A DNA stretch of 64,000 nt from Planctomycetes bacterium ADurb.Bin069. GTDB taxonomy: Bacteria; Planctomycetota; UBA8108; UBA8890; UBA8898. Below are positions 1-64,000 of this stretch, one piece after another. Position 1 is the stretch's first letter; the number at the start of each line of letters is the position of its first letter. The stretch is taken from the NCBI GenBank assembly GCA_002070955.1, contig MWEK01000013.1, positions 62,001 to 126,000 of the forward strand. Direction: 5' to 3'. A model generated the notes under the pieces. The model made no database searches and was not told where the DNA came from. It worked only from the letters and a program-made list of their open reading frames with translations. The position numbers and the translations under genes were made by a program.

Positions 1-2
1 TC

Positions 3-101
3 ATCGTCGCCTGCGTCTTCGCCGGCGGCGTGCTGGCCGGCTGCGCGCCGGCGTACCGGGCGGCGCGGCTGGACCCGGTGGAGGTTTTCTCCCGTGGGTA
101 G
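3..101 (+). CDS. ABC transporter permease, FtsX/MacB type (C-terminal fragment)
   Basis: Only the last 32 codons are inside the window; the gene begins upstream. The visible tail is a hydrophobic helix followed by the sequence APAYRAARLDPVEVF and a TAG stop. A P-x-x-x-A-A-x-x-x-P-V-E tail is the usual cytoplasmic end of the last FtsX transmembrane helix in MacB/LolC-type permeases, so the family is seen but the substrate is not. The next gene starts at a GTG at 94, inside this gene, so translation of the two permeases is probably coupled. Together with the ATPase at 1305 this looks like one exporter or mechanotransmission ABC complex in the inner membrane. Confidence 0.75.
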   Translation: MVACVFAGGVLAGCAPAYRAARLDPVEVFSRG

Positions 102-1304
102 GATCGCCGCCGCGCTGGCTTTCGCCCGGCAGGGCCTGGCCGCCCGACGCGCCGAGGCGCTGCTCCTCGGCCTGACCTTCGCGGTGGTTTTCTGCACCTC
201 GGCCTCGGCGGTGGGCGTCATCCGCAGCGGGCGGCGCGAAATCACCGCCAACATTCAGCGCCTGGGGCGCGACATCGTTCAGGTGCACAAATCGTTCTCG
301 GCGGCGAGCTTCTTCAAGGAGCCCCTCCGCCGCGGCGATGTCGAAACGTGCCGCCGCGCCACGGGAGGATGGGCGACCGGCGTCAAGGTCTTCGTCGGCG
401 CGCTGGCGGCCGAGCCCGGCCGCGACCACTCCGCCCTCGTCGTCCAGACGGACGCCGATTGGCCCCGCGTCAACGAGTCGACTTTCAGCGAGGGGCGCTT
501 CTTTCGCGCGGACGAGCCGGACGCTTGCGCGCTGGACGTGTGGCTCGCGCGGGAGCTTTTCGGCAGCTCCCAGGCCGCCGGCAGGGAGATCTCCGTGGCC
601 TTCGGCGGAGTCGCGCGGACCTTCAAGGTGGTCGGCGTCCTCGCCGACCCCCTCGCGATCCGCGCGCGCTTTCAGAACCTCGATTCCGCCAAGAACGCGC
701 GCCACCCGGCGCTGCGCCTCCTGGAGAGCAAGAACCTTTACATTCCCCCCGGCGCCGTCGCGCCGGGGGACGACCTCTCGCTGGTTTTGATCAAGCTCCC
801 CGGCGACGCCGCTCCTCGGGACGCCGTCGCGGCGCTCAAGCGCGCCTTCGGACCCCGGGAGGCGCAGCTTCTCTTCTGGGCGCGCGGGCCGTGGATCGAC
901 AACATCCTGGACACCTTCGACGTGTTCCGCGCCTTCGCGAACGTCGTGTGGGTGATCTTCGTCCTGTTGGCGGCCGGCATGATCATGACCTTGAGCGGGC
1001 TCTTCATCGGCGGGCGGACGGCGGAACTCGGCATCCGACGCACCCAGGGGGCGAGCCGCGCCGCGGTGCTCGTTCAGATTCTCCTGGAGGGTCTGATGCT
1101 CCAGGGCGGCGGCGCCGTCGCCGGCACCGCGCTGAGCCCGCTGGCCGGGGCGTGGATCTGTCGCCACCTGCCCTGGAAATTCGGGATCGAGGGCCGGGAC
1201 GTCGCCCTGGTGCTGGGCGCGGGGCTCCTGACCTCGCTTGCGGCCATGCTTATCCCCGCCCTAAGGGCGGTTCAACGCGAACCCATGGATGTGCTGAGGG
1301 AATC

Positions 1305-1308
<4 letters not shown>
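94..1308 (+). CDS. ABC transporter permease, FtsX/MacB type
   Basis: 404 residues. It has one transmembrane helix near residues 20-40, a large extracytoplasmic domain at about 45-275, and three C-terminal helices (about 283-306, 325-350 and 370-392), the MacB_PCD plus FtsX arrangement. It ends in PALRAVQREPMDVLRES, the family tail. The GTG start at 94 follows GGAGG at 80-84 and overlaps the end of the preceding permease by 8 nt. The downstream ATPase starts inside its stop codon. The complex could act as a macrolide-type, lipoprotein-release or peptide exporter; nothing in the sequence decides which. No periplasmic adaptor (MacA-like) gene is visible downstream, but one could lie upstream of the window. 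Confidence 0.88.
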
Positions 1309-1973
<665 letters not shown>

Positions 1974-2054
1974 GCGGGGCGCGGGCGCGCGCCGCGAAAT
2001 CCCCGCCGACGCAGGCGGGCGCGGCGGTGTCGAAAGCCGACGCCGCGCCCGCGC

Positions 2055-2084
2055 TTTCGCGGCGGCCCGCGGTCGCGCTATACT
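2055..2084 (+). promoter_or_regulatory. Candidate promoter of the sialidase-like/beta-helix gene
   Basis: TTTCGC at 2055-2060 and TATACT at 2079-2084 are separated by 18 bp and lie 41 nt upstream of the ATG at 2125. The -10 matches 5 of 6 consensus bases and the -35 is weak. Found by eye only. Confidence 0.45.
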
Positions 2085-2124
2085 GAAGGACGGCTCGGTT
2101 TTCACACCCCGACGGGAGCGCCCT

Positions 2125-5100
2125 ATGACGAAAGTTTGCCCTCTTCTGTCCGCGGCGGCCGCGGTGCTTTTCCAGGCCGGCCTGACATCCGCGGCCGGCG
2201 CGCCGCACAAAGTAATCTCGCGCGGCGCGGCCGCCGGGTCGTACCAGGCGTTCACCGATGTCTGCCGTCTGGCCTCGGGCGACCTGCTATGCGTTTTCTA
2301 CGCGGGTTACGCACACGTGTCGCTGCCCAAGGACGACTGCCCGAAAGGCGGCCGGATCTGCATGACGCGCTCGAGCGACGAAGGGTGGACGTGGAGCCCC
2401 CCCGCCGTGCTCTTCGACGGCCCCCACGACGACCGCGATCCCCACATCGCCCAGATGCGCGACGGCACCGTTCTGTGCAGCTTTTTCACGTACCGGCCGG
2501 AAGCGGAAGCCGCCGCCCGGTGGGATACCTGCCTGGTCGCTTCGCGCGACGGCGGCGCCACGTGGGAGACGCAGGCGCGCGTGGTCGCGCCCGGCTGGCC
2601 CAGCTCGGCGCCGGTGCGCGAGCTGCCGGACGGCACCTGGGTCCTCGGGGTCTATCGACCGGAGGGACAGACCGCCTACGGCGGCATTATCCGGTCAAGC
2701 GACCGGGGCGCCTCGTGGTCGGCGCCCATTCCCATCGGAAAGGACAGCGGCGTCCGCCTCGATGCCGAGACCGACTTCGTGCTCCGCAAGGACGGCACGC
2801 TGTACGCGGCCCTCCGCGGGGACCGCGTCAACATGCACTACGCGACAAGCCCCGACCTCGGCCTCACGTGGTCGCCGGTGAAGGACATCGGCTTTCCAGG
2901 CCATTGCCCGCATTTCACGCGGCTGCAAACCGGCGAAGTGCTGCTGACGCACCGCCTGCCGCACACGGCGCTCCACGTGAGCCGCGATGACTGCGCGACG
3001 TGGCAAGGGCCCTACCGGATCGACGCCGTGATCGGCGCCTACGCCTCCACCGTCGAGCTGCGCGACGGAACGGTGCTCGTCGTCTACTACGAGGAAGGCG
3101 AGGGCAGCGCCGTGCGCGCCCGCCGCTTCCGGCTGACGGAGGGCGGAATCGAGTTCATCGACTGGGAAGAAAGCCCGCCGCGCAAGCTCGCGGCCTCGTG
3201 GCCGACGTTGGAGAAAGCCGCCGCCTTGCCGCCCGGCCCCGAGCGCGAGGAAGCGCGGCCGCTTCTGGACGCGCTCGCCGCGGCGCCCAACGCGGAGAGC
3301 GTGCACGCCCGGCGGGCGCAGCTTCCCGAGCTTCCCGCGCCCGGGGTCGTGCTCCACGTCGCGCCGGGCGGCCACGCCGGCGGCGAGGCCGCGCAACCCT
3401 TTACGACGCTCACCCAGGCGCGCGACGCCTTGCGGCGCCTGCGAGACGAGAACGGCGGCCGGCTTCCGGCGGGCGGCGCGCGGGTCGTCATCCACGGCGG
3501 CGTCTACCCCGTGACCGAGACCTTCGTGCTCGAGGCTCGGGACTCGGGCACGGCCGAAGCCCCCGTCGTCTACGAGGCCGCGCCGGGCGAGACGCCGGTC
3601 CTGACGGGCGGCGTCGCCATCGCGGCCTGGCGGCCCCTCGTCGATCAGGCGGTGAAGGACAAGCTTCCGCCGGCGGTGCGCGATCGCATCGTCGTGGCGG
3701 ATCTGGCGGAGCTCGGCGTCGCGGACCTCGGCGATGCCACCGACCTGCGCCGCGCGCCCGAGCTCTTCGTCGGGGGCGCGCCCCAGACCCTCGCCCGCTG
3801 GCCGAACGACGGTTTCGTCGCCACGGGCGCCATCCTCGGAACGGACACCTTCACGGTCTGGGGTTCGATTCAGGGCTGCAAGGACGGGAAGTTCCGCTAC
3901 GCGGAGGACCGGCCGAGCCTCTGGACCGACGAGCCCGACGTCCGGCTTTACGGCTACTGGTTTTGGGACTGGTTCGAGGAGTTCCAGAAGGTGGCATCCA
4001 TCGACCCCGCCGCGCGCGCCTTCACCCTCGCGCGGCCGTACTCCGTCTACGGGTACCGCCAAGGCCAGCGCTATTACGCCGTCAACGTCCTGCGGGAGCT
4101 CGACCGGCCGGGCGAGTGGTACCTGGAGCGGCCTCGGGGCCTCCTCTACTGGTGTCCGCCCGAGGGTGAGGAATGGCGCGGCGCGGCGGCCGCGGTAAGC
4201 GTCTTCGCGCAGCCCTTCATTCGCATGGAAAACGTCCGGCACGCCATCCTCCGCGGCCTCGCCATGGAGCACGGCCGCGGCGACGGCATCCACCTCCGCG
4301 GCGGAGCGCGGTGCATTCTCGCCGGCTGCACGGTCAGGCGCATGGGCGGCGATGCCATCGTCGTCGTGGGCGGCGCGGAGCACACCGTGTTCGGCTGCAC
4401 GCTCCACACCCTCGGCTGCGGGGGCGCGCGCGTCGCGGGCGGCGACCGCAAGACCTTCGCGCCGGGCGGGCACCTCGTCGAAAACTGCACCGTCCGGGAC
4501 ATCTCGCGGTTGAAGCGCACCTACGCGCCGGCCGTGCACCTCGACGGCTGCGGCAACCGGGTGGCTCACAACCTCTTCGAGCGCATCCCGTCCTCGGCGC
4601 TGCGCGTCGAGGGCTCCGAGCAGACCATCGAGCTCAACCTGATCCGCCGGGTGGTCGAGGAGTCGGATGACCAAGGCGGCCTGGACATGTACGGGAACCC
4701 GCTCTATCGCGGGGTCGTGATCCGCTGGAACCGTTGGAGCGACATCGCCGGCGGAACGCAGTGCGGGGCCGCGGGCGTGCGGCTCGACGACATGATCTCG
4801 GGGGTGGTCGTCCACGGGAACATCTTCGAGCGTTGCGGCGCCGTCCAGTTCGGCGGGGTGCAGATCCACGGCGGCAAGGACAACCTCGTGGACAACAACG
4901 TGTTCCTCGACTGCCGCGCGGGCCTCAGCTTCTCGCGCTGGGGCGAGAAACGCTGGCTGGAGGCGATTCAGAAATACCTGGAGGAGGCGGTCTGCCCCGC
5001 CAACGCGGCGCGCTACGGCGAGCTGGCGCGCCTGCGCGAGGGCGCGGACGTCAACTTCGTGACCCGCAACGTCTTTGCGGGCTGCAAGGACGTCTTCCTC

Positions 5101-5289
5101 CGCGACGGCGGCGCGGCGCGCGCGGCGTTCAACACGGTGATCGAGGGATCTTTCGACCTGGGGGTCGTCGAGAGCCGGGAAGCGATCGCCGCCGACCCGC
5201 GGCTTGCGCCCCTCCTCTTCGCGCCGATCCCGGCCGGCGCAATCGGGCCCTACGCCCATCCGTGGAGGGCGGAAGGATCCGGCGAATAG
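2125..5289 (+). CDS. Secreted sialidase-like propeller fused to right-handed parallel beta-helix
   Basis: 1054 residues with an N-terminal signal peptide (cleavage near residues 21-24). Residues about 28-370 form a sialidase/BNR-type propeller: Asp-box motifs S-x-D-x-G-x-T-W recur near residues 82, 141, 190, 242 and 285 (the last is degenerate, SRDDCATW). Residues about 405-1050 read as a right-handed parallel beta-helix, starting VLHVAPGGHAGG and containing many VxxNxF and GCTV turns such as HLVENCTV and NLVDNNVFLDC. Both halves are common in secreted polysaccharide-active enzymes. I infer a glycan-degrading exoenzyme. The canonical FRIP segment of true sialidases is not visible, so the substrate is open. 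The gene stands alone, with its own promoter upstream and a convergent ligA downstream. Confidence 0.75.
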   Translation: MTKVCPLLSAAAAVLFQAGLTSAAGAPHKVISRGAAAGSYQAFTDVCRLASGDLLCVFYAGYAHVSLPKDDCPKGGRICMTRSSDEGWTWSPPAVLFDGPHDDRDPHIAQMRDGTVLCSFFTYRPEAEAAARWDTCLVASRDGGATWETQARVVAPGWPSSAPVRELPDGTWVLGVYRPEGQTAYGGIIRSSDRGASWSAPIPIGKDSGVRLDAETDFVLRKDGTLYAALRGDRVNMHYATSPDLGLTWSPVKDIGFPGHCPHFTRLQTGEVLLTHRLPHTALHVSRDDCATWQGPYRIDAVIGAYASTVELRDGTVLVVYYEEGEGSAVRARRFRLTEGGIEFIDWEESPPRKLAASWPTLEKAAALPPGPEREEARPLLDALAAAPNAESVHARRAQLPELPAPGVVLHVAPGGHAGGEAAQPFTTLTQARDALRRLRDENGGRLPAGGARVVIHGGVYPVTETFVLEARDSGTAEAPVVYEAAPGETPVLTGGVAIAAWRPLVDQAVKDKLPPAVRDRIVVADLAELGVADLGDATDLRRAPELFVGGAPQTLARWPNDGFVATGAILGTDTFTVWGSIQGCKDGKFRYAEDRPSLWTDEPDVRLYGYWFWDWFEEFQKVASIDPAARAFTLARPYSVYGYRQGQRYYAVNVLRELDRPGEWYLERPRGLLYWCPPEGEEWRGAAAAVSVFAQPFIRMENVRHAILRGLAMEHGRGDGIHLRGGARCILAGCTVRRMGGDAIVVVGGAEHTVFGCTLHTLGCGGARVAGGDRKTFAPGGHLVENCTVRDISRLKRTYAPAVHLDGCGNRVAHNLFERIPSSALRVEGSEQTIELNLIRRVVEESDDQGGLDMYGNPLYRGVVIRWNRWSDIAGGTQCGAAGVRLDDMISGVVVHGNIFERCGAVQFGGVQIHGGKDNLVDNNVFLDCRAGLSFSRWGEKRWLEAIQKYLEEAVCPANAARYGELARLREGADVNFVTRNVFAGCKDVFLRDGGAARAAFNTVIEGSFDLGVVESREAIAADPRLAPLLFAPIPAGAIGPYAHPWRAEGSGE

Positions 5290-5415
5290 GCGCCGAGGGG
5301 CGCGGTCGCTCAGTACCTTCGCCGATCGTACTCTGCGCATCGTGAACCGTGCGCCCCGCGCGGTAATCGGAGGTCGACGCACTCAGACCGTCTTCCCGCG
5401 TCCCGCCCGCCCCGT

Positions 5416-7461
<2,046 letters not shown>

Positions 7462-7490
7462 TCAGCGGCGCGGCACGCCCGCGGCCGCGC

Positions 7491-7496
7491 ATTATA
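7491..7496 (-). promoter_or_regulatory. -10 element upstream of ligA
   Basis: A perfect TATAAT on the minus strand, 45 nt before the ligA ATG. I see no good -35 at 16-18 bp, so only the -10 is claimed. Confidence 0.5.
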
Positions 7497-7536
7497 CGCC
7501 GGCGCCAAGGGCAAGGCGAGGCGCGCGCTCCGCCCA

Positions 7537-8196
7537 TCACCGGCCCGCCCGGAGCTTCTCGTACGCGGCCAGCAGCTCCTTGAAGCGCTCCTCCGCCCGC
7601 CGCATGGCCTCCGGACCCAAATAGTGGAATTTGTCCGGATGGCACCGGGCCGCGAGCCTGTGAAACGCGCGCGTCACCTCGGCCGCGCCCGCGCCGGGCG
7701 CCAGCCCCAGGATCTCGTGGGGTGACGGCACGCCCGGCGCGGCATAGGCCTGGCCGATTTCCTCGCCGTAGGCGGGCTCTTCGGCCCGCGCCGCGAAGAA
7801 ACGCCGCACCCGCTCCCACCGCGACGAGTACCGGTAATCCCCGTCGCGCTCGAATACATACCGCCGGCGCTCCGCCTCCCGGCGGAACCACGCCGCCGCC
7901 CTGAGAAAAGTCTCCGCGCTGTGGGGCTCGAGCTTGCTGAAGAACCAGTCGATCAGCGTCGGCTGGAAAGGCGGCGATGCGAAGAACGTGCCGCGCGCCG
8001 TGGTCTCGCACAGGTTTTCGAAGCCGCACGCCGGGCAGGCGTAGCGGAACAAAGGCCCCCCGCGCCGCTCCTCACGGGGTTCGATGAACCCCTCGGCCCT
8101 CACCACCGCGGGCGCGAGGCCCCGGCCGCAGGACCAGCAGCGAAAGTGCCGCCCCCCGGGGGCGCGCGGCGTGTCTTCAGACGAAGAGCATGGCAT
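7537..8196 (-). CDS. Zinc-ribbon protein with C-terminal J domain
   Basis: 219 residues when started at the ATG at 8196, which lies inside the end of queA (20-nt overlap). The N-terminal part has two CxxC pairs (C20/C23 and C54/C57) that could form a zinc ribbon, with CPACG typical of such folds. The middle is helical and charged. Residues about 158-219 form a J domain: HEILGLAPGAGAAEVTRAFH followed by HPDK at 186-189, the Hsp70-stimulating motif. Family knowledge says J proteins recruit and activate DnaK; the client is unknown. A longer start at 8256 is possible in frame but would run deeper into queA. No glycine-rich or DnaJ zinc-centre domain is present, so this is not DnaJ itself. Confidence 0.8.
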   Translation of the reverse strand: MPCSSSEDTPRAPGGRHFRCWSCGRGLAPAVVRAEGFIEPREERRGGPLFRYACPACGFENLCETTARGTFFASPPFQPTLIDWFFSKLEPHSAETFLRAAAWFRREAERRRYVFERDGDYRYSSRWERVRRFFAARAEEPAYGEEIGQAYAAPGVPSPHEILGLAPGAGAAEVTRAFHRLAARCHPDKFHYLGPEAMRRAEERFKELLAAYEKLRAGR

Positions 8197-9205
8197 CGCC
8201 GTAACTGTAAAACCGAAAGCGTTTCTCGATCGCGTGGGCGTAGGCGCGCAGGACAAGCTCGCGCCCCGCGAAGGCGCTCACGAGGACGAGAAGGGTGCTC
8301 CGCGGAAGGTGGAAGTTCGTCACGAGGGCGTCCACCGCCTTGAACTCGAAGGGCGGCCTGATGAACAGATCCGTCCAACCCGCGAACCCTTCCCGGGGCG
8401 CGCCGTTCAGGAACGCGGCTTCCAGCGTCCGCACCACGGTGGTCCCCACGGCGACGACGCGGTTCCCGCGGGCCTTCGCCGCCTCGATCTCCGCGAGCGC
8501 GGCCGCCGGCGCCGCGCAGTGCTCGGCGTGCATGCGGTGCGCCTCGACGGTGTCGGTCCGCATGGGAAGGAACGTGCCGATGCCGACGTGCAGCGTCACC
8601 CGCGCGATCCTGAGGCCGCGCGCCGCGCAGGCCGCCAGCAGATCCTCGCTGAAGTGCAGGCCGGCCGTGGGCGCCGCCGCGCTGCCAAGCTCCGTCGCAT
8701 AGACGGTCTGGTACCGCCCGCGGTCCCGCGGTCCCGGCGGGCGCCGGATGTACGGCGGCAGAGGCGGGGCTCCGAACCGCTCCATGATCGCGAAGGCATC
8801 CGCGCCGGGCGGGAACGCGATGCCCCGGCTCTCGCCGTCGGGCTCGAGCGCGCCCACCGTGAGCGCCTGCCCGTCGGGAAGCAGCACGGCCTCGCCCGGG
8901 CGCACCGCCTTGCTGGGGCGCACGAGCGCCCGCCAGTTGCCGCCGGGTCCGGGGCCGAGGAGCAGCACCTCCACCGCGCGGCCCGTCGCGCGCCGCGCCG
9001 CCAGCCGAGCCGCGATGACGCGCGAGTCGTTCAGAACGAGCACGTCGCCCGGAGCCAGGAGCCCCGGCAAATCGGCGAAGACGCCCTCGCCGAAGGTTCC
9101 GGCCCGCCGGTCGACGACGAGCAGACGCGCGCGATCGCGGACCGGCGCCGGCTGCTGGGCGATCAGCTCCGGCGGCAGCTCGTAATCGAACGCGGTAATG
9201 TCCAT
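8177..9205 (-). CDS. queA: S-adenosylmethionine:tRNA ribosyltransferase-isomerase QueA
   Basis: 342 residues, normal length. It transfers and isomerises the ribose of SAM to 7-aminomethyl-7-deazaguanine in tRNA, the step that makes epoxyqueuosine. The N terminus MDITAFDYELPPELIAQ-P is diagnostic, followed by RARLLVVDR, VLVLNDSRVIAARL, YQTVYA, GSAAAPTAGLHF and THVGIGTF-like segments (here LHVGIGTFLPM), then FHLPRSTLLVLVSAFAG. I chose the ATG at 9205 because the protein then begins at the family N terminus and a GAGG lies 4 nt upstream; the frame stays open to 9271. No other queuosine gene is in the window. The J-domain gene begins inside its 3' end. Confidence 0.96.
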   Translation of the reverse strand: MDITAFDYELPPELIAQQPAPVRDRARLLVVDRRAGTFGEGVFADLPGLLAPGDVLVLNDSRVIAARLAARRATGRAVEVLLLGPGPGGNWRALVRPSKAVRPGEAVLLPDGQALTVGALEPDGESRGIAFPPGADAFAIMERFGAPPLPPYIRRPPGPRDRGRYQTVYATELGSAAAPTAGLHFSEDLLAACAARGLRIARVTLHVGIGTFLPMRTDTVEAHRMHAEHCAAPAAALAEIEAAKARGNRVVAVGTTVVRTLEAAFLNGAPREGFAGWTDLFIRPPFEFKAVDALVTNFHLPRSTLLVLVSAFAGRELVLRAYAHAIEKRFRFYSYGDAMLFV

Positions 9206-9378
9206 GCGCCCTCGGTGCTTTTCCGATCCGCGGCGGCCGCTCCGTGCGGCCGCGCGCGCCCAGACAAGCATAGTTCCGGAAACCGCCCCGCGAAAGAGAG
9301 GCCCCGCCCGCCGCGCCTAGGGCGCGGGTCCGGAAACACGGCACGCCGCCGCGGCAGGCCGCCGCGGGCGCCGCCGGT

Positions 9379-9407
9379 TTGTCCGCCCGCGGGACGCAGT
9401 GTATACT
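9379..9407 (+). promoter_or_regulatory. Candidate promoter of the 9479 membrane protein
   Basis: TTGTCC at 9379-9384 and TATACT at 9402-9407 with a 17-bp spacer, 72 nt upstream of the ATG at 9479. Confidence 0.55.
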
Positions 9408-9478
9408 CCGTGCGGCAACAGGGGAATTGCCGCGCATTCCCGCCGCGCCGCCGCCGGCGGGGGATGAAAGGACCCTTC

Positions 9479-10090
9479 ATGCTCGCGGTTGAAATCGCCG
9501 CACGCCTGCTTTTCTGCGGCCTTCTCGCCGCCTGCCTGACGCTCCCGAGACGCCGCCCGCAGGACTTCGCGCTCGCCTTCGGCGCCTGCGCCGCGGCGAT
9601 GGCCGCCGAGCTCCACGGCGCCGGCTTCGCGGCGATCGCCTGCGCCATGCCGGCCATCGGCGGCGCCATCGGCATCGCCGAGCGCTTCGCGGCCCCGCGC
9701 GCCTCCGACGCGACCCGTCCCTTCGCGGCCGCGCTGGCCGGCCTCCTGGCCGGCCAAGGCCTGCCGTTCCTCGGCGCCGCGTTCGCGCTGCTCGTCGTCC
9801 TCGCCCGCGCCGCCTGCGGCTTCCGCGCCGCTCCGGCGGCCGCCCCGCCCGCCGGCTGCAGGCGCACGCTGTCGATCAGGGCGCAGAGCCTACACGGCAC
9901 CATCGGCCGCATCGAATCCGTGCTGGAACGCTTCGGCCTGGCGCCTTCCGCCCTCGCGGTGGGCCGCGACCAGTCGTCGCGAGAGCTCACGATCACCGTG
10001 GAGCTGCTGCTGCCCGACCCCGGCGCGCCGGCCGCCCTCATGGCGGCGCTCCAAGAGACCGAGGGCGTCATTCGGTTCGCGCTCCAGTAG
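9479..10090 (+). CDS. Small membrane protein with C-terminal ACT-like domain (MgtC-like layout)
   Basis: 203 residues. Residues about 1-120 are four or so hydrophobic helices rich in Ala and Gly. Residues about 130-203 are soluble, with GRIESVLERFGL, ELTITVELLLPDP and a final EGVIRFALQ, a beta-alpha-beta pattern like an ACT domain. This membrane-plus-ACT layout resembles MgtC/SapB proteins, but the conserved MgtC N-terminal ERE-x-AGLRTH segment is missing, so the assignment is weak. Start choice: the ATG at 9479 has GAAAGGA (9466-9472) with a 6-nt spacer; the upstream in-frame ATG at 9464 has none. It is followed directly by the carA promoter. Confidence 0.6.
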   Translation: MLAVEIAARLLFCGLLAACLTLPRRRPQDFALAFGACAAAMAAELHGAGFAAIACAMPAIGGAIGIAERFAAPRASDATRPFAAALAGLLAGQGLPFLGAAFALLVVLARAACGFRAAPAAAPPAGCRRTLSIRAQSLHGTIGRIESVLERFGLAPSALAVGRDQSSRELTITVELLLPDPGAPAALMAALQETEGVIRFALQ

Positions 10091-10101
10091 CCGTCCGGCC
10101 G

Positions 10102-10131
10102 TTGCGCCTGCTCGCGCCGGTCGGATATAAT
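10102..10131 (+). promoter_or_regulatory. carA operon promoter
   Basis: TTGCGC at 10102-10107 and a perfect TATAAT at 10126-10131, 18-bp spacer. A second TATACT lies at 10141-10146. Transcription from the first would start near 10138, which excludes the in-frame TTG at 10102 as the carA start. Confidence 0.7.
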
Positions 10132-10212
10132 ACCGCCTTTTATACTCCATCCCGCGCGGCCGCGTGCAGTTCTGTCCGGCGGGTCTCTCCACTGCAGGCG
10201 CAGGCAGGAACC

Positions 10213-11349
10213 TTGATTGCAAAATTAGCCCTCGAAGACGGCTCCGTACACGCGGGAACGAGCGTCGGAGCCCCCGGGGAGGTCGGCGCCGAGGTGGTGT
10301 TCAACACCTCCATGTCCGGCTACCAGGAGATCTTCACCGATCCCTCCTCCCACGGCCACATCATCTTGATGACGCAGCCGCACATCGGCAACTACGGCGC
10401 GACGAGCGAGGACGAGGAGTCCGATCGCGTGGGCCTGAGCGGCATCATCGTGCGGGACCTGGCCCTCCGACCCAGCAACTTCCGCGCGCAGGAATCCCTA
10501 GGCTGTTATCTCGCCCGCAAGAACGTCGTCGGCATCGCCGGCATCGACACGCGCGCCGTGACCAAGCTGCTTCGCGCCGAGGGCGCGCTCCGCGGCGTGA
10601 TCTCCACCGAGGACCTCGACGATGCCTCGCTCGTCAGGAAGGCGCGCGCCGTGCCCAGCCTCGTGGGCCGCGACCTCGTGGCGGCGGTCACGACCCAGGC
10701 GATCGAGCGCTGGACGGAAGGCTTCCACACGCCGTGGGCCTACGCCGATTTCCGCGAGCACGCCGGCGGCCTCCGGATCGCGGCCATGGACTTCGGCATG
10801 AAGCGGGATCTCGCCCGCATCCTGGTCGGTCTCGGTTTCGAGGTCTGGCGCGTGCCCGCCCACGCGACGGCGGCGGAGATCACGGCCCTGGAGCCCGACG
10901 GCCTTTTCCTGTCGAACGGCCCCGGCGATCCGTCCGCGGTCACCTACGCCATCGAGACCATTCGCGAGCTGTACCCGCGTTTGCCGACCTTCGGCGTCTG
11001 CCTCGGGCACCAGCTTCTCGCCCTGGCCATGGGGCAGCGCACCGAAAAGCTGAAGCTCGGCCACCACGGCTCGAATCTTCCCGTCATGGACCTGCGCACG
11101 GGGAAGATCAAGATCAGCAGCCAGAATCACAGCTTCGCCGTCGTGCCCGAAACGCTCCCTCCCGAGGTGGAGGAGACCTTCCGCAACATCAACGATCGCT
11201 CCAACGAAGGGACGCGGCACCGCGAACTCCCCGTCTTCTCGGTTCAGTTCCACCCCGAGGCATCCCCCGGCCCGAACGATTTGGCTTATCTTTTCGATGA
11301 CTTCGTCCGCATGGTGCGCACCCGCGCGCCGCTGGAGTCCCCCGCATGA
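10213..11349 (+). CDS. carA: Carbamoyl-phosphate synthase small subunit CarA
   Basis: 378 residues, normal for CarA. It is the glutaminase that delivers ammonia to CarB for carbamoyl phosphate, feeding pyrimidine and arginine synthesis. The N-terminal CPSase domain shows VVFNTSMSGYQEIFTDPS and HIGNYG; the class I glutamine amidotransferase domain has GVCLGHQ (nucleophile C263) with H347 and E349 in VQFHPEAS. The start is a TTG (IAKLALEDGS) preceded by GCAGGAA; this gives the family N terminus and fits the promoter at 10102-10131. The stop overlaps the purA start (ATGA). No carB is in the window, so the large subunit must be encoded elsewhere. Confidence 0.95.
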   Translation: MIAKLALEDGSVHAGTSVGAPGEVGAEVVFNTSMSGYQEIFTDPSSHGHIILMTQPHIGNYGATSEDEESDRVGLSGIIVRDLALRPSNFRAQESLGCYLARKNVVGIAGIDTRAVTKLLRAEGALRGVISTEDLDDASLVRKARAVPSLVGRDLVAAVTTQAIERWTEGFHTPWAYADFREHAGGLRIAAMDFGMKRDLARILVGLGFEVWRVPAHATAAEITALEPDGLFLSNGPGDPSAVTYAIETIRELYPRLPTFGVCLGHQLLALAMGQRTEKLKLGHHGSNLPVMDLRTGKIKISSQNHSFAVVPETLPPEVEETFRNINDRSNEGTRHRELPVFSVQFHPEASPGPNDLAYLFDDFVRMVRTRAPLESPA

Positions 11350-12659
11350 GCCGGTCCGCTCCCCAGACAGCCTGCGTCATCGGCACCCAGTGGGGCGACG
11401 AGGGCAAGGGCAAAATCGTCGACGTCCTCTGCGAGGGGTGCGACGCGGTCGCGCGCTTCCAAGGCGGCGCCAACGCCGGCCACACCGTGAAGTTCGGCGG
11501 CGAGACCCACGTCCTGCACCTCCTGCCCAGCGGCATTCTGCGCCCCGGCAAGCAGGCGATTCTCGGCAACGGCATGGTCATCGATCCCGAGACCCTGCTC
11601 GCGGAGCTGGACGCGATTCATCAGGCCGGCATCCACACCGAGGGGCGGCTGTTCATAAGCGATCGCGCCCACGTCGTCATGCCCTACCATCGCGCGTTGG
11701 ACAAGGGGCGCGAGGAGCGCGCCGGCGCGGACAAGATCGGCACGACGCTCAGGGGCATCGGCCCATGTTACGAAGACAAGGCCGCGCGGCGCGGCATCCG
11801 CGTGGCCGAGCTCATCGACCCGGCGGCGCTCAAGGCCTGGCTGAGCCGCGTGCTGCCCGAGAAGAACGCCCTTCTCGCCCACTGCTACGGCGCTCCGGCG
11901 TTCGACCTGGAAACCCTGTGGCGCGAGCAGGCCGCGCTGGGAGCGAAACTCAAGCCCGCCGTGGTCAACGCCGGCGAACTGCTTGCCGGGCTGTACCGCC
12001 GGGGCGCGCGCATTCTCTTCGAGGGCGCCCAAGGCGCTCTCCTGGACATCGACCTCGGCACGTACCCCTACGTGACCAGCTCCAACACGTGCCCGAGCGC
12101 CATCGGCACGGGCTGCGGCTTTCCCGTGCGCCGGATCGACGAGACCATCGGCGTCGTCAAGGCCTACACGACCCGCGTGGGCGCGGGCCCCTTCCCCAGC
12201 GAGGCGCCGCCCGCTCTCGCTGACCTCCTAAGGGAGCGCGGCGGAGAGTACGGCGCCACCACCGGGCGGCCACGGCGCTGCGGCTGGCTCGACATGGCGG
12301 CGCTGGCGCGCGCCGTGTGGACGGCGGGCGTCGACAGCCTCGTCATCACCAAGGTCGACGTCCTGGACACGCTCCCGGAAATCAAGGTCGCCGTCGGCTA
12401 CCGCCGCGGCGCCGACCGCGTCGACCACCTCCCCGCATCCTTCCCCGAAGAGCCGCCCGCGATCGAGTGGAAGACCTTCCCCGGCTGGCGGCGGCCGACG
12501 GGTGACTGCCGCCGTTTCGAAGATCTTCCCGCCCCGTGCCGCGACTACATCGCGTGGATCGGCGCCGCAACGGGCTGCGCGATCCGCATGGTGTCGGTGG
12601 GGCCGGACCGCGCGCAGACCATCGTCCTCGACCGGCCGTTGCGAGCGACGCCGCCGTGA
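11346..12659 (+). CDS. purA: Adenylosuccinate synthetase PurA
   Basis: 437 residues, normal length. It condenses IMP and aspartate using GTP, the first committed step to AMP. The N terminus carries the family P-loop GTQWGDEGKGKIVD (residues 13-26), followed by ARFQGGANAGHTV, the IMP-binding GTTLRGIGPCYEDK, FEGAQGALLDIDLGTYPYVT, and TTGRPRRCGWLD near the C-terminal third. It overlaps carA by 4 nt and its own stop overlaps uppS (GTGA), so carA-purA-uppS-cdsA form one coupled operon mixing nucleotide and envelope genes. Confidence 0.97.
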   Translation: MSRSAPQTACVIGTQWGDEGKGKIVDVLCEGCDAVARFQGGANAGHTVKFGGETHVLHLLPSGILRPGKQAILGNGMVIDPETLLAELDAIHQAGIHTEGRLFISDRAHVVMPYHRALDKGREERAGADKIGTTLRGIGPCYEDKAARRGIRVAELIDPAALKAWLSRVLPEKNALLAHCYGAPAFDLETLWREQAALGAKLKPAVVNAGELLAGLYRRGARILFEGAQGALLDIDLGTYPYVTSSNTCPSAIGTGCGFPVRRIDETIGVVKAYTTRVGAGPFPSEAPPALADLLRERGGEYGATTGRPRRCGWLDMAALARAVWTAGVDSLVITKVDVLDTLPEIKVAVGYRRGADRVDHLPASFPEEPPAIEWKTFPGWRRPTGDCRRFEDLPAPCRDYIAWIGAATGCAIRMVSVGPDRAQTIVLDRPLRATPP

Positions 12660-13372
12660 CGCGGGCGATTCTTCCGCGCCACATCGCGTTCATCATGGAC
12701 GGCAACGGCCGGTGGGCCGCGAAGCGCGGCCTGCCCCGCGTGAAAGGCCACGAGCGCGGCGCCGACGCGATCAGCACCATCATGGAAGAGCTGCGCAGGC
12801 TCGGCATCCTCGAGGCGACCTTCTACGCCCTCTCCAGCGAGAACTACGAACGCCGTCCCGCCCGCGAAATTCGGCGGCTGCTCGACCTGCTGGTGCGCTA
12901 TCTCGACTCGCAGGCGGAAACGCTCAAGCGGGAGCGCATCAAGTTCGCCGTCATCGGACGCCTCGACCCCCTGCCTGCCGAGGCCATCGCGGCGATCCGC
13001 CGCGCGAGCGCCCTTACGGCGGCGCACGAGCGCTTCACCTTCCGCCTGGCCATCAACTACGGCAGCCGCCGGGAGATCATGGACGCGGCCTGCGCCCTCG
13101 CGCGCGCCCGGGCGTCCGGCGGGCAAGCGCCCGAGCGCGCCTCCGAGCCCGACGATCTGCGGGCGTTCCTGTACGACCCGTCCATGACCGATCCGGACCT
13201 CCTGATCCGGACGGGAGGGCAGTCGCGGCTCAGCAATTTCCTCCTGTGGCAGTGCTCGTACACGGAGCTGTACTTCACCGACACGCTCTGGCCCTCCTTC
13301 GGCAAGGCGCAGCTCGCCCGGGCGATCGAGTTCTACGCCCGCACGACCCGCAAGTTCGGGGCGGTGAGGTGA
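12656..13372 (+). CDS. uppS: Isoprenyl (undecaprenyl) diphosphate synthase
   Basis: 238 residues, typical for cis-prenyltransferases. It extends farnesyl diphosphate to the C55 lipid carrier for peptidoglycan and other glycans. Motifs: HIAFIMDGNGRWAAKRG with catalytic Asp15, GHERGAD, FYALSSENYERRP, FRLAINYGSRREI, DPDLLIRTGGQSRLSNFLLWQ and YTELYFTDTLWPSF. The start is GTG at 12656, overlapping the purA stop by 4 nt, and gives VTRAILPRHIAFIMDG, the expected N terminus. cdsA follows after 1 nt with GAGG as its ribosome binding site inside the uppS end. Confidence 0.96.
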   Translation: MTRAILPRHIAFIMDGNGRWAAKRGLPRVKGHERGADAISTIMEELRRLGILEATFYALSSENYERRPAREIRRLLDLLVRYLDSQAETLKRERIKFAVIGRLDPLPAEAIAAIRRASALTAAHERFTFRLAINYGSRREIMDAACALARARASGGQAPERASEPDDLRAFLYDPSMTDPDLLIRTGGQSRLSNFLLWQCSYTELYFTDTLWPSFGKAQLARAIEFYARTTRKFGAVR

Positions 13373-13373
13373 C

Positions 13374-14192
13374 ATGCGCACGCGCCTTCGCCACGGTCTT
13401 CCCCTGACCTTCGGCGTGCTGCTCCTCTTGTGGATCGATCACCACTTCGCCGTGGCGCACTGCTTCACGGCGCTGGTGGCGATCGTCGCCCTGGCGGCCT
13501 GGCTCGAATTTGCCGCCATGGCCTTTCCCGGGCGGCGCCGATGGCGCGCCGCGGGCGCGCCCGCCGTGGCGGCCCTGGTCGGCGCCGCCTGGTGCTGCCT
13601 CCCCGCGCACAACCATCTTTTCCACGCGGCGGCGGTCCCCGCGGTTTTGTTCCTGTGCACGTTCGCCTGCGCGATCCGCTGGGGCGCGGCCGCGGCTTCG
13701 CTCCCCGACATCGCCCTCTGGTTCGCCGGCGTCATCTACACGGGATACCTCCCCGCGTTTTTTCTCCAGCTCCGGAACCTGGAGGACGGCGAGGCCCTCG
13801 TCCTGGCGTGCTTCCTCGTCGTCAAGCTCGGCGACACCGGCGCGTATTTCACCGGCAGGCTGTTGGGCCGCCATCGGCTTTGCGCCGTGAGCCCCAAGAA
13901 AACCGTCGAGGGCATGCTGGGCGGCCTCGTATTCGCCTGCGCCGCGGCCTACGGGAGCGCGCGCCTGCTCCTGCCCGACCTGCCTTACGGAGCCGCCGCC
14001 GCGATCGGCGGCGGACTGGCTCTCGGCGCCATCGGACAGGCCGGCGACCTGATCGAGTCTTTCCTGAAGCGCGCCTGCGGCGTCAAGCACTCCTCGATCG
14101 TGTTCCCGGAACTGGGAGGCGTGCTCGATGTCGTCGACAGTCTCCTTTTCGCCGGGCCGGCGCTCACGATTTGTATGATATCTCTGTCATGA
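13374..14192 (+). CDS. cdsA: Phosphatidate cytidylyltransferase CdsA (divergent signature)
   Basis: 272 residues with about eight hydrophobic helices, as expected for CdsA, which makes CDP-diacylglycerol for phospholipid synthesis. Conserved segments are KLGDTGAYFTGRLLGR (151-166), SPKKTVEGMLGG (173-184) and AGDLIESFLKR. The signature region is altered: the normally conserved Asp after VK is His239 (VKHSS), and the PGHGG-x-x-DR segment reads PELGGVLDVVDS (245-256). Asp252 and the surrounding fold are kept. Position after uppS supports the assignment. Whether the His239 change affects metal binding is unknown; see findings. Confidence 0.88.
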   Translation: MRTRLRHGLPLTFGVLLLLWIDHHFAVAHCFTALVAIVALAAWLEFAAMAFPGRRRWRAAGAPAVAALVGAAWCCLPAHNHLFHAAAVPAVLFLCTFACAIRWGAAAASLPDIALWFAGVIYTGYLPAFFLQLRNLEDGEALVLACFLVVKLGDTGAYFTGRLLGRHRLCAVSPKKTVEGMLGGLVFACAAAYGSARLLLPDLPYGAAAAIGGGLALGAIGQAGDLIESFLKRACGVKHSSIVFPELGGVLDVVDSLLFAGPALTICMISLS

Positions 14193-14256
14193 CCCCCGCG
14201 CCGGCGGCCCGGTAGACTTCGGCAAGACTCGCCGGGATGCCGAGATAGAGTGTAGA

Positions 14257-14288
14257 GGCTGTACGCTATAGGCTGTACGCTATAGGCT
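14257..14288 (+). repeat. 14-bp tandem repeat, about 2.3 copies
   Basis: GGCTGTACGCTATA occurs twice back to back (14257-14270 and 14271-14284) followed by GGCT. It lies in the 134-nt gap between cdsA and phoH. It is markedly less GC-rich than its surroundings and lies just upstream of the phoH start. Confidence 0.9.
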
Positions 14289-14326
14289 GGAGCCCGGCGC
14301 GGCAGGCGACCGATACCGGACGACCT

Positions 14327-15250
14327 ATGGTAGAAAAGTGGATCAAGGATCTCTCCCGGGAGACGGCCCTGCGCCTGTGCGGACCGCGCGACCGTCACCT
14401 TCGCGCCATTCGCGAGGCCCTGGGCGTGACTGTGTCGGCCCGCGACGGCAACATCCGCGTCAGCGGCGAAGAAAAGCCCGTCAATGAGGCCATGTTCATT
14501 CTCGATCGGCTCTTGGCGAAGATCCGCTGCGGCGACACGATCCCCGATGATTTTCTCTCGGCCGCCTCCCCGCGGCCGGCCGGGCCGGATGCTTCGCGCG
14601 GCCTGGCCCACTGGGCCAAGTCCGAGGGCCAGCGCCAATACATCCATGCCATGGAGCAGCACGACGTGGTCCTGTGCACCGGGCCGGCGGGGACCGGCAA
14701 GACCTTCCTCGCCGTGAAGATGGCGGTCCATTGTCTCCGCGAGGGTCGCATCAAGCGCCTGGTCCTCTGCCGCCCGGCCGTCGAGGCGGGCGAACGCCTC
14801 GGGTTCCTGCCGGGGGATTTCTACGCCAAGGTCCATCCCTACCTGCGCCCTCTCTACGATGCGCTCAACGAGATCCTGGACTACGAGCAGGTCAAGCGCT
14901 ACATCGAGCGCGAGATCGTGGAGGTCATCCCGCTGGCCTACATGCGGGGGCGGACGCTGGCGAACGCTTTCATCATTCTCGACGAGGGGCAGAACACCAC
15001 CTCGGCGCAGATGAAGATGTTCCTGACGCGCATGGGCGAGGGTTCCCGGATCGTGGTCACGGGCGACATCACCCAGATCGATCTGGAGGGCGAGCCGTCC
15101 GGGCTGGTCGAGGCGCGCCGGATTCTCGCCGGCGTGCCGGGCATCGGCTGGTCGGCGCTGGACCGCCGCGACATCGTGCGCCACGCCCTCGTCGCGGAAA
15201 TCGTGGATGCCTACGAGCGGCACCGGGGCCAGGACGGACGGCAGGCATGA
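14327..15250 (+). CDS. PhoH family ATPase/RNase-associated protein
   Basis: 307 residues, like PhoH/YbeZ. An N-terminal segment (about 1-80) with KH-like or phospho-binding character is followed by the ATPase core: GPAGTGKTFLAV (Walker A, 119-130), LCRPAVEAGERLGFLPGD, YMRGRTLANAFIILDEGQNTT (Walker B), MGEGSRIVVTGDITQIDL. YbeZ-type PhoH proteins work with YbeY in RNA processing in other bacteria, and ybeY lies two genes downstream, supporting the same link here. The ATG (MVEKWIK) has only a weak ribosome binding site. The stop overlaps the HD gene by 4 nt. Confidence 0.93.
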   Translation: MVEKWIKDLSRETALRLCGPRDRHLRAIREALGVTVSARDGNIRVSGEEKPVNEAMFILDRLLAKIRCGDTIPDDFLSAASPRPAGPDASRGLAHWAKSEGQRQYIHAMEQHDVVLCTGPAGTGKTFLAVKMAVHCLREGRIKRLVLCRPAVEAGERLGFLPGDFYAKVHPYLRPLYDALNEILDYEQVKRYIEREIVEVIPLAYMRGRTLANAFIILDEGQNTTSAQMKMFLTRMGEGSRIVVTGDITQIDLEGEPSGLVEARRILAGVPGIGWSALDRRDIVRHALVAEIVDAYERHRGQDGRQA

Positions 15251-16851
15251 ACCTGGGCACGCAGCGACGCAAGCGTTGGCAGCAGCTCGCCCTGGGCAAG
15301 ACCGAAAGCCGCGAAGACCAGTTGCTCCGGCAGCAGAAGTTCTCCAACACGCTCTCGCGCAGTTGCATCATTCTGGCCTTCATCCTCCTGGTCGAGTTCC
15401 TGGTGCTTGAGGGCTGGCTCAGGACGCCGGCTTTGTCCGGTCTGGGGCCCCAGACCGCGGCGCTCGCCCTCATGATCGCCCTCGTCAATGTCCTCGGCTG
15501 GCTCGGCCTCACGCAGATCTTCCCCCGGGCGATCGATGGAGTCGCCTCGTTCCACCGGCTGGTGGGCATCCTCGCCGGGTACATGCTGCTGGCCAAGCTC
15601 GTGTTCCTCTTCGGGCTCCCGCATCTTCTGGCGCCCATGCCGCTGCTGGCCATCACGGCAACGCTCATGTACTCCAAACATCTGGCCGTCTACCTGGTCG
15701 CGGGCTGCTCGCTCTTCACGGGCTTCATGAGCGCGGTCGACCTCTTGCCGCCCCTCGCCGACCCGGCCGCCGCCGCGCCTCCTTTCGCGCCGCTGGAAGT
15801 GACTCTCACGCTGGCGCTGCTGCTCGGCGGCATCGGCGTCGTGATCACCACCGGCCGAATCCGCGCCCAGTCCCAGCCCATCACGATCGGCATCTTCGCG
15901 GGACTCCTGCACGTCGCGGTCGTCACGATATGCAATCTGTTCGCCGGCCGGATCACGGAAGGGCTGGACGCCGGGGAATCGATCTGGCGCATCCCCCTCG
16001 TGTTCGACTCCCTCTGCGGCCTGACCAACGGACTTGCCTGCGGCGTGGCCGCCACCGGCCTGCTTCCCACGCTGGAGCGCCTCTTCGACGTCGTCACCGA
16101 ACGTAGGCTGCGCGAGCTCGCCGATCTGAGCAACGAACTTCTGCGCACCTTCGCGCTGCGCGCGCCGGGCTCCTTCACGCACTCCCAGAACGTCGCCTAC
16201 CTGGCCAGCGAAGCGGCCGCCGCGATCGGCGCCGACGCGCTGCTCACCCGCGTGGGCGCGTACTACCACGACATCGGCAAGCTGTACAAGCCGGAGTACT
16301 TCGTCGAGAACCTCTCCCCGGGGTCGCCCAACCCCCACGACCGCCTGTCGCCCGAGATGAGCCGCCTGGTCATCACCTCGCACGTCAAGGACGGCCTGGC
16401 CATCGCGGAGGAGGAAAACCTGCCTCCCAAGGTCGCGGCCATGATCCCGATGCATCACGGCACCACCGTGATTCAGTACTTCTACCTCCGCGCGAAAAGC
16501 CAGGCCGAGGCGGGCGGCCGGGAAGACATCGACATCGAGCTCTATCGCTATCCCGGGCCCAAGCCCACCTTCAAGGAGGCGGCGATCCTCATGCTCGCCG
16601 ACTTCGTCGAGGCTGCCAGCCGCACGGTGGCCGAGCCCACCCCGCCGCGCCTCAAGGACATGATCCACAACGGCATCCTCACGCGGCTCCAGGACGGCGA
16701 GTTGGACGACTCGGAGATCACCTTGCGCGAGCTTTCGCGCATCGAGGAGAGTTTCTTGAGAACGCTCTCCACGCAGATCTTCCACGGGCGCATCCCCTAC
16801 CCGAAGAGCAAGGAGGCGGTGCCGAAGGCGCCGGCATCGCAGAACCGATGA
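15247..16851 (+). CDS. 7TM-HD family phosphohydrolase (PgpH-like)
   Basis: 534 residues. A first helix at about 38-58 is followed by a 7TM block (about 70-275) and a cytoplasmic HD domain: H312 in FTHSQNV, H341-D342 in YYHDIGKLYKPEYF, ITSHVKDG and MHHGTTV. This matches the membrane half plus HD half of PgpH/YqfF proteins, which in Firmicutes and others hydrolyse cyclic di-AMP (family knowledge). The large extracellular domain that usually precedes the 7TM block is absent, so the protein is about 200 residues shorter than PgpH. The usual place of this gene, between phoH and ybeY, is kept. It overlaps both neighbours by 4 nt. Confidence 0.9.
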   Translation: MNLGTQRRKRWQQLALGKTESREDQLLRQQKFSNTLSRSCIILAFILLVEFLVLEGWLRTPALSGLGPQTAALALMIALVNVLGWLGLTQIFPRAIDGVASFHRLVGILAGYMLLAKLVFLFGLPHLLAPMPLLAITATLMYSKHLAVYLVAGCSLFTGFMSAVDLLPPLADPAAAAPPFAPLEVTLTLALLLGGIGVVITTGRIRAQSQPITIGIFAGLLHVAVVTICNLFAGRITEGLDAGESIWRIPLVFDSLCGLTNGLACGVAATGLLPTLERLFDVVTERRLRELADLSNELLRTFALRAPGSFTHSQNVAYLASEAAAAIGADALLTRVGAYYHDIGKLYKPEYFVENLSPGSPNPHDRLSPEMSRLVITSHVKDGLAIAEEENLPPKVAAMIPMHHGTTVIQYFYLRAKSQAEAGGREDIDIELYRYPGPKPTFKEAAILMLADFVEAASRTVAEPTPPRLKDMIHNGILTRLQDGELDDSEITLRELSRIEESFLRTLSTQIFHGRIPYPKSKEAVPKAPASQNR

Positions 16852-17366
16852 GACCCCGAACCCTAAGGCCATCCGCGCCCGGCGCGAAAACGGCGCGAGG
16901 GTCGTCCGCGCGAACCGGCCCCGAACGTCCCCGGCGCGCCCTCCGGATCGCCATCGCGCGTCTTGCGAGGCACGCCCCCCTGCGCGCCGCCCGCGTGCGC
17001 GCGGCTCTGCGCGCCGTGGCCCGCGCCCACCACTGGCGCGGCGACCTTTGCTTGGCGGTCGTGGACGATGCCGCCATCGCCGCGCTGAACCGGCGCTTCC
17101 GGCGCGCGCGCGGTCCGACGGATGTGCTCGCTTTCCCCTACGGCGAGGACGCGGACGGCGTCGCCGGCGAAATCATCGTTTCCGCCGAGACCGCCGCCCG
17201 CGCCGCCCGGGCTTTCGGCGAGCCGCCCGAGCGCGAACTCCTGCGCTACTGCATCCACGGGTTGCTGCACCTATGCGGCCGCGAAGACGGCGTCCCCGCC
17301 GCGCGCCGCGCCATGCGGGCCCAGGAAGACCGCTTCCTGCCGCCGCGCGAGGAGTTTCGCCCGTGA
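16848..17366 (+). CDS. ybeY: Endoribonuclease YbeY
   Basis: 172 residues including an Arg-rich N-terminal extension of about 30 residues not found in most YbeY proteins. The core has LNRRFRRARGPTDVLAFPYG, GEIIVSAE and the metal site CIHGLLHLCGRED. In YbeY the site is usually H-G-x-L-H-L-x-G-Y-D-H; here H137 and H141 are kept and the third His is Asp147. Asp can ligate zinc, so activity is plausible. YbeY matures rRNA ends and supports ribosome quality control. Position after phoH and the HD gene is the standard one. A start further downstream, near residue 30, cannot be excluded. Confidence 0.88.
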   Translation: MRPRTLRPSAPGAKTARGSSARTGPERPRRALRIAIARLARHAPLRAARVRAALRAVARAHHWRGDLCLAVVDDAAIAALNRRFRRARGPTDVLAFPYGEDADGVAGEIIVSAETAARAARAFGEPPERELLRYCIHGLLHLCGREDGVPAARRAMRAQEDRFLPPREEFRP

Positions 17367-18268
17367 CCGCCCCGAACGTCTGTCCCACCCGCGCCGCGCT
17401 CGACCGCCTCCGGCGCCGCGTCGCCGCCCTCGGGGCGCTGCCGACGCTTCCCGCCGTCGCGGCCGAGGCCCTGCGCGCGGCTCGTGATCCCGCCGCCACC
17501 GTTGACGACATGGTCGCCCTCATCGCCAAGGATCCCCCCCTCGCCGCCCGGGTGCTCAAGGCCGCGAACTCGGTCTCCTTCGGCATGGCCGGGACGGTGG
17601 GATCGCTCAGCATCGCCTGCGTGCTTCTAGGCATGAAGCGCATCGCGCGCCTCGCCGCCAACGCATCGGCCTTCCGCACGCCGCCGGCCGGCGCATCGCC
17701 GCGCGATGCGCTCTGGACCCACGCGGCCGCCTGCGCCGCCGTGTGCGAATTCCTCGGCCGGCAGCTCAACCAGAACCTGGCGGCGGAGGCCTTCGTCACG
17801 GGTCTGATCCATGACACCGGCATCACGGTGCTCGACGCCGTCCTGCACCAGGACTTCGAGAGCATTCTGGCCCTCGCGGCGGAGGAGCGCTTGCCCTTGC
17901 ACGAGGCGGAACGAAGAGTGCTAGGCACCGATCATGCCCAAATCGGCGCGTGGCTTGCCGGCGCGTGGAATCTGCCCCCGCAGATCGCCGGCGCGCTGTC
18001 CGCCCATCACGGGCCGCCGTGCGACCCCGCCGAGGCGCCGCTCGGCGCCGCGCTACAGGCCGCCGATGCCGCCGCGCGGGCTGCCGGGTTCGGTTTCCCG
18101 CGGTTCGCGCCGCCGCCCGAGAGCGAGAAGATCCCCGCCCTGCCGCTGCTTGCGGGCGACGCGCGGGCCTGGGGCGGAATCTTGGCGCTCGCGGCCGCGT
18201 CGGCCGCCGAGGCCGGGGAGTTTCTCGCGGCCGTCGCGAAAGCCGCGCCTCCTTCGCAGGGCGCGTGA
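17363..18268 (+). CDS. HDOD domain protein
   Basis: 301 residues. The N-terminal half is an HDOD domain: LPTLPAVAAEALRAARDP, DPPLAARVLKAANS, LGMKRIARLAAN, LIHDTGITVLD (His-Asp retained) and LPPQIAGALSAHHGP. HDOD proteins are signal-output or regulatory proteins, usually without demonstrated hydrolase activity. The C-terminal quarter is Ala-rich and unassigned. The GTG start overlaps ybeY by 4 nt, placing it in the phoH-HD-ybeY operon, an unusual position for an HDOD gene. A promoter for the next gene lies in its last codons and just after. Confidence 0.88.
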   Translation: MTAPNVCPTRAALDRLRRRVAALGALPTLPAVAAEALRAARDPAATVDDMVALIAKDPPLAARVLKAANSVSFGMAGTVGSLSIACVLLGMKRIARLAANASAFRTPPAGASPRDALWTHAAACAAVCEFLGRQLNQNLAAEAFVTGLIHDTGITVLDAVLHQDFESILALAAEERLPLHEAERRVLGTDHAQIGAWLAGAWNLPPQIAGALSAHHGPPCDPAEAPLGAALQAADAAARAAGFGFPRFAPPPESEKIPALPLLAGDARAWGGILALAAASAAEAGEFLAAVAKAAPPSQGA

Positions 18269-18281
18269 CAGGAGCTATAAT
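18253..18281 (+). promoter_or_regulatory. Promoter of the PSP1 gene, probably giving a leaderless mRNA
   Basis: TTCGCA at 18253-18258 and a perfect TATAAT at 18276-18281 with a 17-bp spacer. The ATG of the next gene is at 18290, so a start 6-8 nt after the -10 would leave almost no leader, and there is no Shine-Dalgarno sequence between. Confidence 0.6.
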
Positions 18282-18289
18282 CACAGCCA

Positions 18290-19087
18290 ATGAACGACGC
18301 GCAGACGACTCAACCGGCCGCGTCACCCGCTGCGGCCGAGCCGGCCCCCGCGGCCGCGCCGCCCGCCGCGGCCGAGCCGGCCCCCGCGGCCGCGCCGCCG
18401 CGCGCGCCCGAGTTCGCGTACTTCTGCCTGGTGCGTTACGGGAGCTACCGCTTCAGGGGGCGGTTCGGCACCAACGATGAATCCCTGCGCCGGGGCGAGC
18501 AGGTCATCCTCCGCAGCAACCGGGATCTGGAGGCCGGCACGATTCTGACGCCCAGCGCGCCCCTCGGCGACGCGGCCATCGCCGGCCCCCTCCTGCGGCG
18601 CATGACCGCCAAGGACCGGGCCCGCGCCGCGGAACTCGAGGAACGCGCGCGCACCCAGTACTGGCCCTTCGTCGAGGAGAAAGCGGCCGAGCTCAAACTC
18701 CCCCTGCACCTGGTCAACGTCGAGCCGCTTTTCGGCGAGCAGAAAGTCGTCGTGCACTACACGGCCAACGGCCGGATCGACTTCCGCGAGCTCGTGCACT
18801 TGCTGGCGCGGCGCTTCCACGCGCGCATCGAGATGCGCCAGATCGGCCCGCGGGATTGCACGCGCATTCACGGCGGCATCGGCACCTGCGGCCTCGCTCT
18901 GTGCTGCGCCACCCACCTCGAAGCGATCGAGGCGGTGACGATCCGGATGGCCAAGGAGCAGGGCCAGCCGCTCAACCCAGGCAAGAACTGCGGCGCCTGC
19001 GGCAAGCTCAAGTGCTGCCTGCGCTACGAGCTCGAGGCGGACGCCCTGGAAACGCTGAAACGCGTGAGGAGAAGCGGCAGGCCGTGA
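18290..19087 (+). CDS. PSP1 domain protein (RicT/YaaT-like)
   Basis: 265 residues. Residues about 5-38 are an Ala-Pro-Glu low-complexity tail made by a 36-bp DNA repeat. The remainder is a PSP1 C-terminal domain: QYWPFVEEKAAELKLPLHLV, FRELVHLLARRFHARIEMRQIGPRD, then cysteine-rich GTCGLALCC and NCGACGKLKCCLRYE. RicT in Bacillus binds an iron-sulfur cluster with its partners and influences RNA processing; the Cys pattern fits. The gene has its own promoter and likely a leaderless message, and it overlaps the metallophosphoesterase by 4 nt. No ricA or ricF homologue is visible nearby. Confidence 0.9.
   Translation: MNDAQTTQPAASPAAAEPAPAAAPPAAAEPAPAAAPPRAPEFAYFCLVRYGSYRFRGRFGTNDESLRRGEQVILRSNRDLEAGTILTPSAPLGDAAIAGPLLRRMTAKDRARAAELEERARTQYWPFVEEKAAELKLPLHLVNVEPLFGEQKVVVHYTANGRIDFRELVHLLARRFHARIEMRQIGPRDCTRIHGGIGTCGLALCCATHLEAIEAVTIRMAKEQGQPLNPGKNCGACGKLKCCLRYELEADALETLKRVRRSGRP
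18332..18403 (+). repeat. 36-bp tandem repeat inside the PSP1 gene
   Basis: Two copies (18332-18367 and 18368-18403), identical except near the end, encode the AAEPAPAAAPP(A/R)(A) tail of the PSP1 protein. Confidence 0.9.
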
Positions 19088-19839
19088 CCGACGCGATCAT
19101 CAGCGACGTCCATGCCAACTGGGAGGCGCTCTCGAAGGTCTTCGAGGACATCGACCGGCGCGGAATTCAATCGGTGCTGTGCCTGGGCGATGTGGTAGGC
19201 TACGGCCCGGACCCTGATCTCTGCCTCGATCTCGTGCGCCGGCGCTGCTCCGTCTACCTCATGGGCAACCACGAGGAAGCCCTGATCGGGTCCCCGGTGG
19301 GCTTCTATCCCCTGGCGCGCGAGGCGCTCGCCTTGACCCGCAGGCGGCTCTTCCGTCCATGGTGGAAGCCTTGGCGCGCCCTTGGTTACCGCCGCCTCCT
19401 GAGCTCCCTGCCCCGCCTCGCGCACCGCCCGCAATGCCTGCTCGTCCACGGATCGCCGCGCGACCCGACTTCCGAATATCTCTTTCCGCGGGATTTCCTG
19501 CTGGCCGACGCCGAGGTCGTCGCCGAACTCTTCGCCTTCGAGCAGCCGGTGTGTTTCACCGGCCACACGCACATACCGTGCGTGTTCACGGCGGGGAGGA
19601 ACGTGCATTCGGCCGGCGAGGACGGCATGGAGGTTCGCATCGCGGACGACAAGTTCATCATCAACGTCGGCTCCGTGGGCCAGCCGCGCGACCGCGACCC
19701 GCGCGCCTGCTACGTGGAATTCACCGGCGATCGCGTCATCTACCACCGCATTCCCTACGACGTGGCCGCGACCCAACGGAAGATCATCGCCGGCGGCTTC
19801 GACCAGCGCCTCGCCGAGCGCCTCGGGTACGGGGTGTGA
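19084..19839 (+). CDS. Metallophosphoesterase (calcineurin-like)
   Basis: 251 residues. The motifs of the superfamily are in order: ISDVHANWEAL, CLGDVVGYGPDPDLCL, MGNHEEALIG, LLVHGSPRDP, CFTGHTHIPCVF. GDVVGYGP and the GHTHIP form are typical of the YfcE-like and diadenosine-tetraphosphatase-like group that also includes proteins with 2',3'-cyclic phosphodiesterase activity; the substrate is not decided. The start is GTG at 19084, overlapping the PSP1 gene stop (GTGA). Linkage with PSP1 and, upstream, YbeY/PhoH suggests an RNA-related role, which is inference. Confidence 0.9.
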   Translation: MTDAIISDVHANWEALSKVFEDIDRRGIQSVLCLGDVVGYGPDPDLCLDLVRRRCSVYLMGNHEEALIGSPVGFYPLAREALALTRRRLFRPWWKPWRALGYRRLLSSLPRLAHRPQCLLVHGSPRDPTSEYLFPRDFLLADAEVVAELFAFEQPVCFTGHTHIPCVFTAGRNVHSAGEDGMEVRIADDKFIINVGSVGQPRDRDPRACYVEFTGDRVIYHRIPYDVAATQRKIIAGGFDQRLAERLGYGV

Positions 19840-19848
19840 GCGTCCGCC

Positions 19849-20814
19849 ATGGGAGCGGAACCGCGGGAAGAACGCTGCGCGCGGGGGCTCTTCCTGGTCA
19901 CGAGCGAGGATGATCCCGGCGGCATCGCCGGGGCATCCGCGCCCCACGCGACGCGCCTGCACCTTCCCGCCCCTGACCCGGAAGCCAACGCCGCGGCGCT
20001 GCTCACGGCCCTCTATCCCGGGCGCGCGCTGCTTGCCGGGCGGGGCGACCTGCCCGCGCGGACCTTCCTCGATCTGCTCGCGCGCCAGGAGTTCGCGCTG
20101 TACGCTTCCGTCCCGCCGGATCTCGCCTTCCTGCTTCCCGAGGGAGCGCGGCCCTTCGAGCCGAGCGCGCCCCGCAGGCATCCGTGCTGCGTGTGGCTGC
20201 ACGCCCGCGGGGAGATTCCCCGCGACGCGCTGGAGGCCGCCCACCGCGCGGCCCAAGATTCTCCCGTGGCTTTCGTGCCCCTCGCGCCGGCCCCCTCCGC
20301 CGCGGAGTGGGAGGAAGAGCGCTACCGCGTCTGCATGCGCTGCTCGCGCCCCTTCCCGGCCGGCGACGCCGCTCTGATCGATTTCTTCCCGAGCATCGGG
20401 AGCTGGCTCCAAGTCCCGCTGCACCAAGGCGACGGCGCCAACCTGGCGTGGGAACCGGCCGCCTTGGACCGCGCCTTCTTCGGCGAGGACTGGCGCCGGG
20501 GGGTAGTGCGCGTGACCCGGAACGGAGCGACGCTCGTCTGCGGCCTCGGCCGGCGGCGCGCGCCCCCGGGCGTAGGGGCGCTCATGCGGTTTCTCGGCGC
20601 GTGGCGCACGCCGGCTTACCGCACGATTTGGGATGCCCGCGCGCTGGTCGAAACGGCCGCGCGGGCGCGGCTCACGCCGCTCCGGCGCATCGGCGTGCCG
20701 CAACGGGCGGAAGCCCTGCAGCTTTTGGGCCTGTTGGAGGCGCACCTGGCCCGCTACGCCCGCGCCACCGACCGCGAGGTAATGGGAAGATTGAAGGACT
20801 TGGGCTACCTATGA
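19849..20814 (+). CDS. Uncharacterised protein with central CxxC motif
   Basis: 321 residues, no family recognised. It is acidic-hydrophobic with many Ala and Arg, without signal peptide or membrane helix. A CMRCSRPFP motif near residue 160 looks like half of a zinc site; no second CxxC is visible. The C terminus ends in ATDREVMGRLKDLGYL, which reads like a helical regulatory end. It follows the metallophosphoesterase after 9 nt and overlaps the next gene by 4 nt, so it is translated as part of this operon. Codon use resembles the neighbours. Confidence 0.7.
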   Translation: MGAEPREERCARGLFLVTSEDDPGGIAGASAPHATRLHLPAPDPEANAAALLTALYPGRALLAGRGDLPARTFLDLLARQEFALYASVPPDLAFLLPEGARPFEPSAPRRHPCCVWLHARGEIPRDALEAAHRAAQDSPVAFVPLAPAPSAAEWEEERYRVCMRCSRPFPAGDAALIDFFPSIGSWLQVPLHQGDGANLAWEPAALDRAFFGEDWRRGVVRVTRNGATLVCGLGRRRAPPGVGALMRFLGAWRTPAYRTIWDARALVETAARARLTPLRRIGVPQRAEALQLLGLLEAHLARYARATDREVMGRLKDLGYL

Positions 20815-22502
20815 ATCCGACTGCACGAAACCGCCGGCGCGGAGCCGGCCGCGCGGCGAGGGCGCGCGGCCCCCGCGTGAAACCGTTGTCCGCGTGCATC
20901 GCGGGAGTCGTTCTCGCGGTGCTCGGGCTTCAAGCCGCGCCCGCCGGCGAACCGCCCCGCGCGCGCGGCGACGCCGAGCGCGGCGGCCAGCGCGTTTTTT
21001 TCTTCCAGGGCACACCGCGCGAAATCGGCCGGCGTCACGGGGCAATCTTCAAGGAGGAACTGCGCTTCCTGCTGGACAATTACCTCGGGCCTTTCCTGGG
21101 AACCGGCGGGCGGCGGATTCTGGCGCGCGCCGTCATGCTCACGGCGGCGTCCCGCATGTCCGTCCCCGACGCGATCCGCGAGGAGATGCAGGGCATCGCC
21201 GAGGGCGCCGGCATGGAGTACGCCGACGTCCTGCTGGCGAACACGGTCTTCGATTCCAAGAAGGCCATCATGTGCACGACCTTCGCCGCCAAGGGGCCGG
21301 AGGTTTTTTTCGCCCGCAATCTGGATTTCCTGAACCTCGGAGTGCTGCACCGCCACACGGCGGTCTTCGTCATGCCGGCGGACGACGGCGGGCGCCTGGC
21401 CATCGTGAGCTTCCCCGGGTTGGTCGGCGCGCTCACGGGCATCAACTCCCGCGGCCTGGCCTGCGGCGTGATGGAATGCGGCGGCAAGGGCCATAACCCC
21501 GACGGCGAGCCCTACGCCATGACCTTCCGGCGCGTGTTGGAGAGCTGCGCCACGGTGAAGGAAGCCGCCGCGCTTATCGAGAAAGCCAAGGCCACCACGG
21601 CGAACAACCTGATGATCGCCGACGCCGGCGGCGACGCGGCCGTCATGGAAATCCAACCGTCGGGCGCCCGTCTCAGGCGCACCCTCGGACGCTACGTGTA
21701 CGCCACCAACCATTTTCTCGAGGAGAACCCCGGCGAACGCCGACTCAGGATCATCGAGAGCTGCATCGCGGGAGGGCCGGAGCCGAGCATGGCCCTGGCC
21801 GCGGAGGTTCTCCTCAAAACCGCGCCGGCCGACGCCAATATCCAGGCCATGGTGTTCTTCCCCGCCCGGCGCACCGTCTTTCTGAGCGCGGGGAAGCTCC
21901 CGGCCGCGGCCGGCCCTTACGTCCCGCTGGGCGCGCAGCTTCTCGGACTCGGCGGGGCGGGAAAGCGGCGCATGCATGCCGGCGGGTTTCCACACCAATG
22001 CGCCGAAGCCCTCGGCCGAGCCCTCGGCGCGGAAGCGCCGCGGCAACACCCGAACGCCGACGCCGAGTTCTTCGCGGCGCTCGGCGCGGCAGCCGAGGCC
22101 CTCGCCCCCGAGGACCTGCTCTTTTCGGCCGCGCGTCTCGCGTCGGAAAACCCCGCCGAGCTCGCCGGCGCCCTCGCCGGAGCGCGAGGCCTGCGCGTCC
22201 TGATCGCCGAGACGCCTGGTCCGCCCGGCCGCGGCTGGGCGCAAGCCGCCGATGTGGTGTATGTCGCCGCGGCGCCCGCGTCGGGCGCCGGCCTGGCGGC
22301 CGCGCTCGCGGCAATCCTGGCGAACCCGGCCGCGTTCGACGGCGACCGCGACGCCGCGCTGACCCTCGCCGAGGTCATCGCGGCGCTGCGCGCCTCGGCG
22401 CCTTCGGGCGGCGCGTTCGTCGCCGCGGGCCTGCCGGTCGCGGCGGCGGTGCCGTTTTGCGCCATCGACCGCGCCGCGGCGCCCTCCGCGCCGCGGCGGT
22501 GA
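20811..22502 (+). CDS. Secreted C45-family-like Ntn hydrolase (acyltransferase-like)
   Basis: 563 residues with an N-terminal membrane anchor or late signal peptide (hydrophobic 26-42). The middle is a C45/isopenicillin-acyltransferase-like fold: GTPREIGRRHGAIFKEEL, EEMQGIAEGAGMEYADVLLANTVFD, then IMCTTFAAKGPEVFFARNLDF. Cys155 in M-C-T-T-F sits where the autoproteolytic N-terminal nucleophile lies in this family. GLVGALTGINSRGLACG and YVYATNHFLEEN follow. The last 180 residues are Ala-rich and unassigned. The family cleaves or forms amide bonds in acylated amino acids or peptides; the real substrate is unknown. It overlaps the upstream unknown gene by 4 nt. Confidence 0.8.
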   Translation: MNPTARNRRRGAGRAARARGPRVKPLSACIAGVVLAVLGLQAAPAGEPPRARGDAERGGQRVFFFQGTPREIGRRHGAIFKEELRFLLDNYLGPFLGTGGRRILARAVMLTAASRMSVPDAIREEMQGIAEGAGMEYADVLLANTVFDSKKAIMCTTFAAKGPEVFFARNLDFLNLGVLHRHTAVFVMPADDGGRLAIVSFPGLVGALTGINSRGLACGVMECGGKGHNPDGEPYAMTFRRVLESCATVKEAAALIEKAKATTANNLMIADAGGDAAVMEIQPSGARLRRTLGRYVYATNHFLEENPGERRLRIIESCIAGGPEPSMALAAEVLLKTAPADANIQAMVFFPARRTVFLSAGKLPAAAGPYVPLGAQLLGLGGAGKRRMHAGGFPHQCAEALGRALGAEAPRQHPNADAEFFAALGAAAEALAPEDLLFSAARLASENPAELAGALAGARGLRVLIAETPGPPGRGWAQAADVVYVAAAPASGAGLAAALAAILANPAAFDGDRDAALTLAEVIAALRASAPSGGAFVAAGLPVAAAVPFCAIDRAAAPSAPRR

Positions 22503-22513
22503 GGCCGCGCTCC

Positions 22514-22546
22514 AAAAAAAAAAGGGAGCTGCCACGCACAGCTCCC
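22514..22546 (-). terminator. Rho-independent terminator of the W-V-P-G protein gene
   Basis: Read on the minus strand, GGGAGCTG - 7 nt - CAGCTCCC (22546-22524) forms an 8-bp stem followed by ten Ts (22523-22514). It lies 32 nt after the stop of the 22578-22982 gene. It also faces the end of the plus-strand gene at 22502. Confidence 0.92.
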
Positions 22547-22577
22547 ACCAGTCAGGGGTGATAGTGTCGGACTTCTG

Positions 22578-22982
22578 CTATCTCCGGTGCCCTCCGTGCT
22601 CCAGGCGCCAGTAACCCGGCACCCAGACGCGCTCGCTTTCGCACACCGTGCGGGGCGGCTCCCATACCCGGCGCATGTGGCCGGGGCGGACGATCTCCGT
22701 GCGCGCGTGGCGTCCGATATGGACGACCCTTACCTGCGCGGGAACCCATTCCTCGCGCCAGCGTCCGGGGATTTCCACGCACCTGACGCGTTCCTCGTAG
22801 TGCCCGGGAACCCATACGCGGCGCGGTTCATGGCCGCGCGCGCGGCGCGTGCTTCCTAACTCGAAATCCAGGAACGTCCCGGCTCCGCCGATTCCGAGCC
22901 TGAACGTCAGGCCGTCCGCGTTGACCGCTCCGGGCAGACACAGGGCCCCCGCCGTCACGAGCATTCGGATGATCTTGCGCAT
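22578..22982 (-). CDS. Small secreted protein with W-V-P-G repeats
   Basis: 134 residues with a signal peptide (MRKIIRMLVTAGALCLPGAVNA, cut near residue 22). After a short glycine-rich beta segment, the motif [RE]-[VW]-W-V-P-G-[HY]-[YW] recurs (RRVWVPGHYEE, EIPGRWREEW, IVRPGHMRRVW, RVWVPGYWRLE). Such repeats are found in small envelope proteins of unknown function. Very basic (many Arg and His). The start has GGGAGG 5 nt upstream. A clear terminator follows it, so it is transcribed alone or with the large gene upstream. No function is claimed. Confidence 0.8.
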   Translation of the reverse strand: MRKIIRMLVTAGALCLPGAVNADGLTFRLGIGGAGTFLDFELGSTRRARGHEPRRVWVPGHYEERVRCVEIPGRWREEWVPAQVRVVHIGRHARTEIVRPGHMRRVWEPPRTVCESERVWVPGYWRLEHGGHRR

Positions 22983-23121
22983 GGCCGCCTCCCGAGCCCT
23001 CGCCGCCGGGCTCTTGTTTTCTTCACCGATATGACGCGCGAGGGGGCCTCCGTATTCAATGGGAATTCTCGCGCGGGCGGCCGCGGGGCGCGCGGGCCTC
23101 AGGCAAGAAGAGGCCGCGCCG

Positions 23122-26100
23122 TCAGTCCCGGCATGCGGCAGGCGGATCGGCGGGGGGCGCGCCCGTGGAAAAAAGGTAGCCCAGGAGGTGAATCGGGTCC
23201 GCGATGTTCTTCAGGCCGTCCCCGTTGACATCGGCCAGCGGCAGACACCACGGCGGATCGCCGTTGGCGAAGAGATAGCCCAACAGATAGATCACATCGG
23301 CGATGTTGATGCGGGCATCGCGGTTCATATCGCCCCCGAGCACGCGACCCTCCGAGCCGGAAAGCGCGCCGAGGTCGGAGCCGTCATCGGCGCGGCCGCG
23401 GGCCGGCGACTGCGAACCGAGGCGCCAGTCGCCGCCGACGGAGTCGATGAAGCGCGGATCGGCCAGCAGATTGTCTCCCGACGAGGCCACGGCGGCATCC
23501 TCGCACAGCGTCCAGGCGACCCGGAGCACGGCCGCGCCCTGCCGCGCGAAGGAGCGCGCGTTGCCCCAGACGATACTGTTGGTGCAATCCGCGAACGCCG
23601 CGCCCGCGCCCCATGACCCGACCTCGAGGCCCAGCGCGTTGCCGGTGCACGTAATGTGGTCCAGCGTGCAGCGCGCGCCCGGGCCAACGGAGACACCCGT
23701 CTCGGCCCAGGCGGCGAGCACGTGCGCGACCTCGTGATCGGTCCCGCCCTGGAACGACAACGCGCGCCGGCCGATCCCGACCAGGGTGCTGCGCCCGATC
23801 TGCGACGACGCGGAAGCGTCAATGCCGTGCCCGGCGATGTCTCGGAAGGCGCACTCCGCGATCTTCAGACTGCCTCCGCTCCGGTGGCGCACGCCGCCTT
23901 CGGCCCCGAGCGTCTCGAAGCGGCACGCGGTCAGCTCGACGACGGCGCCCTCGGCCAGCACGCCGCCCGCCGACTCGACGAACAGGCAGTCGTTGGCGCG
24001 CAACGCGCCCTGCGCCACCGACACGCACGGCGCCCCCCAACCGCGCAGCGCGCACTGCTCGAGCGTCAGTTCCCCCCCCTGCACCCGGCAGGCGCTCACG
24101 GGGAGCGCCGCGGCCGGAGCGTCCGCCGCCCGCGGGCTCTGGTTCGTCGTGCCATCGAGCAGCTCCGTCCACCGGAGGTACGCCTTGCCGCCCTCCACGA
24201 CGATGGCCGCATCCGCGCTCCGGAAGCCGCGCCGCAGAAGGACGGGCGCGCCCTCCTCCCCCAGGAAGCGCAGTTCGCCGCGCACGACGAGCGCGCGCCC
24301 CGCGGAACACAGGCACTCGGCGCCGGCTTCGACCGTCAAGACCACGCCGGCCTCGACCGTCGCGCCGTTGAGGAGGTACGGTCCGCCCCGGGCTTCCAAC
24401 CTGCGGCTTCCCGCGATGGAGCCCGCGATCTCCGCGGGCGCGCGCCGGAGCACCGCCAGGTCGAGGGCGGCCTCGGGGACGCCCGCCGCGTTCAACGCCC
24501 TGACCGCGATGGTTGCGGGGATCTCGTCCAGCACCGCGCGCCACATGCCCGTCACGACATCGTAGAGGGCGGGCCGGCCGCCGACGGCCACGAAGCTCGT
24601 GTCGGCGACGGGAGCGAATCCTTCCAGCAGGACCGATAGGCCGTCGGGGACCAGCAGCGGCGAGCCGCAGCCGCCCGGCACGCCGCGCGCGTCTTCCGGA
24701 AGGGCGAGCAGCGCCGGGTCGAGGGAGAAATCGCTGCTGCCCGCGGAGTTGTTCAAGCCCATGAGCGCGAGCACGTTCCGGCCCGCGCGCGCGTGCGGGA
24801 CGAAGCCGTCCAGGGCGTAGGTCGACGGCGTGCCCTGCTCGTGGCCGCGGGAGGCGACCGCGTTGTGAGCGAGCACGGTTCCCGCCGCGCCCGCATTCTC
24901 GCGCGCGATCTCGCGGCCGTTCAGATAGCACACGAAGCCGTCGTCGTAGTTCACCCACAACTGCTGCAGGGCGAGGTCCTCGGGTCGGCCGAGGGTGAAC
25001 TCGCGCCGGATGTACACGGTCGTGTAGCGGCCCTGCATGTCTCCGAGCAAGGTCACATCGTCGTTGTCGCCGTATCCGAAACCCGCCGGACCCAGGCTCC
25101 ACGCGGCGTCGTCGAAATCGAGCTCCGTCCAGGCGATCCCCGGCGCGGGATCCTCCGTGCCTTTGAAATACCGCCACGCGGCTCGGCGGGGGATCGCGTC
25201 CACCGTGATCACGCCGGGCTCGAAGGCACGGGCGCAGGCGCGCAGGTTCTCCGAGAGCTGGGAGCGGATGTAAGCCTCGCGCCGCTCCCGGAAACTCGCG
25301 AAAGAGGCCAGCGTCGAGCCCGCCATCGAGGCCGGCAGCAGGGTCAGCTCGCGCCCGACGCCGTCGAGTCCGAACGCTCCGTCGGCGAGATCCCGGAGGT
25401 GCCGCCAGAAGCGCGGCGCGTTGGCCGGATGCCGGAGGAGCCGCTTGACCGCGGGCAGCTCCGGCCGAAAGAGGCGTTCCTCCGCGACGTTCTCGCGGCA
25501 GACGCTGTCCATGTCCCACGGCAGGAGGATGAATCTCCCCTCCGGCGGCTGCGCGTACAGGTAGTAATCGTCGCCGCGGTCGTTGTAGATGCACGTCTCC
25601 TGGTTGGCGAGCACGGTCTGCACCGCCAGGAAGCGGCACCATTGATCCACGTCGGCCGCCGCCTCGACGCCCGCCAAGTACCCTTCGTCGGAGGCGTTGA
25701 GCGCCCGGCACAAGGCGATCACGTCGGACCAGTCGGCGGCGTCCCGGTTCGTGACCTTGTCGTACGAACACTCGTAGGGCGCCGATTTCTCGCCCCGGTA
25801 ATCGAGATCCGCCAGTTGCGTGCAGCGCACGCCTCGGTACAGGTTCCCGTCATCGTCCCCCGGGAACCAGCGCTCCAGGAAGAATCCGTCCAGGCGCTCG
25901 ACGTTCACGTACGAAGTCCAGAACCCATCGTTCAGGCCCAACGCGGTGAAGCGCGCGTACGGCGCCGGCACCCCCGCGAGGGTGAACGTCGCCATGCCCA
26001 GGTGCTGGCGCGCGGGCTCGAGGGCGTTGAAAAAGAGAACCCTACCTTCGGGCCGCGTCTCGTCGTGCGTGAGCTCGATCCGGAAAGAGCGCGGGTCGTG

Positions 26101-28572
26101 GCTCCGCGCCGAGCTTCCCCGGTAGCGCACGAGGCCGTGCTGGTACACGCGCCCGTCCTTGAGGAGCGCGCAGGGCAGAAGCTGGTTGGAACCCGCCGGA
26201 CGAGTCCTAAGGGTGCCAAGATCCTCCTCGGTCATGATCAGGTACGCGAATCTGCTCGCCACCTGCGCGAGAAACGGCCGCGCGTCGACGCGGAGCAGGA
26301 AGAGCTTGGCGGGCGCGTCGCGAGGCCAGACGCCGTCGATGCCGGTCAGGCTCTCCGCCGCGCAGTGCCAGACAATCGTGCCGCCGCGGTCGGCGTCGGT
26401 CAGAAACCCGGTCCAACGCGCGTCGCCGGCCTCCTCGTCGCCGCCCGCGCCGTCGTCGGCCAGCGGGACGGTCCGCCAAACCGGATCGTCGCTGTAACGC
26501 CACTTGACGGCCACGGACTTGACGCCCGTCGGGCACAGCGCCCTGGCGGTGAAACGCACCGCCTCCCCGGGCGCGGGGAGCGCCGGATCGTACCCGCACT
26601 GGTAGATCGCGGGCGCGGGGTCGTCTTCCGGCCGGACCCGGCCGCGGCCCGGCGTCCCGCCCACCGTCTCGGCGACCCAGGCCCCCCCCGAATCGGGTTC
26701 CAGGCCGGGGTGCCTGAGCTCGAGCGTCATCCCCGCGCCGCAAGTCTCCGCCGGGTAGTTGGGATCCGGCGCGCAGGCCGGACCGTCGGCCGCGCGCGGC
26801 CAGCCGCCATCGTCGGCGTAGTGGAAATCGGCGATCTCGCGGCCGAGCGCATCAACCAAGACGATGCGCTCGCTCTTGTCGCTGAGCCTCCCGGCGTAGT
26901 CGCCGGCGACGGCGGCGCCGCCGTACAGGCTCGCCGCGCGGGCGGCATCGGGCACGACCAGGAGATAGCCGCCCGGCTCCAACACGAGGCCCGCCGCGAA
27001 CTCGTATCCGATGCCGCTCTCGAACCGCCAGCCGCTCAGGTCGACCGGCGCCTGGCCGGAGTTGTGAAGCTCGATGAATTCGTCGCGGTCATCGCCGCTT
27101 TGAGGATGATAGTTGATCTCCGAGATGACGACCTGGCGCCGGGGCCGCGCGCCGTTCGCCGCGCCGGGCGTCGGATCCTGGAAATAACCCTTGCCCCCCG
27201 TCGGGTACCGGCCCCAACTTTCGCCCTCGATGAGGCGGTACTTGAGCCGCCCCGCGAGCCGGAGCTCCGATCCCTGGGTCAGCATGAGGGTGCCGGCCTG
27301 CGGCAGCGACCCCAGGGTGAAAACCGCGAATTCGCCGCCGCCGATGCGCCCCGAGAGCGGCGTCAGGTCGCGGATGTCCGCGCCGAGCGCAAACCCATCG
27401 AGGACGATCTCCTCGCCGGACTCGTTCCGGAGCTCCGCCCAGGCTCCGCCGCCGGCGGCCGCTCCGATCTCGTTGAGGGCGAGCGCCGGGCGCGGCGGAG
27501 CGGCGCTCGCCGGGATGCCCGCCAGCGCCGCATCGATGACGAAGGTGCTGCTCCCGGAGGTCTGGTTGGCGGCGACGATCGCGAGCACGTTCCTGCCCGC
27601 CCGCAGGGCATCCGGGGAAGCGCGCCAGGAGCACGGCGTCTGCGATTTATGCGCCCCCGAGGCGACCGCGGTGTGCGCCGGAACGTCCGTCCCCGCCATG
27701 AGCACCCGCGCGATCTGGCGCCCGTTCAGGTAGGCGGCGAATCCGTCGTCGAAGTCCGCGAGCAGCTCGAGCCCCTCGAACGCCGCCGGATCGGCGATGT
27801 CGAAGGCCGCCCGGGCGAAGACCGTCGTGTACCCATCGCGCATGTCGGCCAGGGTCGTCAGCGTGTAGACGCCGCTGCCGTAGCCGATAGGGACTTCCCC
27901 GTCTTCCCACTGTCCGTCGTCGTAGTCAGGCTCGATCCACTCGCCGCGGGCGCCGGGAGGCGCCAACCGGCCGCGCCAGAACCGCCACGGCGCGTTGCGG
28001 GCGATCAGCGCCGTGCCGCCCACCGCCGTCGAGTTAGGCCTGCCGGGCGTGCCGCCCGCCACCAGGCTCGCGGCCCAGTTGGCGGGGTCGTCGTTGTCCG
28101 CATTCGCATCGCGCAGCTCGAGCGTCGCGCCGCCGCCGTCCGCCCCATCGGGCCAGGGCCGCGCGTCGCTGTAGAAAACCGCGGCGACCGCGGCACCGCG
28201 GGAGTTGCACAGCGTGATGCGCTCGCCCCCCTTGGCGAGGCGCAATCGGAACTCGCCGAGCCAGGGGACATCGGGCCAGACCGCCGCGCAGGCCGCGCGG
28301 TTGCGGCACAGGGCGAGGAAGCCGCCGCCCGGGAGCACCGTCCCGGCGGGGAACGTGAACTCGATGCCGCGCGCGAAGGACCAGCCGCTCAGGTCGACCG
28401 CCTGCGCATCCCGATTGTGAAGCTCCAGCCACGCCAGTTCGGCCGGCGCGAATCCCGCGCCGTGGACGGCATGGTAGTTGATTTCGTTGATGACGACGCC
28501 GAAGTCGCCGCCCGCCGCGCGCCCGAGCATCAGGCAAACCGCTACGCCGGCCAAGACGTTCCGTGCGCCCAC
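23122..28572 (-). CDS. Giant secreted CotH / lamin-tail / beta-helix protein with dockerin-like C terminus
   Basis: 1816 residues with an N-terminal signal sequence (GARNVLAGVAVCLMLGRAAGG). In order: a lamin-tail (LTD) domain (VVINEINYHAV...LAWLELHNRD, about 20-140), a galactose-binding-like region with FDDGFAAYLNGRQIA, a second LTD-like region, a further LTD (VISEINYHPQSGDD, about 490-600), a CotH kinase-like domain with FILLPWDMDSV and a preceding YLYAQPPEG, another jelly-roll with YDDGFVCYLNGREIA, a parallel beta-helix with many short Cys-containing turns, and a C-terminal pair of GDMNRDARINIAD and ADVNGDGLKNIAD dockerin-like repeats. The GTG start is chosen because GAGG lies 8 nt upstream, although the frame is open further. 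Probably a cell-surface or secreted protein. Confidence 0.85.
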   Translation of the reverse strand: MGARNVLAGVAVCLMLGRAAGGDFGVVINEINYHAVHGAGFAPAELAWLELHNRDAQAVDLSGWSFARGIEFTFPAGTVLPGGGFLALCRNRAACAAVWPDVPWLGEFRLRLAKGGERITLCNSRGAAVAAVFYSDARPWPDGADGGGATLELRDANADNDDPANWAASLVAGGTPGRPNSTAVGGTALIARNAPWRFWRGRLAPPGARGEWIEPDYDDGQWEDGEVPIGYGSGVYTLTTLADMRDGYTTVFARAAFDIADPAAFEGLELLADFDDGFAAYLNGRQIARVLMAGTDVPAHTAVASGAHKSQTPCSWRASPDALRAGRNVLAIVAANQTSGSSTFVIDAALAGIPASAAPPRPALALNEIGAAAGGGAWAELRNESGEEIVLDGFALGADIRDLTPLSGRIGGGEFAVFTLGSLPQAGTLMLTQGSELRLAGRLKYRLIEGESWGRYPTGGKGYFQDPTPGAANGARPRRQVVISEINYHPQSGDDRDEFIELHNSGQAPVDLSGWRFESGIGYEFAAGLVLEPGGYLLVVPDAARAASLYGGAAVAGDYAGRLSDKSERIVLVDALGREIADFHYADDGGWPRAADGPACAPDPNYPAETCGAGMTLELRHPGLEPDSGGAWVAETVGGTPGRGRVRPEDDPAPAIYQCGYDPALPAPGEAVRFTARALCPTGVKSVAVKWRYSDDPVWRTVPLADDGAGGDEEAGDARWTGFLTDADRGGTIVWHCAAESLTGIDGVWPRDAPAKLFLLRVDARPFLAQVASRFAYLIMTEEDLGTLRTRPAGSNQLLPCALLKDGRVYQHGLVRYRGSSARSHDPRSFRIELTHDETRPEGRVLFFNALEPARQHLGMATFTLAGVPAPYARFTALGLNDGFWTSYVNVERLDGFFLERWFPGDDDGNLYRGVRCTQLADLDYRGEKSAPYECSYDKVTNRDAADWSDVIALCRALNASDEGYLAGVEAAADVDQWCRFLAVQTVLANQETCIYNDRGDDYYLYAQPPEGRFILLPWDMDSVCRENVAEERLFRPELPAVKRLLRHPANAPRFWRHLRDLADGAFGLDGVGRELTLLPASMAGSTLASFASFRERREAYIRSQLSENLRACARAFEPGVITVDAIPRRAAWRYFKGTEDPAPGIAWTELDFDDAAWSLGPAGFGYGDNDDVTLLGDMQGRYTTVYIRREFTLGRPEDLALQQLWVNYDDGFVCYLNGREIARENAGAAGTVLAHNAVASRGHEQGTPSTYALDGFVPHARAGRNVLALMGLNNSAGSSDFSLDPALLALPEDARGVPGGCGSPLLVPDGLSVLLEGFAPVADTSFVAVGGRPALYDVVTGMWRAVLDEIPATIAVRALNAAGVPEAALDLAVLRRAPAEIAGSIAGSRRLEARGGPYLLNGATVEAGVVLTVEAGAECLCSAGRALVVRGELRFLGEEGAPVLLRRGFRSADAAIVVEGGKAYLRWTELLDGTTNQSPRAADAPAAALPVSACRVQGGELTLEQCALRGWGAPCVSVAQGALRANDCLFVESAGGVLAEGAVVELTACRFETLGAEGGVRHRSGGSLKIAECAFRDIAGHGIDASASSQIGRSTLVGIGRRALSFQGGTDHEVAHVLAAWAETGVSVGPGARCTLDHITCTGNALGLEVGSWGAGAAFADCTNSIVWGNARSFARQGAAVLRVAWTLCEDAAVASSGDNLLADPRFIDSVGGDWRLGSQSPARGRADDGSDLGALSGSEGRVLGGDMNRDARINIADVIYLLGYLFANGDPPWCLPLADVNGDGLKNIADPIHLLGYLFSTGAPPADPPAACRD

Positions 28573-28652
28573 ACCCAGATCCTCGCTGATTGAGCCGCAG
28601 AGGACAATTGTATCGCCCCGGAACCGTGGCAGCCACGTCGCGGCGCGGCGCC

Positions 28653-29252
28653 TCACTTCTTGAGGAAGGTTCCGATGAGACGCTTGAACCGCTCGCCGTC
28701 GGCGCCGGTGCCGACGATCGAGCCGTAGTGCATCGGCACGCCTTCCTTGGCGCCGATGACCTTGACCGCCACGGCGGCATCCTCGGCGTTCATGGTGAAG
28801 GTGCCGCCCACCGGCACCACGGCGACATCGGCGCGCAGCCCCTTCATCTCCGGGATCAGATCGGTGTCGCCGGCGAAGTAGATCGTCTTCCCGCCGACCT
28901 CCACCAGAAACCCGAGGCCGCCGGCCTCGCGGGGATGGAAGGGCTTGTCGGTGTTGTACGCGGGCACCGCCGTGATCTTCACCTTGTCGATCTGGACCTG
29001 CCCGCCCGCCTGCAGGATGTGCACGTGGTTCGTCACGCGCCGGAGGACTCCCTGCGTCTGCGGCGGTCCGACCAAGTGCGTGCGCTTGGTGGCCACCTTG
29101 CGCAGATCCTCCAGGGAGCAGTGATCGAAATGCTCGTGCGAGACGCAGACGATGTCCGCCTTCGCGCGCTCCTTGATGTCGTAGGGATCGAAGTAAATGA
29201 TCGTGTCGTCGGCATCGATCCTCACCGTCGCGTGTCCGAGCCAGCGGATCAT
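28653..29252 (-). CDS. UPF0173-type metal-dependent hydrolase (MBL fold)
   Basis: 199 residues, slightly shorter than the usual 225. Motifs: MIRWLGHATVRIDADDTIIYFDPY, VSHEHFDHCSLEDL (the H-x-H-x-D-H zinc site), VPAYN, HPREAGGLGFLVEVGGKTIYFAGDTDLIPEM, VPVGGTFTMNAEDAA and PMHYGSI. The family is a beta-lactamase-fold hydrolase of unknown biological substrate. GGGGAGG lies 7 nt upstream of the ATG. It is immediately upstream of the giant secreted gene on the same strand (80 nt gap) but nothing suggests a shared function. Confidence 0.92.
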   Translation of the reverse strand: MIRWLGHATVRIDADDTIIYFDPYDIKERAKADIVCVSHEHFDHCSLEDLRKVATKRTHLVGPPQTQGVLRRVTNHVHILQAGGQVQIDKVKITAVPAYNTDKPFHPREAGGLGFLVEVGGKTIYFAGDTDLIPEMKGLRADVAVVPVGGTFTMNAEDAAVAVKVIGAKEGVPMHYGSIVGTGADGERFKRLIGTFLKK

Positions 29253-29387
29253 GGCATGACCTCCCCGGCACGGGCGGCCCCGGCGCCGCGCCGTCCGGAC
29301 CCGCCCCCGCGCCGGGCTCTATGGTACCGCATCCGGCCGCCGGCGGTCACACCCGAACGGGCCGCGGCCCCGCGCGTTCGTCCGGCC

Positions 29388-29416
29388 TTGATCCCCCTCC
29401 GATCACGACTTACACT
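29388..29416 (+). promoter_or_regulatory. Candidate promoter of the M48/acyl-CoA operon
   Basis: TTGATC at 29388-29393 and TACACT at 29411-29416, 17-bp spacer, 97 nt upstream of the M48 ATG. Confidence 0.5.
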
Positions 29417-29512
29417 TGGCGTTCGCTGAAGGTGCGGCGCGGAGCCCGAAAGTCTCCCCACGCGGGCGCGGAGACATGCGGCGCGCGCGGCCGCACGGCA
29501 CAAGGAGGCACC

Positions 29513-30268
29513 ATGCGCTTGGCACTCCCGGCGTCCGGCCTCGTCCTGGCGTTGGCCGCGGGTTGTATCACGTCCGATGTCACGGGACGACGGCAGCTTA
29601 TGCTCGTCTCCCAGGATGAGGAAATCGAACTCGGGGCCCAGGCGTGGCGGGAGACCCTCGCCGGCGCCAAGGTCGTCGCCTCCGGGGCGGCCGCCGAACG
29701 CGTGCGGCGCGTGGGCGGCGCGATCGCCGCCGTGACGGGGAAGAACTACCAGTGGGAATTCACCCTAGTGGACGACCCCCAGACCGTGAACGCGTTCTGC
29801 CTGCCGGGCGGCAAGGTGGCCGTTTACAGCGGTATTCTCTCCCTGATGCGCAACGATGACGAACTCGCCGTCGTGATCGGCCACGAGATCGCTCACGCCA
29901 CCTGCCGCCACGGCGGCGAACGCATCAGCCAGAACGTCCTTGTCAACATGGGACTTCAGGTGGCGGACCTGCTCGTCGCCAACCGCAGCGAGCAGGTACG
30001 CGCCTTGACCAACGGCGCCCTCGGCATGGGAGCCTCGCTCGGCGTGCTCCTGCCCTACAGCCGCGAGCACGAATACGAGGCCGACGAGCATGGGCTGAGG
30101 TACATGCACAAGGCGGGTTACGACCCGCACGCGGCCGAGGCCTTCTGGGGCACCATGCTGAAACTGAGCGAGGGCAAGGAGCCGCCGGAGTTCACATCGA
30201 CGCATCCTGCGACGGCCAACCGGATTGAGCGCATGCGGGCGCTCGCCATGGAGCTCAAGAAACAATGA
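29513..30268 (+). CDS. M48 family metallopeptidase, lipoprotein
   Basis: 251 residues. A lipoprotein signal with lipobox LAAGC (Cys18) is followed by the M48 catalytic domain: TVNAFCLPGGKVAVYSGIL, HEIAH at 124-128 in the context VIGHEIAHATCRHGGER, and the third zinc ligand Glu in EYEADEHGLRYM. STHPATANRIERM is also characteristic. Family members, such as LoiP and YcaL, degrade misfolded outer-membrane proteins, so a role in envelope quality control is likely. AAGGAGG precedes the ATG by 6 nt. The stop overlaps the start of the acyl-CoA synthetase (ATGA), an unexpected partner. Confidence 0.92.
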   Translation: MRLALPASGLVLALAAGCITSDVTGRRQLMLVSQDEEIELGAQAWRETLAGAKVVASGAAAERVRRVGGAIAAVTGKNYQWEFTLVDDPQTVNAFCLPGGKVAVYSGILSLMRNDDELAVVIGHEIAHATCRHGGERISQNVLVNMGLQVADLLVANRSEQVRALTNGALGMGASLGVLLPYSREHEYEADEHGLRYMHKAGYDPHAAEAFWGTMLKLSEGKEPPEFTSTHPATANRIERMRALAMELKKQ

Positions 30269-32367
30269 CCCTGGACAAATTCTTCAATCCTTCCTCGGTG
30301 GCGGTGATCGGCGCCAGCCGCCAAAAGGGGAAAGTCGGCTTCGACATCCTCGCCAACTTGGTCGCCGCGGGCTTCGAGGGCGCCATCTACCCGGTCAACC
30401 CCAAGGCCGATGAAGTGCTCGGGCTGAAGTGCTACCCCGACATCGCCTCGCTTCCCAAGGCGCCCGATCTGGCCGTGATCGTTCTCCCGGCGCCGCTGGT
30501 GCCCGAGGCGATCGGCGCCCTCGGCGACAAAGGCACCCAGGCCGCCGTGGTCATCTCCGCCGGCTTCAAGGAAACCGGCCCGGCGGGCTTGGCGCTCGAG
30601 GAGCAGACCGTCGGCCGCGCCCGCGCCGCGGGCGTGCGCTTCCTCGGTCCCAACTGCCTCGGCGTCGCGAGCACGTCCGCCAAGCTCAACGCGAGCTTCG
30701 GCGCCATGCCGCTCCCGGGGTCCATCGGCCTCATTTCCCAATCGGGCGCCCTCATCACGGGCGTTTTGGACACGGCCGAGGCCCAGAAGATCGGCTTCTC
30801 CAGCGTCTTCAGCATCGGCAACAAGGCCGATATCGACGAGGAGGAGGTCATCAGCGCCCTGGCCAATCACGCCGGCACCAAGGTGATCGCCGGCTACCTG
30901 GAGAACATTATCCACGGCGAGAAGTTCATCCGCACGGCCGAACAGGTCGTGCCCCACAAGCCCTTGATCATCGTCAAGGCGGGCAGCACCAAGGCCGGCG
31001 CCCAGGCGGCATCCTCCCACACCGGATCCCTCGCCGGCACCGAGGCGGCCTACCAGTGCGCCTTCCGGCGCAGCGGAGTCATCCGCGCCAACTCCATCGA
31101 ACACCTCTTCGACCTGGCGATGCTCTTCGCCGAGCAGCCCCTGCCCGCCGGCGACCGCTTCGCCGTCATCACCAACGCCGGCGGCCCCGGCATCATGGCC
31201 GCCGACGCCTGCGAGAGCCTGGGCCTGACCTTCGCCCGCCTCGCGCCCGAGACCGAAACCGCGCTCAAGGCCCTGCTGCCGCCCGCCGCGAACATTCACA
31301 ACCCGATCGATGTGCTCGGCGACAGCCCCGCCGACCGCTACGCCCGGAGCCTCGCCATCGTGCTCGCGGATCCCGGCGTCGATATCGTGCTCGTGCTCCT
31401 GACCCCGCAGGCCATGACCGACGCCGTCGGCACGGCTCAGGCCATCGTGGACCAGGCGCGCGGCTGCGACAAGCCCGTCTTGGCCTGCTTCGTGGGCTAC
31501 AGCAAGCTGGAGGACGGCGTCGCGGTGCTCAGGCGGCACGGCATCCCGGTCTACCGAGAGCCCGCCCGCGCGGTGGCCGCCGTCAAGGCCGCGTGCGACT
31601 ACGTCGAGTTCTGCGCCCGCCCGCCCCGCGTCGTCCGCCGCTTCCCGATCAACCGCGGCCGCGTCGAGAAGATCATCCGGCGCCATCGCCGCATGGACCT
31701 GCGCCTCATCGGCGAACAGGACGCCAAGGACATCCTCCAGGCCTACGGCATCTACACGGCGGCGGGCGACGGGGCTCACACGACTCATGATGCCGTCAGG
31801 ATCGCCAACCGTATCGGCTATCCCGTGGTCATGAAGATCGCCTCGCCGGACATCTCCCACAAGTCCGACGTGGGCGGCGTCAAGATCGGCCTCAGGAACG
31901 CCCAGGAGGTCGAGGATGCCTTCGAGCTCATGATGCTCAGGGTCCGGCAGCGCGCGCCCGAGGCGCGCCTGGACGGCGTCGTCGTCCAGGAGATGGTCGC
32001 CGGCGGCAAGGAAGTCATCGTCGGCATGACCCGCGACGCCCAGTTCGGGCCCCTGCTCATGTTCGGCCTGGGCGGCATCTACGTCGAGTTCATCAAGGAC
32101 ATCGCCTTCGAACTGGCCCCGCTCACCGACGAGGAGGCCACGAATCTCATCACCTCGACCAAGACTTACGCGCTGCTCCGCGGCGTGCGGGGCGAGGAGG
32201 CCACCGATGTCGAGCAGATCGCCGAGTGCCTCATGCGCATCTCTCAGCTCGTCATCGACTTCCCCGAAATCTCCGAATTGGATATCAATCCCCTCAAGGT
32301 GCGCCAGCTCGGCCAGGCGGCGGTCGCCATCGATGCCCGTATAGGACTGGCCCGCGCCGAGGAATGA
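30265..32367 (+). CDS. ADP-forming acyl-CoA (acetyl-CoA) synthetase, fused alpha-beta
   Basis: 700 residues, the fused alpha plus beta length. N-terminal CoA-binding domain (VAVIGASRQKGKVG, 12-24), succinyl-CoA-ligase-like domains with LGPNCLG and ISQSGALITGVL, and phospho-His252 in SSHTGSLAGTEAAY. From about 480 an ATP-grasp domain: LQAYGIYTA, GYPVVMKIASPDISHKSDVGGVKIGL, VVVQEMVAGGKEVIVGM, LFGLGGIYVE. The enzyme interconverts acetyl-CoA plus ADP with acetate plus ATP, a substrate-level phosphorylation step of anaerobes; with nifJ in the same window this would allow pyruvate fermentation to acetate. The neighbouring CoA transferase/GNAT and deacetylase genes suggest control by lysine acetylation. 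Confidence 0.93.
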   Translation: MTLDKFFNPSSVAVIGASRQKGKVGFDILANLVAAGFEGAIYPVNPKADEVLGLKCYPDIASLPKAPDLAVIVLPAPLVPEAIGALGDKGTQAAVVISAGFKETGPAGLALEEQTVGRARAAGVRFLGPNCLGVASTSAKLNASFGAMPLPGSIGLISQSGALITGVLDTAEAQKIGFSSVFSIGNKADIDEEEVISALANHAGTKVIAGYLENIIHGEKFIRTAEQVVPHKPLIIVKAGSTKAGAQAASSHTGSLAGTEAAYQCAFRRSGVIRANSIEHLFDLAMLFAEQPLPAGDRFAVITNAGGPGIMAADACESLGLTFARLAPETETALKALLPPAANIHNPIDVLGDSPADRYARSLAIVLADPGVDIVLVLLTPQAMTDAVGTAQAIVDQARGCDKPVLACFVGYSKLEDGVAVLRRHGIPVYREPARAVAAVKAACDYVEFCARPPRVVRRFPINRGRVEKIIRRHRRMDLRLIGEQDAKDILQAYGIYTAAGDGAHTTHDAVRIANRIGYPVVMKIASPDISHKSDVGGVKIGLRNAQEVEDAFELMMLRVRQRAPEARLDGVVVQEMVAGGKEVIVGMTRDAQFGPLLMFGLGGIYVEFIKDIAFELAPLTDEEATNLITSTKTYALLRGVRGEEATDVEQIAECLMRISQLVIDFPEISELDINPLKVRQLGQAAVAIDARIGLARAEE

Positions 32368-32409
32368 CCCGGGCGCCTGCGGGCGCCCGCTGCGAGGAGC
32401 ATGACATCA

Positions 32410-34275
32410 ATGGCAGTCTCTGTCCCGTGGAAAACCCGCTGGAAGGACAAGATCCAGGGAGCCGACGCGGCCGTCGCCCGCATCAACAGCGGCGACACCG
32501 TCTTCATCGGCACCGGCGCGGCCCAGCCCGAGACGCTCTGTCTGGAGCTGGCGGCCCGGGCCGGCCAGGTTCACGATGTGGAAATCTACCATCTCTTGAC
32601 CCTGGGCGACGCGCCTTACATCGGCGAGGACAAGCGCAACAGCTTTCGCGTCAACGCTTTCTTCATCGCCCCCAACGCCCGGGACGCCGTGCAGAAGGGG
32701 CTGGCGGACTACACGCCGATTTTCCTGTCGGACATCCCCTCCGAGTTCTCCAGCGGCCGCATCGCGTTGGACGTCGCCCTGATTCAAACCAGCCCCCCCG
32801 ACGAGAACGGCTTCATGACCTTCGGCGTCTCCGTCGATATCGTGAAGGCCGCCGCCGAGAACGCGCGCATCGTCATCGCCGAGGTCAACGATCAGATGCC
32901 CCGGGTCTTGGGCGACACGCTGATCCACGTCAACGAGGTGGACGCCCTGGTCCCCGTCTCCCGCCCGCTGCCCGAATACCGCATGCCGGAGCCTGATGAT
33001 CGCATCCGCCGGATAGCGCGCCACCTGGCGGACCTGATCGAGGACGGCAGCACCGTGCAAATCGGCATCGGACGCATCCCCCAGGCCGTCGTGGAGCACC
33101 TGACTCAAAAGCGCAACCTGGGCATCCACACCGAGATGTTCACCGACAGCATCATGGGCCTCATTCAGAGCGGCGCCGTGACCTGCACCCAGAAGACGAT
33201 CAACCGCGGCAAGGTCGTCGCGACCTTCTGCATGGGGACGCGCGAGCTGTACGAGTTCGTCGACGGCAACCCCTTCCTGGAGTTTTACCCCACCGAGTAC
33301 GTCAACGACCCCTACGTGATCGCGCAGCACATGGACATGGTGTCGATCAACGTGGCGCTCGAAATCGACCTGACCGGCCAGGTCTGCGCCGACTCCCTCG
33401 GCCACAAGTTCTACTCGGGCTTCGGCGGCCAGGTGGACTTCACCCGCGGCGCCGCCAGGGCCAAGAACGGCAAGCCCATCATCGCCATGCCGTCCACCGC
33501 CAAGAGCGACACGATCTCGCGGATCGTGCCCCTGCTGTCCCCCGGCGCGGGCGTGACGATCACTCGCGCCGATGTCTATTACGTCGTCACCGAGTACGGC
33601 GTCGCGTATCTCCACGGCAAGAGCGTCCAGGAGCGCGCCTTGGCCCTCATCAACATCGCCCATCCCAAGTTTCGCCCGGATCTGCTCAAGGAGGCCAAAC
33701 GCTTCCGCTACGTGCGCGAGGAGCAGGAGGAGATCGTCGCGAGCGAGTTCTTCGCCCAGGAGGGCCTCGAGCACCGCGCGACGCTCCACGACGGCACCGA
33801 GATCCTCTTCCGCCCGATCAAGCCGACGGACGACCGCGCCCTCAGGGACATGCTCTACTCGCTCTCGCCGGAAAGCATCTACTACCGCTTCTTCCAGCCG
33901 CTCAAGCAGTTTTCCTTCGCCTACCGGCAGAAGCTCGTCAACGTCAACTTCAGGGATGAACTGCCCATCGTCGGCTGCGTGGCGCGCCCGGGCGGCGAGG
34001 AGATCGTCGCCGCCGGGCGCTACATCCGCGAGCCGGGGCGCAACACCGCCGAGGTGGCGTTCCTGGTCCAGGACGAGTGGCAGAACAAGGGCATGGGCTC
34101 GCATCTCCTCCGGTTCCTCGCGCGCTGCGCGCGCAAGAGCGGCATCACCCAGTTCCGCGCCAGCGTGCTAAGGAACAACAAGGCCATGCTCAACGTCTTT
34201 CACTCCAGCGGCTACCACGTCTACATCAAGCTGGACGAGGACGTCTACAACCTGACCATAGACCTCGGCAAGTGA
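32410..34275 (+). CDS. CoA transferase/hydrolase fused to GNAT acetyltransferase
   Basis: 621 residues. Residues about 1-440 are an acetyl-CoA hydrolase / 4-hydroxybutyrate CoA-transferase-type enzyme: INSGDTVFIGTGAAQPETL, VALIQTSPPDENGFMTFGVSVD, QIGIGRIPQAV, YVNDPYVIAQHMDMVSIN, DLTGQVCADSLG, GFGGQVDFTRGA, VVTEYGVAYLHGKS. Residues about 445-621 are a GNAT domain with IRPIKP-like FRPIKPTDD, AEVAFLVQDEWQNKGMGSHLL (acetyl-CoA loop) and NNKAMLNVFHSSGY. The fusion is a recognised architecture. The start at ATG 32410 places the GAGGAG ribosome site 10 nt away; the in-frame ATG at 32401 would abut it. Confidence 0.9.
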   Translation: MAVSVPWKTRWKDKIQGADAAVARINSGDTVFIGTGAAQPETLCLELAARAGQVHDVEIYHLLTLGDAPYIGEDKRNSFRVNAFFIAPNARDAVQKGLADYTPIFLSDIPSEFSSGRIALDVALIQTSPPDENGFMTFGVSVDIVKAAAENARIVIAEVNDQMPRVLGDTLIHVNEVDALVPVSRPLPEYRMPEPDDRIRRIARHLADLIEDGSTVQIGIGRIPQAVVEHLTQKRNLGIHTEMFTDSIMGLIQSGAVTCTQKTINRGKVVATFCMGTRELYEFVDGNPFLEFYPTEYVNDPYVIAQHMDMVSINVALEIDLTGQVCADSLGHKFYSGFGGQVDFTRGAARAKNGKPIIAMPSTAKSDTISRIVPLLSPGAGVTITRADVYYVVTEYGVAYLHGKSVQERALALINIAHPKFRPDLLKEAKRFRYVREEQEEIVASEFFAQEGLEHRATLHDGTEILFRPIKPTDDRALRDMLYSLSPESIYYRFFQPLKQFSFAYRQKLVNVNFRDELPIVGCVARPGGEEIVAAGRYIREPGRNTAEVAFLVQDEWQNKGMGSHLLRFLARCARKSGITQFRASVLRNNKAMLNVFHSSGYHVYIKLDEDVYNLTIDLGK

Positions 34276-34324
34276 GGCGGATCGCGCGCGCGGCGCGCGC
34301 GCGGCGTTCACGGGAGGGTGATGC

Positions 34325-35473
34325 GTGAAGCGAGGGGCGTTCGTCTACCTGTCCGAGGCCGGCGCGTTCAGCTACGGCCCCGATCACCCCTTCGACCCGC
34401 ACCGCGCGGTGCGGACCTACGAGCTGTGCGACCGCTACAGCCTTCTCGAACCCGAGGACGTCGTCGTGCTGCCGCCGGCGCCGGTGGGCGAGGCGGATCT
34501 GGCCCTCGCTCACACGCCGGCGTATCTCGACGCGCTGCGCCGGGCCGACGAGGGCGTCGCGCCCGAGGATGCGGCCGACTGGGGGCTCGGAACGTCCGAC
34601 TGCCCCGTTTTCCGCGGCGTCTACCGGCATGCCGTCCTGGCCGCGGGGGCGACCATCGCCGCGTTCGAAGCGGTCGTCGGCGGCGCCGCGCGCTGCGCCT
34701 TCAATCCCTCGGGCGGGTTCCACCACGCTTTCGCCGATCGCGCCGAGGGCTTCTGCTACATCAACGACCTGGTCATCGTGCTGGCCAAGCTCAAGCAGGC
34801 CGGCAAGCGTCCCGTGTTCGTGGACATCGACGCGCATCAACCCAACGGCGTCATCGCCCCGTTCTACGCCGACCCCGGCGTCCTCTGCATCACGCTCCAC
34901 GAGTCGCCCCGGACGCTCTACCCTTTCAAGGGCTGGTGCGAGGAATTCGGCGAGGGCGAGGGCCGCGGCTACACCCTCAATCTGCCCCTGGAGCCCGGCG
35001 CCGATGACGAGGTCTTCACCCGCCTCTTCCGCCGCATCGTCCCCGCCGCCCTGGATCGCTTCCGGCCGGACTGCATCGTTCTGGAGGCCGGCATGGACAT
35101 GCTCAAGACCGATCCGCTCGCCCACCTCGGCCTCTCGTCGAACGCGCTGGTCGGCGCCGTGCGGCTGCTGGCGAACCGCGGGCTCCCCGTGATCGCCACC
35201 GGCGGGGGCGGCTACGACATCCGCAACACGGTGCGGGGCTGGACCCGCGTCTGGGCGACCCTCATCGGGCGCGAGCCCGTCGATGTCTTCGCCGGCGTCG
35301 TGGGCGGCATGATGTTCGGCCCCGAAACCGAGGCCGGCTCCCTCGTCGACCCGCCGGTCATCGCCGACGGCGAAGGCAAGCGCCTGGCCGCGGAGGAGGC
35401 CGAGCGCGTGGGAGCTTTCATCGAGAAGGAAGTGCTGCCGCTGATCCAGGGGCCGCGCGGCGCCGCTCAGTAG
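34325..35473 (+). CDS. Histone-deacetylase-family (AcuC-like) deacetylase
   Basis: 382 residues, close to AcuC length. The active-site pattern is visible: FNPSGGFHHAFADRAEGFCYINDLV (HH at 133-134), zinc ligands D169 and H171 in DIDAH and D258 in AGMDMLKTDPLAHLGLS, and catalytic Tyr297 in GGGGYDIRNT. After DIDAH the usual HGDG/HGNG reads QPNG, an unusual local change. The GTG start follows GGGAGG. AcuC-type enzymes remove acetyl groups from lysines, including acyl-CoA synthetases in Bacillus; here it follows an ADP-forming synthetase and a GNAT fusion, so these are the likely partners (inference). Confidence 0.92.
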   Translation: MKRGAFVYLSEAGAFSYGPDHPFDPHRAVRTYELCDRYSLLEPEDVVVLPPAPVGEADLALAHTPAYLDALRRADEGVAPEDAADWGLGTSDCPVFRGVYRHAVLAAGATIAAFEAVVGGAARCAFNPSGGFHHAFADRAEGFCYINDLVIVLAKLKQAGKRPVFVDIDAHQPNGVIAPFYADPGVLCITLHESPRTLYPFKGWCEEFGEGEGRGYTLNLPLEPGADDEVFTRLFRRIVPAALDRFRPDCIVLEAGMDMLKTDPLAHLGLSSNALVGAVRLLANRGLPVIATGGGGYDIRNTVRGWTRVWATLIGREPVDVFAGVVGGMMFGPETEAGSLVDPPVIADGEGKRLAAEEAERVGAFIEKEVLPLIQGPRGAAQ

Positions 35474-35501
35474 GAAGTTCCGGCCGCGGAAAAGGCCCGA
35501 C

Positions 35502-37781
35502 CTAGGACCGCAGCCGCCACCATCGCAACCGCAGCGCGTTTCCGATCACGACCAGGTCGGAACACCCCATCGCGGCCGCGCAGAGAATCGGGCTCATGAA
35601 TCCCAGCGCGGCCAGCGGCACGCCCACCGCGTTGTAGAAAAACGCCCAGAACAGGTTCTGCTTGATCGTCCGCAGCGTCGCCCGCGCCAGGCCCAGCGCC
35701 TCGGGCACCGCCTCGATCTCCGATTTCAACAGGACGATGTCCGCCGCCTCGCGCGCAATGTCGCTGGCGCGGCTCACCGCAAAGCCCAGGTCGGCCTGCT
35801 CCAGGGCCGGGGCGTCGTTGATGCCGTCGCCGACGAAGGCGACGCGCTCGCCCTGCCGCTGAAGCCTCAGGACGAACTCGGCCTTCTGCTCGGGCCGCAC
35901 CTCGGCGAACACGTTGTCCGGCGCAATGCCGACCTCGCCGGCCACCGCCCGCGCCGTGCGAGGATTGTCACCAGTCAACAAGAACGTTTTCAGCCCTTGC
36001 GCCCGCAGCCGCCGGACGACCTCCACGGCGCCCGGCTTCAAGAAATCCCGCAAGGCGAAAATTCCCAGCAAGGCGCTTCCCCGCGCCAACCCCACCAGCA
36101 TCGCCCCGTGCAGCCTCCAGGCCGCCACGGTCTCGTCTTCCTCCGGGACATTCACCCCGCCGGCCCGCAGCCACGGCAAGGAACCCAGCCGGACCTCGTC
36201 GGAGCCGAGTCGAGCCTGCACTCCGGATCCGGGGATTTCCCGCCAGTCCGTCACTTCGATGTTTCCGCCGGAAAAGCGCGCCAGGACCCGGCTGACGGGA
36301 TGGGCGGACGGCCCGGCCAAGGCTCCGGCAAGCTGGCGCGCCCGCTCGAGCGACGGTTGCGAGCCTTCCGGCGTCCACGGCCCCGTGACCGCGAGTTCTC
36401 CCGTCGTCAAGGTTCCGGTCTTGTCGAGGACGATCGCCGTGACGTTGCCCGCCTTCTCCAAGGCCACCCCATCGCGAATCAGGATTCCCCTTTGCGCCGC
36501 CGCGTTGGCGCCGGCCATGATCGCGGCGGGGGTTGCCAGCCCCATGGCGCACGGACAGGCGATGATGAGCACCGCCGCCGCCACAATGAACGCCGCCGCG
36601 ACGCCCGCCGTCGCCTGGGCCGGCCATAGCCATTGGCCCAACCACGCCTGCGTCGCTCGGGCCGATTCGGGCGCGAGGCCCCACCACAGCCCGGCGCCGA
36701 CGGCGACCGCCACCACCACGGGCACGAAGACATTGCTCACCCGGTCGGCCAGGCGCTGAATGTCGGCCCGGCTGGTCTGCGCGCGCTGCACGGCGGCGAT
36801 GATGTGGGCCAGCGCGGTGGCTTCTCCCGTGGCCGTCACCCGCACGACCAAGCGGCCGTTCAGATTCACCGTTCCGGCGTAGAGCTTCGACCCGGCCGCC
36901 TTGTCCACCGGCGCGGCCTCGCCCGTGAGCATCGCCTCGTTCACCGCGGAGTGCCCCTCCACCGCCACGCCGTCGGTGGGCAGCCGGTCGCCGGGACGCA
37001 GCGCGATCAGATCGCCGCTCCGCAATGCGCCCGCCGGGACCTCGACCTCGCGTTCGCCCCGGTGGTCGCGTTCCAGCCGCCGCGCGGTTTCCGGCGCCAG
37101 TTCGAGCAGCGCCTTCAAGGCGCCTGACGCATGGGCCGCGACGCGGGTTTCAAGCCAGTGGCCGACGCTGATGACGGTGATGATGGCGGCGGCTTCCATG
37201 AAATACACGTGCCCGCCGGCGCCGCTGAAAAGCACCCAAGCGCTGTAGCCGAAGGCCGTCGTGGAGCCTAGGGCGACCAGCGTGTCCATGTTGGAGCCGC
37301 CGACCTTGAGCTGCCGCCAGGCTCCGGCGTAGAACTTCGCGCCGGCCAAAACCTGGACCACGCCCGCCAGGGCGAAGGCCAGCCACTGGAACCACCGCTC
37401 CGCTCCGAGGCCGAGAATCCATTCGCCGGCCATCAACACGCCGGTGACCAGCACGCCCAACCAAAGATTCAAATGCCACCGCGCCGGCGCCGAGCCGCCG
37501 CCCTCGCGGGCGGCGGCCGCCACCGTTCGGGCCTCGTAACCCGCCTGTTTCACCGCGGCGAGAACCGCGGCGACATCGGCGGGCGCGCCCGCGGTCCACC
37601 GAACCGTGGCGCGTCCGGCCTCGAGCATCACCGAGGCGCTCTGAACCCCCGGCACTTTCTGAATCGCGTCGGTGACGTGGCGAGCGCAGTTGCCGCAGTT
37701 CATCCCGGTCACCAAAAGCTCGGTGGCGGCGGCCGCCGGGGCGGCGTTCGCTGAGGTAGGAACCGGGGGACCCATACTCAT
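35502..37781 (-). CDS. copA: Copper-translocating P1B-type ATPase (CopA-like)
   Basis: 759 residues. One N-terminal heavy-metal domain with GMNCGNC (C29, C32), then eight membrane helices, TGEAAPV (287-293), the ion-binding CPC (409-411), phosphorylated Asp453 in DKTGTLT, SAHPVS, LTGDNPRTA and VGDGINDAPAL. TM7 has FYNAVGVPLA as in copper exporters; the TM8 site reads MGCSDLVVIGNALRL, with Asp where many CopA proteins have a second Ser. It exports monovalent copper (inference from CPC and the HMA). The ATG at 37781 is chosen; the next ATG is two codons on. It stands alone with a promoter at 37881-37909 and no visible copper regulator nearby. Confidence 0.93.
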   Translation of the reverse strand: MSMGPPVPTSANAAPAAAATELLVTGMNCGNCARHVTDAIQKVPGVQSASVMLEAGRATVRWTAGAPADVAAVLAAVKQAGYEARTVAAAAREGGGSAPARWHLNLWLGVLVTGVLMAGEWILGLGAERWFQWLAFALAGVVQVLAGAKFYAGAWRQLKVGGSNMDTLVALGSTTAFGYSAWVLFSGAGGHVYFMEAAAIITVISVGHWLETRVAAHASGALKALLELAPETARRLERDHRGEREVEVPAGALRSGDLIALRPGDRLPTDGVAVEGHSAVNEAMLTGEAAPVDKAAGSKLYAGTVNLNGRLVVRVTATGEATALAHIIAAVQRAQTSRADIQRLADRVSNVFVPVVVAVAVGAGLWWGLAPESARATQAWLGQWLWPAQATAGVAAAFIVAAAVLIIACPCAMGLATPAAIMAGANAAAQRGILIRDGVALEKAGNVTAIVLDKTGTLTTGELAVTGPWTPEGSQPSLERARQLAGALAGPSAHPVSRVLARFSGGNIEVTDWREIPGSGVQARLGSDEVRLGSLPWLRAGGVNVPEEDETVAAWRLHGAMLVGLARGSALLGIFALRDFLKPGAVEVVRRLRAQGLKTFLLTGDNPRTARAVAGEVGIAPDNVFAEVRPEQKAEFVLRLQRQGERVAFVGDGINDAPALEQADLGFAVSRASDIAREAADIVLLKSEIEAVPEALGLARATLRTIKQNLFWAFFYNAVGVPLAALGFMSPILCAAAMGCSDLVVIGNALRLRWWRLRS

Positions 37782-37880
37782 GTCATTGCACGTCCGCGGG
37801 GACCACGCTTGGGAAGGCCTGCTTTCGCCGCACCTGCGCGTCGCCGGCGCCGGCAGGGGCGTCCGCCGACGGCCGATTTT

Positions 37881-37909
37881 ATTCTGGGCTTTGTCCTCCC
37901 CCGCGTCAA
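37881..37909 (-). promoter_or_regulatory. Candidate promoter of the copper ATPase gene
   Basis: TTGACG (37909-37904) and CAGAAT (37886-37881) with a 17-bp spacer on the minus strand, 100 nt upstream of the ATG. I see no clear CueR-type dyad. Confidence 0.5.
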
Positions 37910-37972
37910 GGCAGGCCGGGCGCGGCGCAGGCCCCGGCGCGAGATGGAACGCGCCGCCGCTCCTGCCGCCCC

Positions 37973-38671
37973 TCACAACGCGATCGTCCACGCGTCCGGA
38001 ATCCGCGCCCGCGCGATGTACGCGGCCAGATCGAACACCCTCGCCGCGCGTCTGAGAATCCCGGCGTCGCTCGTGGCGCACACCGCCCGCGGGTCCTCCT
38101 TCAGCCGAGCGGCGATGGCGCCGTCCGGGGACGGGACGACCGCGACCTCCGCCGCCGGCACCACCTCGCGCACGCGGCGGGCGAGGAGCCCGCTCAGAGG
38201 CAGCGGCCGGTCCAGGTAGCAGCGCGCCTCCCCGAGGGCGAGGGACGCCAGCGCGTCGCGCAGAAGAAGCAGCGCCTCTTCCGTGCGCGCGCTCTTGCGG
38301 TACGAACCGTGCCGCTCGGCAAGGTCGCGCAGGAAACCGTCGTCGCTCCGGATAAGGACCCCGCGCGCCAGCGCCGTCTCGACGGTAATGAGCACGTTGT
38401 GGCCGTCGATGAGCAACGCGGCGCCGCGCAGGGCGGAGGCTTCCACGGCGGCCCGGCGGACGGCTTCGGCGAGGTCGGGCGCGCAGACGCCGCGCAGCAG
38501 GCATTGCCGCTGCCGCTTCGCGAGCTGGAAACGATTGCCGACGAGGGCAAGGGCGCCCGGAAGCGCGTAGCCCCGCCCGAGGAGCCAGCGCAGGTCGCCG
38601 GCCGCGGCGCGCAGCACCGCCTCTTTCTCCTCCGCGAAGAGCGCGCGATCCTTCGGATGCGGTCCGTGCAC
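37973..38671 (-). CDS. DUF434-like protein
   Basis: 232 residues. The N-terminal part has LRWLLGRGYALPGALALVGNR and LAKRQRQCLLRGV, the centre ALLIDGHNVLITVETALAR, followed by DGFLRDLAERHGSYRKSARTEEALLLL. These are the features of the DUF434 family of unknown function; ALLIDGHNVLI resembles the start of a PIN/NYN-type nuclease fold, so a nuclease role is possible but unproven. The start is GTG at 38671, because AAGGAGG lies 8 nt upstream; the GTG at 38680 would abut it. The gene is divergent from purD and their control regions overlap. Confidence 0.7.
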   Translation of the reverse strand: MHGPHPKDRALFAEEKEAVLRAAAGDLRWLLGRGYALPGALALVGNRFQLAKRQRQCLLRGVCAPDLAEAVRRAAVEASALRGAALLIDGHNVLITVETALARGVLIRSDDGFLRDLAERHGSYRKSARTEEALLLLRDALASLALGEARCYLDRPLPLSGLLARRVREVVPAAEVAVVPSPDGAIAARLKEDPRAVCATSDAGILRRAARVFDLAAYIARARIPDAWTIAL

Positions 38672-38684
38672 GGCCGCCACCTCC

Positions 38685-38714
38685 TTGCGCCGCCGCCGCG
38701 GCGGCCGCTATCAT
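38685..38714 (+). promoter_or_regulatory. purD promoter
   Basis: TTGCGC at 38685-38690 and TATCAT at 38709-38714, 18-bp spacer, 52 nt upstream of the purD start. It overlaps the ribosome binding site of the divergent DUF434-like gene. Confidence 0.6.
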
Positions 38715-38765
38715 ACGCGCTGTCGACCCCATCGTGAAAGCCCATTGGACGCCGGGGAGGTTCGC

Positions 38766-40037
38766 GTGCGTGTCCTTGTCATCGGCGGCGGCGGCCGCGA
38801 GCATGCGCTCGTCTGGAAAATCCGTCAGAGCCCGCGCGTCACCCGCGTGGCGTGCGCGCCGGGCAACGCCGGCATCGCCCGCGAGGCCGAGTGCGTCCCG
38901 ATTCGCGCGGACGCCGTGGACGCGCTGTGCCACTACGCCGCGCGGGAGCGCTTCGACCTGACGGTCGTCGGGCCCGAGGCGCCCCTGGTGGCCGGCATCG
39001 TCGATACGTTTCGCGCCCGCGGATTGCGCATCTTCGGCCCCACGGCGGCCGCCGCCAGCCTGGAGGGCAGCAAGGCGTGGTGCCACGCCTTCTTGGAGCG
39101 CCACGGCATCCCCTGCGCGGCCTCCCGCACGGTGCGCGACGCGGACGCCGCGCGGGACGCGGTGCGCCTTTTCGGCATCCCCGTCGTCATCAAGGCCAGC
39201 GGCCTGGCCGCCGGCAAGGGCGCCATCGTCTGCCGCACGGACGCCGACGTCGACGCGGCCTTGGAGCGCATGTTCGCGCAGCGGGAGTTCGGCGCCGCGG
39301 CCGACGAAGTCGTCGTCGAGGAGTTCATGGACGGCGAGGAAGCGAGCTGCCTGGCCCTCGCCGACGGCGCGGCCTTCGCGCCGCTCCCCAGCAGCCAGGA
39401 TCACAAGCGCCTCCGCGACGGCGATCAGGGGCCCAACACGGGCGGCATGGGCGCATACGCGCCCGCGCCGATTCTCGATGCGCCCATGCAGGCCCGCGTC
39501 GATGCCGAGATCCTCGGACCGGTCATCTCGGGCATGGCCGCCGAGGGCGCGCCCTACACCGGAATCCTGTACGCGGGCCTGATGATCGACGCCCGCGGGC
39601 CGCGGGTTGTCGAGTTCAACTGCCGCTTCGGCGACCCGGAGACCCAGGCCGTCCTGCCCCTCCTGGCGAGCGATTTGGTCGAGCACATGCTGGCGGCGAC
39701 CGAGGGGCGCCTGGCGGCGGAGCGCGTCCGCGCCGCGCCCGGAGCGGCCGTCTGCGTCGTGGCCGCCTCGGGCGGATATCCCGATGCGTACCGTACCGGC
39801 GCGCGCATCAGGGGCCTCGACGACGTGCCCGCCGGCGTGCTCGTCTTTCACGCCGGCACCGCCGAGCGCGACGGCGCCGTCGTGACCTCGGGCGGCCGCG
39901 TGCTCGGCGTCACCGCCGCGGGACCCGACATCCGCGCGGCGACGGACCGAGCCTACGCGGGCCTGGCCGCCATCTCCTTCGAGGGCATGCACTATCGCAC
40001 CGATATCGCCGCGCGGGCCTTGGCGCGGCGGCGCTGA
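38766..40037 (+). CDS. purD: Phosphoribosylamine-glycine ligase PurD
   Basis: 423 residues, normal length. It joins glycine to 5-phosphoribosylamine, the second step of purine synthesis. Motifs: RVLVIGGGGREHAL at the N terminus, GPEAPLVAGI, GSKAWCHAFLERHGIP, VVIKASGLAAGKGAIVC (ATP-grasp), EEFMDGEEASCLALADG, PNTGGMGAYAPAP, VEFNCRFGDPETQAVLP. The start is GTG at 38766 with GGGGAGG 5 nt upstream and gives the standard N terminus. It is not clustered with other pur genes except purA 26 kb away. Confidence 0.97.
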   Translation: MRVLVIGGGGREHALVWKIRQSPRVTRVACAPGNAGIAREAECVPIRADAVDALCHYAARERFDLTVVGPEAPLVAGIVDTFRARGLRIFGPTAAAASLEGSKAWCHAFLERHGIPCAASRTVRDADAARDAVRLFGIPVVIKASGLAAGKGAIVCRTDADVDAALERMFAQREFGAAADEVVVEEFMDGEEASCLALADGAAFAPLPSSQDHKRLRDGDQGPNTGGMGAYAPAPILDAPMQARVDAEILGPVISGMAAEGAPYTGILYAGLMIDARGPRVVEFNCRFGDPETQAVLPLLASDLVEHMLAATEGRLAAERVRAAPGAAVCVVAASGGYPDAYRTGARIRGLDDVPAGVLVFHAGTAERDGAVVTSGGRVLGVTAAGPDIRAATDRAYAGLAAISFEGMHYRTDIAARALARRR

Positions 40038-40156
40038 ACGGGGCGTTGCGACTTTCTTTCGTTTGCCTCTGGACAAACGTCTTCTTTTTGGACAAGATAG
40101 GCGCCGGCCGGCGGGGAGCAACGCCCCTGTCCGCATGCAGAGAAGTGAATAGAAAA

Positions 40157-41605
40157 ATGAAGAGAAAGACCGAACCGGCTCCGCGGAGGGAGATGCCGCG
40201 GGCCCTCCTCTCCTTTCTGAACGAGGTGGCGGAAAAGACGCCCTGTCCGCTGTCGCTGGACGACATCGCGGCGCTGTCCCGGGCGCACCTCGGGTGCGAA
40301 GTGGATCGCGCGCTGCTTGAGCGCGGCGTGGCGCGATCGGCCCGCTTCGCGCGCACGCGCAAGAATCTCTTCGCGACCCGCGAGGTGCTCTTCGCGGGGG
40401 CGCGCTTGCGCATCCAGCCCGATCCCTGGGAAATCAGCCGCGGCATCCTCGTGCCGGGGCATCGCTTTCTGCCCCTCTGGTGGGGCGCCGATGCCCGGCG
40501 CGCGGCGCTCGAGCTCCCCGACGGGACGACGGCGCCGGCGGTGACGCTCCGGTTGTCCTTCGAGCGGGCGCTCTCCTTCCATTACCTGCTGGGCTACTCC
40601 TGGATCGCGGGGATGGCCCAGAACGGCACCCGCGAGATCGTGCGCGAGGAGGGGGCGTTCACCGCCTTCAACCTGCGCGGGTTCTACGACTCGACGGGCT
40701 TCCGCCCCGGCGATTTCCTGCTGCTCGAGATCGCCCAGCCCTGGGAGCGCCGCGCCGCCGTGCGCCGCGAGCGGCGCGAAGAAGTCCTCATGGGCCTCGA
40801 CAAGGTCCGCGCGGCCGACCTGGCCCTCGAGCGCGCCATCCATTCCATTGTCGACGCGCCCCACGTGCTCTGGTCGATCCCCGAACAGATCTTCCACGCC
40901 TATGCCTGCGCGCCGGCCTCGATCCGCCGCACGCCGGGAAGCCCGCTGGAGGACTTCATTCGCCGCACCCGCTCCCTCTGCCTCCAGGAGGTGGGCCACG
41001 AGCTGGCGGTGTTCCCGCGGGGCACGACGCCCTTCCAGCTCGCCCTGCGCCGCAGCCGGAGCGAACCCATGGAGCGCGATCCCTTCGGCGACCCGGTCGA
41101 CGATCTGCTGCGCCACCTCGGCATCAACCTGCGGAGCGGTTCGGTGCGCGGTCTGCTCAAGCTCGGCGCCTCCGAGGGCCGCACGCTCGCCGAGATCACC
41201 GGACGCATCATCCCCTGGAAGACGATCGCGCGGCGCGGCCGCGCCGAGGCCCGGGCCTTGCGCGCCGAACTGCGCAAGCTCTGGAGCGCCGCCGTGCGCG
41301 CGCAGCGCGCCTGTCCGCTCGCCCCGGACATCGCGCTCCTTTTCCGCCGCGCCTCGACGCTGAAAGCCACCGTGCGCGGCATCCTCCGCAAGCTCGAGCT
41401 CCTGCAGATCGACGCGCAGCAGCTTCCCTCCCGGCCCCTCATGCGGGTGGTGGAAATCGACGAGCTGGCGGATTTCATCCTCCAGCTCGACGACGACGCC
41501 GGCGGTAACGTGGGGACCCTCGCGGAATTGGACGATCTGCTTTCGGACCTGGAACAGAACCTCCTGCTCCTCCAGGAAGAGATCCTTCGGGAAGCGGTGG
41601 TATAG
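40157..41605 (+). CDS. Uncharacterised 482-residue protein
   Basis: No family is recognised. There is no signal peptide or membrane helix. The N-terminal 150 residues look like a winged-helix or beta region (ALLSFLNEVAEKTPCPLSLDDIAALSRAHLGCEV). LRLSFERALSFHYLLGYSWIAG and FLLLEIAQPWERRAAVRRERREEVL lie in the centre. The C terminus is a long acidic helix (EIDELADFILQLDDDAGGNVGTLAELDDLLSDLEQNLLLLQEEI), likely coiled coil. The ATG at 40157 has a weak ribosome site; a GTG at 40145 is also possible. The 119-nt AT-richer leader upstream has two TGGACAA copies. It is a soluble cytoplasmic protein of unknown role. Confidence 0.7.
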   Translation: MKRKTEPAPRREMPRALLSFLNEVAEKTPCPLSLDDIAALSRAHLGCEVDRALLERGVARSARFARTRKNLFATREVLFAGARLRIQPDPWEISRGILVPGHRFLPLWWGADARRAALELPDGTTAPAVTLRLSFERALSFHYLLGYSWIAGMAQNGTREIVREEGAFTAFNLRGFYDSTGFRPGDFLLLEIAQPWERRAAVRRERREEVLMGLDKVRAADLALERAIHSIVDAPHVLWSIPEQIFHAYACAPASIRRTPGSPLEDFIRRTRSLCLQEVGHELAVFPRGTTPFQLALRRSRSEPMERDPFGDPVDDLLRHLGINLRSGSVRGLLKLGASEGRTLAEITGRIIPWKTIARRGRAEARALRAELRKLWSAAVRAQRACPLAPDIALLFRRASTLKATVRGILRKLELLQIDAQQLPSRPLMRVVEIDELADFILQLDDDAGGNVGTLAELDDLLSDLEQNLLLLQEEILREAVV

Positions 41606-41716
41606 CGAAACCGCCCGAAAGGCGTGAAACTTTCCGCGGGCGTCCGGGTATCCTCCATCGTCCGCGGCAGGCGCCAAGGCCCGCCGCGCGGCGGAACTAC
41701 AGATCCAGGAGGAACC

Positions 41717-43399
41717 ATGCGAAAATTAGCCGCTCTCGTGCTTCTGTGCGGACTCGCGCTGAACGCAGCCGTGCCCCTCCACCAACCCCTCGCGGAGTTG
41801 GTTCCCGACGGAGCCATCTTCGCCGTGGGCCTGGTCGATGCCGCGGCCGGCTGGGACCGCCTCTGCGGGACGCCCCTGGCCGATGCCGTCTGGAAAGGCC
41901 CGCTCAAGCGCCACCTCGCGGATACCGGCAAGCTCGCCAAAATTCGCGCGTTCGTGGCCAAGGTCGAGGACTACCTGGGCCTGGCCATCGGCCCGACGCT
42001 CAGACAGCTTGCGGGCGGCGAGGCCATTCTCGCCGCCTACCCGGGCGACACGCCCGACAAAGCGAAGGTCGGCCTCTTCCTGCGCGGCCTGCCCGGCGTC
42101 GATGCCGCGAGCGTTCTTGACGGCCTGGTGACCCGTCTCGTCAACGCGGGCGAACTGCACCCCCTGGACGCGGTCCCGCTCTACGACGAGGCGCTGTTCA
42201 AGCGCTTCCGCAACAAGGATGGCGAGGAGTTCGGCATCCTCACTTACGGGAACCACACGCTCATCGCCAACGCGACGGAGATCGCCTCCGGCGCCGGCGA
42301 CCTCGCCGCGGGCGTGCGAAGCGACTCGCTTTACTGGAATCCGCGGGCGCGCGCGGCCTGCGAGCCCCTCCTGGCCCACTCGCAGCTCGTCGCCTTTTTC
42401 GATGTGCCGCGTTTTCTGGAGGCCGCGCGCCCGCCGTTGGACCAACATTTCGCGCAGGCGCCTTTCATCACCGCGACGATAAAGGCCGTCAAGGGCGTCG
42501 CCCTCGGCGTCGGCCTGCGCGGCGACGGCCTGAGCAGCCGCCTGCGCATCGCGGTCGACGAGGCCGCGCTGCCCGACTTCGTGCGCGCCTACCTCGCCGC
42601 GCCCGCCGGTTTCAGCGCCTTTGCGCAGAACCTGCCGCGCAACGGGATCATCGCCGGCCTGCTGGCCCATTTCGATCTGGGCGCCGTCGTCAACGGCTTC
42701 ATAGACCTCCTTCCGGCCGAGGCCAAGGCGGACCTCGATCGGCGCCTCGCGGGGGTTGACACTTTCATCCTGGGGGGCCGCTCGCTGACGCGCGACCTGC
42801 TGCCGGCCCTCGGTCCGGACTTTGCGCTGCTGGTCACTGACTTGGACCCCTCGGACCGCATGCCCGCCGATCTGACGCTGCTGGTGAAGATCAACAATCC
42901 GACCGGGCGGGACATGCTCGCTTCGCTGGCGCGCAGCCTTTACGGCTTGACGACGCAGTTCGCGCCCGACCCCCGGGAGGTCGCCAAGCACAGCCTCAAG
43001 GAGGAAGGCGACACGCTGATCCTCTCCAGCGCGCAGAACGATTTCACGCCCTGCGCCATCGTCGGGCCGTCGGCGCTGATCGTCGGCGTCTCGCGCGCGG
43101 TCGCCATGCAGATCAAGGAGTGGCTCGCGAAGCCGCCGGCCGAAAACCTCGGCGCCGACCTGCCGCCCTTCAAGACCGCCATCCTGGGGGCCGACCTCGA
43201 GCGTCTCGGCGCCTGGTCGTCCCTTCACAAGGCGGTGATCGCCGCGGAGATCGTCAAGAAGAAAGGCATCGCGCCCAAGGCGGCCGAGGCGGAAGCCGCG
43301 ACGCTCGGAGCCTTCCTGGCACAGTTTCGGGTGCTGGCGGTCACGGGCCGCGTCGAGCCGGGAGCCTTCGAGGTGGTCGGCGAGGTGCTGATGCAGTGA
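41717..43399 (+). CDS. Secreted protein of unknown function (possibly DUF3352-like)
   Basis: 560 residues with a short signal peptide (MRKLAALVLLCGLALNAAVP). AGGAGGA precedes the ATG. The body has alternating strands and helices with phrases such as LVPDGAIFAVGLVDAAAGWD, TLIANATEIASGAGDLAAGV and VGLGLRGDGL-like repeats, giving a general resemblance to DUF3352 proteins, which are extracytoplasmic and uncharacterised. I do not claim membership firmly. Lacks obvious catalytic motifs. It is preceded by a 111-nt gap and converges on the GT2 gene, with a long inverted repeat across their ends. Confidence 0.65.
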   Translation: MRKLAALVLLCGLALNAAVPLHQPLAELVPDGAIFAVGLVDAAAGWDRLCGTPLADAVWKGPLKRHLADTGKLAKIRAFVAKVEDYLGLAIGPTLRQLAGGEAILAAYPGDTPDKAKVGLFLRGLPGVDAASVLDGLVTRLVNAGELHPLDAVPLYDEALFKRFRNKDGEEFGILTYGNHTLIANATEIASGAGDLAAGVRSDSLYWNPRARAACEPLLAHSQLVAFFDVPRFLEAARPPLDQHFAQAPFITATIKAVKGVALGVGLRGDGLSSRLRIAVDEAALPDFVRAYLAAPAGFSAFAQNLPRNGIIAGLLAHFDLGAVVNGFIDLLPAEAKADLDRRLAGVDTFILGGRSLTRDLLPALGPDFALLVTDLDPSDRMPADLTLLVKINNPTGRDMLASLARSLYGLTTQFAPDPREVAKHSLKEEGDTLILSSAQNDFTPCAIVGPSALIVGVSRAVAMQIKEWLAKPPAENLGADLPPFKTAILGADLERLGAWSSLHKAVIAAEIVKKKGIAPKAAEAEAATLGAFLAQFRVLAVTGRVEPGAFEVVGEVLMQ

Positions 43400-43403
43400 G
43401 TTC

Positions 43404-43501
43404 GAAAGCGGACCGCGGGCCTAGGCGGAACCCGAACGGCGTCCTCGCCACCATCACAGCACAAAGCCCTATCCACCGCCGCAGGCCCGCGGCCCGCTTT
43501 C
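43404..43501. terminator. Long imperfect inverted repeat between convergent genes
   Basis: 43404-43422 pairs with 43483-43501: 18 of 19 positions are complementary, with a 60-nt loop. It spans the intergenic space and the end of the GT2 gene. No T tract follows, so a bidirectional terminator is likely but not certain. Confidence 0.5.
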
Positions 43502-44170
43502 ACGCCGGAGCGCCAGCCCCGCCCGAAAAATGCGCATGAAATCCCGGTACTTCCGGAAGTGCGTCACGTAGATCGCGGGATCGTAGCGCACCGCGATGGG
43601 GACCTCGACGATCGGAATGCCGCGGCGCGCCGCGGCCGCGAGCACCACGAACTCGTACTCGAAGCGGCTGGGCGCGCAAGCGAGATCCAAAACCTCGGCC
43701 ACAGGGTAGGAACGGAACCCGCTCTGAGAATCGCACACGCGCGCGCCGCTCAGGAGCCGCAGGTAGAGGTTGCTCAAGGCGAAGCCCGCACGGTTGGCCC
43801 GGGGCGCGCCCGCCGCCTTCATGTCCCGGACCCCCACGACGAGCGCCCGCGGCTCCGACGCCGCGGCGGCGAGGAACTTCGGGATCTCCGCCGGATCGTG
43901 CTGCAGATCGCTGTCGATGGTGACGGCCCGCGCCCAGCCGCGTCCGGCCGCGGCCCGGAAGCCCGCCTGCAGCGCGAAGCCCTTGCCGCGATTCACGGCG
44001 AAATCGATGACGTCGATCCCGGGGAACTCCGCCAGCACTCCGCGCGTGTCGTCGGTCGCCCCATCGATGACGACGATGATCGGCCGCCCGTGCACGGCGG
44101 CTCCGCGCACGACCTCCGCAAGCGTCCGCGCGTTATTGTACGTCGGAATGACGATGCACGTTTCCGCCAC
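43469..44170 (-). CDS. Family 2 glycosyltransferase
   Basis: 233 residues, a single GT-A domain. CIVIPTYNNARTLAEVV, IIVVIDGATDDTRGVL, NRGKGFALQAGFRAA, ITIDSDLQHDP-like TIDSDLQHDPAEIP (D-x-D metal site) and DSQSGFRSYP are the markers of dolichyl-phosphate-sugar-type GT2 enzymes. No membrane helix, so it probably works at the inner face of the membrane on a lipid carrier. The GTG at 44170 is chosen because GAGG is 6 nt upstream; GTG at 44176 is the alternative. It overlaps the membrane protein gene by 38 nt, so the two are coupled. Confidence 0.9.
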   Translation of the reverse strand: MAETCIVIPTYNNARTLAEVVRGAAVHGRPIIVVIDGATDDTRGVLAEFPGIDVIDFAVNRGKGFALQAGFRAAAGRGWARAVTIDSDLQHDPAEIPKFLAAAASEPRALVVGVRDMKAAGAPRANRAGFALSNLYLRLLSGARVCDSQSGFRSYPVAEVLDLACAPSRFEYEFVVLAAAARRGIPIVEVPIAVRYDPAIYVTHFRKYRDFMRIFRAGLALRRESGPRACGGG

Positions 44171-44774
44171 GCACACCCTCGACCATGAAAACGCACGCGT
44201 TGCCCGCCAGCCCCATCAAGGCGCCGAACGTCCCTAGAAGGTATCCCCACGGCATGCCGCCGTCCCGATACACGGCCCAGGCCAGGGCCGGCCCGAGCAT
44301 CGCGTGGGGGATATAACCGATGATCGACACCGCCGCGAGCCGGCGGGCGGGCCGGATAAACCGCACGGCTCCGGCCACCAGGAGCAACAGGACGATCGGT
44401 GCGACGATGGCGGCCCGCTGCACCGGCTCCGGCACCCAAGTGTCGCGCCAGACGCGCAGCGCGACACCCAACCCCGCGACCACGCCGCCGCCGGCCATGT
44501 GGCACGCGAGCTGCCCCCACACCGCGGCGCGCCGACGCTCCGGCCACCAGGCGCCCGCCGCGGCGACGAGGGCCCAGACGTAGGGATACGCCATCGCCAG
44601 CGCGACGCCGATGGAGAACGCGACCTCGGCCTTGTCGCCGGCGGAGAAATCGCTTTCCACCGTCCAGGCCATGAACTGCCGGACGGGCGCGCGGTGATCG
44701 TCCCACGGAACGAAGAACGAAGCCGCAAGCGCAAGCCCTCCCGCCGCGGCGACGGCCCGCAGCGCCCCGGTCAT
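44133..44774 (-). CDS. Uncharacterised six-helix membrane protein
   Basis: 213 residues with six predicted hydrophobic helices (about 3-21, 48-73, 85-107, 119-140, 148-172 and 183-203). No conserved motif is recognised. It starts at an ATG that overlaps the stop of the phosphodiester glycosidase gene (ATGA) and its 3' end overlaps the GT2 gene by 38 nt. Sandwiched between a glycosidase and a glycosyltransferase, it may be a lipid-linked sugar handling protein, but this is inference from position alone. Confidence 0.75.
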   Translation of the reverse strand: MTGALRAVAAAGGLALAASFFVPWDDHRAPVRQFMAWTVESDFSAGDKAEVAFSIGVALAMAYPYVWALVAAAGAWWPERRRAAVWGQLACHMAGGGVVAGLGVALRVWRDTWVPEPVQRAAIVAPIVLLLLVAGAVRFIRPARRLAAVSIIGYIPHAMLGPALAWAVYRDGGMPWGYLLGTFGALMGLAGNACVFMVEGVRGGNVHRHSDVQ

Positions 44775-45952
44775 CCGCTCGTTCCTCGCGGGTAATAGAA
44801 GATGCCCACGACGTTGCCCACCTGGCGCTGCGCGGCGCCTTCGGCGCTTCCGCCGTGCGTGACCATGCGGCCGGCCACATAGAGTGTCGCCGAAGCGCCG
44901 CCGTCGAGGTTCATCGCATCGTACGCCCCCAGCAGGATCATGAGCTGGGCGAGATCCGGCACCGTGACCCCGTCGCTCTCCCGGGTGCGCCCCTCGACGA
45001 TGAGCAGGACGAGCAGCGTTCGGCTCTGGTTGCAGCCGATCGCGGCGCGCGGGTGGCGCTGCTGGTTGAGCACCGCGGCCTGGGATTGCGGAAACTTCTC
45101 CTCCTTGGTCTCGACGCTCGGCTTTCCCGCGCGCACCAGGCGCGGGCCGCCGCCGATCGCCTCCACCGCCGGCGGCGCGAGCTCGGCCTTGATCTCGACC
45201 CGGCTCTTGATGCCGAGGCGCCGGAAGGCCTCGATGTTGCGGTTGTCGCAGGTCAGAACGAAGCCTTGGCTCGGAATGGGCGTGGCAATGCCGGCGCTCT
45301 TGATCTCCTCGACGGCGCCCTTGATCGTCGCGCCCAGTTCGAGCGTCCCGGCGCTCAGCGTGAACACCAGGCCGCCGGGAAGCTCGGGCGCCGCCGGCCC
45401 CCACGCCGGAGTGTACAGAAAAAGCCCATCCTCGTCCCCGGCGCGCGGCCGGTTCACCGCGGCAATCGGCTTGACCAGCCCGCCTTGGAACTTGGCGCCG
45501 ATCTTGAGAACGGGCGCGCCGATGAGCGGACGGCCCTGCGCATCCACCATGAAAGCCGATCGACCCGCCGGCGAGAAAAGCAGTTCGCCGGCGCGGACAT
45601 GCACGCCCCAAGGCAGCCCGTTCGCCGCGTCACGCTCGAAGAAATCGCCGTTGATCGCCACCAGCAGCGGCCGGCGCTGTTTGATCAGCCCGTCGGCGAT
45701 CTGCGCCACGGTCTGCCGGCCATCGGCCTTGACGGCCTCGATCCCGATGGCGGAGCCGTCGCGGCGCTTGCGCAGATCGACCTTGACCACGTGGAAAACC
45801 AGCGGCGGGGTATCCTCCTCGACCCGCGCGTAGGCGACGCCAGGCGCAATCACTTCGTAGACGGGCGCTTTGAGCTTCACGGCGCCGAAGGCGGCCGGCG
45901 CGAGGGCGAGCGCCGCGAGGGCGGCGCGCCGAGGGGCGTGGTTCCGCATCAT
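44771..45952 (-). CDS. Phosphodiester glycosidase family protein (NAGPA-like)
   Basis: 393 residues with a signal peptide (residues 1 to about 23). The C-terminal two thirds carry the family features: LVAINGDFFERDAANGLPWGVHVRAGELL, RAAIGCNQSRTLLVLLIVEGR, VPDLAQLMILLGAYDAMNLDGGASATLYVAGRMV. NLDGGASAT is the signature of the NAGPA/DUF2233 domain. The family removes alpha-N-acetylglucosamine from phosphodiesters or acts on similar linkages; the true bacterial substrate is unknown. The first of two adjacent ATGs at 45952 is annotated; the ribosome site is weak. It is separated from the FG-GAP gene by 10 nt and overlaps the membrane gene. Confidence 0.88.
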   Translation of the reverse strand: MMRNHAPRRAALAALALAPAAFGAVKLKAPVYEVIAPGVAYARVEEDTPPLVFHVVKVDLRKRRDGSAIGIEAVKADGRQTVAQIADGLIKQRRPLLVAINGDFFERDAANGLPWGVHVRAGELLFSPAGRSAFMVDAQGRPLIGAPVLKIGAKFQGGLVKPIAAVNRPRAGDEDGLFLYTPAWGPAAPELPGGLVFTLSAGTLELGATIKGAVEEIKSAGIATPIPSQGFVLTCDNRNIEAFRRLGIKSRVEIKAELAPPAVEAIGGGPRLVRAGKPSVETKEEKFPQSQAAVLNQQRHPRAAIGCNQSRTLLVLLIVEGRTRESDGVTVPDLAQLMILLGAYDAMNLDGGASATLYVAGRMVTHGGSAEGAAQRQVGNVVGIFYYPRGTSG

Positions 45953-45962
45953 CGAGCTGGCT

Positions 45963-47327
45963 CTATCGGCACATGAGGTTGTCGGGCGTAGGGTCGGGCC
46001 CCGGGCGCGGAAACGGCGGCGGCGGCGGCGGCCCGGCTCCGAACAGATACTCGAGCACGTAGATGGGATCGGCGACGTCGACGGCGCCGTCATCGTTGGC
46101 ATCGGCCGCGCCGGCGCAGGCGATCTGCGCGAGGCCGAAGACGTAGTACAGGATCTTGACGGCATCGGAAAGATTCACGCGGCCGTCGCCGTTGGCGTCG
46201 CCGCGGAGAAACAGCGGCGCCGTGAAATACCCCGCGGCGACGAAGGTCACCTTGGAAAAGCCCGCGGCGGGCTTGAAATCGAGCCGCTTCGCGAAGCTCC
46301 GCCCGCCGGCGTTCCCCAGCAGCGACACGCACGCGAACTGCTCGGCGTCCAGCGACCAGTTCGCCGCGAAGATATCGGGGCGGCCGTCGGCATCCGCATC
46401 CGCGACGGCGACCGCGTTGGGCCGCGGGCCGGTGTAATACAACTCCGCCGGCGTGAACCGCCCATCGCCGAGGCCGAAAAGCACGGCCACCACCTCGCTT
46501 CCGCGGCCGCAAGCCACGACCAGGTCGTCCCTGCCGTCCCCGTCGAGATCCCGCGCCACCGCGTGGCGCGGCTGCGCGACCACGGGGTGCGATCCGGCGA
46601 ACCGGAACGCGCCGCCGCCGGCGTTGATGTAGCTGGACACCGTGCTCGAGTCGCAGTTGACGACCGCGACATCGGGGAGCGCATCGCCGTTGAAGCGCCC
46701 CACCGCCAGCGATTTGGGGTTCCGCTCCGTCGCGTACCGGCCGGACTCGACGAAGCCGCCCGCGCCGTCCCCGAGGAGCACGACCAGGTCCTCGCTGTCC
46801 GCGTTCACGACGAGGAGGTCGGCGACACCGTTCGCATCGACGTCGGCGCACTCCACGGCGTAGGTCCCGCTGCCCGGAGCCAGGACCGCCATCTGCGTGA
46901 AGGTCCCCCCGCCTTGGTTCTCCAGGAGGACCAGGGAGCCGTTCGCCTCGGGATTGGCGACGGCGAGATCCAGATCCCCGTCCGAATCGAAGTCCCCCGC
47001 CGCGGCGGCGTAGGGCGTCCCGCCGCCGAAGTAGTTGAAGGGCCCATCGAAGGCGCCGCCCTTGTTGAGGAACACCGACACCGAGGGCCCGAGCCGGTTC
47101 GAGGAAACGAGGTCGGGCAGCCCGTCGCCGTTCAAGTCGGCGACGCAGATGTGCCAGGGTTCGACCCGCGTGCCGATGAAGTGAAACACTCCGCCGGCGT
47201 AATCCCCGCGCTCGCCGCCCCGGAAGACCCAGATCCCATCGCGGTCGCTCGTCACCACATCGGGATAGCGCCCGCCCGCCGCCCACGCCACGCTTCCGGC
47301 AAGCAGCACCGCCAGCCATCGCCGCAT
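45963..47327 (-). CDS. FG-GAP/VCBS repeat protein with dockerin-like C terminus
   Basis: 454 residues with a signal peptide (MRRWLAVLLAGSVAWAAG). Residues about 20-350 contain seven or so FG-GAP/VCBS blades with D-x-[ND]-x-D-G calcium loops (DLNGDGLPDLV, DFDSDGDLDLAV, DVDANGVADLLV, DLDGDGRDDLVV, DADADGRPDIFA). The C terminus has two dockerin-like repeats, GDANGDGRVNLSDAVKIL and ADANDDGAVDVADPIYVL, followed by a proline-rich tail. The same C-terminal type ends the giant protein at 23122. GGAGG lies 7 nt before the ATG. Function: secreted calcium-binding adhesion or assembly protein, by inference. Confidence 0.88.
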   Translation of the reverse strand: MRRWLAVLLAGSVAWAAGGRYPDVVTSDRDGIWVFRGGERGDYAGGVFHFIGTRVEPWHICVADLNGDGLPDLVSSNRLGPSVSVFLNKGGAFDGPFNYFGGGTPYAAAAGDFDSDGDLDLAVANPEANGSLVLLENQGGGTFTQMAVLAPGSGTYAVECADVDANGVADLLVVNADSEDLVVLLGDGAGGFVESGRYATERNPKSLAVGRFNGDALPDVAVVNCDSSTVSSYINAGGGAFRFAGSHPVVAQPRHAVARDLDGDGRDDLVVACGRGSEVVAVLFGLGDGRFTPAELYYTGPRPNAVAVADADADGRPDIFAANWSLDAEQFACVSLLGNAGGRSFAKRLDFKPAAGFSKVTFVAAGYFTAPLFLRGDANGDGRVNLSDAVKILYYVFGLAQIACAGAADANDDGAVDVADPIYVLEYLFGAGPPPPPPFPRPGPDPTPDNLMCR

Positions 47328-47402
47328 GCCCGCACCTCCGCCTCTCCAAGGGAGGAATCCCGCCGGACGCCGCCCGCCTCCGCACCTGCGGCCGTATCTT
47401 CA

Positions 47403-47431
47403 AGCCTACCAGACCGGCCACGGCCTTTCAA
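47403..47431 (-). promoter_or_regulatory. Candidate promoter of the FG-GAP gene
   Basis: TTGAAA (47431-47426) and TAGGCT (47408-47403) with 17 bp between, 76 nt upstream of the ATG. Confidence 0.45.
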
Positions 47432-47467
47432 CCGGCGCCTCCGCCATTGCCGGCGGGCGCCGCGGCA

Positions 47468-49030
47468 TCACTCGAACACCAAACCGTTCGCGCCGTCGGC
47501 CCAAGCCGAGACGGCGCGCCCTTGGTAGCCCGCCTCCTTCGCGCGCGCGTTTCGTCCGATCAGAAAGCGTCCGTCCGGCAGCCCGACAATGCCCAGGGAA
47601 GCATCGCATTCCCAGCGGCCGGTGAGTTGGAAGTCGGGGTCGAAGCGCAACAGGACGCACGGCTTGCCGTAGCAGCCGAACCACCACGAGCCGGCGGCAA
47701 AGGTCGCGGTCTGAATACCCATTAAAGTGTAGCCGCCGGACAGTTCATGCCGCTGCCGCAGCCTGAATTGCGCATCGTACTCATAGACGCAGTTGGCGGC
47801 GGCGCCTTCGGGCAGCCCCCCCACCACGAGGAAGACGCCTTCGCGATACGCCACGCCGCCGGCGCCGTGCACCACCTCCGGGACGGGGTGCCGGGCGCAT
47901 TCGTCCAGCGTGTCGGCATCGTAGACGAAGATCCACGAGTCGGCCTGACCGGCGGGTTGGTTGAACTTGCCGAGATTCACCGCCGCGTAGACCTTGCCCT
48001 CGTGAAAGCACAAGTCGCCGTGATGATTCGCAGCCGGAATGCGTTTGAGGACGCGGCCGCTCCGGTCGGTTTTCACCAGAGTGTCGGTCCAGCTCCAGTA
48101 AATCGCGTCGCGGTCGTTCGTGCAAATGCCCTGGAGATGCAGGGGATAAGCCCCCTCGCAGGCCGCGGCTTCGAAGGCGGGCGCCGCCGGCTGCCGCCAA
48201 AACTCCTCGTCCAGGACGAAGCGGTGCTCGCTTTCCGGCCGGCCGGGATCGGCGATCAAGACGCGCAGCCGCGGCGGTCCGACGGCGGGCGTCTCCACGA
48301 TCCAGGAGGAGAGGGTGCGGTTCCCTTGTCCATCGCGCCAGAGGCTGTCGTTCGGGCCGTTTTTATCGTCGCGGCTCAATTCGACGAAGCACTCCGTGTC
48401 GTAGGGAGCCGGTTTGAGCTGCAGCAGCTCGGCGATCCTTGCGGCCCGCGTGGCGCTGCTCCGGCCGACTTTGATGTTGAACTCCTGCATGCTTTCGTCA
48501 AGGTAATGGTTCGTGTGGACCACGGGCCCGGATTGCACGGCTTTGAGCACGTACCGTTCGTTCAGGCCGATCTCGAGCACGAGGATCTTTTTGCGGTCCG
48601 AAATCAGCATGAACGCGGGCCGGCGGTTACGGAAAAGCTTCTCGCGGTTCGCGAGCACTTCGTCGCAACTGGCATACCCGGCGAGGATGGCGGTCACGAG
48701 GCCGCCGCGGCCCGGCTGGCTTGCGCGAACCTTCTCGGGGATCGAACCCGCGGTGGCCGTCATGACCGCCAGCCCTTTTTCGTTGATGCCCTGCTTGCAG
48801 CCCGGGAAGGCGTTGCCTTCGGCGAAGAGGCCGAAATAGGCATACCCCTCGGCGGGGCGGCACAGCTTGACGCGCTGCACGTGGTCGGGCAGCCAATCCC
48901 GGTTCTTGGAGACGATCGTTCCGCCGCTTGCGTCCGCACCCGCGGCGCCCCAGAGCGTGCAGGCCCATGCGCCCGCGGGCGACACACCCAGAAACAACCA
49001 AAGGAGCAGACTCGTGCTTCTCGATCGCAT
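47468..49030 (-). CDS. Secreted Ntn hydrolase fused to a beta-propeller
   Basis: 520 residues. The signal peptide ends AGAWA and the next residue is Cys, giving CTLWGAAGADASGG with Cys as the first mature residue, as in choloylglycine-hydrolase and C45-type Ntn enzymes whose nucleophile becomes N-terminal. KNRDWLPDH and GINEKGLAVMTATAG continue the fold, ending near residue 240 with LSSWIVETP. The second half (about 260-520) is a six- or seven-bladed propeller of the lactonase/quinoprotein kind. The fusion is not one I can name. The ATG at 49030 has no clear Shine-Dalgarno sequence. It is divergent from the heparinase-like gene. Confidence 0.75.
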   Translation of the reverse strand: MRSRSTSLLLWLFLGVSPAGAWACTLWGAAGADASGGTIVSKNRDWLPDHVQRVKLCRPAEGYAYFGLFAEGNAFPGCKQGINEKGLAVMTATAGSIPEKVRASQPGRGGLVTAILAGYASCDEVLANREKLFRNRRPAFMLISDRKKILVLEIGLNERYVLKAVQSGPVVHTNHYLDESMQEFNIKVGRSSATRAARIAELLQLKPAPYDTECFVELSRDDKNGPNDSLWRDGQGNRTLSSWIVETPAVGPPRLRVLIADPGRPESEHRFVLDEEFWRQPAAPAFEAAACEGAYPLHLQGICTNDRDAIYWSWTDTLVKTDRSGRVLKRIPAANHHGDLCFHEGKVYAAVNLGKFNQPAGQADSWIFVYDADTLDECARHPVPEVVHGAGGVAYREGVFLVVGGLPEGAAANCVYEYDAQFRLRQRHELSGGYTLMGIQTATFAAGSWWFGCYGKPCVLLRFDPDFQLTGRWECDASLGIVGLPDGRFLIGRNARAKEAGYQGRAVSAWADGANGLVFE

Positions 49031-49138
49031 GCGCAATCAACGCGGCGTCCGCCGCGCCCGTATCACCGCCATCACACCCCGCCGCCCTGCAATGTACTCC
49101 CGCGCCGCTTCCCTGTCAACCGCCTCGCCGAAACCCGG

Positions 49139-49168
49139 TTGTCCCGGAAACCCCGAGCGGGTTACGAT
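49139..49168 (+). promoter_or_regulatory. Candidate promoter of the heparinase-like gene
   Basis: TTGTCC at 49139-49144 and TACGAT at 49163-49168, 18-bp spacer. The -35 has the same sequence as that of the 9479 gene promoter. Confidence 0.45.
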
Positions 49169-49193
49169 GACGGCAAGTTCAGGAGGTGTTGCG

Positions 49194-51050
49194 ATGCTGA
49201 CGACCGCTGCGGTTCTCGTTCTGACGGTTCTGGGCGGCGCGCCCGCCCCCGCCTTCGACCCCGCCCTTCCGAAGCGCGCGGATGTGCTCGCCGGCCTGAA
49301 GTCCGGCCACCCGCGCCTTCTGGCCGGCGCGGACACGTTTCCCGCCATCGCGCGCCTGGTCGAGGACGATCCCGTTGCGGGGGCGTGGTACGCGGCGATC
49401 CGCAAGGAAGCCGAGGCGCTCCTCGCCAAGGAGCCCTCGCGCTACGAGATCCCCGACGGCCTCCGGCTTCTGGCCACCAGCCGCCGCGTCGTCGATCGGA
49501 TTTACACCCTCGCCCTAGTTTACCGCGTCGAAAACCACCGGCGCTGGGCGGAACGCGCGTTCAAGGAGCTCGCGGCGGCGGCGGACTTTCCCGACTGGAA
49601 CCCGCGGCATTTCCTCGACACCGCCGAAATGACCCACGCCTTCGCGATCGGCTACGACTGGCTGTACGACGCCCTCTCCGCGGAGCAGCGCGGCGTAATT
49701 CGCGCGGCGATCGTCGAGAAGGGCCTGAAGGCGGCGCTGCCCGCCTACCGCGGAGAACCGCGCGCCGCCGGCTGGCCGCGGGTGCGGCACAACTGGAACC
49801 AGGTGTGCAACGGCGGCATCGTCATGGGCGCCCTCGCCCTCGCCGACGAGATCCCCGACCTGGCGGCCGAGATCCTCGAGCGCGCCGTGGCGTCGTTGGT
49901 GCTCCCAAGCCGGGAGTTCGCGCCCGACGGCGCCTGGGCCGAAGGGCCGGGATACTGGCGCTACGCGGTGCAGTACCACGTCCTGTTCTTGGCGGCACTC
50001 GCCAGCGCGCTCGGCACGGACTGGGGACTCTCCGACGCGCCCGGCCTGGCGGAAACCGGCACGTTCCCCTTCCATATCACCGGGCCGACCGGCCAAACGT
50101 TCAACTTCGCCGATGCCGGCACGGGCGCCATCCGCTCCCCGCAGATGTTCTGGTTCGCGCGCAGGTTCCAGAAACCGATCTACGCCTGGTACGCTCGGGA
50201 GCATGCCCGCCCCGAAGTCCTCGATCTGCTCTGGTACGACGCCCGCGGCGACGCCGCCGCCGCCGCCGCGCTCCCCCTCGCCAAGCACTACCGCAACGCC
50301 GAGGTCGCCGTGTTCCGGACGGCCTGGAACGATCCCGGCGCCCTCTTCGCCGCCTTCAAGGCCGGCGACAACAAGACCAACCACAGCAACCTCGACCTCG
50401 GCACGTTCGTCCTCGACGCCCTCGGGCAGCGTTGGGCGCTGGACCTGGGCGCCGACGACTACAATCTCCCGGGCTACTTCGGCGCGCTGCGCTGGACGTA
50501 CTACCGCCTCCGCGCCGAGGGCCACAACACTCTCGTTTTCAACACCGGGGAGGAGCCGGACCAGGACCCGCGGGCGGCCGCGACGATCACGCGCTTCGCG
50601 GCGGCGCCCGGCCGCGCGTTCGCCGTCGCGGATCTCACGGCCGCCTACAAGAAGTGGGCCGCTTCGGTGGCCCGCGGCGTCGCGCTCATCGAGAACCGCG
50701 CCGTGGTGGTTCAGGACGAGATCGAACTTCCCGCGCCGGGCGTTGTCCGTTGGTTCATGCACACGCGCGCCCAGATCGCCACCCACGCCGGCGGCGCGAC
50801 CCTCTCCCTCGGGGGAGCGGCGCTCGAGGTCAAGATCCTGGAACCGGAAGGCGCCGCGTTCACGGTCATGGAGGCCGCGCCGCTGCCCGGGAGCCCGAGG
50901 CCCGAGCGCCAGAATGACAACCGCGGCGTACGCAAGCTCGCCCTCGTCCTCGCGGGCGCCGCGCGGGCGCGGATCGCCATCGCCTTCATCCCGCTGCGCG
51001 GGGACGCGGCCGCGCCGCCGCCCGCGGTGACGCCGCTGGCGGCGTGGTGA
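49194..51050 (+). CDS. Heparinase II/III-like polysaccharide lyase
   Basis: 618 residues with a signal peptide (MLTTAAVLVLTVLGGAPAPA). AGGAGG lies 6-9 nt before the ATG. The N-terminal alpha-toroid has HPRLLAGADTFPAI, WNPRHFLDTAEMTHAFAIGYDWLYD, and VRHNWNQVCNGG, followed by EGPGYWRYAVQYH with the catalytic-type Tyr. The C-terminal beta-sandwich shows KTNHSNLDLGTFVLDALGQRWALDLGADDYNLPGYF and GHNTLVFNTGEEPDQD, the metal and active-site strands of the heparinase II/III family. It probably cleaves acidic polysaccharides such as heparan-like or alginate chains; the substrate cannot be read from sequence. It sits 143 nt from the divergent Ntn hydrolase gene. Confidence 0.88.
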   Translation: MLTTAAVLVLTVLGGAPAPAFDPALPKRADVLAGLKSGHPRLLAGADTFPAIARLVEDDPVAGAWYAAIRKEAEALLAKEPSRYEIPDGLRLLATSRRVVDRIYTLALVYRVENHRRWAERAFKELAAAADFPDWNPRHFLDTAEMTHAFAIGYDWLYDALSAEQRGVIRAAIVEKGLKAALPAYRGEPRAAGWPRVRHNWNQVCNGGIVMGALALADEIPDLAAEILERAVASLVLPSREFAPDGAWAEGPGYWRYAVQYHVLFLAALASALGTDWGLSDAPGLAETGTFPFHITGPTGQTFNFADAGTGAIRSPQMFWFARRFQKPIYAWYAREHARPEVLDLLWYDARGDAAAAAALPLAKHYRNAEVAVFRTAWNDPGALFAAFKAGDNKTNHSNLDLGTFVLDALGQRWALDLGADDYNLPGYFGALRWTYYRLRAEGHNTLVFNTGEEPDQDPRAAATITRFAAAPGRAFAVADLTAAYKKWAASVARGVALIENRAVVVQDEIELPAPGVVRWFMHTRAQIATHAGGATLSLGGAALEVKILEPEGAAFTVMEAAPLPGSPRPERQNDNRGVRKLALVLAGAARARIAIAFIPLRGDAAAPPPAVTPLAAW

Positions 51051-51082
51051 AACCCAGCTCGAAGCGCGCCGCCGCCCGCGCC

Positions 51083-51111
51083 TTGCTCCGTCTCCGAGGC
51101 GATGGTAACGT
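51083..51111 (+). promoter_or_regulatory. Candidate promoter of the thioredoxin-fold/TPR gene
   Basis: TTGCTC at 51083-51088 and TAACGT at 51106-51111, 17-bp spacer. The -10 is weak. Confidence 0.35.
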
Positions 51112-51142
51112 TTGCAGTGGAATCCGCCCCGGAGGTGTATCC

Positions 51143-52093
51143 GTGACCCTCGTGTTTTGCGTGCTGCTCGGCGCCGCTCAGGCGCCGCCCGTCGAATTTC
51201 CCGCCACCGCCCTCAAGCCCGCCCTAGCGGAGGCGCAAGCCGCGGACAGGCTCGTCGTCGCGGAATTCTGGACGATGAAGACCGAACCGAGCCGCTCCTA
51301 CCGCGCCCGGACGCTCAGTTCTCCCGCCGTCCTGGCCTGGCTCGCGGCCCACGGGGTCGGAGCCCGGGTCAACTTGGACTTCAACGCCAAGATCTGCGCG
51401 CAGCTTGCCGTCGTCGACGTGCCCACGCTGCTCGTCCTGGACTCCGACGCCCGCGTGTGGGGCCGCATTGCGGGGGAGAAAAAGCCCGAGGAGATCGTCG
51501 CCGAGCTCGAGGCGGCCCGCGTCGCGCGGGCGGCCTTCGCCGCGGCCGAGGCGACCCTCGCCTCCGCGCCCGAGGACGCCGCCGCCCTGCGCGCCCGCGT
51601 CGAGGGCCTCCTGCGCAACGAGAACCCGGCCGAGGCCGAGAAGGCGCTCCTGCATCTTGCGCGCGTCAGCCGCGAGACGCGGGGACGCGAGGCGCTCGCC
51701 CTGAGAATCGGCAACCTGTATTTCCTTGCGCGGAAGGACGCCGCTGCGCGGCGGGTCTACATGCAGGCCGCCGATTGGGCGCGCGGCGGCGACTGGAGCG
51801 TCCGCCCGCCGGCGGTCATCGCCCTTGCGGCCATCGAACTGCGCGGCAACCGCCCCGACAGCGCGGTTCGCCTCCTCGAGGTCCTGCTGGACGAGTCGGA
51901 CCGTTTTCCCGAGCGCTCCCAGGCGTTGTTCGTGCTAGGCGAGACCTACCTGACGAAGCTCCGGGACCGCGCGAAGGCCAAGGAGATCCTTCGGCGCCTG
52001 TCGGAAAACTACGCCGATCGCTACGCCCAGGCGGCCCAAACGCTCCTGCGCTACATCGCCCTCCAGGAACAAGGCATGATCGGCGACGACTAG
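51143..52093 (+). CDS. Secreted thioredoxin-fold and TPR-repeat protein
   Basis: 316 residues with a signal peptide (VTLVFCVLLGAAQAPP). The GTG start has GGAGG 7 nt upstream. Residues about 25-115 form a thioredoxin-like fold (VVAEFWTMKTEPSRSYRARTL, VVDVPTLLVLDSDARVWGRI with the cis-Pro), but no CxxC redox motif, so it is not an oxidoreductase of the usual kind. The rest is TPR-like helices (about 120-310) with LRIGNLYFLARKDAAARRVY and RSQALFVLGETYL. Such proteins often act as periplasmic scaffolds. It is separated from the preceding lyase gene by 92 nt. Confidence 0.72.
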   Translation: MTLVFCVLLGAAQAPPVEFPATALKPALAEAQAADRLVVAEFWTMKTEPSRSYRARTLSSPAVLAWLAAHGVGARVNLDFNAKICAQLAVVDVPTLLVLDSDARVWGRIAGEKKPEEIVAELEAARVARAAFAAAEATLASAPEDAAALRARVEGLLRNENPAEAEKALLHLARVSRETRGREALALRIGNLYFLARKDAAARRVYMQAADWARGGDWSVRPPAVIALAAIELRGNRPDSAVRLLEVLLDESDRFPERSQALFVLGETYLTKLRDRAKAKEILRRLSENYADRYAQAAQTLLRYIALQEQGMIGDD

Positions 52094-52119
52094 CCGCGCC
52101 GGCCCGGCGGCCGCGGGAG

Positions 52120-52299
52120 CTAGCGCCCCGCGCCCACCGTCGTCGCCGCGGACTTGCTTTTCTTCCCGGCGAGCTTGCGCGGGTCGAGCCACGAAGTCAG
52201 GCCCAAGCCGATGCCCTGGGGTTTGGCGCGGTCGTACTCCTTCGCCAGGCCGGCGGCCCCGCGCGCCTTGCGAACCTTCACATTCTCGAATCCACCCAT
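52120..52299 (-). CDS. Small basic protein of 59 residues
   Basis: MGGFENVKVRKARGAAGLAK is the N terminus; the C terminus is rich in Lys, Ser and Ala (KLAGKKSKSAA). The ATG at 52299 has AAGGAG 5 nt upstream, among the best ribosome sites in the window. It lies at the end of a long open frame antisense to nifJ, so the start is judged by the ribosome site, not by length. No signal peptide or known domain; probably a cytosolic or nucleic-acid-binding small protein. No function is claimed. Confidence 0.65.
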   Translation of the reverse strand: MGGFENVKVRKARGAAGLAKEYDRAKPQGIGLGLTSWLDPRKLAGKKSKSAATTVGAGR

Positions 52300-52441
52300 T
52301 GCGGCTCCTTTCTTGCTACCCGATGATCGTCCGAAAAAGTCCGGGGCTTGAGAGTCCGCCGCGGGCCGATAAAACACCGCCGCCGCGCGCGCCGCGCGGC
52401 TTCCGGCGGCGGTTGCGCCCGGTTCCGGCCGCTCCGTCTCC

Positions 52442-52470
52442 TTGCATCGACCGATTCGATTCGCTATAGT
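52442..52470 (+). promoter_or_regulatory. nifJ promoter
   Basis: TTGCAT at 52442-52447 and TATAGT at 52465-52470, 17-bp spacer, about 100 nt upstream of the nifJ ATG. Confidence 0.6.
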
Positions 52471-52569
52471 CGGCCCATACTTTCGGTGTTTCCCGGCGCC
52501 GCCGCGAGGCGCGGCGTCCAGCAGGGAGCCGTTCCCCGCGCCGGGCGAGCAGGTCCGCAGGAGGCGCAA

Positions 52570-56181
<3,612 letters not shown>

Positions 56182-56201
56182 CCCCGGGGCCGATCCGCGG
56201 G

Positions 56202-56245
56202 ACGGCGCGAAGAAGCTGCGTTGGCGCGCGGCTTCTTCGCGCCGT
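56202..56245. terminator. Perfect 15-bp inverted repeat between convergent genes
   Basis: 56202-56216 and 56231-56245 are exact reverse complements with a 14-nt loop. It starts 20 nt after the nifJ stop and abuts the stop of the next minus-strand gene at 56246. No T tract follows; probably a bidirectional terminator. Confidence 0.75.
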
Positions 56246-58861
56246 TCAGCGCCGCCTGCGGCGCTCGGGCATGAAGACCTCCGTCGCCAGAACGCCGAGC
56301 GCGCCGAAGAGCGGGTGCAGGAACACGCCCCAGAGAAGCGCCTTGACCCCGGCGCTTGCCAGCGCTTCGCCGCCCGCGGGCGCGATGGCGTGAAGCACGG
56401 TGTGTCCGGCGGCGAAGAGCGCCGCCATCGCCGCGCCTCCGGCCAGCGCTCCGGCCAGCCGCCGCGCGAGCGGCGCTCCGCCGGCCCCCAGGGTCGCGAT
56501 GCTCCCCGCGAGAAGCGGCAGCCCCATCATGAGCGGCCACAGCTCGAGCTCGCCCAGCGCCTTCCCGCCCCTGAACTGAAACACGGCCTCCGCCGCGCAG
56601 AGCAGCGCGGCCGCCCCGAGGCCGGCGGCGAAGGCCGGCCACAGCCGCGCGGGGCGGCCCGCGCGGCGTTCCTCCCGCTCGCGCATGCGCCGCCTGACCG
56701 TGAGCGGATAGTTGTAGCACAGGCCGAAGACCGCGTGCTCGAGCAGCGCGCCGCGCTCGCCGAACACCGGAATCAGGTGCACGGCGTCGGTGGCCCAGTG
56801 CGCCGCCATGAACCGCGCCAAGGCGGGATAGCGGCTCGCCATCTGAATCGGAAAGGCCAGATAGCCCACGTACTTGAAGAAGCTCAGGAAGAGCGCGATG
56901 TTGTAGTCCCTGAAGTTGCGCTCTCGAAGGACGAGGTACACCACGTACGCGCCCCGCGCGAGGGAACCCGGCGAGATCGGCGTCAGTTGGAACAGAACGA
57001 GCAAGACGCCCGCGGCAATCAGGATCTCCTTCCACGGCCAGCCGCAAGCGACGCCCGCGACGACCGCGATCATGATGGCCACGGTCTGCGTCACCGGCAA
57101 GGTGCACAAGTGCACCGCCAGGCTCTGCAGGTACTTTTGGATGAAGGGCTCGCCGGCCACGGCGCGGATTTGAGCGGCGTCTTTCTCGGTGAGCATGTGC
57201 TTGCGGCGCCCTTCGTCCACCATCTCGAAGAGCCAGGCCTCACGCTCCTTGGCGTTGAAATACAGGCGCACGGGGCGCACGAAGAAGTGCTTGAGCCGCT
57301 CGACGGCGTAGGCGCCGTCGGTGAGCAGCCGGTGGACGGGCGCGGGCAGCCACGCGCAGGCCAGGTGCCCCAGCAGGCGCGCGGGCCTGGCGGCGATGGC
57401 CAGGGCGCGCGCATCGCTGACGCGGCCGGCGCGCAGCCAGCGCACGAGCTTCTCGGCCGCGTAGCCCCGCAGCGCCCGGCCGAAGTATTCCCGACTCGCA
57501 AGCATGCTCGCATAGTGGCGCCTGAGATCGGCGCGGCCCCAGACCTTCCTGAGGAAGGCGCCGGCGATGCCGCCCGCGGCGGCGAGGGCGAGGCCCGCGC
57601 CCGCCGCCGCGAGCCACGCGCATCCGGCGGCCCACAGGCCGACCCCCGCCGCCGCGCCGCCGGCGGCCGCCAGCAGCGGCGCGAAACCCGCGCACAGGAA
57701 GGCGGCGGCGCGCGCGCGGCTGCGCCGGAGCCTCTCCGCGCAGGCGCCGTCGGCGATGCCGCGCAACTCCCAGCTTGCGACGAGGGCCGCGAGCACCTCG
57801 GGCAGGAGCCGCGGATCGGTCAGCAGCCGCACGTGGTTGTGAGTCACGTCGAGGACCGCCCGGCGCCGGCGCTCCTCGACCGCGACCAGTTCCGCGTGCA
57901 CCTCGGCCAGGTCGGCGAACGCGTCGCGGCGGGCTTCCACAAAGGCCGCGAGGGCGGCCAGATCGCCGCGGTCGAACTGGACCAGGCTCCCGCGCCGCAG
58001 GCCCTGGGCGATCAGCGCCACATCGCCGGGGCTCATGGGCAGGAACGGCAGGAGCGCCAGGCCGGGCCGGAAGTCCACCGCCGTGAGCCCGCCGGAGGAG
58101 AAGTCCGCCGCTTCGTTGCGCTTGAGGCAGTTCGGTTGACTCTTCAGCGTCCACCACTCGTACTGCCGCGCGAACTCCCGGGCGCCCATGGCGTGCAGGA
58201 GTTCGACGAAATCGCGCATGAATACGCGCTTGGCCCGGAACTCGGGCGAGCCCAGCCCCTCGCCGTCGCCGCGCGCGCGCCACGCCCAGCGCCTGAGGGC
58301 CGTGGTGTCGTCGTCGACCTCCAGAAGCCAAGACCGGCCGTCGACCCATTCGCTCAGCTCGCCGCAGCTCCCGAGGACGGGATCGACGAAGGTCGCCAGG
58401 ATGCGGACGACGGCCCGTTCGCTCCCGAACCTGAGTTTCGCGCCGCGCCGGATCAGCGTCTGCCATAACGCGCCCGCGCGGGCGGCATCGGGGTTGACCT
58501 GAAGCTGAAACGGACCCTGAAACCCGGCGGCGTAGATCGCGTCGCGGAACCGCCGGTTGAAGCCGGTCGGCGGCACGAGGATCTTCATGGCGTACACGCC
58601 GCCGGGCTCCAGGCCCGCGATCGCGTCGCCCTCGACCGCGAGCACGGCGACGCGATAGACCTGGCCCGCGAATCCGCCGCCGACGAAGGCTTCGATACGC
58701 ACCGCCACCCGCGCGCGCGCGGCAGGCGCAATGCCAAGCGCCTCGTACGCGCGCACGGCGCCCGGGTCGTACCGTTCGACCCGCATGGGGCGATGCACGC
58801 CCGCCGCGGCGTAGAGGCGCGCCAGCTCCTCGCAGGTCTGCGGAGCATACTCGCTGTGCAT
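56246..58861 (-). CDS. Large membrane protein with a kinase-like N-terminal domain
   Basis: 871 residues. Residues about 40-330 have a protein-kinase-like order of motifs: a glycine-rich loop GGGFAGQVYRV (near 61), VYAMKIL (AxK, near 90), a hinge-like SEWVDGRSWLLEV, WWTLKSQPNCLKRN where kinases have HRDLKPxN, and GLTAVDFRPG where they have DFG. The catalytic-loop Asp is missing, so it may be inactive or ATP-binding only (inference). From about 395 to 450 are two or three helices, then a charged region (455-590), then two further blocks of helices (about 595-700 and 745-865) including LTPISPGSLARGAYVVY. I do not recognise the whole protein. The end ...FMPERRRRR is basic. Confidence 0.7.
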   Translation of the reverse strand: MHSEYAPQTCEELARLYAAAGVHRPMRVERYDPGAVRAYEALGIAPAARARVAVRIEAFVGGGFAGQVYRVAVLAVEGDAIAGLEPGGVYAMKILVPPTGFNRRFRDAIYAAGFQGPFQLQVNPDAARAGALWQTLIRRGAKLRFGSERAVVRILATFVDPVLGSCGELSEWVDGRSWLLEVDDDTTALRRWAWRARGDGEGLGSPEFRAKRVFMRDFVELLHAMGAREFARQYEWWTLKSQPNCLKRNEAADFSSGGLTAVDFRPGLALLPFLPMSPGDVALIAQGLRRGSLVQFDRGDLAALAAFVEARRDAFADLAEVHAELVAVEERRRRAVLDVTHNHVRLLTDPRLLPEVLAALVASWELRGIADGACAERLRRSRARAAAFLCAGFAPLLAAAGGAAAGVGLWAAGCAWLAAAGAGLALAAAGGIAGAFLRKVWGRADLRRHYASMLASREYFGRALRGYAAEKLVRWLRAGRVSDARALAIAARPARLLGHLACAWLPAPVHRLLTDGAYAVERLKHFFVRPVRLYFNAKEREAWLFEMVDEGRRKHMLTEKDAAQIRAVAGEPFIQKYLQSLAVHLCTLPVTQTVAIMIAVVAGVACGWPWKEILIAAGVLLVLFQLTPISPGSLARGAYVVYLVLRERNFRDYNIALFLSFFKYVGYLAFPIQMASRYPALARFMAAHWATDAVHLIPVFGERGALLEHAVFGLCYNYPLTVRRRMREREERRAGRPARLWPAFAAGLGAAALLCAAEAVFQFRGGKALGELELWPLMMGLPLLAGSIATLGAGGAPLARRLAGALAGGAAMAALFAAGHTVLHAIAPAGGEALASAGVKALLWGVFLHPLFGALGVLATEVFMPERRRRR

Positions 58862-58996
58862 ACCGTTTTCAGCTCCCGTGCGGACGTCTGCCCCGCGCCT
58901 CCCCCGGGACCTCCGCGGGCGCCGGCGGCGGCGCTGGGCGCACTATTGTAATCCGCCGCGCGCCGCGCGCCAGCCGGCCGGACCGGGGGATCTTGC

Positions 58997-59026
58997 TTGG
59001 TTATCGGCGTAACGCCGGGTTAAAAT
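58997..59026 (+). promoter_or_regulatory. Candidate promoter of the 59048 gene
   Basis: TTGGTT at 58997-59002 and TAAAAT at 59021-59026, 18-bp spacer. Transcription from here would start close to the AAGGAGG ribosome site at 59033-59039, which is a tight fit. Confidence 0.35.
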
Positions 59027-59047
59027 GTGGCTAAGGAGGTGCAGCCC

Positions 59048-60631
59048 ATGGAGCGTCCGCACGGCTATCCTCGGAGGGAGCTTCGTTTTTCGCGGGGGCC
59101 CGTTCCGGCGCACGATCAGCGCCCGCAGCACGGCCGTTTCCCGCCGCGCGCGCACCAACGCCAACCTGCCGCGCGCAACAACCCCGGCCTCATGGCCCTC
59201 GCCGTCGTCGGCGTCGCGCTCTTGCTCGGTATGATCATCATTGTCGCCGGCAGGGTGAACCGGCGCCCGACGGATGATGCCGCGCTGCCGCCGTCGGCGC
59301 AGGACACCCTCGATCCGCAGGCCGTCCTCGCCCGCGACATCGCGGGCCTGCGGCTCCTCACGGGCTCATACGAGGACAGAATCCGCCGGGTCGACATGGT
59401 GAAGCCGCGGGCGACCAAGGCCTCCGACCGCACGGCGATCGCGCAGATCAGGCTCGGGTTCCTGATCGAAAAGGAGAAGGAGGACCTTGCCGCGCTGCGC
59501 GCCCTCAAGCCCTCGATCGCCGCGCTCATGGACAAGGGCGATTTCGCGGGCGCGGCCGAACTCATCGACAAGTTCGAGAAGGACCACGGCTTCATCCTCA
59601 AGGGCGCCGCCGGCACCGTCCGTAATCTCGCCGGCGAGGTCGAAGCGCTCCGCGCCGAGGTCGCGCGCTCCCTCGAGGCGACCTTCCAAAAGGATGTCGC
59701 GCTCCTCAAGAGCGCGGCCGCGGCGGACGATCTCGCGGGCGGCAGCGCAATCCTGGAGCGCATTCTCACTTACGGCGACGAGCGGATGAAGTCCGAGGCG
59801 CGGGCCGAGTGGGAAAAGGCCGACGCGTCCTACGCCAAATTGCGGCAGAAGGAACTCGCGCGCCTGACCGCGAACGAGGCGCGCGTCCAAGCACCGGCGG
59901 CGCCTTCCCCGCCGTCCGGCGCCGCCAAGCCCCCTGAACCCGACGAGGCGGAGCTCGCGCCCGACCCGGAGCCGCCGGCCCCGCCCACCGACGCCGCCGC
60001 CGACGACTTCTTCGGCGGCGGCGCCAAGCCCGCCGGCGACGTCAAGGCCTTCACGCAAGTGGCGTCCAACAGGGACGGGACCTTCACGGCGACGATCGAG
60101 CGGCACAAGGTGACCCTGGTGTTCGCGTCCACATCGCTGGTGTGCGTCGACGCCCCGATCCAGCCGAAGAAGTACGCCGAGCACATGGTCGCCGAACTGC
60201 CCGTCCTCTTCTACTGCGAGGCCAAGACGCTCCCCCTGGACCAGGACCCGACGGGCGGGCGGCGCATCTTCAACATGGACTTCCTGATCATGGGCGATGC
60301 GCTCCCGGACGCGGCCCTCTACCACGACCCGAACCCCAAGAAGAAGCTCAGCACGTGGTTCAAGGGCACGTTCTCCCGGCGGGCGCCGCAGCTCATCTTC
60401 CGCCTGGCGAACCAGGAGTACATCGCGGCCGACGAACCGAGCATTGTTCTCAAACGCAAGACGATCGCCGCGAACGAGCTGCCCCGCGCGACGTTCAAGG
60501 CCTTCGTGTCCGGCTCGATTTCCCCGCCCGACCCCGAGGGAGTCGAGAAACTCACGGTCAAGAAGTTCGTGGTGCTGCCCGCCTCGAACGCGGCCAATGC
60601 GGCCATTTATCGGGCGCTGCTCCAGGAATAG
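59048..60631 (+). CDS. Membrane-anchored protein of unknown function
   Basis: 527 residues. A basic cytoplasmic N terminus of about 45 residues (rich in Arg, Pro, His and Gln) is followed by one transmembrane helix (LMALAVVGVALLLGMIIIVAG) and an extracytoplasmic part. Residues about 75-285 are helical and charged, probably coiled coil (DLAALRALKPSIAALMDKGDFAGAAELIDKFEK). A Pro/Ala/Glu linker covers about 286-325. The last 200 residues are a beta-rich domain (FTATIERHKVTLVFASTSLVCVD). The ATG at 59048 has AAGGAGGTG 8 nt upstream and is preferred to the GTG at 59027. No family is recognised. Confidence 0.75.
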   Translation: MERPHGYPRRELRFSRGPVPAHDQRPQHGRFPPRAHQRQPAARNNPGLMALAVVGVALLLGMIIIVAGRVNRRPTDDAALPPSAQDTLDPQAVLARDIAGLRLLTGSYEDRIRRVDMVKPRATKASDRTAIAQIRLGFLIEKEKEDLAALRALKPSIAALMDKGDFAGAAELIDKFEKDHGFILKGAAGTVRNLAGEVEALRAEVARSLEATFQKDVALLKSAAAADDLAGGSAILERILTYGDERMKSEARAEWEKADASYAKLRQKELARLTANEARVQAPAAPSPPSGAAKPPEPDEAELAPDPEPPAPPTDAAADDFFGGGAKPAGDVKAFTQVASNRDGTFTATIERHKVTLVFASTSLVCVDAPIQPKKYAEHMVAELPVLFYCEAKTLPLDQDPTGGRRIFNMDFLIMGDALPDAALYHDPNPKKKLSTWFKGTFSRRAPQLIFRLANQEYIAADEPSIVLKRKTIAANELPRATFKAFVSGSISPPDPEGVEKLTVKKFVVLPASNAANAAIYRALLQE

Positions 60632-60634
60632 CGC

Positions 60635-61855
60635 TCAGAGGAACCGTCGTCCTTCCCGCTCCGGCTCCTTGGGCCGGGCGCCGAGCGTCACGGCGAAGGT
60701 TCGGGCGTTGGCGTCGCGCATGACATCGACGGCCACGACATCGCCGGGGCGATGCATCTGGAGCACCGCGTCAAGCTCCTCCGGCGAATCGACGAGCACG
60801 CCGTCGAACGCCACGATGAGGTCGCCGGCCTCGATGCCCGCCGCCTTGGCGGGGCCGGACGCCTCCAGCACGTGCACGCCGTCGAGCCGCATCGCCGCGC
60901 GCACGCCCAGGTACGCCTTCTCCTCGGACATGGCATCGAGCGTCACGCTCACGAGTTCGTCGCGCCCGTCGCGCACGATCCAGCACACGACGCGCTCGTG
61001 CGCCCGGTGAGCGCCGAGGACGTTCAGGCACTGCTCGGGCGAATGCACCGCGGTGCCCGCGACGCTCACGATCCTGTCGCCCCGCGCGAACCCGGCCGGC
61101 GTGACGCCCGCGCCCGGCGCCGCGACGAAGACGCCGCCCTCGCCCCGCTCCAAGCGCAGCCCGCGCACGGCGCCGCGGGCGATCTCCTTGCCTTCCGCGG
61201 CGGCCATGGCGGGCAGCAGCCTGCGGATCAGCTCCGCGCCCGCGCCGTAGCCCGCGCCCGTGTTGGCGCTCAGACCGAAGCGGCTGGCGATGCGGCTGCT
61301 GATGCCCACGATCTCGCCGCGCAGATTTACGATCGGGCCGCCCGAGTTGCCCGGATTCAGCGCCGCATCGACTTCAATCGCATCGAGGTGCACCGGGCTG
61401 AAACGGCCCACGCCGCTGATTATCCCGCAGCTCACGCTCGGCGCGAAGCTCGGCGCCGCCGGCAGCAGGCGCGGGTTCTGCATCCCCAGGAGGAACGGAT
61501 TGCCGATGGCGAACACGGTTTCGCCCACGCGGCAGGCGGCGGGCTCGGCGACGGGAAGGTACGGCAGGCCGCGGGCGTCCTCCAGCCGCAACAGAGCTAG
61601 ATCGCCGGCGACGTGGCGCCCGAGCACGCGCCCCACGCGGCGCGTGCCATCCGTCGCGAACACCTCCCACGTCTCCCGGGACTTGACCACGTGATCGCAG
61701 GTCAGAACCAGGCCGTCCGGGCTCACGACGACGCCCGAGCCGCCGTCGATGAAGACGTAGGCCTTCACGGCGGCCGCGATGGCCTCGCTGAGGCGCGATT
61801 CCAATTCCGGCGCCGGGGCCGACGCGCACAGGATGCAGACGAGAACCGCAGCCAT
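60635..61855 (-). CDS. HtrA/Deg-like serine protease with two PDZ-like domains
   Basis: 406 residues with a signal peptide (MAAVLVCILCASAPAP). The chymotrypsin-like domain retains the triad: His55 in VLTCDHVV, Asp85 in AGDLALLRL and Ser171 in LNPGNSGGPIVN. Two PDZ-like regions follow (about 235-315 and 320-400: AGFARGDRIVSVAGTAV and AAGIEAGDLIVAFDGVLVDSPEEL). The architecture is that of periplasmic HtrA/DegP-type quality-control proteases. The ATG shares one base with the stop of the upstream gene (TGATG), so the two are translationally coupled. It ends 3 nt from the plus-strand gene at 60631, so the two transcripts converge. Confidence 0.92.
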   Translation of the reverse strand: MAAVLVCILCASAPAPELESRLSEAIAAAVKAYVFIDGGSGVVVSPDGLVLTCDHVVKSRETWEVFATDGTRRVGRVLGRHVAGDLALLRLEDARGLPYLPVAEPAACRVGETVFAIGNPFLLGMQNPRLLPAAPSFAPSVSCGIISGVGRFSPVHLDAIEVDAALNPGNSGGPIVNLRGEIVGISSRIASRFGLSANTGAGYGAGAELIRRLLPAMAAAEGKEIARGAVRGLRLERGEGGVFVAAPGAGVTPAGFARGDRIVSVAGTAVHSPEQCLNVLGAHRAHERVVCWIVRDGRDELVSVTLDAMSEEKAYLGVRAAMRLDGVHVLEASGPAKAAGIEAGDLIVAFDGVLVDSPEELDAVLQMHRPGDVVAVDVMRDANARTFAVTLGARPKEPEREGRRFL

Positions 61856-63510
61856 CAGATTCCCTCCGGCCTGGAGGCCAGCGTCACGGGAATGAGTTTG
61901 CGCTCGCCGTTGCGCAAGACGATGACGGCGATCTTGTCGCCCGCGCGGTACCTGTTGATCTCGGCGACGAGCTCGCCCCAGGAGTTCACCGGCGTGCCGG
62001 CGATGCCGACGATGGCATCGCCCGAGGCGACGCCGGCCTCCGCGGCCGCCGATCCGGGCTGGACGTCGACGGTGATCGTCCCCACGGCCTGGTCGCCGCC
62101 GCGCGAGCGCACGCCGAGGTACGGCAGCTCGGACCAGGCCAGCAGGTTCCGGCCCTCCCGGAGGGCGGGCAGCGCCTCGGCGATGCGCTCGGGCCGCACT
62201 CCGAAACCGATCCCCGAATTGAGCGACCATTCGGGCCACACGTGGCCCACGTAGGCCGTGATGCCGAGGAAGCGGCCCGCGCGGTCGACCAGCGCGCCGC
62301 CCGAGTTGCCGAAATTGGCGGCCACATCGTGCTGGAAAAAGCGCGCGTTGTTTCGGAACGAAGCACTCACGATGCCGCCCGTGACCGTCAGCGCCGCGGG
62401 ATCCGGCGAGCGGCCCAGCGCGAACACGGCCCCGCCGGGTTCGAGGGCGCCTCGGTCGGCCGGTTCGGCGGCTTCCCAGACGCCGCCCTCGGCGCGCAGG
62501 AGCGCCATGTCGTCGACCTCGCCCGAGGCGAGGAGCACGCAATCGAACCAGGCGCCCTCCGCGTCCCGGGCTCGGAGGCGCGTAACCGCGCCCGCCACGT
62601 TGTACCACGAGGTCAGAATCGTCCCGTCCCGGTCGATGCACACCCCCGAGACGCACCCCTTGGGCCGCGTGAAGGCCTCGGGCTGCCGCCGGCGCAGGAG
62701 ATCCAGTCCCTGAGGCAGAAATCCGCCCTTGCGCATGGCGACATCTTCCGTACGTTCGACCTCCAGCGCCGTGACGCGGCGCGCCCATGTTTCGAACACC
62801 TCCCGGGGAAGGGCGTCGCGCGCCGCGCCCGCGGCGGCGGGCACGGCACCCGCGGCGCTCTCGATGAAGTCTCTGAGCAGCCGGACCGGCACGGCGGTGC
62901 CCAGGAAGCGCAGAGGGCTGTAGTTGAGGGACAGGACCCCGATCACGGCCCCGCTCGAGTCCAGGAGCGCGCCGCCGTCCGAACCCGGGTTGAGGGGCGC
63001 ATCGGTCTCGAGCACGAGGCCCTTGTAGGTCGCCTCGCTGCGGGTCTCGCCCAAAACGTAGCGCCCGCTCAGCACGCCGGCGCCGACGCTCACCCTGCCT
63101 TCACCCCCGGCCACGCCGTAGGCGTTGCCGAGGGACAAGACGATTTGCCCCACGCGCTCGTCTTCGCCGAACCTGAGGGGCAGGCACGGCAGGGGGCTGT
63201 CATCGAGCTGCGCGAGGGCACATTCCTTCGCGGTGTCCACGGCCAGCAGCGTCGCGGGCAACATGCGCCCGTCGCTCAGCGTCACGCGGATATCGGTCGC
63301 GCCCGGCGGGAGCACCGTGCTCGAAGTCAGGATCACGCCGTCCGCCCTGATGATCGTGCCCGTCCCGAAGTACCCGCCCTGCGGCCCTCGACACACGATG
63401 CCCACGGAGGCGCGCTGCGCCCGCCGGGCGAGCAAGGCGAGATCTTCCTCGGCGCGGGCCGATGTTCCAAGGCCGGTAACGAGGAGAAGCAAGCAGAGCA
63501 TTGGTCGCAT
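61855..63510 (-). CDS. Tandem degenerate trypsin-like protein with a C-terminal PDZ domain
   Basis: 551 residues with a signal peptide (MRPMLCLLLLVTGLGTSARA). Two trypsin-like domains are visible. In the first (about 30-220) all three catalytic positions are replaced: Thr65 for His (ILTSSTVL), Glu96 for Asp (DTAKECALAQL) and Asp178 for Ser (LNPGSDGGAL). In the second (about 240-440) Asp334 and Ser403 (NFGNSGG) are kept but His is Tyr303 (ILTSWYNV). A PDZ domain follows (about 465-545). This suggests a non-proteolytic binding or regulatory partner for the active protease encoded just downstream. Upstream ATG (63510) with GGGAT; no other start is better. Confidence 0.85.
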   Translation of the reverse strand: MRPMLCLLLLVTGLGTSARAEEDLALLARRAQRASVGIVCRGPQGGYFGTGTIIRADGVILTSSTVLPPGATDIRVTLSDGRMLPATLLAVDTAKECALAQLDDSPLPCLPLRFGEDERVGQIVLSLGNAYGVAGGEGRVSVGAGVLSGRYVLGETRSEATYKGLVLETDAPLNPGSDGGALLDSSGAVIGVLSLNYSPLRFLGTAVPVRLLRDFIESAAGAVPAAAGAARDALPREVFETWARRVTALEVERTEDVAMRKGGFLPQGLDLLRRRQPEAFTRPKGCVSGVCIDRDGTILTSWYNVAGAVTRLRARDAEGAWFDCVLLASGEVDDMALLRAEGGVWEAAEPADRGALEPGGAVFALGRSPDPAALTVTGGIVSASFRNNARFFQHDVAANFGNSGGALVDRAGRFLGITAYVGHVWPEWSLNSGIGFGVRPERIAEALPALREGRNLLAWSELPYLGVRSRGGDQAVGTITVDVQPGSAAAEAGVASGDAIVGIAGTPVNSWGELVAEINRYRAGDKIAVIVLRNGERKLIPVTLASRPEGI

Positions 63511-63571
63511 GGTGTCATCCCGCGGCGTTGGCGTCTCTCAATTATGACACACGCCGTACCTGCTGCGAATC

Positions 63572-63600
63572 TTGCGCCGCGCCCCGCCCATGCCTACAAT
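63572..63600 (+). promoter_or_regulatory. Nitroreductase promoter
   Basis: TTGCGC at 63572-63577 and TACAAT at 63595-63600, 17-bp spacer. The -35 is the same hexamer as in the carA and purD promoters. Confidence 0.55.
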
Positions 63601-63692
63601 GGCGACCTGTTACCGGAACCGACTTCTTAAATCGAGACGGCGGCAAGCCGCACGTCCGGCCGCCGGGGCGCGCCCATGCGCGGGAGGTTGTC

Positions 63693-64000
63693 ATGGAACT
63701 TTCGCAAGCCATCGCCGGACGCCGCAGCGTCCGCAAGTACAGGTCCACCGCCGTGCCGCCCGAGAAGCTCGCCCGCGTGCTGGAGGCCGCGCGGCTGGCT
63801 CCCACGGCCGCGAACCGCCAGCCCTGGAAGCTCTACGTGGTGCGGGATGCCGCGCTCAAGCGCGCCATCGGCGTCGCCTACAAGAACCCCTGGTTCTACG
63901 AGGCGCCGCTGGTCCTCGTCATGTGCGCGCTGCCCGACAGCGCCTGGACCCGCGTGGATGGCAGGAATTACGCCGACATCGATGCAGCCATCGCCTTCGA
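63693..64000 (+). CDS. Nitroreductase family protein (N-terminal part, cut by window end)
   Basis: About 102 codons are visible. The start MELSQAIAGRRSVRKYRSTA matches the family N terminus with the RRSVRKY FMN-phosphate motif, followed by LEAARLAPTAANRQPWKLYVV. GGGAGG lies 7 nt upstream of the ATG. Family members are FMN enzymes that reduce nitro, quinone or related substrates. The missing C-terminal half and any partner genes lie beyond the window. Confidence 0.9.
   Translation, partial: MELSQAIAGRRSVRKYRSTAVPPEKLARVLEAARLAPTAANRQPWKLYVVRDAALKRAIGVAYKNPWFYEAPLVLVMCALPDSAWTRVDGRNYADIDAAIAF

Follow-up and report, generated by a model that had tools for sequence, protein, structure and literature searches.

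The question raised by this locus is what a protein might do that joins the ordered motifs of a kinase to a large membrane region and lacks the catalytic Asp of the HRD motif. In the window, by which we mean the whole 64,000-nucleotide stretch of DNA that was analysed, one gene encodes such a protein (Table 1). The initial annotation described kinase motifs in order followed by helical membrane blocks. Both are present in the 871-aa ORF, as are the segments it quoted: GGGFAGQVYR (residues 61-70), YAMKI (with K93), GELSEWVDGRSW (167-178), WWTLKSQPNCLKR (236-248) and VDFRPG (262-267). A weak Shine-Dalgarno-like GGGAG lies 11 bases 5' of the ORF, and the gene occurs as one copy in its genome. A congener (G001) carries a partial copy with about 76-81% identity. 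Differences between the gene and this fragment number 79, 56 and 131 at codon positions 1, 2 and 3, a bias toward the third position that is consistent with purifying selection.

When the protein, its domains and members of its family were queried against Pfam, NCBIfam, PADLOC and PDB sequences, nothing was returned beyond noise, and for these collections the earlier statement that no named family has this build was borne out. A literature search found no paper on the kinase-like membrane protein.

Table 1. Coordinates of the kinase-like gene, its parts, its neighbours and the second-branch members.
Feature	Residues	Coordinates	Strand	Remarks
Whole gene, kinase-like/membrane protein		56246..58861	-	871 aa, ATG start
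N-terminal domain, predicted kinase fold	1-345	57827..58861	-	AF2, Foldseek, hhalign with Pkinase
Gly-rich loop GGGFAGQVYR	61-70	58652..58681	-	family alignment; aligns with Pkinase Gly-loop
Beta-3 Lys motif YAMKI	90-94	58580..58594	-	K93 invariant
Hinge-like segment GELSEWVDGRSW	167-178	58328..58363	-	alignment; overlaps end of model strand 165-171
Altered catalytic loop GAREFARQYEWWTLKSQPNCLKR	226-248	58118..58186	-	family alignment
DFG-like and short activation segment AVDFRPGLALLPFLPMSPGD	261-280	58022..58081	-	family alignment
Hydrophobic insert	385-437	57551..57709	-	minority of relatives
Conserved membrane core	540-738	56648..57244	-	YLQSLAVHLCTLPVTQ...FQLTPISPGSLARG...RERN...DYNIA...KYVGYLAFPIQM...YPALARFMA...PVFGERGALLEH
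C-terminal extension, four long predicted helices	740-865	56267..56644	-	poorly conserved
Pyruvate:ferredoxin oxidoreductase gene, window neighbour		52348-56181	+	
534-aa ORF, divergent from kinase-like gene		59027-60631	+	without Pfam match at E 0.001
Second-branch member		L237:591-2291	-	core-only search; without Pfam match
Second-branch member		L238:2022-3623	-	core-only search; without Pfam match
Second-branch member		L239:1479-3026	+	core-only search; without Pfam match

Predicted fold and active-site positions of the N-terminal domain

By prediction, residues 1-345 belong to the kinase-fold class. The AlphaFold model of residues 1-352, built with 82 sequences, has a pLDDT of 88.5 and a pTM of 0.89, with its secondary structure in kinase order. 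Searched against the PDB with Foldseek, it gave 139 matches at E<=1e-3 with a probability of ~1.00, and the best 50 of the 139 were kinase folds without exception. The kinase-like reading thus passed the structure search suggested in the initial annotation. The top matches were ThurKC (4e-5) and GSK3beta (5.8e-5), and among the matches listed were the lanthipeptide synthetase kinase domains ThurKC and CurKC, along with GSK3, CK2 and VRK. For the full-length model, the first structural matches were PknB, CK2, GSK3 and JAK. The TM-scores against solved kinases are low (0.24-0.44), which indicates a divergent C-lobe. Independently of structure, hhalign places the Gly-loop and Lys of the family profile in register with Pfam Pkinase. 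The kinase-domain profile scored 42.3 against Pkinase, compared with a maximum of 22.8 for 40 column shuffles and 13.6 for the reversed profile. Since this score lies above the shuffles and the motifs are among the best-conserved parts in 85 sequences, the motifs are beyond chance.

In the alignment of up to 85 distinct sequences, G61-G63, A65, G66, Q67 and Y69 of the Gly-loop do not vary, and K93, E229, N244 and D263 have zero exceptions, with N244 and D263 present in 85 of 85. Invariant or nearly so are W172, G175, R176 and W178 of the hinge-like segment, G226, E229, A231-Q233, W236 and K240-N244 of the catalytic loop, and A261, D263, G267 and D280 further on. The roles of N244 as catalytic-loop Asn and D263 as DFG Asp were assigned by motif order and the secondary structure of the model. 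Counting back from N244, the HRD Asp would fall at residue 239, which is C in 55 sequences, M in 14, W in 6, L and A in 4 each and G in 2; D or E was never seen. The suspected absence of the catalytic Asp therefore extends to the whole family. A check of the helix region 100-145 for the alpha-C Glu gave a consensus without a conserved Glu, and the best-conserved polar residue among those checked there is Q134 (81 of 83 sequences). The activation segment is very short, leading from D263 to PMSP at 275-278, and the stretch from the end of helix E to the catalytic Asn presumably holds some 8 residues more than in a typical kinase, as counted against PKA. That K93, N244 and D263 occur without exceptions argues against decay, and the additional invariant residues E229, R232, Q233, W236 and K240-S241-Q242-P243-N244 suggest a special site that has been maintained.

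How does this pattern compare with known kinase folds? The family shares with Pkinase (PF00069) the N-lobe layout, the Gly-loop, the beta-3 Lys, the catalytic-loop Asn, the DFG Asp and, by Foldseek, the fold. It differs in the missing HRD Asp, in the alpha-C Glu, for which no conserved residue was found, in the short activation segment, in the lack of a Pfam match and in its large membrane domain. The UbiB/ADCK proteins (ABC1, PF03109) resemble it in having a kinase-fold domain tied to membrane lipids and in a GQV(Y/H)R in the Gly-loop region. However, their HxDxHxGN is absent from the family, which also lacks a Pfam ABC1 match and has many more membrane helices. As closest kinase family, ABC1 was rejected at an hhalign Prob of ~1, with a profile of only six sequences picked by HxDxHxGN, and Kdo gave no match with a profile of one sequence only; with so few sequences, both are weak tests.

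Another kinase-like protein for comparison is SelO, which like the family lacks the HRD Asp but retains the Lys, Asn and DFG Asp; it also has the alpha-C Glu and was predicted to stay active without the HRD Asp (PMC3281104). No sequence match was seen between SelO and the family. SelO is not known to be a polytopic membrane protein, and its AMPylation activity was demonstrated later. The family can also be compared with bacterial membrane pseudokinases such as MviN/ActPs3, where a kinase-fold domain likewise forms part of a polytopic envelope-lipid protein (PMC12599244). The MviN domain is degraded at Lys, HRD and DFG and does not bind ATP (PMC12599244), whereas in the family, of these positions, only the HRD Asp is missing and the others are invariant. 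The order of the parts is also reversed: the pseudokinase domain of MviN (residues 710-942) follows the transporter, while the kinase domain of the family precedes the membrane part.

The membrane part and a second branch

Hydrophobic stretches lie at about 385-437, 581-635 and 654-672, with several more toward the C-terminus at about 740-865. The membrane core has many polar residues and conserved polar signatures, and its conservation equals that of the kinase part, with a mean majority-residue fraction of 0.69 (561-735) versus 0.67 (1-345). Compared with Pfam and PDB sequences, the core gave no recognisable relative. The C-terminal extension is shorter in Kiritimatiellota/Lentisphaerota members, and the sequence varies over the final 130 residues. 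The insert at 385-437 was found in only about 18 of the 85 sequences, which suggests a changeable membrane portion between the kinase domain and the core. In two related genomes (L129:5962-9624, plus strand; L130:4441-8088, minus strand), a family member is extended in frame by about 500 residues without a Pfam match, a helical part followed by a soluble-looking part.

The two halves occur together: profile searches of 294 genomes, run separately with the kinase part and with the membrane part, returned nothing but two-part proteins and three more distant proteins that share this architecture. These three came from the core-only search, measure 515-566 aa and belong to other Planctomycetota genomes. 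They have a Gly-loop and Lys at the start, GFDGLxWQAGxGNP and WIDxESGVPALxPLNP, and a similar core at the end. Profile comparison of this second branch with the main family over 480 columns gave a Prob of 98.4 (E 4.6e-15). Alone, the second branch gave a Prob of 80 against Pkinase, while the controls LPG_synthase_TM, PgpA, CdsA and PgsA reached at most 1.1. By the same counting from the Asn, the HRD Asp is absent in both branches. The shared build argues for an old two-part architecture.

Distribution and gene neighbourhoods

The family is unnamed, bacterial and strongly conserved, centred on Planctomycetota and found also in related phyla. A scan of a genome collection with one genome per species gave 31 relatives with 40-55% identity, most of them near full-length, in bins labelled Planctomycetota/Phycisphaerae, Kiritimatiellota, Verrucomicrobiota, Lentisphaerota and KSB1, and a few in bins labelled Aminicenantes and Desulfobacteria; these labels are as submitted and can be wrong. 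By profile search, 11 of 294 sampled genomes of the phylum carry the family, as do 89 of the 397 sampled from one Planctomycetota class, nearly always as one copy per genome. No relatives were found in the viral contigs scanned or among the plasmids searched. Within the window's own class, 2 of 29 genomes carry the family at a significant E, and these are confined to its genus. As the window copy groups in the tree with Phycisphaerae-type sequences, mainly of family f100 and with modest support (88), transfer of the gene into this genus is possible.

Around the 85 family loci, genes of lipid synthesis recur. By raw locus counts, pgpA lies in the flank of 44, mostly as the next gene upstream in the same orientation, 3-140 bp away, and its identity was confirmed by Pfam. 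It is followed, with purA between, by uppS (27 loci) and cdsA (26 loci). In genomes of the f100 type, both pgpA and pgsA are found downstream, on the other strand (pgsA at 12 loci), and in G382 cdsA and uppS occupy this position, making at least three distinct arrangements. Most of the pgpA linkage stems from Phycisphaerae-type genomes that are related to one another, so that the loci are not independent, and many deep lineages have flanks without a lipid neighbour; the differing arrangements across lineages nevertheless favour a functional connection with lipid synthesis. Noticed post hoc were lpxB and lpxI near L025 and lpxB and lpxK near L030. The lipid-handling guess of the initial annotation thus gains from the neighbourhoods of relatives but not from the window itself, where no neighbour of the kinase-like gene is a lipid gene. 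Close upstream of the gene lie two overlapping frames, 61855-63510 (-) and 60635-62788 (-), of trypsin-like/PDZ (HtrA-type) character, of which Pfam covered 61855-63510 (-). The window also encodes a heparinase II/III-like protein (48867-51050, plus strand; Pfam Hepar_II_III_C, DUF4962).

Candidate functions

Given the kinase-like build and the frequent position of relatives beside membrane-lipid genes, the protein is probably ATP-driven and handles or regulates lipids. The particular form of this that we put forward, at slightly less than an even chance, is an integral-membrane protein in which an ATP-binding kinase-fold domain works with a membrane core that acts on an envelope lipid in PG/CDP-DAG metabolism. 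The cytoplasmic kinase-fold domain (1-345) would keep the parts needed for Mg-ATP (Gly-loop, beta-3 Lys, catalytic-loop Asn and DFG Asp) around a catalytic loop rebuilt without the HRD Asp. It may bind ATP and carry out an atypical transfer or hydrolysis. The membrane core would hold an envelope lipid or a precursor of one, within the phosphatidylglycerol/CDP-DAG part of lipid metabolism, and the ATP would serve to modify, move or gate it. We infer the cytoplasmic side, ATP binding, catalysis, the substrate and the coupling of the two halves; the membrane core and the neighbours point to a lipid or a lipid enzyme as the target. This apparently unnamed family, with its unusual active-site pattern and fused membrane core, enlarges the kinase-fold superfamily and is a specific candidate for a protein that uses ATP to control or modify membrane lipids, in bacteria about whose envelope biology little is understood. 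With its invariant residues and its linkage to pgpA, the family lends itself to direct tests.

The missing HRD Asp, together with the lack of a clearly conserved alpha-C Glu, means that activity may be absent. The main rival, which we regard as rather unlikely, is a membrane pseudokinase, whose domain would bind a nucleotide or partner protein only as sensor or scaffold and gate the core, which would form a lipid transporter or enzyme. Its role would be like that of the mycobacterial MviN pseudokinase domain, which regulates a transporter of cell-wall lipids (PMC12599244). The absence of the HRD Asp in 85 of 85 sequences fits this, as does core conservation matching that of the kinase part, and pseudokinases with a C-terminal TM region are a known bacterial theme (PMC12599244). 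Yet most of the bacterial pseudokinases described there are also altered in Lys or DFG (PMC12599244), whereas K93, N244 and D263 are constant here and many additional catalytic-loop residues are invariant. With the ATP/Mg positions and the extended loop signature held invariant while position 239 is free, we favour atypical ATP use over a dead scaffold, for which SelO would be the precedent of an HRD-less kinase fold. Extending atypical ATP use to both branches, one may picture a superfamily of HRD-less membrane kinase-fold enzymes in Planctomycetota and their relatives, tied to PG synthesis, with new loop chemistry (ExxRQxEWxTxKSQPN) acting on an envelope lipid; this broader proposal is doubtful.

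A true protein phosphotransferase, that is, a membrane Ser/Thr kinase that relies on an unconventional catalytic base and has lipid genes as neighbours only incidentally, would agree with the best Foldseek matches, to protein kinases and to the kinase domains of lanthipeptide synthetases, and with the activity predicted for SelO without the HRD Asp (PMC3281104). It is nonetheless improbable with so short an activation segment, no HRD, one copy per genome, many helices instead of one and a recurrent linkage to lipid genes. No extracellular sensor domain is recognisable, and the suggestion of a receptor was dropped for lack of any sensor-like domain. A shade less probable still is kinship with lipid flippases of the LPG-synthase-TM/YbhN/MprF type, to which a kinase-like regulator would have been joined. 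The proline-glycine-rich signatures of those flippases are echoed in PISPGS and PVFGExGALLEH, and the linkage to PG-synthesis genes would suit this reading, but LPG_synthase_TM (PF03706) was rejected as the origin of the membrane core: hhalign Prob was 7 with the membrane part and 1 with the second branch, neither significant, and there was no PF03706 hit. Least probable is a chance resemblance in a helical or other non-kinase membrane protein: Pfam kinase models match none of the 82 domain sequences, but the main family has structure and profile matches to kinases, and the second branch has a profile match.
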